Shown here: piece after piece, positions 1 to 45,125 of the stretch
Layout: each line of letters begins with the position of its first letter
How positions within the stretch are numbered: the first letter of the stretch is position 1
DNA from: Planctomycetaceae bacterium
GTDB lineage: Bacteria; Planctomycetota; Planctomycetia; Planctomycetales; Planctomycetaceae
Assembly: GCA_002724415.1 (NCBI GenBank)
Contig: PBOU01000188.1
Span: forward strand, 1-45,125
DNA: 45,125 bases
Direction of reading: 5' to 3'
Notes under the pieces: model-generated
What the model was told of the DNA's origin: nothing
Database searches by the model: none
Seen by the model: only the letters and a program-made list of their open reading frames with translations
Translations under genes and position numbers: made by a program

Positions 1-351
1 GGCATGGGCGGCGGCATGGGTGGTATGGGCGGCGGCATGGGTGGCATGGGCGGCATGGGCGGCGGTGGCGGTGGGTCACTGACAGTCCAGCAACCGGTGC
101 AGGCCATTCTCAACGTCACCACCACGGTCAGCGTGCCCGACGGTGGCACGGTCCTGCTGGGTGGCGTGAAACGCCTCCGGGAGGGGCGCAACATGGCCGG
201 TGTGCCGATTTTGAACAAGATTCCCTACATCAGTCGCCTCTTCAAGAACTCGGGTGTCGGTCGCGAGACCGAGAGCCTGATGTTGATGGTCACTCCACGG
301 ATCATCATCCAGGAAGAGGAGGAGGAACTCCTGGGCATTCCACCAGAGTAA
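1..351 (+). CDS. Secretin C-terminus (type II/IV pilus-type outer-membrane channel), 5' truncated by window
   Basis: The reading frame is open from base 1 and stops at TAA 349-351, so only the last ~116 residues are visible. The first ~25 residues are almost pure Gly and Met. They are followed by a typical secretin C-terminal block: the motif VPDGGTVLLGG, then GVPILNKIPYISRLF, then LMLMVTPRIII and an acidic tail. In GspD/PilQ-type secretins this block closes the beta-barrel gate in the outer membrane. The ATG at base 4 lies inside the Gly/Met linker and is not the real start. The family is clear, but type II secretion and type IV pilus assembly cannot be told apart from this fragment. Confidence 0.88.
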   Translation, partial: GMGGGMGGMGGGMGGMGGMGGGGGGSLTVQQPVQAILNVTTTVSVPDGGTVLLGGVKRLREGRNMAGVPILNKIPYISRLFKNSGVGRETESLMLMVTPRIIIQEEEEELLGIPPE

Positions 352-478
352 TTCTGGTGGAAGCACTGATTCGGGTCTAAGCCAATGGGCTCCGGCTGAA
401 ACCCGTACGGTGTGTGTCCGAGGGTGGCAGGCCGTCGTAGAGTTGCGGGACTCTGCGGCGGCCGCTCCCTTTTAAACG

Positions 479-2521
479 GTGGACAACTCGTCTCGTTTGG
501 ATCCAAGGCATCTGCTACCGTTCCGGCCCGCATTCTCAATGGTCGGGTCTGCCATGGAATTCACTCCCAAGTCGTCCCCACTCAAAGCGGCCATTCTTCC
601 GCTGGTCTGTTCGTTGATGGCCCTCGTGGTCCTGGGCGCCTGGGTGGGGGGACTGCTTCCCCTGGAGATTGGTCGTGGCACGGTCGTAGGACCAGGGGGA
701 GGTGTGGACGATCGCCCAACTGTTGAGCGGCTGGTTCTCCGGGATTCGACGGGGGCTTTGCACCAGGTTGGTGGAGTGTCACAGTCGTCGGCGACCGTCG
801 TGGTGTATCTCTCCTCGACCTGTCCGATCAGTCGCGGATTCCTGCCGGCGATTGAACGGTTGCACCGGGCAGCGGCACGACGCGACGTGCGGGTGCTGGC
901 GATCCAGGTCGATCAGGCTGTCTCGCTGGCTTCTGAGTTCGAGATCAGTTTTCCGGTGTTTTCCGAGCAGGAACAGACGCCCAACACGTTGCTCCGCAAA
1001 CAACTCAAGCCCACGCATGTCCCCGAAGCATTCGTGATCGATGCAACTGGTCGTTTGAGTTACCGTGGCCGGATTGACGATCGTTTCATCGACCTGGGGC
1101 GTCGTCGGGCCGCCGTGAGCAGCCGCGATCTGGGCCGGGCCATTGACCGGGTTCTGGCCGGCCGAGCGAGCCGACTCGAACGAACCACCCCGGTCGGGTG
1201 CGTCCTGGAACCATTACGCGCGCCCCCAAAGCGTGGCGTCTCGAAACAGGTGAAATCGACCGGCGAGATCACGTGGGCCGGCACGGTCGCGAACCTGGTG
1301 CATCGTCGTTGTGGGCGTTGTCACCGTCCGGACACCGCGGCTCCCTTTTCACTTCTGTCGTACCAGGACGTGGTTGGTCGCCGTCGGCAGTTGCTCGAGG
1401 TCGTGACCCGCAGGATCATGCCTCCCTGGAAGCCTCGCCCTGGTTTCGGCCATTTTCAGGACGACCTGCGGCTGAGCGACGAGGAGTTGTCGCTGTTGCG
1501 AGACTGGCTGGAATCGGACTTGCCGCGGGGTGATGTCGCCAGCGAACCGGAAGTTCCCCGGTATGCAGGTGGCTGGGAACTGGGCCGTCCCGATCTGGTG
1601 TTGACGATGCCCGAGCGTGTTTCGATCCCTGCCGAGGGACGCGACCTCTACTGGTATTTCGTGATTCCGAGCGGGTTGAAAACGGACCGGATGATCTCGG
1701 CAATCGAATTTCGACCGGGCAATTCTCGGGTGATCCACCATGCCAGTTTTCGTTACGACGACACGGGCACAGCCCGGCGACTGGATGCGGCCGATCCACG
1801 GCCCGGATACCGCCGTTACGGTGGCTGGGGATTCGGTGGTGGTGGGACGCTGGGAGGCTGGGCGGTCGGTGTACAACCACGACACCTGGGCCCGGGGCTG
1901 GGGCGTCCCATAAAGGCGGGCTCGGACTTTGTCCTCCAGGTGCATTACCATCCCAGCGGCCGGCCCGAGGCCGACCAGTCTCGATTGGGATTGTACTTCG
2001 TGCCGGAGGCGACCGGGACGTCCGAATCCATCACGCCGGTGGTCGAGATTCTCGTGGGAGAGATGTCGCTGGAGATTCCCGCCGGCGAGCCGAATCTGCA
2101 TCATCCGGCGGTGTACACCCTGCCGGTGCCCGTCACGGTCCATTCGGTGTTGCCGCACATGCACTTGCTGGGCCGTCGCTGCCGGGCATGGGCGGAAACG
2201 CCCGCGGGCCAACAGGTGCCGCTGGTTGCGATTGACGAGTGGGATTTTCACTGGCATTCCCAGTACCACCTGGAACAGCCCTTGCGGCTTCCCGCCGGCA
2301 CCCGGTTGATTCATGAGGCGTGGTATGACAACAGTGTGGCGAATCCGTTCAACCCACATTCGCCTCCCCGCCACGTCACCTGGGGAGAGGGGACCGACCA
2401 GGAAATGGGGTTGCTGTTCCTGGATGTCACGACCGATTCGCCAACCGATCGCCGACGGTTGATCCAGCACAACCAGGGACACTTCCTCGATCAGTTCCGC
2501 CGGTTGACTGGCGGGCGATGA
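479..2521 (+). CDS. Secreted fusion: thioredoxin-like + heme c + copper type II monooxygenase-like protein
   Basis: The product has 680 residues. The N-terminus carries a hydrophobic segment (AAILPLVCSLMALVVLGAWV), a signal peptide or anchor, so the protein faces the periplasm. Residues ~85-230 look like a redoxin (VVVYLSSTCPISRGF), but only one Cys is present where thioredoxins have two. A heme c motif C-G-R-C-H begins at residue 278. The rest contains His motifs of copper type II ascorbate-dependent (DBH/PHM-like) monooxygenases: IHHASF, HYHPSG, HMHLLG and HWHSQYH. The start is uncertain: GTG 479, ATG 539 and ATG 554 all keep the hydrophobic segment. Substrate unknown. This domain combination recurs in planctomycetes. 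It converges on the dsbD-like gene across a 48-bp gap. Confidence 0.82.
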   Translation: MDNSSRLDPRHLLPFRPAFSMVGSAMEFTPKSSPLKAAILPLVCSLMALVVLGAWVGGLLPLEIGRGTVVGPGGGVDDRPTVERLVLRDSTGALHQVGGVSQSSATVVVYLSSTCPISRGFLPAIERLHRAAARRDVRVLAIQVDQAVSLASEFEISFPVFSEQEQTPNTLLRKQLKPTHVPEAFVIDATGRLSYRGRIDDRFIDLGRRRAAVSSRDLGRAIDRVLAGRASRLERTTPVGCVLEPLRAPPKRGVSKQVKSTGEITWAGTVANLVHRRCGRCHRPDTAAPFSLLSYQDVVGRRRQLLEVVTRRIMPPWKPRPGFGHFQDDLRLSDEELSLLRDWLESDLPRGDVASEPEVPRYAGGWELGRPDLVLTMPERVSIPAEGRDLYWYFVIPSGLKTDRMISAIEFRPGNSRVIHHASFRYDDTGTARRLDAADPRPGYRRYGGWGFGGGGTLGGWAVGVQPRHLGPGLGRPIKAGSDFVLQVHYHPSGRPEADQSRLGLYFVPEATGTSESITPVVEILVGEMSLEIPAGEPNLHHPAVYTLPVPVTVHSVLPHMHLLGRRCRAWAETPAGQQVPLVAIDEWDFHWHSQYHLEQPLRLPAGTRLIHEAWYDNSVANPFNPHSPPRHVTWGEGTDQEMGLLFLDVTTDSPTDRRRLIQHNQGHFLDQFRRLTGGR

Positions 2522-2524
2522 TCG

Positions 2525-2542
2525 ATGTCCGGTGCAGGACAT
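2525..2542. repeat. Inverted repeat between convergent genes (possible weak terminator)
   Basis: ATGTCC, six-base loop GGTGCA, then GGACAT form a perfect 6-bp stem in the 48-bp gap between two convergent genes. No T-run follows on either strand, so it is at most a weak or Rho-assisted terminator. Confidence 0.3.
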
Positions 2543-2569
2543 GGGGTGATCGTGTGCCGAGGAATTCCG

Positions 2570-4939
2570 CTAGAGCGAATCCTGGTTTTTCGCGTCGGAG
2601 CGAGAAACCGCCGCGGTCGATGATTTGCCGACGGCGCGTTTGAGCGCCTCAAGAACGCGGTCCGGAGATGCGAAGACACCGTCGAGCACAATCGGCTTGT
2701 CGGGTTGTCCAGCCGGATAAATGGCATAAAACGGAATCGCTTTGGCCGGGTTGCCGAGTTTGACCAGCAGGGCGTCGATATCGGGCGACTCTCGCGTCTT
2801 GTCGGCCTTGATGGCGACAATCTTGTTGCTGGTGATGAATTCGCGTGTGACTTCTGCGTCCAAGGCGACCGCCTCGTTGAGCTTGCAGGTGATTCACCAG
2901 TCGGCGGTGAAATCGATCAGGACCGTCTGGTTGGCGTCGAGATGTTCGGCAAGAGCCTCGTCGGAGTACGGGCTCCAGAACCCATCGTCGGGATGGTAGA
3001 AAGAGCCGAAGGAGACCAGTCCCATCAGAACGCCGAACGCGACGGCCTCTCCCCAGGCCCGGGCCCGACGGATTCTCGGCTGGGTCAATGGCACCCGACC
3101 GATCCACCAGAAGGCGGCCCAGAGGGAGAACAGGAACAGCATCGTGGGGACGACGATATCGGGATCGACACCCGAGAGCACAAACATCGGGTAGATGACG
3201 GTGCCCAACAGAACGAATCCCATCACGTGCTTGAAGGTCTCCATCCACATGCCGGGCTTGGGCAGGAAGGCGATCAGCCTGGGGAAAGCCCCGATCAAAA
3301 TGTAGGGAAATGCCATGCCCAGTCCGACACTCATCATGACGGCATAAGTGACCCCGATGGACTGGCTGACAGCCCAACTCATGGCCGGCACCAGCATCGG
3401 GCCGGTGCACGGTGTGGCCAGGATGGTGGTCAGGACACCCTTGGCGAAGGCGGCCCCGAGTCCCTCCTGCCCAGAGCTGTCCCCCGAACCACCGAAGCCG
3501 GGAACGGGGATTTCCCAGACACCCAGAAAACTCAATGCGAACACAAAGACGATGGAGGCCATCACGATGTTGAAGGCGGCACTGGTGAATTGTGATCCCC
3601 AACCGGCTCCGATCACTCCAACAAGCGTGGCCAACACCAGGAAGACGCTCATCAAGCCGAAAGCGAAGGACAGGTTCAGCAGAAAGGCCCGGCTACGGTT
3701 CTCACCGGCCTGGGTCACGAAGGACATGATTTTCAGGCCGATCACCGGCAGCACGCACGGCATGAAGTTCAGGATGAACCCGGCCACGAAAGCGATTCCA
3801 ATCCAACTCAACATGTTTTCCGAGTTGTCCGGTGATGCCGCGGTCACCTGGCCGGCGTCGTCATCGGTCGACGCGTTTTGCGAGCGGTCACTGGAGAGCT
3901 TGTCACCGGGGCCGACCTGTCCGAGGGCGAACGAGACGCGCCCTTTCAGGCAGCCCTTTTCGTCGCAGTACTGGTAGAGGACCTGTCCCCGTGTTCCGTA
4001 GCCCGAGTCGGTTGCGGCCTCGGTCACACGGTAGGTGCGGCTCCATGTCACCGTGCCATGGAACAGTTTTTGCGTCACGGCGCCGGTGGGCAACTGAATC
4101 GCTTTCTCTTCGAACGGCCGATCTTCGGCGAAACCGGCGTCGATGGCCGTGAGTCCGCGGAGACCCTTCATGGAAATGCGCGTGGGCAGGCCACCGTTGG
4201 CCTTGTCCTGGGTGAGAGCAAAGATGTGGAATCCATCGGTGAGGGTGGCTGTCAGTGACAGCGTGACGGTCTCGCCGGGCTGTGCCATTGGGGGGGACAA
4301 TTCGATGTGCCAGGTCACCGGGGAGGGGTGTTCACCGCCTCCGGTTTTTTCCGTTGGTGTGATGTCCAGGGTCAGCGGGTGCGAGTCGCTGGCGGCTTCG
4401 CCGGGGAATGCCGGTCCCTGCCCGAGGGCCACTGCCAGCGGAAAGGTTTCCGGTGGCAGGCAACCGCTTTCATTGCACATGCTCAGCGTGATGGAACCAC
4501 TGACGGTCGCCTTTGCATCGGCGGCCCGTTTGAAGACCTGCCGCCAAACGACGCGGCCGATGTGTTTCTCCTGGCGGAAATCGACCTTGCCGATCTTTGT
4601 GACCTCGACCTTGGGAGGATGGTCGGGTTGGGGGGCCGAGGTGGGAGCGTCCAGCCCGGCGTGGTCGGTGATCTTGATGGCTGTCGAATTGGGCTCGTCA
4701 CCAATCGAATAGGTGTAATACCCCTCGGGGACGATCACCTCGATGGCCAGTGTCACCGGGTCACCTGGCTTGGCCGTTGCCGGGTGCAGCGATGCGGTGA
4801 TTTTTGGTTCGGCGTTTGTCGTGGGGCCGTCACCCAGGTCTCCGAACGGCTGGAACAACTCGGGCCCGGTTGGCTGGTCCTGGGACCACGCCGGGGTGAC
4901 GACCAGCAAGAGTATGAGACAGGTCAGCCAGCGTGTCAT
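2570..4939 (-). CDS. dsbD: DsbD-like thiol:disulfide interchange protein, predicted selenoprotein (in-frame UGA read as Sec)
   Basis: Reading through one UGA (2896-2894) gives 789 residues. A signal peptide (residues 1-19) precedes two DsbD-alpha-like domains with Cys pairs C155/C160 (CNESGC) and C325/C330 (CDEKGC). A polytopic DsbD/CcdA membrane domain follows, with its two conserved Cys in NFMPCVLP (C395) and LATPCTGP (C511). The C-terminal thioredoxin domain begins DFTADW-U-ITCKLNE, so Sec682 takes the place of the first Cys and Cys685 is kept. The frame then runs 107 codons to TAG at 2570. DsbD moves electrons from cytoplasmic thioredoxin to periplasmic partners, including cytochrome c maturation; three heme c proteins are encoded nearby. 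Stopping at UGA would remove the whole thioredoxin domain. Start ATG 4939 gives a good signal peptide but has a weak ribosome binding site. Confidence 0.85.
2861..2876 (-). promoter_or_regulatory. Candidate bacterial SECIS hairpin of dsbD
   Basis: In the mRNA, CGAGGC - GGUC - GCCUUG forms a 6-bp stem (one G-U pair) with a four-base GGUC apical loop lying 24-27 nt after the UGA. Outer pairing of UGC with GCA could extend the stem across an internal loop. A G within the first two loop bases, at about this spacing, is the known requirement for SelB-binding bacterial SECIS elements; the Escherichia coli fdhF element also carries GGUC. Confidence 0.75.
2894..2896 (-). other. Predicted selenocysteine UGA codon (Sec682) in dsbD
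   Basis: The codon order is GAC TGG TGA ATC ACC TGC AAG, giving D-W-U-I-T-C-K. DsbD homologues have W-C-x-T-C-K at this site, so UGA replaces the catalytic first Cys. The frame upstream and downstream is one continuous DsbD homologue without a shift. Confidence 0.8.
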
Positions 4940-5076
4940 CGTGTCACGTTCTTTCGTTGGGCGAACACATTGCTGGCCGCATCTTAGTTCATTGGAAACG
5001 ACGCTGGCAATTGGCCAAACGGGTCATCCGTGGCACACTGTCTAGTAGAAGTTCGTGCGTCGTCGAAGAATCACAC

Positions 5077-6327
5077 GTGTTCCGATTGTCCCTGGTCCTG
5101 TTTGTCCTGCCTGCGGCGTCGTTGGCCGCCCAGCCGCGGGTTGTCGCCTATGACGATCCGTTGCCCTACGGGCAGTCTCCGGTTGATTACCTGGGTGACG
5201 CGACTGCCGATCCTGTTGCGAGGTTGGATGCCCGGTTGGCCAGTGGCAAGACAACTCTGCGGGTCGTGCCGCGGCGCGGCTATCTCGACTCGGTTCTCGG
5301 TTGCCTGGATGTGCCGGTGTCTTCGCAGTTGCTGGTGTATTCCAAGACCGCGGTCAATCAACGCCTGGTCACGCCAAAGACGCCTCGAGCCATCTACTTC
5401 AACGACGAGGTGTCGGTTGCGTGGGTTCCCGGGACTGCCGAACTGGAACTCATGGCGTTCGATCCACTCAAGGGCGCGATGTTCTACGTGCTACAGCAGC
5501 CAGATGGGGCCGCAGGGGCACGGCCGAGGTTTCATCGGAAGTCGAGTTGCCTGGCGTGCCACATCGGCCGCACGACACTCTCGGTTCCCGGCGGCATCAT
5601 TCGTTCATTTCTGGTCGAATTGACCGGCAAGCCACTCGAGGGGTACTCGCGGGTGTCCGGTACGACGCCGATCGCCAACCGTTGGGGTGGCTGGTATGTC
5701 ACCGGTCGTTTGGGGCGTGTGACTCACATGGGCAACCTGGTCAACCGTGAGGAGAACCGTCGCCACCGTCGGGAGGCGTCTTTCCGAGCCAGTCTCGATC
5801 GGCTCGATTCCCTGGTTGATCTCACCGGTTACCCTGCCCCCCACAGTGATGTGGTCGCTCATCTCGTGCTTGACCATCGGCTCCATGGGCAGAATCTCAT
5901 CTCGCGTGTGACCTACGAGCATCGCCTGGGACGCCGTTCTGATGCCGAGGACCGGTTGTTGCGATACTTGCTGTTGGTGGGCTCCCCTCGATGGGCCACG
6001 CCTGTCAGTGGCACCAGCGATTTTTCCAGATGGTTTCAGCGGCAGGGACCACGGACGGCCGACGGTCGGTCACTGCGTCAGTTGGATTTGGCCGGTCGAC
6101 TGTTTCGTTACTCGCTCAGCCACCTCGTCTATTCCCCCCAGTTGGCTGCTATGCCCGCGGCGCCGCGCGGGCGGCTGGGACGGAGGCTGCAGGCGGTGCT
6201 GACGGGGCGTCCTGCTGGTGGACTTGAGAAGTTGCTCACTCCTGGCCAACGTGCCGACCTGCGTGACATCCTGGTGGAGACACGGGAAGATCTGCCACCG
6301 GAGTGGCGAATGAGTGCAAAGCCGTGA
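5077..6327 (+). CDS. Secreted mono-heme c-type protein of unknown function
   Basis: The start is taken as GTG 5077 because it begins a clean signal peptide (VFRLSLVLFVLPAASLAAQ); the frame is open further upstream to 4933 but reads as non-signal sequence. The product has 416 residues. A single heme c motif C-L-A-C-H begins at residue 158, inside RKSSCLACHIGRTTLSVPGG. No second heme motif or known domain is recognised. It is divergent from dsbD (137-bp spacer) and ends 11 bp before the PVC-type heme protein, so the two are probably cotranscribed. A role in periplasmic electron transfer or peroxide handling is only a guess. Confidence 0.72.
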   Translation: MFRLSLVLFVLPAASLAAQPRVVAYDDPLPYGQSPVDYLGDATADPVARLDARLASGKTTLRVVPRRGYLDSVLGCLDVPVSSQLLVYSKTAVNQRLVTPKTPRAIYFNDEVSVAWVPGTAELELMAFDPLKGAMFYVLQQPDGAAGARPRFHRKSSCLACHIGRTTLSVPGGIIRSFLVELTGKPLEGYSRVSGTTPIANRWGGWYVTGRLGRVTHMGNLVNREENRRHRREASFRASLDRLDSLVDLTGYPAPHSDVVAHLVLDHRLHGQNLISRVTYEHRLGRRSDAEDRLLRYLLLVGSPRWATPVSGTSDFSRWFQRQGPRTADGRSLRQLDLAGRLFRYSLSHLVYSPQLAAMPAAPRGRLGRRLQAVLTGRPAGGLEKLLTPGQRADLRDILVETREDLPPEWRMSAKP

Positions 6328-6338
6328 GGGATGGGACA

Positions 6339-9300
6339 ATGAAAGAGGCGAGGAGGCGGTGGTCGTGGTTGGCCTGTGGGTGGATTGGACTGGTTGTTGC
6401 CGGGTCGGTCCACGCCTTCGAGGAGTCTCCCACGACGGCCTCGGGTGTTCGTGTTGCCGATGGATTCGAGGTGACGCTGTATGCCGACGACAACCTGGCC
6501 AGCAACATTTACTCGATGACGATTGATTCTCGGGGGCGCGTGGTCGTTGCCGGTCCGCGTTACGTGAAAATCCTTCATGATCGTGACGGGGACGGTCGGG
6601 CCGAATCGTTTTCGACATTCTCGGATGTTCCCACCGGTGGTGCCCAGGGGCTGTTCTTTGATGGCAATGATCTGTTGGCGACCGGTGACGGCGCGCTGTG
6701 GCGTTTGCGTGATGCCGACCGGGACAGTCGCGCTGATGGTCCGCCCGAGCGGATCTTGAAGATCCGTGCAGGGGGTGAACATGACGCGCACGCGATCCGA
6801 CGTGGTCCCGACGGCTGGTTCTACCTGTTGGCCGGAAACGGGGCCGGTGTGACTGCTGACTACGCGTCGTTGAAATCTTCGCCGATCCGGTCGCCATCGG
6901 CTGGCACGCTGCTGAGGTTGCCGCCGACATTGCAGGGGAGCGAGATCCTGGTCGACGGTTTTCGCAACGCCTACGATTTTGCTTTCAATGGCCAAGGCGA
7001 CATTTTCGTTTACGACAGCGATGGTGAGCGAGACGTGTCCTTGCCGTGGTACCGTCCCACTCGTGTGTTTCATGCGCTCCCGGCACATGGAGCCGGATGG
7101 TTCTCTCGCAGTTGGAAGCGTCCGGGCTACTTTCTTGACATGCCTCCGGTGGTGGGGGCATTCGGTCGTGGATCGCCCACGGGGGTTGCCTGTTACCGGC
7201 ACACGGGGTTTCCGGAACAGTATCGAGGCGTGGTTTTTGCCTGCGACTGGACTTTCGGACGCGTGATGGCGGTGTCCCCTCCAGGACCGCGCATGTCGGG
7301 GTTGCCCGAACCGATCGAATTCATGACCGGCCGCGGGCATTTTGGGTTTGCTCCGACCGATATCGCCATCGGGCCCGACGGATCACTCTTCGTGGCGGTG
7401 GGGGGGCGTGGGACTCGCGGCAGCGTGTACCGGGTCACTCACCCGGCTTCGACCCGGTCTTCCCTTCCGCGTCGTGAAACCCCGATGGGGACGTGCCTGG
7501 GAGCGGCACAGCCGTTGGCGAGTTGGTCGCGATCGCGGTGGTTGCCGCTGGCAAGGAAACTGGGGGCGGCGGCATTTCATGCGGTGATTCTGGATGCGGA
7601 GTACACGGTGCCCCGTCGTGTTCGGGCGGTCGAGATCCTGGTCGACTTGTTTGGAGGCCCGGAGTTTGTGGAACTGGAAAAACAACTCGATGGTCTTCCG
7701 GCGGCCGTGCGGTCCCGGCTGGCGTGGGCGGTGGGGCGTGGACGACCCACCCATCCCGACGCCAGGCTCTTGAGCCGATTTCTGGCCGACGAGGATCCTC
7801 GAGTGGGCCGTGCGGCGTGCGAGGCCTTGCTGGGGATTTCAGGCCGCTGGGACTGGGACACCGTGGAATCGGGATTGTTGACCCAGTTGGACAGTCCCGA
7901 CCGCCGGACCCGGCAGGCTGCCGCATCGGTGGTGGCGCGTATGCCCGAGGCGGCCTGGCGACGGATCCGGAGTGAAGTGAGCCGACGGTCACCACGGGCG
8001 CGGGTGGCTGTCGCCCAGGGCGGTCGAGCGCATGTCCAGGGAGTTGATCGAGACGCGTTGTCCGTGGCACTGGAGGTGTTGACCACCAAGAACTCGCAAC
8101 AGGTCTCAGAGGGGCTCAAGCTCGATGCGGCTCGCCTGGCGCAGTTGGCACTGGGAGATGTGGGGCCGGTGCGAGGCCGTGCGGCAGTCTTCGACGGTTA
8201 TGGCGCGTTGCTGTCTCCCGCGGCACTCAGCCCGGTGGCGGGCGAGGTCAGCCGGGTGATCGATTCGGTGTTTCCCAGTGGCAGTCGCGAACTGGATGAC
8301 GAGTTGGCCCGGGTGACGGCGATGATCGCCTCGGCCGAACCACGGCTGTTGGCCAAGTTCCTCGCGAGCCCGGACCCGCGGTCTCACCCGGTGACAGATT
8401 TGCACCTCCTGATCACAGCCGCGCGGATCCCCCTGGCCAGGACCAGCGTTCAACGCGAGCAAACCGCCAGGATCCTTGTGGGACTGCAGGCGAAGATCGA
8501 CCGCGGTGGGTTGAACCAGGACAGCAACTGGGACGATCGCGTGGGTGAGTTGTACGTTGCCTTGTGCGAGAATGATCCCCGGTTGCCACGAGCTGTGCTC
8601 GAGACGCCCGGATTTGGTCTTCCGTCTCATGTGTTGTTTCTCGGCCGGATGTCCCGGCAGGATCGGGCACGGGCGCGGGAAGCATTCGTGGTGGCGATAC
8701 GCAAGGCGGGCGAGGACTACCCGTGGACGGGCGAGGTCGTCCGCTTGCTGGGTGAATCGGTGGATCCGAAGAGTGTCGACCTGTTGAGATCGGTCCACGA
8801 CCGGGCCGATGTCCGAGGGGCGGTTGTTGTGGAATTGGCTCGTCGTGCCACGGCCGTCGATCGCCAGCGATTTGTCAACGGCCTGGAGTCGTCGTCCCTT
8901 GAAGTTGTGGGGGCGAGCCTGTCCGCGTTGGCCAAGTTGCCGGCCGAGGTGACAGGGGAGGAGCAACTGGCACTGCTGGGAGTGGTGCGGCGGATGGGGG
9001 CAACTGCCCAGGAACATGGCCTGCGGTCCCGGGCCGTGATGTTGTTGCGTCGAAATACCGGGCGCCGGTTCGGTTTTGTGACCGGCAAGACGGGACGAAG
9101 GGCCCAGCAGAAGGCGGTCGCGGCCTGGACGGAGCACCTGGAGGCCAAGTATCCCGGTGAGGCGAGGAAATTGCTGGGGGCAGCGGCAGCGAGCCTGTCC
9201 GGCTTGAAGCGGCAACTGGAGGCAATTGACTGGGCCAGGGGTGATGTGACGCGGGGCAAGCGGATCTTCGCCAAACGCGGGTGCGTCCAATGTCACCAGG

Positions 9301-9644
9301 GGCGGCGGGCACTGGGGCCGGACCTGGCCGGTTCGGCAGGCCGGTTTTCCCGAGTCGACCTGTTCACCGCCATCGTGCTGCCCAGCAGGGATGTGTCACC
9401 CCGGTACCAGACCACGGTGGTCCAAACCGATTCCGGACAGGTGTACAGCGGGCTGATTGTCTACCAGTCGGTTGATGGTGTCACGCTGCGGACCGGAACC
9501 AATCGGACGATCCGGTTGGAACGCGGCGAGATTGAATTCCAGTCTCGCCGGTCCGAGTCGTTGATGCCGATGGGATTGCTCAAGGGGCTGGAAGATTCCG
9601 GATATGCCGACTTGTATGCCTATTTGGCGTCGTTGCGCAAGTAG
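6339..9644 (+). CDS. PVC-type heme-binding protein (beta-propeller, HEAT-like repeats, C-terminal cytochrome c)
   Basis: Start ATG 6339 gives a signal peptide (KEARRRWSWLACGWIGLVVA) and follows the upstream stop by 11 bp; a GTG at 6303 is in frame but overlaps the previous gene. The product has 1101 residues. Residues ~35-375 form a membrane-bound-dehydrogenase-like beta-propeller with repeated blades such as GPDGWFYLL and GPDGSLFVAV. About 500 residues of HEAT-like alpha-helical repeats follow. The last ~130 residues are the planctomycete/verrucomicrobial heme-binding domain, with C-V-Q-C-H from residue 982 and a Met-rich SLMPMG near the end as a possible axial ligand. Such proteins are exported and abundant in planctomycetes; the substrate, perhaps sugar or alcohol, is unknown. 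Confidence 0.86.
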   Translation: MKEARRRWSWLACGWIGLVVAGSVHAFEESPTTASGVRVADGFEVTLYADDNLASNIYSMTIDSRGRVVVAGPRYVKILHDRDGDGRAESFSTFSDVPTGGAQGLFFDGNDLLATGDGALWRLRDADRDSRADGPPERILKIRAGGEHDAHAIRRGPDGWFYLLAGNGAGVTADYASLKSSPIRSPSAGTLLRLPPTLQGSEILVDGFRNAYDFAFNGQGDIFVYDSDGERDVSLPWYRPTRVFHALPAHGAGWFSRSWKRPGYFLDMPPVVGAFGRGSPTGVACYRHTGFPEQYRGVVFACDWTFGRVMAVSPPGPRMSGLPEPIEFMTGRGHFGFAPTDIAIGPDGSLFVAVGGRGTRGSVYRVTHPASTRSSLPRRETPMGTCLGAAQPLASWSRSRWLPLARKLGAAAFHAVILDAEYTVPRRVRAVEILVDLFGGPEFVELEKQLDGLPAAVRSRLAWAVGRGRPTHPDARLLSRFLADEDPRVGRAACEALLGISGRWDWDTVESGLLTQLDSPDRRTRQAAASVVARMPEAAWRRIRSEVSRRSPRARVAVAQGGRAHVQGVDRDALSVALEVLTTKNSQQVSEGLKLDAARLAQLALGDVGPVRGRAAVFDGYGALLSPAALSPVAGEVSRVIDSVFPSGSRELDDELARVTAMIASAEPRLLAKFLASPDPRSHPVTDLHLLITAARIPLARTSVQREQTARILVGLQAKIDRGGLNQDSNWDDRVGELYVALCENDPRLPRAVLETPGFGLPSHVLFLGRMSRQDRARAREAFVVAIRKAGEDYPWTGEVVRLLGESVDPKSVDLLRSVHDRADVRGAVVVELARRATAVDRQRFVNGLESSSLEVVGASLSALAKLPAEVTGEEQLALLGVVRRMGATAQEHGLRSRAVMLLRRNTGRRFGFVTGKTGRRAQQKAVAAWTEHLEAKYPGEARKLLGAAAASLSGLKRQLEAIDWARGDVTRGKRIFAKRGCVQCHQGRRALGPDLAGSAGRFSRVDLFTAIVLPSRDVSPRYQTTVVQTDSGQVYSGLIVYQSVDGVTLRTGTNRTIRLERGEIEFQSRRSESLMPMGLLKGLEDSGYADLYAYLASLRK

Positions 9645-9718
9645 ATCTCCCGACCCGGTATTGCCGTCGGGGGAGAGTGGCGGAACAATAAATGGTGTTC
9701 CTGTCCTGGAGGGTGGTG

Positions 9719-9991
9719 ATGTCCCAAGCGATTGCTGATCCTGAAGAACTGAAGCGGTTTGCCAATCTGTTGAAGCAGTTCAACACCGACCTGGTCGACC
9801 GCACCAATTCGTTGGCTGGCCACCTGGAGTCGCTGAGCGTGACGTGGCGAGACCAGGAGAACAAGAAGTTCGCCGAACAGTTCACCGAACAACTCAAGGG
9901 GATCAACCGTCTGGTCGAGGTCAACAACGCCTACATTCCCTTCCTGGTTCGCAAGGCCGCCCGGCTCGAAGAATACCTGCAACAACGGTGA
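9719..9991 (+). CDS. WXG100-like small protein A (putative type VII substrate)
   Basis: Start ATG 9719 is chosen for the ribosome binding site GGAGGG at 9708-9713; the longer frame from 9692 adds a non-homologous N-terminus. The product has 90 residues, all-helical by appearance and without a signal peptide. W43-R-D45 sits near the middle, between two amphipathic helices, where WXG100/ESAT-6 proteins have their W-x-G turn, and F51 follows at +8. Size, helix-turn-helix layout and the ATPase gene downstream argue for a WXG100-type secreted or structural partner. The Gly is replaced by Asp, so this is a divergent member. First gene of a four-gene cassette. Confidence 0.72.
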   Translation: MSQAIADPEELKRFANLLKQFNTDLVDRTNSLAGHLESLSVTWRDQENKKFAEQFTEQLKGINRLVEVNNAYIPFLVRKAARLEEYLQQR

Positions 9992-10062
9992 CCCCGGTCG
10001 GCTCACCTTGGGAAGTGAGCCGGGTGGCGGATTCACGAGACGATGAGTGGAGATGGGGCCAG

Positions 10063-10611
10063 ATGAACGCACCGGCTAACGTCCAATCGCTCGAGTCTGT
10101 TCGCGAGTTTCGTGGCCAGTTGCTGGCCTTTGGCGAGCAGGCCACCGACTGCCTGGAGTCGTTGCACGCGCAGGTCCATCGGATGATCGACTGGCTCGAG
10201 CACGACCGGCCGGCCTACTGGCAGCAACAGGTTCGTCGTGGGTACGACCAGGTGGCCGAGGCCCGTCTCAGCCTGCAGCAGTGCCAGATGAGAACAGTGG
10301 GAGATCATCGTCCTGCTTGCATCGAGGAGAAACAGGCCTTGTCCCGGGCGAAGGGGCGACTGGAATACTGCCGGCAGAAGATCGAGGTCGTTCGCCGCTG
10401 CCAGCGGGTGGTCGAGGAGGAGGCCAACCAGTTTCGTGGCCGTTGCGGCCAGATGGACAGCCTCGTGCAACGGGAAGTGCCTCGGATGGCCGGGTTGCTC
10501 GACCGCATCCTGGCCTCGCTGGAAGCCTACGTGGCGGTGGCGCCACCAGAGGATTTGCCGCCGCAACCGACGTCCAACGACACGATCGCTCCTGGTGGAG
10601 ACAACCGATGA
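10063..10611 (+). CDS. Coiled-coil protein of the type VII-like cassette
   Basis: ATG 10063 gives 182 residues; the frame is open upstream to 9844 but overlaps the previous gene there. The protein is almost wholly helical and rich in Arg, Glu and Gln. It has a Trp-bearing stretch (IDWLEHDRPAYWQQQV; W44 and W53), a long heptad-like coiled coil at ~45-140 and a closing helix LLDRILASLEAYVAV. It has no signal peptide or membrane segment. I have seen similar proteins beside WXG100-like genes in other bacteria, but no function is established. Its last four bases overlap the next start (ATGA), indicating translational coupling, so it may be a chaperone, adaptor or substrate of the ATPase. Confidence 0.75.
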   Translation: MNAPANVQSLESVREFRGQLLAFGEQATDCLESLHAQVHRMIDWLEHDRPAYWQQQVRRGYDQVAEARLSLQQCQMRTVGDHRPACIEEKQALSRAKGRLEYCRQKIEVVRRCQRVVEEEANQFRGRCGQMDSLVQREVPRMAGLLDRILASLEAYVAVAPPEDLPPQPTSNDTIAPGGDNR

Positions 10612-10841
10612 CGGTGGCCGATTTGCACACCGGCGCCGCCCAGCTGACCGACGCGCTGGTCCAACTCGAGGCGGCCTGGGGCCGCGTCCGACCGGCGTGG
10701 AACGACGAGACGAGTCGGCATTTCGAGGCCGAACATCTTGCGGCGATTTCGCCGACCATTCGCATGACTCTCGACGCCGTGAACCGCCTGGCCGATGTCC
10801 TGGCCAGGGCCGAACGCGAGTGCCAGGACGAGGAGCGCTAG
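10608..10841 (+). CDS. WXG100-like small protein B (putative type VII substrate)
   Basis: The gene starts at ATG 10608, overlapping the previous stop, and encodes 77 residues. It repeats the signature of protein A: W31-N-D33 with F39 at +8, so W-x-D-x5-F is shared (TWRDQENKKF versus AWNDETSRHF). A helix precedes and a helix follows the motif. It ends 9 bp before the ATPase gene. Two small helical proteins with the same turn motif resemble the EsxA/EsxB heterodimer of ESX systems; pairing here is inferred from sequence and position only. Confidence 0.68.
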   Translation: MTVADLHTGAAQLTDALVQLEAAWGRVRPAWNDETSRHFEAEHLAAISPTIRMTLDAVNRLADVLARAERECQDEER

Positions 10842-10850
10842 GCACACACC

Positions 10851-13800
10851 ATGTCGCAACTGCCGCCCCCCAAAGATCCTGGTGCCGCTGAGGCCCCATC
10901 CGGTCAACTGGAGCTTGCATGCCAGCAGGCGGTGTTGCAGAAGTTGCTGCAGGCCGTGGTTGATCGCGGGCATGCCGAGCAGGGCCTGAATGCCGAGCAG
11001 GTGGACTGGGCCAAGAGTGAGGACACGGAGTACTCGGCGGCTTGCCTGGCGCTGGACCAGAAGTTGGAAGACGATCGGGCCACGGTCATCCGGCAATATG
11101 ACCTGGTGCGTGACGAGAGTCTCTCGGGGATTGACGCTGAAATCTCGGCGACACAAATCGAGTACGACGACCGTGTGACGGTCCTCAAGGACCGCGCGGA
11201 AGAAGAAAAGGCTCGGATTGATCAGCGACGGGATGAGGATCGCTGGATGGTCCAGGCGGTGCTCGACGACGCGGCCGAGGACAGTCCCAAGCACAAGTTC
11301 GACAATTTCAAGGAGAGGCTGAAGTCCAACCGCGCACAACGAATGGCGGATTGGGAAGAATTGGCTGGCCAGGTCGAGCAGGTCGCCGGGCAACTGGCCA
11401 ACTGGGGATTGCCCCAGTCTCCCTCCACGAGCAACGGGTCGCGGCCTCCGAGTGATATCGACGATTGCCTGGATCACTTCATTGAGTGTGTCGACCGGGC
11501 CAATCATGACGTCCGGGTGATCCAACGACTCTGGTTGCCCCGGTTGCTTGTTGGTGGACGGGCCTTACTTCTGGGAGCGTTTTTTGCCGCTCTGATCGGC
11601 GCGCCGTTGATTCTCGGTGACGTACCATGGCGACTGGGGCTGCTGGAGAACCGGTCGCGGATGGAGGTTTCCGTCGGGATGTCATTGGGCGCAGCCCTGG
11701 TGGCAACTCTGGGGATCCTGGGCGTCCTGGCACTGGTGGTACGGAAACGCAGTCGGCGGCTGTGGGAACGGCTCGGAGGCCATGCGGCCGACGCTCGTCG
11801 TGCGCGACAGCACTGGCTGAAGGTCTCCCAGGAGGAACTTGGGACTCGACAGCAGGAGTTCCTTGGAAAACACGGACCGATTGTGCAACGCCGCAAACAT
11901 GCGATCGGCCGGATCGAGGAAGTCCAGGCGGACCAGGCCGAGGCTTTGGCCAATCGTCATGCGGCCGAGTTGGCAGCGGCACACGCCGAGTTCCCCGAAC
12001 GTCTCAAGGCACTTGTCGCGCGGCGGGAGAAGCAGGCGGCCGACTGCGAGTTGGAGCGACGCGAACGACTCGAGGAGATCGACCGCGAGTACCGGTCGAT
12101 CCGTGACAAACTGGCCAGCGAACACGGTCACCGGCTGGCGGTCCGCCGTGAGGAGACTCAGCGGACTTTTGCCCAGCTTGCAGGGGACTGGGAATCAGCC
12201 TGTGGTGAGTTCGATTCCAACACCCGCTCGATGATCTCCCAGTGTGACGACCTGTTTCGGCCCTGGGCTGAACTGGCAGATGCCGGATACACGCCACCTG
12301 CAGCGGTTCCTCCGGCCGTCAGGCTGGGGACGTTTGAGGTCAATCTTGCTGCTGTCCCCGGTGGGGTGTCCGAGGACGAGAGGCTGAAGCCGGCACGGAC
12401 GGTGATGTCGATGCCCGCGTTCCTGCCGTTTCCTGAACGGGCCAGCCTGTTGCTGGAATCTGATCGCCACGGCCGCGAGCCGGCGGTGGGAGTCTTGCAG
12501 ACCACCATGCTGCGGATGCTCACCAGCCTCCCCCCCGGCAAACTGCGAATGACGATCATTGACCCGGTGGGACTGGGTGACAATTTCTCCGCCTTCATGC
12601 ACCTGGCCGATTTTGATGAGTTGCTCGTTTCGGGGAGGATCTGGACCGAATCGAATCACATTGATCGTCAACTGGCCGATTTGACCGAGCACATGGAAGA
12701 CGTGTTCCAGACCTACCTGCGGAACCAGTTCGCGACGATCGAGGAGTACAACGAGTACGCTGGCGAGGTGGCCGAACCGTATCGGGTCCTTGTGGTGGCG
12801 GGTTTCCCGGTCAATTTCAGCGACAACGCGGTCCGTCGCCTGGTCAGCATTGCCTCCAGCGGTGCCCGCTGCGGAGTCTACACGTTGATCCATGTCGACA
12901 GTCGACAGCAATTGCCGCACAACTTTGATCTCGAGGATCTTCGAAGTCATGCGAATTGCCTGGCGTGGACGGCCGAGGGATTTCGGTGGCAGGATCCGGG
13001 CTTGGCCTGGCTGCCGCTGACGCTCGAAGCTCCTCCGGAACCCGCGGAGTTTGTAGAAATAGTCCGCCAGGTGGGTGAACACGCCCGTGACACGAGACGG
13101 GTCGAAGTGCCCTTTGGACGGATCGCTCCGAAACCCGACGAGTACTGGGGCCGGGACAGTCGCCGGAGTCTCGATGTGCCACTGGGCCGCGCGGGAGCGA
13201 CCAAGTTGCAAGATCTGCACCTGGGCAGCGGAACGTCCCAGCACGTATTGATTGCCGGAAAGACCGGGTCGGGGAAATCGAGTTTCCTTCACACGTTGAT
13301 CACCAACATCTCCCTGTACTACGGCCCCGATCAAGTCGAGTTTTACCTGATCGACTTCAAGAAAGGGGTCGAGTTCAAGACCTACGTCACCAACCGGTTG
13401 CCTCACGCACGCGTGGTGGCCATCGAGAGTGATCGGGAGTTCGGGTTGAGCGTCCTGGAGCGACTCGACGAGATGCTCTCGGAACGGGGCAACCTGTTTC
13501 GTCAGCACCATGTCCAGGATGTTGCCGGTTACCGCGACGCGATGCCCGAGGATCCTTTGCCACGGGTGTTGTTGATCATCGATGAATTCCAGGAGTTTTT
13601 TGTCGAGGACGACCGGGTCCATCAGCAGTCCTCGTTGCTCCTGGATCGCCTGATTCGCCAGGGACGTGCTTTTGGAATTCATGTTCTGCTTGGTTCACAG
13701 ACTCTCGGGGGAGCCTACTCGTTGGCACGCAGCACGCTGGGCCAGGTGGGTGTGCGGGTGGCGTTGCAGTGCAGCGAATCGGACGCGCACCTGATTCTCA

Positions 13801-14867
13801 GTGAGGAGAACACCGCCGCGCGCCTGCTGACTCGACCCGGCGAGGCCATCTACAACGATGCCAATGGCTTGCTGGAAGGAAATCATCCGTTTCAGATCGC
13901 GTGGCTGGACGAAGAGGCTCGAGACCAACGACTCGGGGTCCTGCGGGACAAGGCCGTGGCCGACGGGTTGGTTTCTGGTGAGATGGTGGTGTTCGAAGGG
14001 AACAAGCCTGCGGACGTGACGACCAGTCGCCCCCTGGCGGCGTGTTTGGCGAAGGCACCGGTGGCGGATTCGGTTAAGGCCCCCCTGTGCTGGGTTGGCG
14101 AGGCTGTTCAGATCAAGGCGTCTCCGGAACTGCGGTTTCGTCGACAAAGTGGCACGAACCTGGTTGTGGTGGGCCAGCAACAAGAGGAGGCGCTGGGAGT
14201 TCTGCAGGCGATCACGATTGCGCTGGCCGGGCAGTTGAATCCCTCGCAGGGCGGACGAATCGTAATCTGTGATGGCAGTGCCGAGGATGATCCGTTCAGC
14301 GAGGCGTGGTCGCGATTGGCCGATGAATTGCCCGGTGAAATGGAAGTGGTCCGTCCAAGAAAAGTGGCGGAGGCCTTGGGGAATTTGTCCGCGGAGGTTC
14401 TTCGACGGGACCAGGAGGATGACGAGGCTGCTCCGTCGGTCTTCCTGATTGTCCACGACCTGGGGCGATTCCGTGACGTCCGTCGAGATGAGGATGATTA
14501 TGGATTCGGCTCCGGTTTTGGTGATGACACGCCTGCCAGTCCCGCCCAGCAACTGGTTTCAATTCTGCGAGATGGGCCCGCGCTGGGTGTTCATACATTG
14601 TGCTGGTGCGACAGTTACAACAATCTCAATCGCTGGCTCAGTCCGCAGACGTTGCGGGAATTCGAGATGCGGGTGGCATTCCAGATGAGTGCATCTGATT
14701 CCAGCAACCTGATCGATTCGGCTGCTGCCAGTCGGCTGGGCAATCACAGGGCATTGCTGTACCTGGGTGAACAGGGAGGTGTCGAGAAGTTCCGACCGTT
14801 TGCCCCACCGACCGAGGAGTGGTTGCTCGACGTGGCTGGCCGGTTGCGCGGAACCGCAACCGCCTGA
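10851..14867 (+). CDS. FtsK/SpoIIIE-family membrane ATPase, EssC/EccC-like
   Basis: The product has 1338 residues. Residues 1-215 are a charged coiled coil. Two membrane segments (about 234-254 and 272-298) are followed by a second coiled coil to ~440. Three ATPase-like modules come next. The first (~510-705) and third (~1085-1330) lack a Walker A; the third has VVGQQQEEALG in its place. The middle one has an intact Walker A, GKTGSGKS, near residue 803 and a Walker B, VLLIIDEFQEFF, near 905. Several tandem FtsK-like modules on a membrane anchor are characteristic of EssC/EccC, the motor of type VII secretion, and two WXG100-like genes lie directly upstream. DNA translocation is less likely because no gamma (KOPS-reading) domain is seen. 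Confidence 0.85.
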   Translation: MSQLPPPKDPGAAEAPSGQLELACQQAVLQKLLQAVVDRGHAEQGLNAEQVDWAKSEDTEYSAACLALDQKLEDDRATVIRQYDLVRDESLSGIDAEISATQIEYDDRVTVLKDRAEEEKARIDQRRDEDRWMVQAVLDDAAEDSPKHKFDNFKERLKSNRAQRMADWEELAGQVEQVAGQLANWGLPQSPSTSNGSRPPSDIDDCLDHFIECVDRANHDVRVIQRLWLPRLLVGGRALLLGAFFAALIGAPLILGDVPWRLGLLENRSRMEVSVGMSLGAALVATLGILGVLALVVRKRSRRLWERLGGHAADARRARQHWLKVSQEELGTRQQEFLGKHGPIVQRRKHAIGRIEEVQADQAEALANRHAAELAAAHAEFPERLKALVARREKQAADCELERRERLEEIDREYRSIRDKLASEHGHRLAVRREETQRTFAQLAGDWESACGEFDSNTRSMISQCDDLFRPWAELADAGYTPPAAVPPAVRLGTFEVNLAAVPGGVSEDERLKPARTVMSMPAFLPFPERASLLLESDRHGREPAVGVLQTTMLRMLTSLPPGKLRMTIIDPVGLGDNFSAFMHLADFDELLVSGRIWTESNHIDRQLADLTEHMEDVFQTYLRNQFATIEEYNEYAGEVAEPYRVLVVAGFPVNFSDNAVRRLVSIASSGARCGVYTLIHVDSRQQLPHNFDLEDLRSHANCLAWTAEGFRWQDPGLAWLPLTLEAPPEPAEFVEIVRQVGEHARDTRRVEVPFGRIAPKPDEYWGRDSRRSLDVPLGRAGATKLQDLHLGSGTSQHVLIAGKTGSGKSSFLHTLITNISLYYGPDQVEFYLIDFKKGVEFKTYVTNRLPHARVVAIESDREFGLSVLERLDEMLSERGNLFRQHHVQDVAGYRDAMPEDPLPRVLLIIDEFQEFFVEDDRVHQQSSLLLDRLIRQGRAFGIHVLLGSQTLGGAYSLARSTLGQVGVRVALQCSESDAHLILSEENTAARLLTRPGEAIYNDANGLLEGNHPFQIAWLDEEARDQRLGVLRDKAVADGLVSGEMVVFEGNKPADVTTSRPLAACLAKAPVADSVKAPLCWVGEAVQIKASPELRFRRQSGTNLVVVGQQQEEALGVLQAITIALAGQLNPSQGGRIVICDGSAEDDPFSEAWSRLADELPGEMEVVRPRKVAEALGNLSAEVLRRDQEDDEAAPSVFLIVHDLGRFRDVRRDEDDYGFGSGFGDDTPASPAQQLVSILRDGPALGVHTLCWCDSYNNLNRWLSPQTLREFEMRVAFQMSASDSSNLIDSAAASRLGNHRALLYLGEQGGVEKFRPFAPPTEEWLLDVAGRLRGTATA

Positions 14868-14985
14868 GCGACAAACACTTCTTGTGACCCTCCTTGCAGG
14901 CAGGTACGATCGGTTCGAACTGGTTTCTGACAATGGGGATGTGTCAGGAAACGGTCCGAATGCTCTCTCACGCAGGAGATGCCCG

Positions 14986-17900
14986 ATGCCGGCTCCGATC
15001 GAAGTCCATTGCCCGGAATGTCAGGCCACGTTGAAGTTGAAGAACCGCGACGCGGTGGGGCGGAAGGTGCCCTGTCCGAAGTGCAAACAGCCCTTCGTGA
15101 TTGCACTTCCAGCCGAAGACGAACTGGAAGTGATCGACGATTTCGACGACTTTGATGAGTTCGACGATTTCGGCGAGTCGGATGATTTCGGTGATTTCGA
15201 GGAACCTGCAACGGGTGTGACTACGCCGGTTGCCGCGCCGAAAAAGTCGTCCGGGAAAAAGGTCTGGGTCATCGTCGGCTCGATCGTCGGTGTTGTGATC
15301 CTCGGCACCGGTGGGTTTTTCGGGGCCCGTGCGATGGGCTGGCTCGGTGGGAGCCAACAGGTCGTCCAGGACACGGCCCCGGCCGATGATCAAATGCCTG
15401 GAATGCCACCCGGCGGTGGAATGCCCGGAATGCCCGGTGGCGGGATGCCCGGGATGCCCGGGATGCCCGGTGGTGGGGCCTCGGCCCCCGGAGGGGCGCC
15501 GGGATCCGGAGAACCTCCGGATTCCGAAGAGGCCTCTCCGCCAGCGTCTGCAACCCAGGCGAAGAGTGACGACAATCCCAACGCCGAATTCGACACCCAC
15601 TGGTTGCCACCCAACGCCGAGGTGGTGGGAGCGTTCAAACTCGGAAAGATGTGGGATGCGGCGGTGACACAGCAGATGCTCAACGATCCAACTCTCGGGC
15701 CTGATCTCAAACAGGCGATTGTCGAGATGAAGAAAGAAACGATTCTGGGCCCCGAGGACGTCTCGAAGATCACCGTTGGTGTTGCCGGTCTGACGGATAT
15801 TGCCCAGGTGGCGCTGAGAGCACAGAACCAACAACTCGAGAACGATGATGCCGTCGAGAAGGTAGCGGCCGAAAAGCTGATTCCGACGATGGTTGTTCGG
15901 CTCCGCAGCGTGGTGACGTCCGCGCACCTGGCCGCCATGGGACAGAAGATGAAAAAGACCACGCTGGATGGCAAAACCGTCTTCGTTGTCCCCCAGGAAC
16001 CGAATAAACCGCGAGTGCTGGTCTACCAGGTCGACGACAAGACGCTGGTCTTCAGCGTCGAGCGGTTCATCAAGCAACTGATTGCCAACGGCGATCCCTA
16101 CACCCCACGGCCGGACCTGGCGTTTGTGGATGGCGACCAGGATTTCGTGGTCGCGGTGACCTTGCCAACCCCCATTACCCTTCCGCTGCCGCCGGGTTTT
16201 GCGACGTCGCCTGATGCGCAGACACCAGTCCTGCAGTCGCTTCTTGGTCTCAACGGAAAGCTCAAGGGACTGGGGCTGGGTATGGGGATGCTGGAGAACG
16301 GAAGCATGTCTCTGAAACTGCAGGGACTCTCGTCGGACGAGACCGGTTCCAAGTCGGGGAAAATGGCGCTGGAAGAGGCTCTGAAAATGGGCAAGCAGCT
16401 TCTGGCTCCCTTGAAACAGAACACGTTTATTGCCGAGCAGATCAAGCCGTTTGAAGCGGGTCTCGGAAAATCGAAGATCACCCAGGCCGGTCCGGAATTT
16501 GGGTTCCAGGCGGCATTCCCGTTGTCGTCGACACAAGGGGGGCTGCTGGCGGGTCTGCTGGCTCCGGCGATTCAGCAGGCGCGCGATGCGGCGCGCCGGA
16601 CACAGTGCGCGAACAACCTCAAGCAAATTGGCATTGGCATGTTCAGCCATCGTTCGGCGCGGCAGTCCTTCCCGGATGCCGCGATCCAGTCAACGGACGG
16701 CAAGCCGTTGCTGAGTTGGCGGGTGGCCATTCTGCCCTACATCGGTCAGAAACCACTTTACGACAAGTTCAAGCTCGATGAACCATGGGACAGCCCGACC
16801 AACAAGGCATTGGTTGAGTCGATCCCGCTGGTGTATGTCTGCCCGGGAGGAGAACTCCAGAAAGGCATGACGACCTACCGGTTGGTCTCCTCGGGCAAGT
16901 CCGCCTACAAGGACGGCAAGCGGGTCGCCGACTCGGTCCTGTCGAGCATGGGGGGCCCGGAAAGAGTGCCGCTGGTTGTCGATGCCGGTGATCAGCACGC
17001 GGTGGCCTGGACGGCCCCCGACGTGTTTGCAGCCTCCGGCGAAATCGGCAGCCACCACCTGGGCGGAGTCAACATGCTTTTTGCCGATGGCCACGTCGAC
17101 TTCTCGCCTGGCGACGGCCACGACGTTGCCGTTCCCATCGATCCCAATGATGACGGCACGAAGGACCTGGCCAAGTTCCAGGGGGCCTGGACGGTGACCG
17201 CAGCCAGCGTCGATGGCAACGCCGTTGCCAGCATGGTCAACCAGGTCTTCACCTTCCAGGACAACCAGTTGTTGCAACAGGTCAAGGCCGACCAACAACC
17301 GTTGCGGTCGAACTTTCAGATCGATTTTTCCGCCAATCCCCGGACGTTTGACTGGTTGCAGACAGGCAACCAGAAGTACCTGGGCCTGTACCAATTCCAG
17401 GGGAACAGCCTGAAGTTGACCGTGGCCTTGCCCGGCCAACCTCGCCCGCAAGGACTGAACGTGGCCGGCAAGGCGGTACTGCAATTGTCACTCAAGCGTC
17501 GTGCCGGCGTATCGGTTGCCAAGACCGATGCGTCACCGGAGAAACCGATGACATCGCCGGGGGCCAAGTTGACCGGCCAGGCCAAGGCTCTCTTCGAGGC
17601 CTTGAACAACCGGCGTCTGGTGTCGAGTTATCAGAACAAGAGTTTCTGGATCCAGTTGAATCCCGACGGGACAACCTTCGCGGGAATGGATGGTGCCGAG
17701 AGTACTGGAACCTACACGATCAAGAACCTGGAACTGGTCGTGGAGGGCGACAAGGGGGGCTTCCAGTCACTGCGGTTTTCATCGACCACCCCGAAGGTTG
17801 GCACCCTGTGCACGTTCATGATCAAGAAGACGGCGGATGGGACGGCCACGTTCGGTCCCGTGCAGTTGAAGATCCTGGAGATCCTGCCGGCGACACCCAA

Positions 17901-18264
17901 GCCGAAGCCGGCCAACGTGCTCGACGGCACCTGGCGAGTTGTTTCGGCTGTGGTTTCGGGCAAGCCGTCCGATTCGCTCAAGAACCGTGTCCTGTCGTTT
18001 GGCGAGGGCAAGGCGGCCTTGAATGTTGCCAAGCTCGATGCGATCGAATACCGGTTCTCCTACCAGGTCGACACCGAATCGGATCCGACGACGTTCCGGG
18101 TCACCAACGGAGACCGTGTGCTGCTTGCCGGTGTCTATCGTTTCCAGGGCAAGACGCTGCAGTTGTGCTTTGTCCGGGGCGACAAAACGCAGCCGCCCAA
18201 GGGCTTTGATGCCAAGGGGATTGGTCACACGTTGTACACCCTGGAACGGGTGGCTGTTCCCTGA
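14986..18264 (+). CDS. Zinc-ribbon / DUF1559 / lipocalin-like (TIGR03067-like) membrane protein
   Basis: ATG 14986 follows GGAG at 14974-14977; the open frame upstream overlaps the ATPase gene. The product has 1092 residues. An MJ0042-type zinc ribbon (C9, C12, C30, C33) is followed by an acidic Asp/Phe stretch, one membrane segment (~93-112) and a Met-Pro-Gly-rich linker (~137-170). A large unassigned domain comes next, then a DUF1559-like region around 525-700 with AAIQQARDAARRTQC-like sequence and the signature GGVNMLFADGHVDF. Two blocks like the planctomycete TIGR03067 domain occur at ~727-838 (FQGAWTVTAASVDG) and ~977-1090 (LDGTWRVVSAVVSG). It starts 118 bp after the ATPase gene, so a link to that cassette is possible but unproven. 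Confidence 0.8.
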   Translation: MPAPIEVHCPECQATLKLKNRDAVGRKVPCPKCKQPFVIALPAEDELEVIDDFDDFDEFDDFGESDDFGDFEEPATGVTTPVAAPKKSSGKKVWVIVGSIVGVVILGTGGFFGARAMGWLGGSQQVVQDTAPADDQMPGMPPGGGMPGMPGGGMPGMPGMPGGGASAPGGAPGSGEPPDSEEASPPASATQAKSDDNPNAEFDTHWLPPNAEVVGAFKLGKMWDAAVTQQMLNDPTLGPDLKQAIVEMKKETILGPEDVSKITVGVAGLTDIAQVALRAQNQQLENDDAVEKVAAEKLIPTMVVRLRSVVTSAHLAAMGQKMKKTTLDGKTVFVVPQEPNKPRVLVYQVDDKTLVFSVERFIKQLIANGDPYTPRPDLAFVDGDQDFVVAVTLPTPITLPLPPGFATSPDAQTPVLQSLLGLNGKLKGLGLGMGMLENGSMSLKLQGLSSDETGSKSGKMALEEALKMGKQLLAPLKQNTFIAEQIKPFEAGLGKSKITQAGPEFGFQAAFPLSSTQGGLLAGLLAPAIQQARDAARRTQCANNLKQIGIGMFSHRSARQSFPDAAIQSTDGKPLLSWRVAILPYIGQKPLYDKFKLDEPWDSPTNKALVESIPLVYVCPGGELQKGMTTYRLVSSGKSAYKDGKRVADSVLSSMGGPERVPLVVDAGDQHAVAWTAPDVFAASGEIGSHHLGGVNMLFADGHVDFSPGDGHDVAVPIDPNDDGTKDLAKFQGAWTVTAASVDGNAVASMVNQVFTFQDNQLLQQVKADQQPLRSNFQIDFSANPRTFDWLQTGNQKYLGLYQFQGNSLKLTVALPGQPRPQGLNVAGKAVLQLSLKRRAGVSVAKTDASPEKPMTSPGAKLTGQAKALFEALNNRRLVSSYQNKSFWIQLNPDGTTFAGMDGAESTGTYTIKNLELVVEGDKGGFQSLRFSSTTPKVGTLCTFMIKKTADGTATFGPVQLKILEILPATPKPKPANVLDGTWRVVSAVVSGKPSDSLKNRVLSFGEGKAALNVAKLDAIEYRFSYQVDTESDPTTFRVTNGDRVLLAGVYRFQGKTLQLCFVRGDKTQPPKGFDAKGIGHTLYTLERVAVP

Positions 18265-19764
18265 CTAGGGAACCGAAGACTCCAACTCATCCAGTGGAAA
18301 CACGGGGCGGTTGACCAGCTTGAACGGCAGCCGCGAGATGTCGCTGGAGCACGGGCCCGGGGTGTCGACGGTGTAGGTGCGAGCGGTGACGGGATCCCAT
18401 CCCTGGCGGTGGGCGACGGCGGCCTTGACGTTGACGACCGAGCAGTCCTCGGGATCGATTCCCTGGCTGCGGAGTTGGCCGAGATCAAACGGGGGTGTCC
18501 TGAGCGTGGTCAACAGGATCCTGACACCACCACACCGCACGACCGCGCAGGGACCCATCTGGATGTGAAGACCGGCACCGCTGGCGAGATGGCTGTGCGG
18601 ATCCTCGAGCGTGAAACGGCCGTCACTGGTGGATTCGAGCGTGACGGTCAATTCGAGCGGCCCGTCGGTCAGGCGGCTGGTCTTGCCTCCGATGGACAGC
18701 GTGATGGTGGCCCCGGTATCGAGGTCCGAGACGGCCTGCACGGATTCGGGATCGTTGATGATCGCGACCGCGCCGTCGATATCGCGGGCGATGAACTCGG
18801 CGAGCATCGTGGTGGCGTCTCCGGGAGCCCCCCCACCGATGTTGTCGGAGGGTTCGACCAACACCACCGGGGTGTCGCCCTCGGCGATATGGCGATCGAC
18901 ATCATCCAGGCATGAGGCCAGGGGCGGGTCGACGACGTTTCCCTGTTGCCGGACCGAGATGGCATGGTCGACAAGTTCTGAGAGTCGGGCCGCGGCAACG
19001 TCGGGGTCACCAAACGTGGTGGCGGCGAAACTGACACCGGTGTCGGGCGTGTCGGCAAAGCTGAATCCGCCCATCACATTCACGGCCACGATGTCGGCCT
19101 CCTCGGCTTCGATTTGCCGGGCCATTTGCTCAAGTGTTTTCATCGGATCGTCGTCGGTTCCGGTGCCGGTGGGAGGCCACATCACCGGAGGGCGGGCCCA
19201 GACGGATCGTGGTGTCCGCTTGCTGGAGAGGATCTCATCGAGCAGTTTTGCCGATTCCACGGCGACCTGGTGTCCGTCGGTGTGTGGATTGCAGCGGTAG
19301 GAAATCAGGCCCTGGGTCTGTTCGATCGTTTCCCGGGAAATGTTTCCATGCAGGTCGAGCACTCCACAGATTGGCAGGTTTGCAAGCGACTCGATGGCTC
19401 GGATCCTTCGAATCACCTCGCCTTCCACGTCCGGACATCCCCGGCACACCATCGCGCCGTGCAGGACCAGGTAGATTCCGTCAAAGGGACCCGCTTCAAT
19501 CCCTGCCGCAAGCCCGTCCCAGAAGATTTCCAGCACCTCGTCGTCGACGGGGCCACCGGGAGTCGCTCGCATGTCGATTGTCGGTGTCACCTGCCACTGG
19601 CGGTCGTCGGCGACCGACAGCACCCCGGCCAACGGCGACGCGTCTCCACGGGCCTCGAACAATTCATCCCCCCTGAGGATTGTCCAGTCCGACAGCGGCG
19701 TGGGCGCGTCGAGAAACGTGTGGGTTTCGTGAAAGAGACCGGCCAGCAGTACACGATGGGACAT
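18265..19764 (-). CDS. M81 family metallopeptidase (MlrC-like)
   Basis: The product has 499 residues, a usual length for the family. MlrC-type features are visible: an N-terminal GLFHETHTF, the metal-site-like DLHGNIS around residue 170, and EPSDNIGGGAPGDAT in the second half. MlrC was first described in microcystin degradation, but most members act on unknown peptides or amides. No signal peptide is seen, so it is probably cytoplasmic. It lies last in a minus-strand run after cdsA and plsC, 5 bp from plsC. Its stop abuts the stop of the convergent DUF1559-like gene with no spacer. Confidence 0.85.
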   Translation of the reverse strand: MSHRVLLAGLFHETHTFLDAPTPLSDWTILRGDELFEARGDASPLAGVLSVADDRQWQVTPTIDMRATPGGPVDDEVLEIFWDGLAAGIEAGPFDGIYLVLHGAMVCRGCPDVEGEVIRRIRAIESLANLPICGVLDLHGNISRETIEQTQGLISYRCNPHTDGHQVAVESAKLLDEILSSKRTPRSVWARPPVMWPPTGTGTDDDPMKTLEQMARQIEAEEADIVAVNVMGGFSFADTPDTGVSFAATTFGDPDVAAARLSELVDHAISVRQQGNVVDPPLASCLDDVDRHIAEGDTPVVLVEPSDNIGGGAPGDATTMLAEFIARDIDGAVAIINDPESVQAVSDLDTGATITLSIGGKTSRLTDGPLELTVTLESTSDGRFTLEDPHSHLASGAGLHIQMGPCAVVRCGGVRILLTTLRTPPFDLGQLRSQGIDPEDCSVVNVKAAVAHRQGWDPVTARTYTVDTPGPCSSDISRLPFKLVNRPVFPLDELESSVP

Positions 19765-19769
19765 CGGAG

Positions 19770-20561
19770 TCAGTTCCGTGTGGAAGTTGTGGGTGACGGA
19801 TTGTGCAGTGGATCAGCCGTTGCCAGTGGGGACTCGGGGAGTGGCTGGACGCCGGCGAGAGTCTTGATGTCCTTTTCGAGGAGACGGGAGACCTCGTCCC
19901 ATCCGGGGCGACGGTTGTCGAGATGTTCAAAGGTTCGTGGCGCCCCGATCCGGACGGTGACCTTGTGGAATCGGGGCAGGTAAGACTCGGGTGGAAAAGC
20001 TTCAAAGGTCCCCTCGAGGTGGCAGGGAACGACGGGTACCTGTGTGCCAGCGGTCATCATACCGATTCCCGACTTGAAGGGTCTCATGGATCCGTCTCGC
20101 GTCCGACCGCCCTCGGGGAACAGGATGTAGATACTGGGCTCGTTGATCAATCGTGAACGGAGTTGCTGGATGGCGTGGGCCCCGACTTTTTTTCTCCAGA
20201 CCGGAAGTGCGTTGAGCACGGTGGCCGAAAAGGCCGCCAGGGCCGGGGTGTGAAAGAAGACATCTCCAGCGGCAAGCGGGAACAACTGGTCGCGGAGTTT
20301 CAGTGGCAATGTGGCCCCCAGCACCAGTGCGTCGAGGTGGCTGGCGTGGTTGGCGACCAGAACGAAGGATGGAAAGTCGGGCAGGTTTTCGCGACCGTGA
20401 ATTTCCAGCCGATGCATCAGTTTCAGCGAGGCACGGATCATCGTCCACCAGGCGAAACGCGCCACGTTGGCGACCAGGCCACTCTCGCGGTCGTAACTGC
20501 GGTGCCTGTCGGCCCCGGCGAGTTCGAGATCCCTGGCCGGTCGGAGAGTCCAGTCTTCCAT
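19770..20561 (-). CDS. plsC: 1-acyl-sn-glycerol-3-phosphate acyltransferase (PlsC family)
   Basis: The start is ATG 20561, 4 bp after the cdsA stop; a longer frame would overlap cdsA. The product has 263 residues. It shows the acyltransferase motif H-x4-D (H72 in NHASHLD, D77) and the glycerolphosphate-binding motif FPEGGRTRDG. It acylates lysophosphatidate to phosphatidate at the membrane, and the neighbouring CdsA would use that product, so the gene pair encodes two consecutive steps of phospholipid synthesis. Confidence 0.87.
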   Translation of the reverse strand: MEDWTLRPARDLELAGADRHRSYDRESGLVANVARFAWWTMIRASLKLMHRLEIHGRENLPDFPSFVLVANHASHLDALVLGATLPLKLRDQLFPLAAGDVFFHTPALAAFSATVLNALPVWRKKVGAHAIQQLRSRLINEPSIYILFPEGGRTRDGSMRPFKSGIGMMTAGTQVPVVPCHLEGTFEAFPPESYLPRFHKVTVRIGAPRTFEHLDNRRPGWDEVSRLLEKDIKTLAGVQPLPESPLATADPLHNPSPTTSTRN

Positions 20562-20565
20562 GCTC

Positions 20566-21531
20566 CTATCCCCCCCAGCCACCGGTGAGGATCCGATGTG
20601 GACCTTCCGTTCCCAGCGGCCCGTCCGGTCCCAGGGCCAGTGACAGGTAGTGGTAAACCGCGGGAGGGACCAGGACGAGACTGTCGAAGCGATCGAGTAA
20701 GCCACCATGGCCGGGCAGGGTGGCCCCGACGTCCTCGACGCCGACGTCGCGTTTGATGGAAGAGAGTGTGAGGTCACCGAGTTGGCCGAGTACGCTGATC
20801 AGCAGTCCCAGGCCAATCAGCCATCCGGGCTCCGCGATCGGGGTGCCCCGGAACAACCAGCCGCCGGCAACGGTGACCAGCGCGGTCGTCAGGGCCGCTG
20901 CGCCGAGTGCCCCGGCCCACGTCTTGCGGGGACTGGTTGTTGGCAATATGGCCTTTTCTCCCAGCGCGCGGCCGATCAGTGCGGCGAGCATGTCATTGAA
21001 TTCCACGGACGCTATCAACAGCAGCACCAGCGGACGAAAGTCGATGCCGGTGTGGGCCATGTTGGTCACGTTGGCCATGTTCGAGATGTAACCGAGCGAG
21101 TATCCCAGCAATGCGAAACCCAGCACGCCCAGGGCGACGCGCTGGATGAATCCACGAGGGCGATCGAAGGGGATGCTGATGATCACGATCATTGCTCCCA
21201 CCAACGGACCCAGCGCGAAGAACAACCGATCGTCGGGCCAGTGGTCGATCGCGGCGGCTGTCACCAGCAGGATCCCCAGCACGACCACCGCGCAGATTGT
21301 CTTCTCGCGGAACAGGCCTGTCACCCGGGCGTATTCACGAAAGCACAACAGGCTCAAAACCATCACCGCCAGCATGGTCCAGAAGGCGCCGGCCAGCACC
21401 GGCACAAAGATCACACCGACCAGCCAGCACCAGCTTCGCCAGCGGCGAAATGCAGCGCTGTAGGACGTTCCACTGATACGCCCCCTGACCGCCAGGATTA
21501 ACGCGCCGGAAACGGCCAACCCGATGATCAC
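20566..21531 (-). CDS. cdsA: Phosphatidate cytidylyltransferase (CDP-diglyceride synthase)
   Basis: The product has 321 residues with about eight hydrophobic segments. The CTP transferase signature is present near the C-terminus: SSIKRDVGVEDVGATLPGHG, followed by GLLDRFDS. It makes CDP-diacylglycerol from phosphatidate. The GTG start at 21531 is doubtful: in the same frame, uninterrupted sequence continues upstream (reading DHLFGYERALAHPLTVTIVL) to a stop near 21660, but without ATG, GTG or TTG. The true N-terminus may therefore use a rarer start such as CTG, or the extra sequence may be untranslated. It is the first gene of the cdsA-plsC-M81 run. Confidence 0.85.
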   Translation of the reverse strand: MIIGLAVSGALILAVRGRISGTSYSAAFRRWRSWCWLVGVIFVPVLAGAFWTMLAVMVLSLLCFREYARVTGLFREKTICAVVVLGILLVTAAAIDHWPDDRLFFALGPLVGAMIVIISIPFDRPRGFIQRVALGVLGFALLGYSLGYISNMANVTNMAHTGIDFRPLVLLLIASVEFNDMLAALIGRALGEKAILPTTSPRKTWAGALGAAALTTALVTVAGGWLFRGTPIAEPGWLIGLGLLISVLGQLGDLTLSSIKRDVGVEDVGATLPGHGGLLDRFDSLVLVPPAVYHYLSLALGPDGPLGTEGPHRILTGGWGG

Positions 21532-21841
21532 GCCAAGAACAATCGTGACGGTCAGTGGATGAGCCAGGGCACGCTCGTACCCGAACAGGTGATCCTCTAT
21601 CGATCGCTCCAGGTGACTCTCTCCCGTCCCGGTCAGGCCCTCTCGAAACCTCCGTCACGACCGGACGAGCCTGCCCGGTTGCACCGGCGCCGTGACTATA
21701 ACGTTCCAGCGTCTCAACAACAGCCCGGAACTGGTCGGGAACGGCGTTTCCGCCAGCAGGTGAGGCTGCTTATAATCCCGCCGCCCAACTCGGGTCCATC
21801 CTCACAACTCGTTTGTTTGATCTCTCGGGGAGTCACAACCG
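21532..21841. other. Divergent intergenic region between cdsA and pcm-like gene
   Basis: These 310 bases separate two divergent genes and must contain both promoters. About 125 bases next to cdsA are open in the cdsA frame and look translated (see that gene). I see no convincing -35/-10 pair, hairpin or repeat in the remainder. Confidence 0.5.
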
Positions 21842-23116
21842 ATGGTCCGCTTGAATCCTCTGGCCTGGTCAACACCGCGAACGGTCCTGCCGGGCTGGTT
21901 GGTATTGGCTGCCGCCATAATCGGATGGGGGGCGGCCGTCCCGGCCGCAGACGGTCTGGTCGAGTTGCGAGATCGGATGGTGCGAGTGAGCATCGAGGCC
22001 GAGGGGATTCGCGACAAGCGGGTGTTGCGGGCAATGCGGACGGTGCCGAGGCACGAGTTTGTCGGGGTGTCGCTGCGTCGCTTGGCCTACCAGGATGCCG
22101 CGTTGCCGATTGGTTATCGCCAGACGATTTCCCCACCGTTTATCGTTGCGTACATGACCGAGACGATCGCCCCCCGGGCAACAGATCGCGTGTTGGAGAT
22201 TGGGACCGGCAGTGGGTACCAGGCGGCAGTGTTGTCGCAACTGGTTCGCGAGGTCTACACGATCGAGATTGTTGAGCCGCTGGGGCGGCTAGCGCGACGT
22301 CGGCTGCAGAAGCTGAAGTATGACAACGTCCACCCACGGATCGGGGACGGTTACAAGGGGTGGGCCGAGAAGGCTCCGTTCGACAAGATCATCGTCACCT
22401 GTTCTCCCGAGAAAGTGCCAGCGCCGTTGGTTGAGCAACTCAAGGAGGGCGGGAAACTGTTGATTCCGCTTGGCGAACGGTACCAGCAGGTGTTCCACCT
22501 GTTTGAGAAGAAGCAGGGACGGTTGGTGCAAACGAAACTCATCCCAGCGTTGTTTGTGCCAATGACCGGCATCAGTGAGTCACGTCGCCAGGTGAAGCCC
22601 GATCCACTGCGTCCGCGGATCGTCAACGGGGGCTTCGAAGCGGTCGAGCGCGTACCGGCGTCCTTGTTGTCCAACGAACCGATCGACCAGCCCAGCGGCT
22701 GGTACTATCGCCGCCAGGTGACGATCTCGACCGATTCACCGGTTGTGGGGAAGCGGTGCCTGGAGTTGACCAATCGCGACCCCGGCCGACTTTCCCAGGT
22801 GCTGCAGGGGTTCCCCATTGATGGGCGCCGGATTGGTCAACTCGAGGTCACGCTGAGACGACACGTGACGGAATCCACCCCGGGCCGCCGTCCGGGTGAG
22901 CGGCCGGGCCTGGTGGTCGTGTTCTTTGATGTCACGCGGCGGCCTGTTGGTGAGCGGCGAGTGGGCGGCTGGGGGGTCTCGGATGAATGGGTTCGGACAC
23001 GCCAGTTGGTCAGCGTGCCGGCGCGGGCACGCGAAGCGATCGTGCGGATCGGACTGGGCGGTGCCGTGGGACACGTTCTGGTTGACGATGTGTCGGTCAA
23101 ACCGAAGAAGCGTTGA
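21842..23116 (+). CDS. pcm: Exported protein-L-isoaspartate O-methyltransferase with C-terminal extension
   Basis: The product has 424 residues. The N-terminus is a signal peptide (LPGWLVLAAAIIGWGAAVPAA). Residues ~45-240 form the PCMT domain: QTISPPFIVAYMTE, the SAM-binding motif VLEIGTGSGYQAAVLSQL and a late GGKLLIPLG. The enzyme methylates isoaspartyl residues so that damaged proteins can be repaired. Residues ~260-424 form an extra beta-rich domain (GWYYRRQVTIST... GHVLVDDVSVKP) like carbohydrate-binding or jelly-roll modules. Most Pcm proteins are cytoplasmic and about 210 residues long, so this one is probably periplasmic and of special use. The family call is firm; the role of the extension is unknown. 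Confidence 0.86.
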   Translation: MVRLNPLAWSTPRTVLPGWLVLAAAIIGWGAAVPAADGLVELRDRMVRVSIEAEGIRDKRVLRAMRTVPRHEFVGVSLRRLAYQDAALPIGYRQTISPPFIVAYMTETIAPRATDRVLEIGTGSGYQAAVLSQLVREVYTIEIVEPLGRLARRRLQKLKYDNVHPRIGDGYKGWAEKAPFDKIIVTCSPEKVPAPLVEQLKEGGKLLIPLGERYQQVFHLFEKKQGRLVQTKLIPALFVPMTGISESRRQVKPDPLRPRIVNGGFEAVERVPASLLSNEPIDQPSGWYYRRQVTISTDSPVVGKRCLELTNRDPGRLSQVLQGFPIDGRRIGQLEVTLRRHVTESTPGRRPGERPGLVVVFFDVTRRPVGERRVGGWGVSDEWVRTRQLVSVPARAREAIVRIGLGGAVGHVLVDDVSVKPKKR

Positions 23117-23152
23117 CAGGCTGGGTTGGGATTCTGGTGGTGGGAGTTGACA

Positions 23153-24076
23153 GTGAAACCGGGTGTGATGCTGTATGACGCCTCGGTCGGTGGCCGACTG
23201 ATACTACGAGGTGAGGACCGGCGGTCCTTTCTCCACAATTTCTGTACCAACGACGTGGAGAGCCTGGTTGACGACGGGGCTTGCGAGGCGTTCGTGACCG
23301 ACATGCGGGGGCACGTTGTCAGCCACGTGTGGATTTCGGCCCAGTCCGAAGAACTTTGGCTTCACGCGGTTGGGGCGTCTCTTGAAACGCTGAGGAGTCA
23401 TCTCGAGAAATACGTGATCACCGAGGATGTGGGGATCGAGGACCGGACGATGTCGACATCCCGGGCGTTGGTCTGCGGGGTTGATTGCGAGGCGGCGGCC
23501 GACGCGATCGTGGCAATTTCTCCGGATCGGATCCATCGAGCCACCGTTGGCTGGGTGGGGGACCGAGACGTATTGCTCTGGGTGGAAGGTGAAGAGGATC
23601 AGGAATTGCCATTGGCTGCGGTGGCTGTGGGGGTGCCTGTCGGTTCGCCGGAGTCCTTCGACGCCCGGCGGATTGCGGCGCTGCTTCCGATCGTGGGCCA
23701 GGACATTGGCCCGGAAAACCTTGCGCAAGAAGTCGATCGCGATTCTCTGGCGATCTCGTTCGCCAAGGGGTGTTACCTGGGCCAGGAGACAATCGCGCGG
23801 GTTCAGTCGCGTGGACGCGTGAACCGGCTGTTGCGCGGGTTGGAGTGCGACGGTGGCTGGTGGCCGGAGACCGGGGCGGTCATTCGCGGCGAGCAGGAGA
23901 CCGAGGTGGGCCGGGTCGGGTCGGTGGCTCCCCGTGATGCGAGTGAGGGGGGGCCGGCCGGTTCGGCCATCGCCCTGGCGGTGGTACGTCGCGAAGTGGC
24001 CGAGCCCGGTACGCAGGTCTGGGTTGAGACCGCCAGCGGTACACGGCCAGCTCGAATCGTGGGGCCAGCCGTCTGA
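23153..24076 (+). CDS. ygfZ: YgfZ/GcvT-like folate-binding protein
   Basis: The start is taken as GTG 23153; TTG 23126 and ATG 23168 are also in frame. The product has 307 residues. The N-terminus resembles the aminomethyltransferase fold (RSFLHNFCTNDVESL). The diagnostic YgfZ motif K-G-C-Y-x-G-Q-E is present with its Cys at about residue 207, followed by a C-terminal barrel (RLLRGLECDG). YgfZ/IBA57 proteins use folate to help assemble or repair Fe-S clusters in certain enzymes. It begins 36 bp after the pcm-like gene on the same strand, and a strong terminator lies downstream. Confidence 0.83.
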   Translation: MKPGVMLYDASVGGRLILRGEDRRSFLHNFCTNDVESLVDDGACEAFVTDMRGHVVSHVWISAQSEELWLHAVGASLETLRSHLEKYVITEDVGIEDRTMSTSRALVCGVDCEAAADAIVAISPDRIHRATVGWVGDRDVLLWVEGEEDQELPLAAVAVGVPVGSPESFDARRIAALLPIVGQDIGPENLAQEVDRDSLAISFAKGCYLGQETIARVQSRGRVNRLLRGLECDGGWWPETGAVIRGEQETEVGRVGSVAPRDASEGGPAGSAIALAVVRREVAEPGTQVWVETASGTRPARIVGPAV

Positions 24077-24113
24077 GGGACGCGTGGTCGTCGACGGTTG
24101 CTACGCTCTGACC

Positions 24114-24130
24114 CAGACGCTAAAAGTCTG
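24114..24130 (+). repeat. Short hairpin before terminator
   Basis: CAGAC, seven-base loop, GTCTG. A 5-bp stem directly upstream of the terminator; weak alone. Confidence 0.25.
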
Positions 24131-24135
24131 TGACG

Positions 24136-24162
24136 CGCCGGAGGCGGCTCCGGTGGTTTTTT
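24136..24162 (+). terminator. Rho-independent terminator after ygfZ
   Basis: CGCCGGAG, loop GCGG, CTCCGGTG forms an 8-bp stem (one G-U), followed by G and six T (24157-24162). It lies 60 bp after the ygfZ stop and 29 bp before the mdh start, so it should end the pcm-ygfZ transcript and separate it from mdh. Confidence 0.8.
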
Positions 24163-24190
24163 CAGACCGTTTTGCAGCGAGACCTGATCG

Positions 24191-25183
24191 ATGCCTGAAC
24201 CGATTCGAGTGGCTGTGACCGGCGCGGCCGGCCAGATCGGCTATGCCCTGGTGTTTCGGATTGCCAGTGGACAGATGTTTGGTCCGGACCAGCCCGTGAT
24301 TCTGCAACTGGTCGAAATTCCTCCGGTTTTGTCCGCTCTGGACGGCGTGGAAATGGAATTGGATGACTGTGCCTTCTCGACGTTGGCTGGTGTCGAAAAG
24401 TACGACAGTGATCACCTGGAAGACGGTTTCGGCGGTGCCAACTGGGTCCTGTGCGTCGGCAGTGTGCCCCGCAAGGATGGAATGGAGCGGGCCGACCTGT
24501 TGACGATCAACGGCGGCATTTTTGCTCCGACCGGCCGAGCGATTCAGGCCGCCGCCGCCGCGGACGTGCGTGTGCTGGTGGTGGGCAACCCTTGCAACAC
24601 CAATTGCCTGATCGCGATGGCCAATGCCCCGGATGTTCCCCGTGATCGCTGGTACGCCATGACGCGGCTTGACCAGAACCGTGCTGTCAGCCAACTGGCG
24701 GCCCGGTCAGGTGCGGCGGTTGCAGACGTGCGGAACGTGACGATCTGGGGCAACCACTCGGCGACCCAGTACCCGGACTTCTACAACGCCACGATCGGTG
24801 GGCGGTCGGTCCTGGAGGTGGTGGGTGACGAGGCGTGGCTGCAGGGAGAGTTCATCAAGACCGTGCAGCAGCGTGGTGCCGCGGTGATCCGGTCCCGTGG
24901 TGCGTCGAGTGCGGCATCGGCTGCCAACGCGATCATCGATAGTGTCAAGAGCATCAACACTCCGACCGCGGCGGGGGACTCGTTCAGTGCGGCGGTCTGC
25001 AGTGATGGAAGCTACGGCGTTGACCAGGGGTTGATCTCGAGCTTTCCATTGACTTCCGACGGCAATTCCTGGTCGGTTGTGACAGGCCAGGAACACAATG
25101 AGTTTGGGGCCGAGAAACTCGCTGCCACGATCGCGGAATTGCGGTCCGAGCGTGACATGGTGCGGGACCTGCTGCCCGGATAG
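24191..25183 (+). CDS. mdh: Malate dehydrogenase
   Basis: The product has 330 residues, matching the cytosolic-type (type 2) malate dehydrogenases. Features in order: NAD-binding [10 protein letters not shown] near the start, the mobile-loop segment SVPRKDGM with substrate-binding Arg, [14 protein letters not shown], and the catalytic-His region [12 protein letters not shown]. It interconverts malate and oxaloacetate in the citric acid cycle. The stop is followed 50 bp later by bioA on the same strand. Confidence 0.94.
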
Positions 25184-25233
25184 ATCCCGTCCGGTCACCA
25201 GTCCGGCGATGACGGCGTTGGAGGTGAGAGCCG

Positions 25234-26595
25234 ATGTCGCTGAGCGGTGACGACGCCCGGTACGTGTGGCATCCCTTCACGCCGATGCAGGCGTACGCGA
25301 CGGAGGCTGCGCCGGTGATTGTTTCCGGCGAGGGCTTCGAATTGATTGACGAGTCCGGTCGGCGGTATCTCGACGGTGTCTCGTCGTTGTGGTGCAACGT
25401 CCATGGTCACCAGGTTGCCGAGATCGACCAGGCGATTCGTGATCAACTGGACCGCGTTGCTCACACGACCCTGCTGGGGCTGGGGAACGATCCCTCGATC
25501 CGGTTGGCTCGTCGGCTGGTCGAGGTGACCCCCTCCGGTTTGGACCACGTGTTTTTCAGCGACAGCGGTTCGACGGCCGTCGAGGTGGCATTGAAGATCG
25601 CCTGGCAGTTTCACCGACAAGCGGGTGCAGGTGGCTCACAACGCGACCTGTTTGTCGGCCTGGACGGGGCCTATCACGGGGACACGATCGGTTCGGTCAG
25701 CCTGGGCCAGATCGACCTCTTTCATTCGGTCTACGGACCGTTGCTCTTCGACACGTTGACGGTTCCTGCACCGGTCGCGTTCCGGCATCCCCGGGGAGTG
25801 ACTGATCAGGAGTGGCTGGAGCACTGCGAGGAGGAATTGGAACGGGTGTTGCGGGCTCACCAGGACCGGATCGCCGGGGTGGTGATTGAACCGTTGGTGC
25901 AGGGCGCTGCCGGGATCCTGGTTCATCCCGAGGGGTACCTGAGACGTCTGCGCGAGTTGACCAGTGAACTGGGATTGTTGCTGATCGCTGACGAGGTGGC
26001 CGTCGGCTTCGGGCGGACCGGGCGACTGTTTGGATGCGAACACGAGGAGGTCGTTCCGGACCTGCTGTGCTTGGCCAAGGGGTTGACCGGTGGGTACCTC
26101 CCGCTGGCAGCGACACTGGCGACCGGGCCGATTTTCGACGCATTCCTGGGCGAACCGCACGAGGGCCGGACATTTTTTCATGGGCACACCTACACCGGCA
26201 ATGCGCTGGGGTGTGCCGCCGCATTGGCGTCACTGGACCTGTTCCAGGTGAATGACGTCCTGGCCAATGTCGCCGAGATGACGGTCGCGTTGGAATCGGG
26301 GTTGGCCACACTGGATGGGCACGACCACGTCGGCCAGGTGCGTCAGCGAGGCGTGATGGTGGGGATCGAACTGGTGGCCGACCGGGATGGCAACGTTCCG
26401 TTTGCTCCCGAGCGACGGACAGGACACCGGGTGACCCTGGCGGCCCGTCGTCGCGGAGTGATTCTCCGGCCGTTGGGTGACGTGGTGGTGCTGATGCCGG
26501 CACCGGCGATGCCTGTCGACGATGTCGAGCGGTTGGTCGAGATCGCGATCGAGTCGATTGACGAAGCGACCAGGGCTACTGCTGCTGGTCGCTAG
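25234..26595 (+). CDS. bioA: Adenosylmethionine-8-amino-7-oxononanoate aminotransferase
   Basis: The product has 453 residues and a class III aminotransferase fold. [11 protein letters not shown] near the N-terminus is typical of Bio[15 protein letters not shown] binds the cofactor phosphate. The PLP lysine is K282 in [24 protein letters not shown] and [14 protein letters not shown] are also family blocks. It makes 7,8-diaminononanoate for biotin. A related omega-aminotransferase is possible, but the HPFTPM motif favours BioA. No other bio gene is present nearby. The last 20 bases overlap the convergent gene. Confidence 0.88.
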
Positions 26596-27580
26596 GATTC
26601 TCCCGGTCGCTCATCTCCCGAAAGAATGCTTCCGGATCGACCGTCTCGACCCCTTCCAGCGATTCGATTGTTCCCTCCGGGGCTGCGGTAGCTCTTTTGA
26701 GTCCCCGGGTGGAAAAATTCCGGTCTCCGATTCTCATTCGCCAGGTCCACAGCATGGTCAGCGCCGCGACGCCCACGACAACGCCCAGGAGTGTCAGTGC
26801 CCACCACAGGCGATCGGCGTCGCTGGTTGGCAGTTGATTTGATCCAGGCGAGAGGGTGCCACGGCGGTCTATTCGCTGGGCCAAAAGCATTGGGGCCGAA
26901 TGGACTCTCAGGTCCTTTTCGACAATGTATTGGTCCCGCTTGAAGAAGTAGCCCACGAGCCGCACGGGGATCGGTGGCTTGATTGTGCGACCGACGGGCA
27001 GATCACCGGGCGGCGTCGTCAACCGGACACGGTAGGCGGTCGTGCCACTGTCGCTGGTGAAAACCAGTGCCTCGTACAGTTCAGTGATTCCCTGGTCGTT
27101 CTCGCGAATTGGAAATCGCATCAGTCGTCTGAGGTCACCGGCAATCGAGATCACCTGGCCCCGGAAGTGATCCGGTTGTTTCTGGAGGACAGGGAATGCC
27201 GCATCGCGTGCGACCGTTTCGAGGTAGATGTTCGGGACGTCCCGGGCCTGGGCGAGGATCTGGTGATACGGGCCGATTTCCTCGCTGCGGAGGCCGACGG
27301 AGTCGTCGGAAATGTTCTCGAGGATCCCGGGGGGAATAGCCACTGCGGCGGCAATTGTTTCCGGGGTGGCCGTGTCGTGTGAACTGGGATCGATGGGCGG
27401 ATTCACCATGGAGCCGGATTCTGACCGCGGAGGGCCTGTCAACCAGTACCAGGAACTGGGCTTCCGGGCCCGATCGATCGCCGCCAGTACCAACACCAGC
27501 AATCCGACCATCGCCATCATTCTCAGCTGGAACCTGCGGCCGAGATAGTTCGGTGGTGGGCCTTCCGGCGTGGTCTTCAT
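26576..27580 (-). CDS. Conserved membrane protein of unknown function (two membrane segments, OB-like middle)
   Basis: The product has 334 residues. A hydrophobic segment lies at ~20-37 ([16 protein letters not shown]) and another at ~264-288 ([19 protein letters not shown]). The region between faces the periplasm and has a beta-rich, OB-like part ([18 protein letters not shown]... [20 protein letters not shown]). The C-terminal ~45 residues are acidic and cytoplasmic. I do not recognise a named family. It is transcribed away from the TPR/ExbB operon (177-bp spacer) and overlaps bioA tail to tail by 20 bp. Confidence 0.72.
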
Positions 27581-27757
27581 GGGGTTTCATTCTACGGGTG
27601 GAGGCTGTTCTTGCGAACCTCGTCAGTCGGTACTATGCTGGATTTCAACGGGGCCAATCGTCGCCCTTCCCCTCTTTCCACTGGCAGTTTCGTTACGGGC
27701 CCGCTTGCACCGGTCGCAGGTCGATCTCCGATTCTGATTCCTACGCCTGGAAAGCCG

Positions 27758-30700
27758 ATGGCTGAGTCGCGAAATTTCTCGGTTCTCATGATGGTGTTTC
27801 TGTGTGCCGTCGTCTCATCGACGGCGTTGGCACAGAAGCCCGCGCCCAAGGTGTCTCGGGAGGCTCATTTTGTCGAGGCCCTGCGGCAGCGTGGCTATTT
27901 CGATTACGCACAATTGTATCTCGACGAAGCCGAGAAGAACCCGGCCACTCCGGCCGAATTCAAAGTGGTGATTCCTTACGAACGGGCAGTCACCTTTCTG
28001 GAAGCCGGTCGCCAGGCGGCCAGTCCGACCGAGAAGACGCCGCTTTATGACCGGGCGGTCGGGTTTCTTGACCAGTTCGTCAAAGCCAACCCCAACCACG
28101 CCCTGGCCGCTGATGCGAATTCCCAGCGAGGCCGTATTCTACTGGGCAAGGCGCGGGTTGAGGTCTGGCAATCGCAGTCACCGTCGAATGCCTCCAACCG
28201 GGCAACTTTCCAGGAGAGTGGGCGGGTCCAGGTGCTGGCCGCCCGCAAGATCTTCCAGGTGGCTCATGACCAGTACATGAAGGCCTGGAAAGCCTATCCG
28301 ACGTTCGTTGATCGGGGGCAACAGGCCGATTTGTTCGAGAAACGCAAGCGGGCTGAAGCGCTGTACATGCGGGCCCAGTACGACCTGGCATTGTGCACCT
28401 ATGAACAGGCCCAGACACACGACCGCGGCAGCGAACCGTACGTCAAGTTGGCCACCCAGGCGGCCAACGAGTTCGAGACAATCCACACGCGGTATCGCAG
28501 CCAGGTTCTGGGGCTTTACGCCCGCATGTGGCAGGGGAAGTGTTTCGAGGAACAGGATGACATCAACAAGGCCATGGGGATCTACAAGGAATTGCTGGGC
28601 CATCCCGGCGGTTCGGCCACGATGCGAGTGATCCAGGACCAGGTGCTGCTGTTCCAACTGATTTGTCTCAATCACGAAGAAAAAAAGGATTACCTCCTGG
28701 TAATCAACCAGTCGGCTGAATGGCTGGGGAAAAGAACGACGCGACAGCGCCGTGCTCCCGGGGCGTTAGGGATTCTCTGGGAGCAGGTTCGGGCGCAGGA
28801 GTCATTGGCTGGCGAACGCACGAAAGTCGAGAAAGATCGCAATCAACTGCTCACCGCGGCACTGGCAAACTGCCGGTTCATCCAGCGGTGGCCGAGCAAG
28901 TACAAGGATGTCGCGCTGTTCAAGATGCGCGAGTTGCAGGTGAAGCTGAAAGGCGCGGCGGTCGAACCGCAGGATTTCGACACGGCCTTCGGGTTGGCCC
29001 ATGATCGTTTCAAGAAAATCAAGCAGCACAATGAAGCGCTCGCGGCAGCCAAAGCTGGCAAGAAGCCGGCCGAGGAGATCAAGAAAGTTTCCATCGAGCG
29101 TGACGAGCATCTCACCAGTACGCTCGAGATGTTGCAGACGGCTCTCGGACTGGTTGACCGTGAAACGCCCAAGGAGGATCTGGACCGGGCCCGATTCTAC
29201 ATGGCCTACGTCTACTACCAGCAGCGGCAGAACTACGAGGCTGCCGTCCTGGGAGATTTCATCTCGCGACACGCTGGTCCCAAGGCCGAGACCATGGCAC
29301 TGGATGCGGCGGCCATCGCCATGGCCTCTCATGTTCGCTCCTACATCGATTCGTCCACCGAGGAACTCAAACAGCAGAGCCTGGGCTTGATCGAATCGAC
29401 GGCGACACGGATCCTGTCGAAGTGGCCCGAGAGTTCTCGAGCCCAGGACACACGGTTGCAATTGGCGCAGGTCTACGAGGGCAAGCGACCGCTCGAGGCG
29501 GCCAAGCACTATTCGCAGGTGGCCGAGAATTCCGGTGTTTACGCCGAGGCGCAGACACGAGCAGGACAACAGTTCCTCCGGGCCTGGCTGGATGCCAATT
29601 CCGTGCCCTCCGCCTCACGGCCGCCGAAGAAGGATCTCGATGGTTGGCTGGCCTCCGCTCAACAACACCTCCGCAATGGAATCACTCGAACCGAGAAGTC
29701 CACACCCGAGACGGTGGCGGCACCGGAATTGTTGATCGCGGCGAAAGTGTCGTTGGCCCAGATTCTCAACAATTCCGGCAAATACCAGGCGGCGGTGGAC
29801 TTGCTCGTCAAGGCTCCCCACGGGGTGATCGCCGCCATTGGCGTCTCCGACGAGGCGTCGCGTCCCGAGAAAGGTGTTCAGCGTCGTGAATTTGCCAGCC
29901 TCGCGGCGCAGTTGTTGCTCCGTGCCCAGATCGGGCTCCGAAAACTTGATGCGGCACAGACCGCAATGGAGTTGCTCGAGAAGATCGCTGGCGCTGCCGA
30001 GGGCGAGGCTGTCACCGAGTTGTACCGACAACTCGGCGACGAGTTGAAGCAGGAACTGGATCGCCTGGCAACCGCCGGTGAGAAACAGCGGGTCACCGAG
30101 GTTCTTGCGGCGTTCGAGGAATTCCTGGGCCGGTTGAGGCAACGAACCGACCAGACTTTCAACACCCTGATCTGGATTGCCGAGACCTACAGTGGATTGG
30201 GCCAGGGGGCCACAGGCCAAGCCCAGGCCACGACCTTCTTCGGCCATGCCGCCACCAGTTACCAACAGATCATTGATCGAGCCGATGCGTTGATTGGCGA
30301 CGAGGCCAAACGGAAGAAACTGGTGCCGGGCGTGACTCTCCGGCTCGCCAATTGTCGGCGTCACCAGGGGAGTTTCGAAGAGGCCCAGAAGCTGATCGTT
30401 TCGTTGGCCAAGAGCCAGCCGCTGGCTTTGGATGTTCAGTTCGAGGCCGCCACGTTGTACCAGGCCTGGGGCAACTCGGGCCGGGCGGAACAATTTGACA
30501 AGGCGATTGCCGGTGTTGAATCCGAACGCGTTCTGGGATGGAGTCAAATTGCCCTCTACCTGCAACGGCTGATCGACGGTGGATCAAAGGAGTCGGATCG
30601 TTACCGTGATCGGAGATGGGAAGCGCGATACAACCAACTGCAATGTCGGATCCAGCATGCGGGGGCGGATTCGAACAAGAAGACCGACCAGTTGAAGCGG

Positions 30701-31213
30701 GCGAGGTCGGAAATCCAGGGGATGATGATGGTCACATCAGTGGTCGATCCTCGCTGGGCACCACGCTACGACGCCGCCTATCGGAAGATCCTCGAGGAAC
30801 TTGGTGAACCGGTGATTTCCCTGGCCGAGTACCGCGAGAAGTACAAGCCAACGGTTGTGGCGGCAGTGGCCAAGGCACCCGTTGCCACTCCCACGGCGGC
30901 CGCGACTGGTGCTGCTCCCGTCGCGGGCAAGCCCGAAGGCTCGGATGAACCGGGAACAAATATGCTGGGCCTTATTTTTGCGGGTGTGTTGTTGGCCGGT
31001 GGTGGGATCGGGGTCGTGTTCATGATCAAGGGCTCCTCGAGGAAGAAACGGCCTCGTCGTCGGTATGCGTCCGACTTGGCACCCGAGCCTCGAGCGGCCG
31101 AAAAAAAAACGACTCGCTCCAGAAAGTCGGGGAAGCAGGCCACCTCGAGCCGCCGTGGCAAATCCTCGGATCGGCCCCGTCGCCAGAAGCCTCCAACGAG
31201 ACCAAAGTCATGA
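27758..31213 (+). CDS. Large secreted TPR protein with C-terminal membrane anchor
   Basis: ATG 27758 begins a signal peptide (FSVLMMVFLCAVVSSTALA); the frame open upstream to 27611 reads poorly. The product has 1151 residues. Most of it is helical TPR-like repeats, seen as recurring patterns such as AEALYMRAQYDLALCTYEQAQ and TLRLANCRRHQGSFEEAQKL. An Ala/Thr-rich linker leads to a membrane segment near residues 1070-1090 (MLGLIFAGVLLAGGGIGVVF) and a very basic cytoplasmic tail. It heads an operon with a second TPR protein, ExbB and two ExbD, which suggests a periplasmic scaffold for an energised Tol/Exb-like machine. Confidence 0.82.
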   Translation: MAESRNFSVLMMVFLCAVVSSTALAQKPAPKVSREAHFVEALRQRGYFDYAQLYLDEAEKNPATPAEFKVVIPYERAVTFLEAGRQAASPTEKTPLYDRAVGFLDQFVKANPNHALAADANSQRGRILLGKARVEVWQSQSPSNASNRATFQESGRVQVLAARKIFQVAHDQYMKAWKAYPTFVDRGQQADLFEKRKRAEALYMRAQYDLALCTYEQAQTHDRGSEPYVKLATQAANEFETIHTRYRSQVLGLYARMWQGKCFEEQDDINKAMGIYKELLGHPGGSATMRVIQDQVLLFQLICLNHEEKKDYLLVINQSAEWLGKRTTRQRRAPGALGILWEQVRAQESLAGERTKVEKDRNQLLTAALANCRFIQRWPSKYKDVALFKMRELQVKLKGAAVEPQDFDTAFGLAHDRFKKIKQHNEALAAAKAGKKPAEEIKKVSIERDEHLTSTLEMLQTALGLVDRETPKEDLDRARFYMAYVYYQQRQNYEAAVLGDFISRHAGPKAETMALDAAAIAMASHVRSYIDSSTEELKQQSLGLIESTATRILSKWPESSRAQDTRLQLAQVYEGKRPLEAAKHYSQVAENSGVYAEAQTRAGQQFLRAWLDANSVPSASRPPKKDLDGWLASAQQHLRNGITRTEKSTPETVAAPELLIAAKVSLAQILNNSGKYQAAVDLLVKAPHGVIAAIGVSDEASRPEKGVQRREFASLAAQLLLRAQIGLRKLDAAQTAMELLEKIAGAAEGEAVTELYRQLGDELKQELDRLATAGEKQRVTEVLAAFEEFLGRLRQRTDQTFNTLIWIAETYSGLGQGATGQAQATTFFGHAATSYQQIIDRADALIGDEAKRKKLVPGVTLRLANCRRHQGSFEEAQKLIVSLAKSQPLALDVQFEAATLYQAWGNSGRAEQFDKAIAGVESERVLGWSQIALYLQRLIDGGSKESDRYRDRRWEARYNQLQCRIQHAGADSNKKTDQLKRARSEIQGMMMVTSVVDPRWAPRYDAAYRKILEELGEPVISLAEYREKYKPTVVAAVAKAPVATPTAAATGAAPVAGKPEGSDEPGTNMLGLIFAGVLLAGGGIGVVFMIKGSSRKKRPRRRYASDLAPEPRAAEKKTTRSRKSGKQATSSRRGKSSDRPRRQKPPTRPKS

Positions 31214-32343
31214 GGCGTTTCAACATGAACCTCCAATCATTGGCGAGACCAGAGAACGCGGTGATGAAACGCGATCGAGTCGGAACAGTCCTGTCGATCG
31301 GCCTGGTGCTGATTGTCTGTTTGGCCGCGCCACGGCCGACACAGGCGATTGATCAGGTGATTCGCAGGAGTTCCACGACACCGACTCGCGGCAAAATTAC
31401 CGCCATCTCGAAGACCGGTTTGACGGTCAAGCCCCAGGTTGGCGCCGATGTCACCGTGCCGGCCAACGACATTGTTGACGTGCGTTGGGATGGCGAACCG
31501 GCCAAGTTGATCACCGCCAGGGGAGCCGATCGGGCGGCTCGTTTCAAGCGTGCCCTGGAGGGGTACGCGGACGTGATGACCGATCCCAAATCCAACTCCG
31601 CCAATATCAAGTTGGACCTGCAGTTCTTGATCGCTCGAGCAACCGCCGGGCAGGCGCTGGCCGGAGCGGGGAAACTGGCCGACGCCAAGGCCAAGCTCGA
31701 AGCATTTCTTCAGATGGGGGGGGCCAACTTCCGGTACTTCCCGGCAGTGGGATTGCTCGGCCGTGTTGAATTGGCCCTGGGGAACCACGATCAGGCCAAG
31801 GCGCAATTCACGACGTTGTCGGCCGCCCCGTGGTTGGACTACAAGATGGCCGGCCAGAGTGCCCAGGCGAAGGTCCTGTTGGTTCAAGACAGCGTTGATG
31901 AAGCGCTCGCGGCTTTCCAGAAAGTGATTACCCAGGGCGGTAACAGCACCGATGCAGCCGTGAAAGGCCAGAAATTTGCCGCGGTACTGGGCAAGTCGAC
32001 CTGCCTGTTACGCAAGCAGGGGCAAGCTTCCTATGAGGCTGCTCTCAAGGACCTCGCCGGAGTGCTCAACGAGGCGTCAGACACCAACACCGGGGTACTC
32101 GCCGAAGCCTATCTCAGACAGGGTGATTGCTTGAGGCTGTTGGGGCGTCAGAAGGAAGCGGTGCTGGCCTACCTGCACGTCGACTTGCTGTTTGCTACCG
32201 AGGCGACTGTGCACGCCGAGTCATTGTTTCACCTGGGAACGCTCTGGTCGGCCGTGGGCCATCCCGAACGAGCCTCCTCGGCCAGGGAAAGATTACGAAG
32301 TGACTATCCGCAAAGTCCGTGGACAAAAAAACTGGCGAAATGA
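31210..32343 (+). CDS. Secreted TPR-like protein of the Exb operon
   Basis: ATG 31210 overlaps the previous stop by four bases (ATGA), which favours coupling; ATG 31264 is an alternative start giving a shorter signal peptide (VGTVLSIGLVLIVCLAAP). From 31210 the product has 377 residues. After the signal, residues ~45-105 form a small beta-rich domain (GKITAISKTGLTVKPQVGAD), and the rest is TPR-like helices (AKAKLEAFLQMGG, LAEAYLRQGDCLRLLG). Likely periplasmic and a partner of the larger TPR protein. Specific function unknown. Confidence 0.8.
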   Translation: MRRFNMNLQSLARPENAVMKRDRVGTVLSIGLVLIVCLAAPRPTQAIDQVIRRSSTTPTRGKITAISKTGLTVKPQVGADVTVPANDIVDVRWDGEPAKLITARGADRAARFKRALEGYADVMTDPKSNSANIKLDLQFLIARATAGQALAGAGKLADAKAKLEAFLQMGGANFRYFPAVGLLGRVELALGNHDQAKAQFTTLSAAPWLDYKMAGQSAQAKVLLVQDSVDEALAAFQKVITQGGNSTDAAVKGQKFAAVLGKSTCLLRKQGQASYEAALKDLAGVLNEASDTNTGVLAEAYLRQGDCLRLLGRQKEAVLAYLHVDLLFATEATVHAESLFHLGTLWSAVGHPERASSARERLRSDYPQSPWTKKLAK

Positions 32344-32425
32344 CCCGAGGCAGACGTTGCCCATTGAATGACGCCTGCCCGAATGGACCAAGACAACCAA
32401 TACGATTGGATCACTGGAGATGAAC

Positions 32426-33355
32426 ATGTCCGACCTCCTGCTTGCACGCCGAACAGTTGCGTGGATGGCTGCCAGCGTGTGCCTGGTGACTTTCCTGGCC
32501 CTCGGGCCAGCTTCCGACTCCGCTCTGGCCTGGCAGGACGATAAGAAGGCCGAACCACCTGCTGCCGCACCGGCAGATGCCGCAACACCGGCACCGGCAG
32601 CAGCACCGGCAGCGGATGGTGCTGCTGCGGCTGGTGATCCGACGGCAGGGGCCGAAGGGGAAGCGGCCGCCCCCACCTCCGAGAGCTTGTTGACCAAGTC
32701 GATCGGATCACTGGGGTACTTTTTCGGCCCGATTTTCCTGTTGCTCTCTTTCACACTGGTTGCCCTGGTGATGATGAACGTGTTGCAGATTCGTCGAGAC
32801 GTCCTCCTGCCGCCGGAGTTCGTTGATGATTTTGAAGATCAATTGGACAACAAGGACTACCAGGGGGCATACAACACGGCCCGCGATCACGACTCGATGG
32901 TTGCACGCGTGTTGACCGCCGGCCTGACAAAACTCAACCGCGGTTATTCCGAGGCGGTCGAGGGAATGCAGGAGGTCGGTGAAGACGAGAACATGTCGCT
33001 GGAGCACCGCCTGAGTTACCTGGCATTGATCGGCTCGATTGCCCCGATGATCGGCCTGGCCGGAACAGTGACCGGTATGATTGCTTCCTTCGACGAGATC
33101 GCCACGGCCACGCAGGTGGAACCCTCGAAATTGGCCGACGGGATTCAGAAGGCCCTGTGGACCACCCTGGTTGGCTTGGGCATCGCGATTCCCGCGATGG
33201 TCGCCTACAGCATTCTCCGCAACCGTGTCTCGAGGCTGGTGTTGGAGGTGGGCATGGTCAGTGAAGGACTGATGGCCCGGTTCCAGACTCTTGGCCGCGG
33301 AAAGTCCGCCGGCGGTGGCGGAACTGCCCCGGCTCCGGCTGCACCACAAGAGTAA
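32426..33355 (+). CDS. exbB: MotA/TolQ/ExbB proton channel family protein
   Basis: GGAG at 32416-32419 is too close to ATG 32420 and properly spaced for ATG 32426, so the latter is chosen (309 residues). A signal-like hydrophobic N-terminus and a ~50-residue Ala/Pro linker precede the core, an extension not found in short ExbB proteins. The core has three membrane segments: SLGYFFGPIFLLLSFTLVAL, then YLALIGSIAPMIGLAGTVTG, then LWTTLVGLGIAIPAMVAYSI. The second holds the conserved SIAPMIGLAGTVTGM motif. ExbB/TolQ forms a pentameric proton channel around ExbD/TolR. Two ExbD genes follow. Confidence 0.92.
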   Translation: MSDLLLARRTVAWMAASVCLVTFLALGPASDSALAWQDDKKAEPPAAAPADAATPAPAAAPAADGAAAAGDPTAGAEGEAAAPTSESLLTKSIGSLGYFFGPIFLLLSFTLVALVMMNVLQIRRDVLLPPEFVDDFEDQLDNKDYQGAYNTARDHDSMVARVLTAGLTKLNRGYSEAVEGMQEVGEDENMSLEHRLSYLALIGSIAPMIGLAGTVTGMIASFDEIATATQVEPSKLADGIQKALWTTLVGLGIAIPAMVAYSILRNRVSRLVLEVGMVSEGLMARFQTLGRGKSAGGGGTAPAPAAPQE

Positions 33356-33403
33356 ACGGTTTCGGAGACCGGGCGTCCGGACTGCTGCAAAGAGGTATTG
33401 CTG

Positions 33404-34006
33404 ATGCGAATCAACAAATCAGACGTGGCGTTGGCCGAGGTCGACATGACCCCGATGATCGACATCGTGTTCCAGTTGATTGCCTTCTTCATGGTGATTT
33501 CCAACTTCGAACAAACCCAGGCCGATGAGCGGGTGCGGTTGCCGGAGGATGTTCTGGCGCAGCCCCCGACGGTCAAGCCAGCGCACGAACTGGTGCTCAA
33601 CGTGGGGTTCATTCGTGACGAGAAACACAATATCCCCGAACAGGGGCCGGTGGTGTTCTACAACGCCCAGTTTTGCCGCGTCACCGATACCGATTCTCCG
33701 AGCGAGTTGCTGATCTACAACCGGATTTCCAACAGCGCTGAAACCCGTCAGACAGTGCCATTTGCGTACCGGCTCGAGCAGGAAAAACGCCTGTTTCATG
33801 GTCGCGGTGTGAGTCCGGCCGAGGAGGTGACGGTGGTCATCCGGGCCGATTCGCGTGTGCCAACAGGGATCGTCCAGAAATTGATCCAGATGTCACAGGA
33901 ACCGTTCACCGCAGGTGACGGATCTTCGCAGGGTGGTTTTGCCAAGTTCGCCCTGAAGGCTGAACAGACAGCCGCCAGCCGTGCATTTCAGTCTCGGGGT
34001 AACTGA
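33404..34006 (+). CDS. exbD: ExbD/TolR family protein, copy 1
   Basis: ATG 33404 follows AGAGG at 33391-33395. The product has 200 residues. The N-terminal membrane helix contains the conserved proton-carrying Asp in VDMTPMIDIVFQLIAFFMV. The periplasmic domain is longer than in standard ExbD (~140 residues), with an inserted beta-rich stretch at ~65-130, and ends with the usual IRADSRVPTGIVQKLIQM. It sits 48 bp after exbB. Confidence 0.9.
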   Translation: MRINKSDVALAEVDMTPMIDIVFQLIAFFMVISNFEQTQADERVRLPEDVLAQPPTVKPAHELVLNVGFIRDEKHNIPEQGPVVFYNAQFCRVTDTDSPSELLIYNRISNSAETRQTVPFAYRLEQEKRLFHGRGVSPAEEVTVVIRADSRVPTGIVQKLIQMSQEPFTAGDGSSQGGFAKFALKAEQTAASRAFQSRGN

Positions 34007-34009
34007 TCG

Positions 34010-34531
34010 ATGCAGTTCCGCAACCAGAAAACAGCCGAGAAAATCGAGCCGCAAATGGCTCCGATGATCGACGTCGTGTTCCTGCTGCTGATCTTTTTTA
34101 TGTGCACGCTGAAGATCATCAGTCCCGAGGGTGATTTCAACATCAACATGCCGGCCGTGGCGCAGGCCCAGACGGAGACGCCGAAACTTCTGCCCGACTT
34201 CAAGGTGCGGTTGGTGGCCGATCCGGCCACCGGGCAGTTGGTTGAGGTTCGGTTTGGTCAGCGTAGTCTTGGCAACGGCGTCAACGCTTTCCGGCTGCTG
34301 CAACAAACGATCAAGGAGCAGATTGCGGGCAGTCCGTATGCCGATGAGGTGGAAATCGAAATCGATGCGGACTTCGACCTGAACTACGAGCACGTGATCA
34401 GCGCCGTCAGTGCCTGTACCGGCGAGATTGCGTCGTCTGGTGACGGGGGAGCACCGAGGATTTCTCGGTTTGTTGAAAAGATCAAGTTTGCACCGCCGCG
34501 GCAGAGTCTCAGGTCTCGAGCCGGCGGCTGA
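34010..34531 (+). CDS. exbD: ExbD/TolR family protein, copy 2
   Basis: It starts 3 bp after copy 1 and encodes 173 residues. The membrane helix carries the conserved Asp in QMAPMIDVVFLLLIFFM. The periplasmic part is divergent from copy 1 and ends with a pattern of paired acidic and hydrophobic residues (VEIEIDADFDLNYEHVISAV). Two different ExbD proteins with one ExbB suggest a mixed ExbD dimer, a common arrangement in planctomycetes. It converges on xerD with a 15-bp gap. Confidence 0.9.
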   Translation: MQFRNQKTAEKIEPQMAPMIDVVFLLLIFFMCTLKIISPEGDFNINMPAVAQAQTETPKLLPDFKVRLVADPATGQLVEVRFGQRSLGNGVNAFRLLQQTIKEQIAGSPYADEVEIEIDADFDLNYEHVISAVSACTGEIASSGDGGAPRISRFVEKIKFAPPRQSLRSRAGG

Positions 34532-34546
34532 GTCCGGTCTCTGGAC

Positions 34547-35509
34547 CTAGCCCCGCGGATGGCACTGTTCGTGCAGTCCCTTCAGGCGGCTGTGCTCGAC
34601 CTGGGTATAGAGTTGCGTTGTGGCGACACTGGCGTGGCCGAGCAATTCCTGCAATTCACGAATGCCGGCTCCCCCGGCGAGCATGTGCGTTGCAAAACAG
34701 TGTCGCAGGGTGTGAGGACTGACGTCCCCGGAGATTCCTGAGCGGGCGGCATATTTTTTGACGAGATTCCAGAGGGTGATTCGCGAGAGTTGATTGCCGC
34801 TGCGAGTCAGGAACAGCCAGGGGGGCGTCTGGAGACCCGTCAGTGCGGGGCGTTCGGTGTCGAGGTATTCCGAGAGAGTGGCCCGGATTGCCGGGCTGGC
34901 GATGAACGCCAGTCGTTCCTTGTTGCCCTTTCCCAGGCAGCGGCACAGTCCCTCGACCAGGTCAATGTCGCGCAATTTCAGGCCGGTGACTTCCGAAGCG
35001 CGGCATCCGGTCGCGTAGAGCAGCCCCAGCAATGAACGGTCGCGAAGTGGGAAACGGTCGGTTGAGACCCGGCCGGGCTCGTCGATCAGTCGATCGACAA
35101 CCTCGGTTCCGAGAACCTTGGGCAGCCGTTGCCACATCCGAGGTGAACGAAATTCGTCGACGGCGGTCTCGGTCAACACCCCGTCAAAAACCAGGAAACG
35201 GTAAAAAGTACGGATGGTACTGAGCCGACGGGCCAGTGAACTGGTGGCCAGTCGGCGGTCACGCAGTTTCTGCAGGTAGTCGCGGAGCGTCTCCGGATCG
35301 ACGTTGGCCAGCGCTTTGTCCGGCGAACCGGATTGCTCACTCAACCAACCAAGAAAGTCCTTCAGGTCGCCCCGGTACGATTTCACCGTGTTGCTGGCCA
35401 ATCCACATTCGGCTTCGAGATAGGCCAGGAAGGCCGACAGGTGGCTGTCGAACGGCTTGGGGAGCGATTCGGTGCGAGGCCGTTGGGCTGTGTTGGCGCG
35501 ACGTGGCAT
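34547..35509 (-). CDS. xerD: Tyrosine recombinase XerD
   Basis: The product has 320 residues, slightly longer than typical XerC/D (~300). An N-terminal SAM-like core-binding domain (HLSAFLAYLEAECGLASNTV) precedes the catalytic domain. All active-site residues are visible: Arg in ATGCRASEV, Lys in GKGNKER, His-x-x-Arg in SPHTLRHCFATH, His in LLGHASVATT and the nucleophile Tyr in TTQLYTQV. It resolves chromosome dimers at dif together with XerC and FtsK. The neighbours are housekeeping genes, so a mobile integrase is unlikely. Confidence 0.91.
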   Translation of the reverse strand: MPRRANTAQRPRTESLPKPFDSHLSAFLAYLEAECGLASNTVKSYRGDLKDFLGWLSEQSGSPDKALANVDPETLRDYLQKLRDRRLATSSLARRLSTIRTFYRFLVFDGVLTETAVDEFRSPRMWQRLPKVLGTEVVDRLIDEPGRVSTDRFPLRDRSLLGLLYATGCRASEVTGLKLRDIDLVEGLCRCLGKGNKERLAFIASPAIRATLSEYLDTERPALTGLQTPPWLFLTRSGNQLSRITLWNLVKKYAARSGISGDVSPHTLRHCFATHMLAGGAGIRELQELLGHASVATTQLYTQVEHSRLKGLHEQCHPRG

Positions 35510-35523
35510 ATCTCCATGGTTCG

Positions 35524-35548
35524 GTCTCAGCCCGTGTCGGCTTGAGAC
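35524..35548. repeat. Imperfect inverted repeat between uvrD and xerD
   Basis: GTCTCAGCC, then CGTGTC and G, then GGCTTGAGAC pair over 9 bp with one bulged T. It lies in the 54-bp gap between two minus-strand genes, just upstream of the xerD start. No T-run follows, so an RNA leader hairpin or operator is as likely as a terminator. Confidence 0.35.
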
Positions 35549-35563
35549 GGTCAGGCTGAGCCG

Positions 35564-37855
35564 CTACGACCGGCCCAACGGTTGTAGTGGGCAGTGTGCG
35601 GCCTGAAACGAGACTCCTTCGTCAGAGTCCTCGAATCGCACGGTGACGGTACGGTTTCGGGCGAATCCGTCGACGGCGACGACGGTACCCCGACCGTAGC
35701 GGGGATGCCTGACGGCCATTCCCACCGCGAACCCCTGCTCCAGTGTTGCGGCTTCACCGGTTCCATTGAGCAGGGCCGCGCCAGTCGTCAACAGTGGAGA
35801 ATCGGCCATGCCGGAGCGTCCCATTGTGTTCCCGGCATCAGGCAGTGGTGGCCTGGGGACAGCCGTGTCTCCGGGGATGGTATTGTCCCGCATGGAGAGT
35901 TGCATTTCATTGAGAAACTGGCTGGGAATCGTCGAACGGGACTGCCCATGCAGGTCACGCTGGGCAGCCAGTGTCAATGACAGTCGGTCGATGGCCCGGG
36001 TCATGCCGACAAACAGCAGGCGTCGTTCTTCCTCGATCTCACGGGGATTGTCGTCTCGCAATGACCGCTCGTGGGGCAACAGGTTCTGCTCGACGCCAGC
36101 AACGAAGACCGTGGGGAACTCGAGCCCCTTGGCCGCATGGAGGGTCATCAGGGTGACGTTGCCCTGTGATGGGTCGATGGCGTCTGTGTCGGCCACCAGG
36201 CTGGTGATTTCCAGGAACCCGGCCAACGACCGTTCATCACCGAGATCCTCGTCATACTGTGTGGCCAGTGCGAGAAGTTCGTCGATGACCGCCTGCCGCT
36301 GGATGTCCTGTTCGGAGGACTTGCCGAGGCCGGTTTGCCAGCCGGCGGTGTATCGGGTGCGGTCAATGATGGTCCGCAATAACTCGGCGACCGAGCCGGC
36401 ATCGGCCAGGTTCAGGCCGTCGATCAGTTCATGAAATCGCAACAAGGCGGTGGTGGCGGGTTTGGAGAGATTGGGGATCTGCTTGGCGTGGGCGGCGGCT
36501 TCGAGCCGGTTGATTTTTTCTGTGGTGGCGTACCGGGCCAATTTGGATTGAGTGACCTTGCCGATCCGGCGTGGTGGCTTGTTGACCACACGCGCAAATG
36601 CGGCGTCATCGGCCGGATTCTCAATCAGTCGCAGGTAACCGAGAAGATCTTTCACCTCGGCTCTCTCGAAGAATGCCACACCAGCGATGACCTGGTAGGG
36701 AATTCCCCATCTGGAGAGTGCCTGTTCGAGTTGTCGCGACATTGAGTTCACCCGGTAAAACACGGCGCAATCGCCATAGGTGCACTCGTTGCGTGAAACC
36801 AGTTCATGGATCCGGGCGGAGATACCATGGGCCTCGTCCTGTGCCGATCCGTAAACCAGCAATTCGACAGCGTCTCCCTCGGGGTTTTGTGTTATCAGCG
36901 ACTTGGCTTTGCGAAGCTGGTTGTGGGCGATGAGTTGATCGGCCGAACGGAGGATCGCGGCTGTGCTGCGGAAATTCTCCTCGAGTCGCACGACGGTGGC
37001 GTCGGGGTAGTCCTGTTCGAATCGCAGGATGTTGTCGACTCGAGCGCCGCGCCAGCCATAGATGGACTGGTCGGGATCTCCCGTGACGCACAGGTTGGGG
37101 TGGTCGTGTGAGAGCAGGCGGACGATGCCGTACTGGACGAGATTCGTGTCCTGGTATTCGTCGACCATCACAAAGCGATACTGTTGGTCGAGACGGCTGC
37201 GGAGTTCGGGATTCTCGGTCAGCAACTGTTGGACATGCAGGAGCAGATCGTCGAAGTCGACAGCGTTGGCGCGCAGCAGAAAGTCCTGGTACCGGGGATA
37301 GACGCGGGCGACGACCTCCTGGAAGTGGTTTCCCACTCGTGACACGGAATTGGCCTGGAGAGATTCCGCGGTCTGCTGTTCATTTTTGGCGCGGCTGATC
37401 CGTCCACTGATGCGGGCCGGTGGGAAATGGACCGCGTCGAGGTTGAGTTCATCGAGGACGGTTCTGACGACCTGTTTCTGATCGGTCGTGTCGAGAATGG
37501 TGTAGTTGGCCTGGAGTCCGACCAGTTCGGCATGGTCTCTCAGCAACCTCGCACAAAAACGGTGGAAGGTGCTGACTGCCACCGGTCGACCTCCGGCGAG
37601 TCGCTCAACCCGGGCCGCCATTTCCTCGGCAGCTTTATTCGTGAAGGTCACCGCCAGGATCTGCCGGGGATCCACGCCACGTTCAACCAGCCGTGCCATC
37701 CGGCGGGTGATCACGCGAGTTTTTCCGGAACCCGGGCCGGCGAGTACCAGCAGTGGACCTTCGAAGTGGTCCACGGCGGTTCGTTGTGCTGGGGTCAGTT
37801 GGTCCGGGGCAAGCGAATGCGGAGGTGACGAGTCTGCTGTGGCCAAGTTGTCCAT
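35564..37855 (-). CDS. uvrD: UvrD/PcrA-type DNA helicase (superfamily 1A)
   Basis: The product has 763 residues. Helicase motifs in order: Q-motif region LTPAQRTAVDHF, Walker A AGPGSGKTRVI, motif Ia TFTNKAAEEM, DEYQDTN (motif II), GDPDQSIYGWRGA (III), VRLEENFRST (IV), VTLMTLHAAKGLEFP (V) and LLFVGMTRA (VI). The C-terminus is a Tudor-like tail (VRHPRYGRGTVVAVDG), as in PcrA, which binds RNA polymerase in other bacteria. It unwinds DNA 3'-5' in excision and mismatch repair. xerD follows 54 bp downstream on the same strand. Confidence 0.93.
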   Translation of the reverse strand: MDNLATADSSPPHSLAPDQLTPAQRTAVDHFEGPLLVLAGPGSGKTRVITRRMARLVERGVDPRQILAVTFTNKAAEEMAARVERLAGGRPVAVSTFHRFCARLLRDHAELVGLQANYTILDTTDQKQVVRTVLDELNLDAVHFPPARISGRISRAKNEQQTAESLQANSVSRVGNHFQEVVARVYPRYQDFLLRANAVDFDDLLLHVQQLLTENPELRSRLDQQYRFVMVDEYQDTNLVQYGIVRLLSHDHPNLCVTGDPDQSIYGWRGARVDNILRFEQDYPDATVVRLEENFRSTAAILRSADQLIAHNQLRKAKSLITQNPEGDAVELLVYGSAQDEAHGISARIHELVSRNECTYGDCAVFYRVNSMSRQLEQALSRWGIPYQVIAGVAFFERAEVKDLLGYLRLIENPADDAAFARVVNKPPRRIGKVTQSKLARYATTEKINRLEAAAHAKQIPNLSKPATTALLRFHELIDGLNLADAGSVAELLRTIIDRTRYTAGWQTGLGKSSEQDIQRQAVIDELLALATQYDEDLGDERSLAGFLEITSLVADTDAIDPSQGNVTLMTLHAAKGLEFPTVFVAGVEQNLLPHERSLRDDNPREIEEERRLLFVGMTRAIDRLSLTLAAQRDLHGQSRSTIPSQFLNEMQLSMRDNTIPGDTAVPRPPLPDAGNTMGRSGMADSPLLTTGAALLNGTGEAATLEQGFAVGMAVRHPRYGRGTVVAVDGFARNRTVTVRFEDSDEGVSFQAAHCPLQPLGRS

Positions 37856-38220
37856 CCGTGGCTGGGGCGTTGTGGGTATTTCCCGGCAGGCCCGAAACAG
37901 CCATATTGACCAATTTGGGGGGTTGGGTCAAAGATGGGCAATTGCTGGGATTGTTTCGATGGGTCAGATTGCGTAAGAGACGGGTGACGCTGTCGCCATA
38001 TCCTTTCGTTTTACCCGGAGACGGCTTGAATGAATTTATCCGGATGTGGAATGGGTTTTTGTCGAAAAAGGGGGCAAACGCTGTCGATAAGAACCGACAG
38101 CGTTTGCCATCGCTGGGACCTCCACGACGGGTTTCTCCTCGATGGGTTACTGTTACAAAAGTCCTGAAACGCAGGACTGGATCCAGACACAAGTCATCCT
38201 CAAACTCGGTGGCACTTTTC
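37856..38220. other. 365-bp divergent intergenic region with a long hairpin
   Basis: This region lies between uvrD (minus) and the gene at 38221 (plus) and must hold both promoters. It contains the 14-bp inverted repeat at 38073-38108 and a second hairpin at 38161-38177 (GTCCTG, AAACG, CAGGAC). The plus-strand frame is open across the region from 37753, but its product has low-complexity, non-homologous character there, so I read it as untranslated leader rather than coding. I found no confident -35/-10 pair. Confidence 0.55.
38073..38108 (-). terminator. Perfect 14-bp inverted repeat with T-run on the minus strand
   Basis: GGCAAACGCTGTCG, eight-base loop ATAAGAAC, CGACAGCGTTTGCC: 14 uninterrupted base pairs. 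On the minus strand the stem is followed by CCC and TTTTT (38069-38065), the form of a Rho-independent terminator. No minus-strand gene is seen to the right before 41425, so it may end an antisense or small RNA, or act instead as a plus-strand leader hairpin 112 nt before the next start. Confidence 0.5.
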
Positions 38221-40443
38221 ATGACCATTTCTCGTCGCGTATCAGTCCTGCGGTTGTCTGCTGCCATTGGTTCGCTGACGGCCTTGATGGTTTTGGCCTT
38301 GTCGGTTCCTGATGTGTCGGCCCAGGCGAAGCCGTCAGGACCGAATCCGGGGTTGGTCGGCTTGCTGCCGGCCGAAGCTCCCTACGACCTGAACGAGGAG
38401 TCGTTTGAGGCGTTGACCGGCAAGTGGGCTCCGGTGCGGACAAAAGTGTCGAGCCTGGTCGAGAAATTGCATTCGGACAAATCGTTGGACGTGGTTGGGC
38501 AGCGTCGAGTCATCGAGGAACTCAAGGAGCAGATCCGCCTGATTCGTGGTGGAATCCAGCAGCCGAACAACAAGCCGGTCGTCCGAGAACTGGTGACGTT
38601 GCATGGTCGATTGGCTCGACGGGTGGGCCTGGCCGAGGCCTTGCTGGATGCGGTGACGATTTCCACCAAATCGGCCAAGCCGAAGGCGGCTGCTGGTACG
38701 CCACGCGAGAAGTTGGCTGGATCGGTCATGGTCCTCAACGCCTACCTGAAGTCGTTTGATACCGGCCCCACCTGGATAGACTTTCTCAGTCTCAACGAGG
38801 TGGCCGTCGCCGTGCAGAAGAAAGCTCCTGCCAAGCGAGACCTGGACACCCTGCGTGCAGCGCTCAAGACTCTCCAAACCAAGGACAACCTGGGCAACGC
38901 CGCGCAGATCAAGTTTCTCCAGGAGCCCCAATTTGAAGCAGTCGAGACTGGCCTGGCCGCTTACCTGGCAGTGGCTGGCAAGCCGATGGCGGCTCCCAAA
39001 CCGCCAGCCAAGCCGCTGGATGACAAGACCCGCTCGGCGTTGCGGCCGCATCTGGTGACCTTGGCTGCTGCGATTGACAGTTACGAGGAGACGGCATCGC
39101 GAACCGCTGCGACTCGTGCCCGGAAGGCCTTGATGGCCATCCAGGGCATTTCCCGGTCACAGTACGAGCAACTTGGTGAAGCTCTCCGCCCGCACTACCT
39201 GGGATACAACCTGCGTGTCGTTGCCAGCGAGCAGTTGCTGGCCCGGTACGTGGCGCAGACACGAGTCGAGAAAAAACCCGTGCGTGACGTGATTCTCGAA
39301 GCCCAGGTCAGTGGCGATTCGACCACGACAGCGAGGGTGGGTATTGATCTGCTGCCCAGTCAACAGGGGGCCCGTTTCAATATGGTGCTCGAGGGCAAGA
39401 CGATCACCGACACGCGTGCCGACAAGAAGGGCGCCAGCATTTTCACGCACGGTGAACACACCTTCAGTGCGACCAAGCTGGTGCACTTTGACGGGGACCG
39501 CTTCACGACCAAGCCGGCCGAGGTGGCTGTCGACGCCAACAACACGATCGTTGATGTTGCGGCAAAAAGTTCACTCGTCCGGAGGATTGCTCGCAAGAAG
39601 GCGATCAAGCTCACGCCGCGAAGCGAGCAGATTGCTGCTCAGAAAGTTGCGGCCGACGTGGCGCCGGAATTCAACGGTGAAGTGGACAAACAGTTCAAGC
39701 AGGCAACTGCCGACCTCGCCAAGCATGTCAACGGCCCACTCGACGAACTCAAGCTGGCTCCCGCTGGCCGGAGTGTCACCTCCACGGACACCGAACTTCG
39801 TGTCTCCAGCCAGTTGATGGGCTCGGGCGAGTTGGCCGGTGGAATGCCCAATCCGGCGGTTGTTTCCAAGAAGGGACTGGTGGTGCATCTCCACGAGTCG
39901 GCTATCAACAATGCCCTGGATCGGATGAATCTGGCCGGCAAGACGATGACCGAGGATGATGTCAAGGCGGAGTTCGAGAAGACCGTTTCGACATTCCTGG
40001 GCCGTGAGTTTCACTTCAAGTCCGAGGCAAAAACGAGTGGCGACAGTGGGCCAACGACGTTGATGTTTGCGGCTGACGATCCGATTCGGGTCCGAATTGC
40101 TGAAGGCCAGTTGAAGTTGATTATCCGCGCCGGTTTGAAGCAGGGCGGAGGCAAGGAGGACATTCCGCCACAGGTCGTGACAATGCCGTTTGACGTTCGG
40201 ATCGCCGGCGAGAATGTGGCTGTCGCTCGCGGTTCGGTCAAGGTCTCGGCGGTGTCGCGTCCCAAGAGCCGCGCGAAGCAGATTGTCCGGGCCGGAGTCG
40301 TTCGCAAGAAACTGAGCGCGGCGGTGAAGAATCGAATGATCGATCGTCACTTCAACGTGACACGCGAGGGCGCTGATCCGATCAATCTCTCGGTGACTCG
40401 TGTCGAGGCAAACGACGGTTGGCTGAGTATTGTCTTTGAGTAA
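38221..40443 (+). CDS. Large secreted protein of unknown function
   Basis: ATG 38221 begins a signal peptide (VSVLRLSAAIGSLTALMVLALSV, shown by residues 7-29). The product has 740 residues and no second membrane segment. Residues ~30-330 are helical and rich in Ala, Lys and Leu. Residues ~350-740 are beta-rich with many charged residues (VRDVILEAQVSGDSTTTARV, ILEGKTITDTRADKKGA-like). Similar proteins of about this size occur in planctomycetes, but I know no function. It is alone in its transcript apart from the closely following aldo/keto reductase (24-bp gap). Confidence 0.78.
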   Translation: MTISRRVSVLRLSAAIGSLTALMVLALSVPDVSAQAKPSGPNPGLVGLLPAEAPYDLNEESFEALTGKWAPVRTKVSSLVEKLHSDKSLDVVGQRRVIEELKEQIRLIRGGIQQPNNKPVVRELVTLHGRLARRVGLAEALLDAVTISTKSAKPKAAAGTPREKLAGSVMVLNAYLKSFDTGPTWIDFLSLNEVAVAVQKKAPAKRDLDTLRAALKTLQTKDNLGNAAQIKFLQEPQFEAVETGLAAYLAVAGKPMAAPKPPAKPLDDKTRSALRPHLVTLAAAIDSYEETASRTAATRARKALMAIQGISRSQYEQLGEALRPHYLGYNLRVVASEQLLARYVAQTRVEKKPVRDVILEAQVSGDSTTTARVGIDLLPSQQGARFNMVLEGKTITDTRADKKGASIFTHGEHTFSATKLVHFDGDRFTTKPAEVAVDANNTIVDVAAKSSLVRRIARKKAIKLTPRSEQIAAQKVAADVAPEFNGEVDKQFKQATADLAKHVNGPLDELKLAPAGRSVTSTDTELRVSSQLMGSGELAGGMPNPAVVSKKGLVVHLHESAINNALDRMNLAGKTMTEDDVKAEFEKTVSTFLGREFHFKSEAKTSGDSGPTTLMFAADDPIRVRIAEGQLKLIIRAGLKQGGGKEDIPPQVVTMPFDVRIAGENVAVARGSVKVSAVSRPKSRAKQIVRAGVVRKKLSAAVKNRMIDRHFNVTREGADPINLSVTRVEANDGWLSIVFE

Positions 40444-40467
40444 TGCCGAGGGGCAGGGGCCGAATCG

Positions 40468-41388
40468 ATGGAAACACGGACGTTTGGTCGGACCGGTCTG
40501 GACGTGTCGGTGCTGGGGTTTGGCGGAGCTCCCATCGGGGTGCTGGAGACCGGTCAACGCGAAGTCGACGGTGTGCTGGGCCTCTTGCTGGATCATGGCG
40601 TCAACCTGATCGATACCGCTGCGGGGTATCGTGGTTCCGAAGAGGCGATCGGGCAGTCGATCGGGAGCCGGCGAGACGACTTCGTATTGGTCTCGAAGTG
40701 CGGCCAGGCTTTTGACGATGTGCCGGGATCACCGTGGTCTGCCGAGGTGATCACCGCGACTGTCGACAGGTCGCTCGCAAGATTGCGGACTGATCATCTT
40801 GACGTGATGCTCCTGCACACCTGTGACCGTGAGGTGCTGGAACAGGGGGAGGCGCTTGGTGCACTGGTCCGTGCCCGGGATGCCGGCAAGGTCCGTTTCG
40901 TGGGATATTCCGGCGACAATCGGACGGGGGCATACGCGGCGTGCCTGGACGACGTCAGTGTGATCCAGACGTCCGTCAACCTGTGCGATCAAGTGAACAT
41001 CGATGAGGTCTTGCCGACCGCTGCAGAATTTGGAGTTGGCGTGATGGCCAAGCGACCGATCGCCAACGCAGCCTGGAAGGACCTCAATGACCAACCGGGT
41101 TTTTATGCTCGTTATGCCGAAACCTACACCGAGCGGCTGGCACTGATGGCGTTTGCCCCCGAGGACATCGGGTTCGAGGAATCGGACTGGGCCGAAGTGG
41201 CCCTGAGGTTCACGCTGTCGTGCGATGTCCACACCGCGATCATCGGCACGACGAATCCTGATCATGTGCTTGCCAATATTGAAGCCGCCTCCCGCGGGCC
41301 GTTGCCCGAGGAAGCGATCGCCCGGATCCGAACCGCATTCGAGGAAGCGGTGGAGGACGCGGGCGAGAAATGGGCCGGGCAGACCTAG
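40468..41388 (+). CDS. Aldo/keto reductase
   Basis: The product has 306 residues. The family start FGRTGLDVSVLGFGGAPIG is followed by the catalytic tetrad D49 and Y54 (LIDTAAGY), K77 (VLVSKCG) and H117 (LLHTCD). SNP-binding-type ends such as AIIGTTNPDHVLAN match the NADPH phosphate site. It reduces an aldehyde or ketone of unknown identity; close relatives in bacteria include sugar and methylglyoxal reductases. No signal peptide. Confidence 0.9.
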   Translation: METRTFGRTGLDVSVLGFGGAPIGVLETGQREVDGVLGLLLDHGVNLIDTAAGYRGSEEAIGQSIGSRRDDFVLVSKCGQAFDDVPGSPWSAEVITATVDRSLARLRTDHLDVMLLHTCDREVLEQGEALGALVRARDAGKVRFVGYSGDNRTGAYAACLDDVSVIQTSVNLCDQVNIDEVLPTAAEFGVGVMAKRPIANAAWKDLNDQPGFYARYAETYTERLALMAFAPEDIGFEESDWAEVALRFTLSCDVHTAIIGTTNPDHVLANIEAASRGPLPEEAIARIRTAFEEAVEDAGEKWAGQT

Positions 41389-41400
41389 GTTGGCTGCCGG

Positions 41401-41417
41401 GGTGATCTCAATTCACC
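41401..41417. repeat. Short inverted repeat between convergent genes
   Basis: GGTGA, seven-base loop, TCACC in the 36-bp gap between the aldo/keto reductase and the dehydrogenase. No T-run; possibly a weak terminator. Confidence 0.25.
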
Positions 41418-41424
41418 GCCAATC

Positions 41425-42444
41425 TCAGGCGACCTTCTGGTTGGGCTTCACCGGAGTGTCCACCGTGTCCCTGCCAGTGCGGCCGCTGGCGTCGGCGAGT
41501 TGCTTGAGACCCAGCAGGAAACGGTCCCGACGTTGGGTCAGCTTGGCCAGGTCCTCGGGCGAGTAGTCGTAGAAACCACCGCCGGTCTTGGTTCCCAGTC
41601 GGCCTGCGGCAAGTTGATCGCACAGCACTGGCGGAGGCGTGGTGGCATCACCGAGGTCTTGCCAGAGATAGCTGGAGATACTGTGAAAGACGTCCAGCCC
41701 TCCAAAATCGGCCGCCTGCAGTGGTCCGAGGAATCCCCATCGGAATCCCGGGCCTCCGGTCATGGCCCGGTCGAGATCCTCGGGACTGACAACTCCTTCC
41801 TGGACGAGGTGCAGCGCCTCGCGGAAAACCGCGAACTGGAGGCGGTTTCCGACGAATCCCGGAACATCACGCCGGACGTGAATCGGTTGCTTGCCGAGCG
41901 CGATGGCCAGGTCCAGCAGTTGTTGGATCAGTTTCGGATCGGTTTGTTCTCCGGAGGTGACCTCGACCAGGGGCACCAACTCGGCCGGGTTCCACCAGTG
42001 GAAGCCGGCGACTTGTTCGGGACGGCCGGTCGCCCGGGCGAGGGTGGTGATCGAGAGACCAGAGGTGTTGGAGACCAGCGCCGTGTGAGGAGGGGCGAGA
42101 CGATCGAGTGTCGCAAAAACCTCGCATTTGAGCTCGATGTTCTCCGGTACGGCTTCAATGACCATGTTGGCCTGGCTGACCGATGTCTCGAGGTTGGTGG
42201 AGATGGCCAACCGCTGTTCACCGTCGGTGGAGACGTCGCTGGATTGCAATCCGGCAGCCTCGAGTGTCGTGCGACTGGTGGCGATCCGTTGAAGAGCTCG
42301 TTGGAGTGCACCGGAGTCGACATCGGTGAGAGTGACCTCGTGCCCGTGATCGGCCAGGCATTGAGCAATCCCGGCACCCATGGTGCCTGCACCCAGCACG
42401 ACAACCCGTGCGGGTTGACCGGTCTCATTTTCGGTATCTGACAT
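41425..42444 (-). CDS. 3-hydroxyacyl-CoA dehydrogenase
   Basis: ATG 42444 follows a strong AGGAGG (around 42451-42456), so the longer frame to 42510 is rejected. The product has 339 residues. The NAD fold opens with VVVLGAGTMGAGIAQ; later blocks are SNTSGLSITTLA, the catalytic-His block GFHWWNPAELVPLVE, and DVPGFVGNRLQFAVFREAL, and a C-terminal domain with GTKTGGGFYDY. It oxidises (S)-3-hydroxyacyl-CoA in beta-oxidation or reduces acetoacetyl-CoA. No thiolase or hydratase is present here, so the exact chain length is open. Confidence 0.9.
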   Translation of the reverse strand: MSDTENETGQPARVVVLGAGTMGAGIAQCLADHGHEVTLTDVDSGALQRALQRIATSRTTLEAAGLQSSDVSTDGEQRLAISTNLETSVSQANMVIEAVPENIELKCEVFATLDRLAPPHTALVSNTSGLSITTLARATGRPEQVAGFHWWNPAELVPLVEVTSGEQTDPKLIQQLLDLAIALGKQPIHVRRDVPGFVGNRLQFAVFREALHLVQEGVVSPEDLDRAMTGGPGFRWGFLGPLQAADFGGLDVFHSISSYLWQDLGDATTPPPVLCDQLAAGRLGTKTGGGFYDYSPEDLAKLTQRRDRFLLGLKQLADASGRTGRDTVDTPVKPNQKVA

Positions 42445-42536
42445 CGACGACCTCCTGTCGAATACCCTGTGCAGTCGCGCGCATTGTAAACGCGGACCGC
42501 TGGAGGGCAAGAAGAAAATTCGACCGGGGCGCGATA

Positions 42537-43406
42537 CTACCGCTTGCCGGGTTTCGATGTTTTGGGACGCGTGAGTTTGAGGTCACCGGGCTGGATAGGG
42601 ACTGTGACACCGGTCTGGGGAATCGGCCTTTTGAGTGTCCAGAGGATGCCCTGGATGACCAGCCTGCGGTACTCGGTTTTTTTCCAGTTCTCGTGGAAGT
42701 GCAGGCCGCTGAACCCAAAACTCCTTCCCCCGTCGGGACGGCTCCAGGCCCAGGAAACGGTCTCGGGCGTGCCGTTGATGGGCACTTTCAACAGGGGGGT
42801 GATCTTCGAGCCGTTGCCGACGAATTTCAGGCGATAATAGAACTCGTCCTTGACCTGGAACGGCTGGATGCCATTGAGCACCGGATGCGATGGTTTTGCG
42901 GGCGTGGCACGGGTGGTGACCACGGTGTACTTCCGGTCTGGCCCACCATGACAGCCGCCGAGCAACGACAGGAACGCCGGGATGGGTTCGGCCTTGCGGG
43001 TTCCAATACCCCAGTGCAGGCCGGCGAGCCCTCCGCCGCGGGCGGCGAGTTTTTTGAAGGCCGCCAGGCGTCTGGAATCGTCACTGATCCACTTGGCACC
43101 TTCGGAGACGAACAGGGCCGCGGCATCGGCTCCGTCCAGCAATTCCGGACCCTCCGGCCAGGGGGCGTTGGCCCGGACCACTATTGGCTGGATGCCGTGA
43201 TGACGTTGCAACTGACGAGCAATGATTCACATCCCCGCCTGGTACTCGTGAGTCGAACGGGGGTGTCCATCTGGATCATGCCACAGAAGCAGCACGCGGG
43301 GTGGGGGCTTCACGGTTGGCTTCTTGTCCGCCTGGAGAACGCCGGGGAGCAGGAACAAGACGGCGAGCGTCAACAGTCGAGCGGGTCGTGTGGGAAGTGG
43401 TGTCAT
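42537..43406 (-). pseudogene. ThuA-like domain protein interrupted by in-frame UGA (nonsense mutation or selenoprotein)
   Basis: ATG 43406 opens a signal peptide (ARLLTLAVLFLLPGVLQA). The frame gives 59 residues, then UGA at 43229-43227, then 229 more residues in the same frame to the stop at 42537. Across the UGA the sequence reads THEYQAGM-(UGA)-IIARQLQRHHGI. It continues as a ThuA-like glutamine-amidotransferase-type domain: EPWPEGPELL-like, ALFVSEGAKW, GLAGLHWGIG, and the late SWAWSRPDGGRSFGF. Planctomycetes carry many exported ThuA-like proteins linked to sugar or carbohydrate metabolism. No hairpin after the UGA meets bacterial SECIS rules, so a one-base change (for example CGA to TGA) is the simpler reading; Sec remains possible. 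Confidence 0.6.
43227..43229 (-). other. In-frame UGA in ThuA-like gene
   Basis: The codon lies between ATG (Met) and ATC (Ile). The downstream RNA offers GGC-AUCCA-GCC with AUCAC/GUGGU outside, but the apical loop has no G in its first two bases. I cannot decide between nonsense mutation, sequencing error and selenocysteine. Confidence 0.5.
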
Positions 43407-43605
43407 GGCGTCAACTCTCGATGGAATAGACGTTTTGGAAGCCACAGGAGGACATTCAGGAAAATGTGGTTTTGTTTGCAATTGGTTGTACGGAATTGTG
43501 GTCTGCCAGGCACTATTAAGTACAGGAGGTGGTCTTGGGGCAGATACGCTCCGTCACCACGCCCGGGTCTGTTCGAGATACAGTTCCAGCGAGGAAATGG
43601 AATTC

Positions 43606-45125
43606 ATGCGGCTGACACTCAGAACCCTGCTGGCCTACCTGGACGATATTCTCGAACCCGAGCAGGCTCGGGAAATCGGAAAAAAAGCGACGGAGAGTCC
43701 ATCGGCGTCGACATTGATCGGGCGGATCCGAGAGGTGACTCGGCGGCGGCGTCTGACCGCACCGGAGTTGATCGGCCCGGCCATGGGCTTGGAACCCAAC
43801 GTGGTGGCCGAATACCTGGACAACACCTTGCCGATCGACGGCGTGAATGATGTGGAGCAGGTGTGCCTGGAATCCGATGTGCACCTGGCGGAGATGGCCG
43901 CCTGTCACCAGGTTCTGACACTGGTGCTGGGTGAACCGGTGACGGTGGTGCCCGAGAGTCGTGAACGGATGTATGCGTTGGGGGCCAGCCGTGTCGAGGA
44001 CGTGCTGGGGGCCGTCGAGCCGGATTCCGACGAGGTGGCTGCGGTCGAATCTCTGGACAACCAGGGGGATGGCAGTGCGGGAGTCCCGAGCGAAGAAGAA
44101 CAGGCGGTGGCCGACGCGGTTCGCCAGATCGCGACTCCTCCCTCCGCGTGGAAACGTGGCCTGCCCTATATCGTGGTTTCGGTGGTCGTTCTGGCCTGGC
44201 TCTCCTTGTTGGTGTTCGAAGGCCAGGTTCGAGTGTTGGACTGGCAGGCGGTGTCTGGTACCGAGAGTGAAACTCCGGCGGCGGTGGTGGACCTGGAGGA
44301 TGGGGCGGGTGTGATTGACACCTCGCCGGATACAGCCTTGCCGGTGGCGGTTGAGTCGCCCGCAACAGATGCTCCCGGCCCCCAGGCGGCCGCGGTGGCC
44401 CCGGTCACCAGGTCGGACGAACCGGGAAACAGCCCGGATACGGGCCCGGATGTGAGCAAGCCCCCGGCTGTTTCGAGCAAGCCCGAGCCGCCGGTCGTCG
44501 AGCCTTCCAAACCGGTGGTTCCCGTCCCGGCGCCTCCCTTGCCACCGGTCCAGTACGCTTCGGCCCACGGAGTCTTATTGAGACAGGATGTCGACAGCGG
44601 TGGTTGGATGGTGTTGCCCCGGGGCGGACAGGTCCGTTCGGGTGAACGATTGGCATCGCCGGATCCATTCGTGGCGGATCTGAAGATCGAGAACCTGTCC
44701 GTGCGGATGAGTCTCCAGGGGAGTTCCGTCGTGTCGCTGGCCGGGGCGTCTGATGCCGTGTGCGCGGTGGCGATCGAGCGTGGTCGTGTCGTGTTCCATT
44801 CGGGGCCACCGACGGCGGGTGTCTCCGGGCCGGTCGTGGTTCGCCTGGCAATTGGAAAACGCAGCTGGCGGTTGGAATTGTCAGAACCCGACACGATGTG
44901 CGGGATCAAGGTCCACCCGAGATTCCCACAATCCTTCGAACAGGACTTCGAGGGGGACTGGTACCTGGGAGATCTCACGGTCGCCAGCGGAGCGGTCCGG
45001 TTGGAGTCGGAGTCATCCGATGCAGTGTTGTCGTTGGTCAAAGGTGACTGGTTGTCCCTGGCACCCTCGGATGTTGATGACGAGGGACCGAAGCCGTTGG
45101 CGGTTCTTCCCGGTTGGCTGGTCCC
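43606..45125 (+). CDS. Planctomycete membrane protein with anti-sigma-like N-terminus, 3' truncated by window
   Basis: The frame from ATG 43606 stays open to the end of the window (at least 506 residues). ATG 43597 is also in frame, but GAGGA at 43591-43595 is spaced better for 43606. The first ~110 residues are helical (LRTLLAYLDDILEPEQ, then VVAEYLDNTLPIDGVNDVEQ) and resemble the repeated leader of many planctomycete proteins; YLDDxLEP-type sequence recalls anti-sigma zinc-finger domains, but the zinc ligands are not clear. One membrane segment lies at ~185-206 (GLPYIVVSVVVLAWLSLLVF), then a Pro/Ser/Val-rich linker and a beta-rich, probably periplasmic domain. No function is known. It is divergent from the ThuA-like gene with a 199-bp spacer. 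Confidence 0.8.
   Translation, partial: MRLTLRTLLAYLDDILEPEQAREIGKKATESPSASTLIGRIREVTRRRRLTAPELIGPAMGLEPNVVAEYLDNTLPIDGVNDVEQVCLESDVHLAEMAACHQVLTLVLGEPVTVVPESRERMYALGASRVEDVLGAVEPDSDEVAAVESLDNQGDGSAGVPSEEEQAVADAVRQIATPPSAWKRGLPYIVVSVVVLAWLSLLVFEGQVRVLDWQAVSGTESETPAAVVDLEDGAGVIDTSPDTALPVAVESPATDAPGPQAAAVAPVTRSDEPGNSPDTGPDVSKPPAVSSKPEPPVVEPSKPVVPVPAPPLPPVQYASAHGVLLRQDVDSGGWMVLPRGGQVRSGERLASPDPFVADLKIENLSVRMSLQGSSVVSLAGASDAVCAVAIERGRVVFHSGPPTAGVSGPVVVRLAIGKRSWRLELSEPDTMCGIKVHPRFPQSFEQDFEGDWYLGDLTVASGAVRLESESSDAVLSLVKGDWLSLAPSDVDDEGPKPLAVLPGWLV

Follow-up and report, generated by a model that had tools for sequence, protein, structure and literature searches.

A planctomycete DsbD homologue predicted to carry selenocysteine at the attacking position of its C-terminal thioredoxin-like domain

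DsbD is the main source of reducing electrons for the bacterial periplasm. The dsbD frame of a marine Planctomycetaceae bacterium contains a UGA codon exactly where the first cysteine of the C-terminal CxxC motif is expected, which raises the question of whether this codon ends the protein, is an error, has been reassigned, or is decoded as selenocysteine (Sec). The window analyzed here is a stretch of 45,125 nucleotides (contig PBOU01000188.1) from a draft metagenome-assembled genome (MAG) of 6.26 Mb in 228 contigs, estimated to be 94% complete. In our opinion, the DsbD encoded in the window is very probably a selenoprotein, with UGA decoded as Sec in place of the first, attacking Cys of the pair (U-x-x-C). 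A preliminary description made from the letters of the sequence had predicted as much, and the prediction is supported by the presence of the UGA in nine genomes, selection acting after the UGA, the genes selA, selB and selD, a selD that itself contains a UGA, a SECIS-like hairpin with frozen codons, and the co-occurrence of UGA-containing DsbDs with the Sec machinery.

The preliminary description had reported one DsbD frame broken solely by a UGA at 2896-2894 and followed by 107 codons; both the coordinates and the count proved right. The frame (4939-2570, minus strand) opens with ATG, ends in TAG, and encodes 789 residues when UGA is read as Sec; the TGA, at residue 682, is its sole internal stop. 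The context is IDFTADW-U-ITCKLNEAVAL, so that the UGA occupies the first Cys of the C-terminal W-C-x-x-C-K. A Cys aligns to this residue in solved DsbD C-terminal domains (6dnu), which bears out the identification of a DsbD homologue with UGA at the catalytic Cys. The second Cys, said to be kept, is indeed present as Cys 685 and is conserved in all UGA homologues, and a standard gene caller does end the gene at the UGA, as had been anticipated.

Pfam places DsbD_N at residues 55-165, DsbD_TM at 380-583 and Thioredoxin_7 at 655-743, all above cut-offs; the UGA is therefore inside the thioredoxin domain, at its first Cys. The protein contains the nDsbD domain, the 8-TM DsbD_TM domain and the thioredoxin-like C-terminal domain of a DsbD (PF11412, PF02683, PF13899), together with three reactive Cys pairs (CNESGC; FMPC/TPC; U-x-x-C, with Sec for one Cys). 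Compared with known DsbD (NF001419; PF11412 + PF02683 + thioredoxin-like C-terminus), it agrees in domain order, in the Cys pairs of nDsbD and of the membrane part, and in the C-terminal WCxxCK motif, but it has Sec for the first Cys of cDsbD and appears to contain two nDsbD-like repeats. A second C-x4-C motif, CDEKGC, sits in what looks like the second of these repeats, where Pfam gives no match. The score against NF001419, a model stricter than the domain definition, is 130.6 bits, under the cut-off of 330, and we therefore regard the protein as a divergent planctomycete DsbD. No second DsbD was found in the window's genome at E 1e-20. In some relatives (L041, L028), two tandem C-terminal thioredoxin domains follow DsbD_TM, and the other thioredoxin copy has lost both Cys (ADWNLLAK, ADWSNALK). 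Coordinates of the features are collected in Table 1.

Table 1. Features of the dsbD locus, in window coordinates
Feature	Positions	Strand	Basis or remark
dsbD coding frame, predicted selenoprotein DsbD	2570..4939	-	continuous frame with one TGA; Pfam domains
N-terminal periplasmic nDsbD domain (PF11412)	4445..4777	-	Pfam
nDsbD Cys pair C-N-E-S-G-C	4460-4477	-	read from sequence
Second C-x4-C motif CDEKGC	3950..3967	-	sequence
Transmembrane electron-transfer domain DsbD_TM (PF02683), two Cys (FMPCVLP, TPCTGP)	3191..3802	-	Pfam
C-terminal thioredoxin-like domain cDsbD (Thioredoxin_7, PF13899)	2711..2977	-	Pfam; solved DsbD C-terminal domains align
In-frame UGA, predicted Sec 682, nucleophilic Cys position of CxxC	2894..2896	-	same codon in nine genomes
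Cys 685, the resolving Cys of U-x-x-C, kept by every UGA homologue	2885..2887	-	alignment of homologues
Candidate bacterial SECIS hairpin CGAGGC-GGUC-GCCUUG	2861..2876	-	apical loop 23 nt after UGA; near-frozen codons
Convergent neighbor with a C-x-x-C-H haem-type motif and weak matches to a redoxin domain and to the Cu monooxygenase C-terminus	479..2521	+	conserved with dsbD
Divergent neighbor with C-x-x-C-H haem-type motif CLACH	4933..6327	+	adjoins dsbD in two sister genomes and G011

The first line of evidence is the conservation of the UGA itself. Relatives were searched for DsbD with stops read through, and 85 of 119 genomes gave a DsbD. Neither TAA nor TAG occurs within any of the approximately 100 DsbD matches obtained in this way. 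TGA is present in the DsbD genes of six genomes from four genera of one family (the window's own, G000, and G001, G002, G011, G056 and G008), once per gene and invariably where the C-terminal CxxC has its first Cys; taken together, these two observations exclude chance. A seventh UGA-DsbD is found in record PBTE01000077 (NP69, L059), and scanning 392 of the phylum's genomes for a DNA pattern added two more, in G354 and G434, which belong to another planctomycete family and whose DsbD frames are complete, reading ADWULTCK. Thus, the same dsbD codon is UGA in nine genomes; seven of them lie in the window's family or close to it, and two in a second family.

The codons 3' of the UGA are under purifying selection, as are those upstream: between G000 and G002, dN/dS of dsbD is 0.10 after the UGA and 0.08 in the 260 codons before it. 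The tail of the gene is therefore not dead. A quick tree built from 119 DsbD proteins requires at least four changes between the Sec and Cys states, which indicates that the exchange occurred repeatedly. In G001, the dsbD match (G001:C276:52886-55491) is in two pieces separated by about 310 bases, whose open frames span 542 and 482 residues, and this suggests an insertion, a frameshift or an assembly fault. A further DsbD with UGA, in L093 (SXWA01000090), was set aside: its UGA is at the second Cys (C-L-T-U), and its genome has no selB above cut-off and no selC. Error, decay and an incomplete genome are candidate readings of this case.

The preliminary description had proposed a search of the genome for the four sel genes, and three of them are there. 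Adjoining selB and selA on contig C161 and selD on C59 all score above curated cut-offs. The selD gene (L023:6098-7153, plus strand) has a UGA at 6152, in ...SCAGUAGKL..., which is the Cys/Sec site of SelD and makes this gene a second selenoprotein candidate in the genome. Both selA and selB terminate in TGA, so TGA still serves as an ordinary stop here. The fourth gene, selC, was not found in the window's assembly, in which the best tRNA-Sec matches belong to ordinary tRNAs (Ser, Leu, Gly and others); a tRNA scan around selA/selB and around selD revealed no selC at either place. The sister species G002 does carry selC (75.5 bits, anticodon TCA), and in the sister G001 the homologous contig breaks off 17 nt inside the gene. 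The preliminary description had named the absence of selB/selC as grounds for refutation, but for this reason we read the missing selC as an assembly gap and not as a refutation; the selC region of G002 has no match whatsoever in G000. The Sec tRNA was detected in G002, G008, G011, G056, G354, G434 and NP69, the last of which also has selB.

Among the genomes with a DsbD match, UGA-DsbD is present in 6 of 32 with Sec machinery (selB or a strong tRNA-Sec, counted by hand) and in 0 of 53 without it (Fisher p 0.002, or 0.015 when three congeners count once); the denominators of this comparison are loose, many of the 85 matches not including the thioredoxin domain.

Decoding of UGA as Sec would also call for a SECIS element. 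The bacterial SECIS (bSECIS) model specifies a loop of 3-9 nt with a G within its first two positions, a stem of 4-16 bp, a distance of 16-37 nt from the UGA and a minimum free energy of at most -7.5 (PMC13188914). The SECIS check suggested in the preliminary description came out well for the GGUC loop with its G, the 6-bp stem and the 23-nt spacing of the candidate dsbD hairpin; its energy is borderline, the isolated hairpin, at -7.4 kcal/mol, falling just short of the limit and reaching -11.9 in context. Since in-context folding is no better than that of shuffled sequences (z -0.40), energy alone proves nothing and is not used as evidence here. The codons that form the hairpin (AAC GAG GCG GTC GCC TTG) are identical in G000, G001, G002, G011 and G056, and in NP69 they differ at two third positions. 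For codons +6 to +11 of four distant genomes, 30 of 36 comparisons are identical, compared with a fraction of 0.42 in the remaining gene. No covariation was observed in the stem within the family, because the stem is invariant there. At the same place, G354 and G434 have a different hairpin of 7 bp (CGAGCGC-GUC-GCGCUCG in G354; loop GUG in G434). In a strict hairpin scan, eight of the nine UGA-DsbDs, all except that of G008, score -7.4 or better and 4 of 110 Cys homologues reach -7.5, a comparison that is descriptive since the rows are related by descent. The selD gene of the window's genome has its own hairpin, CCGCGCA-GGUCG-UGCGUGG, 32 nt after its UGA, so that a GGUC loop is common to both genes. 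The fdhF SECIS of E. coli likewise has a GGUC loop. A search of the dsbD region against Rfam returned nothing relevant; a single match was below threshold and due to chance.

How, then, do other explanations of the UGA fare? A true stop would leave a 681-residue DsbD devoid of the C-terminal catalytic pair, i.e., a pseudogene or a CcdA-like short form. The absence of selC from the window's MAG and the behavior of the standard gene caller agree with this, but purifying selection is as strong on the 107 codons after the UGA as on those before it, the resolving Cys and the thioredoxin fold are retained, the UGA is kept at one codon across nine genomes, and the truncated product would finish at the tryptophan that precedes the active site. 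We consider a true stop very improbable. Still less credence is due to a sequencing or assembly error in which the true codon is TGC or TGT. The sequence does come from a draft metagenome assembly in many contigs; however, the TGA is found in nine assemblies, including those of separate projects (Tara Red Sea, UBA, NP69), and the genomes concerned carry Sec machinery and a hairpin downstream of the codon. For the group of UGA-DsbD genomes, such an error is already refuted. Alternative genetic codes exist in some bacteria, and UGA could be reassigned to Trp, Gly or Cys, or be read through by a suppressor. The chances of this are likewise minimal: TGA ends selA and selB in this genome, the dsbD frame contains just one TGA and encodes Trp by TGG, homologues have Cys at position 682, and selA, selB and selD are present.

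The last alternative accepts a selenoprotein and concerns what Sec does in it: the exchange of Cys for Sec may be mainly neutral and revertible, with little catalytic benefit. The interchange of the two forms on the tree speaks for this, as does the fact that most relatives with selB retain a Cys DsbD. On the other hand, the use of Sec demands four dedicated genes as well as selenium, and the SECIS codons are maintained from one genus to another. A neutral exchange is, in our view, unlikely, if clearly less so than the three explanations above.

What was known of such proteins? The sole DsbD-related selenoprotein in the 2026 prokaryotic inventory is TsoB (PMC13188914), a rhodanese/DsbD fusion (NF045694) that has the membrane and thioredoxin regions in common with the window's protein. 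TsoB differs in having two Sec in UxxxxU and a rhodanese part, whereas the window's protein has one predicted Sec in UxxC and no rhodanese match, and scores 147.6 bits against the TsoB cut-off of 805. The same inventory has UxxC thioredoxins, DsbA-like and DsbG-like proteins and a PF13098 “thiol:disulfide interchange protein” (PMC13188914). In UxxC selenoproteins of the thioredoxin type, Sec replaces the N-terminal Cys of CxxC and the SECIS lies directly 3' (PMC13188914), and the same arrangement is predicted for the window's DsbD. However, the inventory UxxC proteins are separate thioredoxin-fold proteins of other Pfam families, whereas the domain described here is fused to the membrane transporter PF02683. 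Entries under PF02683 or PF13899 are absent from the 2026 inventory (PMC13188914), and DsbD is absent from a 2022 selenoprotein review. A study of seaweed planctomycetes reports that two isolates have selenoproteins and the complete Sec machinery; no Dsb protein is named in its main text. Sec-DsbD is therefore new relative to the 2022 and 2026 inventories; this statement covers the open-access literature, and the protein may have been named earlier elsewhere (in a subscription paper or in NCBI annotation). The protein family is known and so is the kind of change, a Cys-to-Sec exchange at a thioredoxin-fold site; what is new is the Sec form of this family, whose mechanism makes the exchange of interest.

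The pattern TADW/TANW-UGA-xx-Cys was found in 27 of 392 Planctomycetota genomes, compared with two matches for a reversed control pattern. The matches other than DsbD (L193-L208) are mostly thioredoxin-like proteins (ADWUGAC, ADWUPAC, TANWUGPC) that look like further UxxC selenoprotein families. In many of these genes the UGA is followed, at about 25 nt, by a strong hairpin whose loop is often AGUUG; four apparent chance matches have weak hairpins or none. With some reservation, we lean towards viewing Sec-DsbD as a new selenoprotein family with selenium at the attacking residue of a transmembrane conduit and more than one origin in Planctomycetota, a phylum whose UxxC thioredoxin-fold selenoproteins would extend well beyond DsbD.

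What the sequence itself shows is the conserved frame, the hairpin and the genes of the machinery; the mechanism outlined here would follow the E. coli protein. SelB and tRNA-Sec would decode the UGA, guided by the GGUC-loop hairpin. In E. coli, the membrane domain is reduced by thioredoxin and itself reduces cDsbD, which in turn reduces nDsbD, a hub for DsbC, DsbG and CcmG (PMC7347389). By analogy, cytoplasmic thioredoxin would pass electrons to the membrane Cys pair, then to the U/C pair of cDsbD, with Sec 682 acting as the attacking selenolate, and next to nDsbD with its Cys pair(s); from there they would reach periplasmic thioredoxin-like proteins, probably serving cytochrome c maturation and disulfide repair.

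The first Cys of E. coli cDsbD, which attacks, has a pKa of 10.6, which is set by Asp-455 and Glu-468 and exceeds all others reported for N-terminal CxxC cysteines in the thioredoxin family; a variant in which this Cys is more reactive reoxidises more readily and is ~75% functional in vivo (PMC3961690). The window's DsbD also has the acidic residues that raise the pKa in E. coli (PMC3961690), an Asp six before and a Glu seven after the Sec, at offsets equal to those in E. coli. Sec 682 is expected to be mostly ionised and a much stronger nucleophile than Cys; its cost or benefit is therefore a real question. The preliminary description had proposed that Sec speeds up the reduction of periplasmic partners, and it may do so. 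If the Sec reading is correct, Sec would alter the chemistry of the relay step most protected from side reactions, given that, within its class, no pKa exceeds that of the attacking Cys in E. coli. A natural Sec-DsbD would thus offer a direct test of why the attacking residue stays so unreactive, and of what selenium buys a periplasmic electron relay. It would also bring a membrane-protein family into the prokaryotic selenoproteome, one that gene callers cut at residue 681, with loss of the active site.

The surroundings of the gene point to a possible client. Two genes for C-x-x-C-H proteins flank dsbD, followed by a gene with a cytochrome c domain, and G011 and two sister genomes retain this block. 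Judging from these neighbors, the client is probably cytochrome c maturation. The wider block at 479-9644 of the window, conserved across genera, encodes the redoxin/CxxCH/Cu-monooxygenase-like protein, the CLACH protein, and a DUF7133/HEAT/cytochrome c protein.

What the first reader, a model, noticed from the sequence alone, without database searches (positions are those of the whole stretch)
9719..14867. Compact type VII-like secretion cassette in a presumed diderm planctomycete
Four tightly spaced genes, some with start/stop overlap, encode a WXG100-like protein, a coiled-coil protein, a second WXG100-like protein and a membrane FtsK/EssC-like ATPase. ESX/T7SS systems are defined by WXG100 substrates plus an EccC/EssC motor and are best studied in Gram-positive bacteria and mycobacteria. 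No EccB, EccD, EsaA or EssB homologue is visible, so this would be a minimal and possibly new version working across a different envelope.
Basis: partly seen in the sequence, partly recalled or inferred. Interest (0 to 1): 0.78.

Follow-up and report, generated by a model that had tools for sequence, protein, structure and literature searches.

The report
Minimal type VII-like system in planctomycetes
Four genes encode a membrane-anchored motor and three small helical partner proteins that are inherited as a set across many planctomycete bacteria, probably a stripped-down relative of the type VII protein export machine; the general type was noted before in passing, but this phylum-wide, membrane-anchored form has not been studied.

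Summary
Genes at 9719-9991 (A), 10063-10611 (B), 10608-10841 (C) and 10851-14867 (ATPase) form a compact cassette. A is a WXG100-type hairpin, but with W-x-D at the bend (31/31 relatives; C also 28/28) instead of W-x-G. B is a long single helical hairpin (AlphaFold pLDDT 89). The ATPase has two membrane segments and three tandem FtsK/EccC-like domains, only the middle one with a P-loop. Among 294 Planctomycetota genomes the ATPase occurs in 41 and A in 40 of those same 41, never without it. B and C follow the same pattern, even where the genes have scattered to as many as four chromosomal places. Close relatives share the locus synteny, and the ATPase tree roughly follows taxonomy, so this is an old chromosomal system, not a mobile cassette. 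It is not a canonical T7SS: YukC/EssB is absent in 17 genomes, YukD and other WXG100 proteins are absent here, and the YxxxD/E signal is missing. Its nearest known kin are Helicobacter HP0062/HP0066 and CoCoNuT-associated WXG100/FtsK operons; a 2012 footnote already mentions planctomycetes. I call it a membrane-anchored, cargo-less variant of that minimal system. Export of the small proteins is likely but unproven.

The parts
9719..9991 (+). Gene A: WXG100-type protein, 90 aa, with W43-x-D45-x-E47 at the hairpin bend
   Evidence: single copy per genome
10063..10611 (+). Gene B: 182 aa, one long helical hairpin (H10-76, H87-159) with a disordered tail; sits in the cargo-carrier position
10608..10841 (+). 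Gene C: short WXG100-like protein, 77 aa, with invariant W31-x-D33; start overlaps the stop of B (ATGA)
10851..14867 (+). ATPase: 1338 aa, coiled coil - two membrane segments - coiled coil - three FtsK/EccC-like domains
11544..11600 (+). Predicted membrane segment 1 of the ATPase (residues about 232-250)
   Evidence: hydropathy scan; two segments in 89 of 101 relatives
11685..11741 (+). Predicted membrane segment 2 of the ATPase (residues about 279-297)
13257..13280 (+). The only P-loop (GKTGSGKS, residues 803-810), in the middle ATPase domain
   Evidence: T-G-S-G-K-S invariant

Best explanation
The four genes encode a dedicated, minimal type VII-like export device. The ATPase sits in the inner membrane by two helices and probably forms a hexamer driven by ATP hydrolysis in its middle domain. 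A, C and the long hairpin B form helical complexes that the motor binds and pushes across the inner membrane. In distant plasmid-borne relatives the gene in the position of B carries a nuclease, so B is best read as a carrier that has lost its cargo or is itself the exported product. Shown: gene set, families, domain layout, single P-loop, predicted membrane segments, co-inheritance, purifying selection. Inferred: hexamer, complex formation, direction and fact of export. Unknown: how anything would cross the outer membrane.
For: The closest solved relatives of the ATPase by sequence are EccC, YukB and FtsK. The predicted C-terminal 856 residues align with all three ATPase domains of EccC 4nh0 (716 residues, Z 25.7, rmsd 12.8, so domain positions differ) and with EssC/EccC D2-D3 (Z about 26). 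A is homologous to HP0062 and EsxB. Two membrane segments in 89 of 101 ATPases. Co-occurrence: A in 40 of 41 ATPase genomes and 0 of 253 others (p about 1e-48 without phylogenetic correction). B in 24 and C in 25 of 25 carriers tested, 0 of 6 non-carrier family members. In complete chromosomes the genes are scattered yet all kept, e.g. G105 at 0.23, 0.71, 1.94 and 2.66 Mb. No other gene family is regularly adjacent. Helicobacter plasmid L134 has, in the B position, a 340 aa protein with a WHH/colicin-DNase end followed by a SUKH immunity protein. LXG toxin plus two WXG100-like Lap targeting factors is an experimentally known parallel (PMC9600955).
Against: No secretion data. The YxxxD/E export motif is absent from all 31 A homologues. 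No EssB/YukC and no outer-membrane partner was found. The CoCoNuT-associated ATPases of this type lack membrane helices and may act inside the cell. A, B and C are single copies with no effector repertoire, unlike known T7SS. Homology of B to the nuclease-bearing plasmid proteins is positional, with at most weak profile support.
Confidence: 0.55

Rival explanations
1. An intracellular conflict or defence module: the ATPase and WXG-like proteins sense or act on invading nucleic acid, as proposed for the CoCoNuT/TerY-P associated operons, and nothing is exported.
For: Distant homologues on plasmids sit with VWA, PP2C, Ser/Thr kinase, CARF and nuclease genes. The CoCoNuT paper describes the same gene types (PMC11090510). 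PADLOC models SspH and mad8 match the motor domain.
Against: In planctomycetes the system is chromosomal, syntenic in close relatives, roughly vertical in the tree, single copy, without nuclease in B and without defence-gene neighbours. The ATPase is membrane-anchored by prediction. A, B and C give no PADLOC match.
Confidence: 0.2
2. A DNA- or envelope-related FtsK-like machine: the membrane motor pumps DNA or organises the septum, and A, B and C are scaffold or tether proteins.
For: The motor domain also aligns with FtsK (Z 27 over 264 residues). Planctomycete division is unusual (general knowledge).
Against: Sequence E-values favour EccC/EssC over FtsK by 20 or more orders of magnitude. Three tandem domains and WXG100 partners are T7SS-type features. 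Patchy distribution (41 of 294) argues against a core cell-cycle role.
Confidence: 0.12
3. A canonical type VII secretion system with the other subunits encoded elsewhere in the genome.
For: EccC-like motor and WXG100 proteins; in these genomes even the four core genes can be scattered.
Against: YukC absent from all 17 carriers while the B. subtilis control rang. YukD absent from 15 of 17, including the own genome. WxD in place of WxG. The EccB search was uninformative because its control did not ring.
Confidence: 0.07

Closest known systems
Helicobacter pylori HP0062 / HP0066 (minimal WXG100 secretion system; HP0062 structure 3FX7)
   Same: A aligns with HP0062 over its full length (E 6e-12), with the same WRD bend (PMC3397514), in a cluster with an FtsK/SpoIIIE protein.
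   Different: The planctomycete set adds B and C in fixed order, has a membrane-anchored motor in most members and lies in a different phylum. The H. pylori genes were not compared directly here.
CoCoNuT type III-A / TerY-P associated WXG100-EssC-like operons (PMC11090510; Anantharaman et al. 2012)
   Same: Three ATPase domains with only D2 active, an N-terminal coiled coil, two WXG100-type proteins and a coiled-coil protein.
   Different: There the ATPase lacks membrane helices, the coiled-coil protein carries a nuclease and defence genes flank it. Here there are two membrane segments, no nuclease and no defence genes.
'Solo WXG' systems listed for planctomycetes and other phyla in Zhang et al. 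2012 (PMC3482391, Table 1 note 6)
   Same: The one-line description (distinct YueA-like ATPase, three HerA/FtsK domains, only the middle active) fits exactly.
T7SSb LXG effector with Lap1/Lap2 and EsxA (PMC9600955)
   Same: A long helical carrier accompanied by small WXG100-like targeting factors and an EssC-type motor.
   Different: No toxin domain, no LXG family match, no EssB; no homology of B to LXG domains was shown.

Membership tests
Canonical type VII secretion system (T7SSa/T7SSb) | EccC/EssC-type ATPase with three tandem FtsK domains | tested here: met
   but far below the NCBIfam equivalog cut-offs (111 versus 778 bits for EssC)
Canonical type VII secretion system (T7SSa/T7SSb) | WXG100 protein with W-x-G at the hairpin bend | tested here: not met
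   Family membership holds, but the motif is W-x-D in 31/31 A and 28/28 C and W-x-G in none
Canonical type VII secretion system (T7SSa/T7SSb) | EssB/YukC (T7SSb) | tested here: not met
   PF10140 in 0 of 17 carrier genomes, B. subtilis control positive
Canonical type VII secretion system (T7SSa/T7SSb) | EsaB/YukD ubiquitin-like protein | tested here: not met
   PF08817 not in the own genome; in 2 of 17 carriers, unlinked
Canonical type VII secretion system (T7SSa/T7SSb) | EccB (T7SSa) | tested here: inconclusive
   PF05108 in 0 of 17, but no control genome rang
Canonical type VII secretion system (T7SSa/T7SSb) | EccD, EccE, MycP, EsaA, EssA | not tested
Canonical type VII secretion system (T7SSa/T7SSb) | YxxxD/E export motif on substrates | tested here: not met
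   0 of 31 A, 1 of 28 C (not C-terminal)
Canonical type VII secretion system (T7SSa/T7SSb) | ATPase-dependent secretion of WXG100 proteins | not testable with these tools
   needs experiment
Minimal WXG100-FtsK system (HP0062/HP0066, CoCoNuT-associated type) | HP0062-like WXG100 protein with WRD/WxD bend | tested here: met
Minimal WXG100-FtsK system (HP0062/HP0066, CoCoNuT-associated type) | Three FtsK/HerA domains, only the middle one with Walker A | tested here: met
Minimal WXG100-FtsK system (HP0062/HP0066, CoCoNuT-associated type) | Coiled-coil partner between the WXG genes (with nuclease in CoCoNuT type) | tested here: inconclusive
   B is a long hairpin in that position without nuclease; homology to the plasmid proteins is weak
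Minimal WXG100-FtsK system (CoCoNuT-associated subtype) | ATPase without membrane helices | tested here: not met
   two segments in 89 of 101 planctomycete ATPases; none in Caballeronia and Deinococcus relatives
Minimal WXG100-FtsK system (mobile, as described in 2012) | Mobile element | tested here: not met
   flanks syntenic in L053 and L102, single copy, tree roughly by taxon

The most novel reading that the evidence does not exclude
A phylum-wide, vertically inherited protein exporter of a diderm lineage, made of only four parts and without effector repertoire. It would be a housekeeping or surface-building relative of the type VII system that works across a two-membrane envelope.
Probability: 0.35. 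Interest if true: 0.78.

Novelty: new variant of a known kind. Interest (0 to 1): 0.55.

Why it matters
Secretion-system surveys have excluded ESX/T7SS from diderm-LPS bacteria as absent there (PMC4793230). A four-part, always co-inherited set gives a very small candidate T7SS-like machine whose parts can be expressed and tested one by one. It also offers a model for the long-open role of HP0062/HP0066 in Helicobacter. Because the parts stay together even when their genes scatter, the list of required components is unusually clear.

Tried and rejected
Repeat-like matches of the A profile inside B suggested a double WXG protein; the AlphaFold model shows one long hairpin instead. A Foldseek search with B gave only generic coiled coils, no match at E <= 0.001. 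A hunt for further conserved neighbours found none; a Ser/Thr kinase lies within 9 kb in 14 loci, in mixed orientation and position. 'ATPase without WXG partners' was first read as a second, orphan class, then rejected because all such genomes checked carry A, B and C elsewhere. The phage collection gave only partial FtsK-type matches. The EccB search was uninformative. The Anantharaman et al. 2012 paper could not be read, so its statement is taken from PMC11090510 and PMC4978471. Promoter and terminator scans gave no more than shuffled sequence.

Full report
Observation. B and C overlap by ATGA. On single sequences the WXG100 calls are marginal (A 26.0 bits against a cut-off of 27.3; C 17.5). 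Alignments settle A: all 31 homologues match PF06013, and the profile finds HP0062, EsxB and EsxA among solved structures. C is weaker but its profile finds S. aureus EsxA.

Distinctive residues. A has an invariant W43-x-D45-x-E47, C an invariant W31-x-D33. None of the 59 A and C sequences has W-x-G. The same WRD bend is reported for HP0062 (PMC3397514). No A homologue has the YxxxD/E motif.

In three Phycisphaerales-type relatives B ends in an Imm33-like domain. In a Helicobacter plasmid the gene in the same position ends in a WHH/colicin-DNase nuclease followed by a SUKH immunity protein. In Caballeronia it is a 436 aa protein in a locus with VWA, CARF, PP2C and kinase genes; [quoted passage not shown] B of the window has no such domain. 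The positional match is clear, homology is not proven.

ATPase. Coiled coil, two membrane segments, coiled coil, then three FtsK-type domains. Only the middle one has a P-loop, and it is invariant. The closest solved relatives by sequence are EccC, YukB and FtsK. The predicted C-terminal part spans all three EccC domains. The plasmid relatives from Caballeronia and Deinococcus have no membrane segment in the ATPase.

Distribution and co-inheritance. In 294 Planctomycetota genomes the ATPase occurs in 41 and A in 40, all inside the 41; the exception is an 80%-complete genome in 880 contigs. Where the ATPase had no partners beside it, A, B and C turned up elsewhere: for example in the complete chromosome G105 at 0.23 (ATPase), 0.71 (A), 1.94 (C) and 2.66 Mb (B), and in G024 at 5.92 (ATPase), 2.50 (A) and 4.30 Mb (B and C). 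Each genome has essentially one copy of each; weak second C hits are mostly the A gene itself. Six relatives of the same family without the ATPase lack A, B and C. Among 80 loci with enough upstream DNA, 58 have A-B-C-ATPase together, 17 have none upstream, 4 have C only, 1 has A and B. No other family is regularly adjacent.

Inheritance. About 20 kb around the cassette is syntenic with L053, and the upstream half with L102, its nearest relatives; dN/dS against L053 is 0.045 (A), 0.125 (B), 0.14 (C) and 0.17 (ATPase). The ATPase tree (quick, midpoint-rooted) groups roughly by order and family, with the plasmid sequences on very long branches. This argues for old chromosomal inheritance with many losses, not for a mobile cassette.

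Not a canonical T7SS. YukC was absent from 17 carriers with a working control. YukD was absent from 15 of 17, including the own genome. The EccB search had no working control. PF06013 found only A in the own genome. EccD, EccE, MycP, EsaA and EssA were not tested.

Prior knowledge. Zhang et al. 2012 mention planctomycete 'solo WXG domains' with this ATPase type and call them mobile versions of T7SS. The CoCoNuT paper describes the nuclease-bearing, helix-free version and cites Anantharaman et al. 2012 for stand-alone versions. H. [quoted passage not shown] A 2016 survey leaves ESX out for diderm-LPS bacteria as absent. Within the open-access library searched, no dedicated study of the planctomycete form was found.

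Reading. The best-supported account is a membrane-anchored export motor with three helical client or adaptor proteins, by analogy with EssC plus WXG100 and with LXG/Lap complexes (PMC9600955). The gene set, anatomy and co-inheritance are shown. Complex formation, export and any outer-membrane step are inferred. A defence role inside the cell is the main rival.

Noticed in passing
L054, L060, L034, L104 and others, ATPase C-terminus: 23 of 101 ATPases, not the window's, end in a conserved short tail such as DDLSQFTIL, DLEEFSIL or DDLSSWTVL, possibly a docking peptide for an unknown partner.
   Followed up: partly
L105:7705-8769, L117:1188-2225, L119:1486-2520: B homologues of Phycisphaerales-type genomes carry a C-terminal Imm33-like domain (PF24719).
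   Followed up: partly
L134:4749-9151: Helicobacter sp. NHP19-012 plasmid: WXG100-like gene, nuclease-tipped helical protein, SUKH immunity gene, small gene, FtsK-like ATPase in a row; looks like a toxin-carrying version of the same module.
   Followed up: partly
L136:6150-6578: In Deinococcus the gene just upstream of a helix-free ATPase encodes a 142 aa protein with one strong membrane segment, perhaps the membrane anchor as a separate gene.
   Followed up: no
G188:C99:75145-75372 and G056:C1:145443-145655: Two carrier genomes have an unlinked YukD-family gene (PF08817), perhaps part of another system.
   Followed up: no
L034, L040, L041: Where the ATPase is alone, it is flanked by a DksA-like gene and a DegT-type aminotransferase gene in three related genomes.
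   Followed up: no
window 14986-18264: Downstream gene: DUF1559 (SBP_bac_10) protein with a zinc-ribbon-like start and GGMPGMP repeats, a common planctomycete type; judged unrelated to the cassette.
   Followed up: partly
window 6303-9641 and 2897-4939: Upstream genes: a DUF7133 protein with a CxxCH haem motif, and a DsbD-type protein on the minus strand; syntenic in L053 and L102.
   Followed up: partly
L137 (MT836827.1): An unverified 10 kb 'bacteriophage' record from human faeces encodes a distant relative of the ATPase over 42% of its length; may be misassigned bacterial DNA.
   Followed up: no
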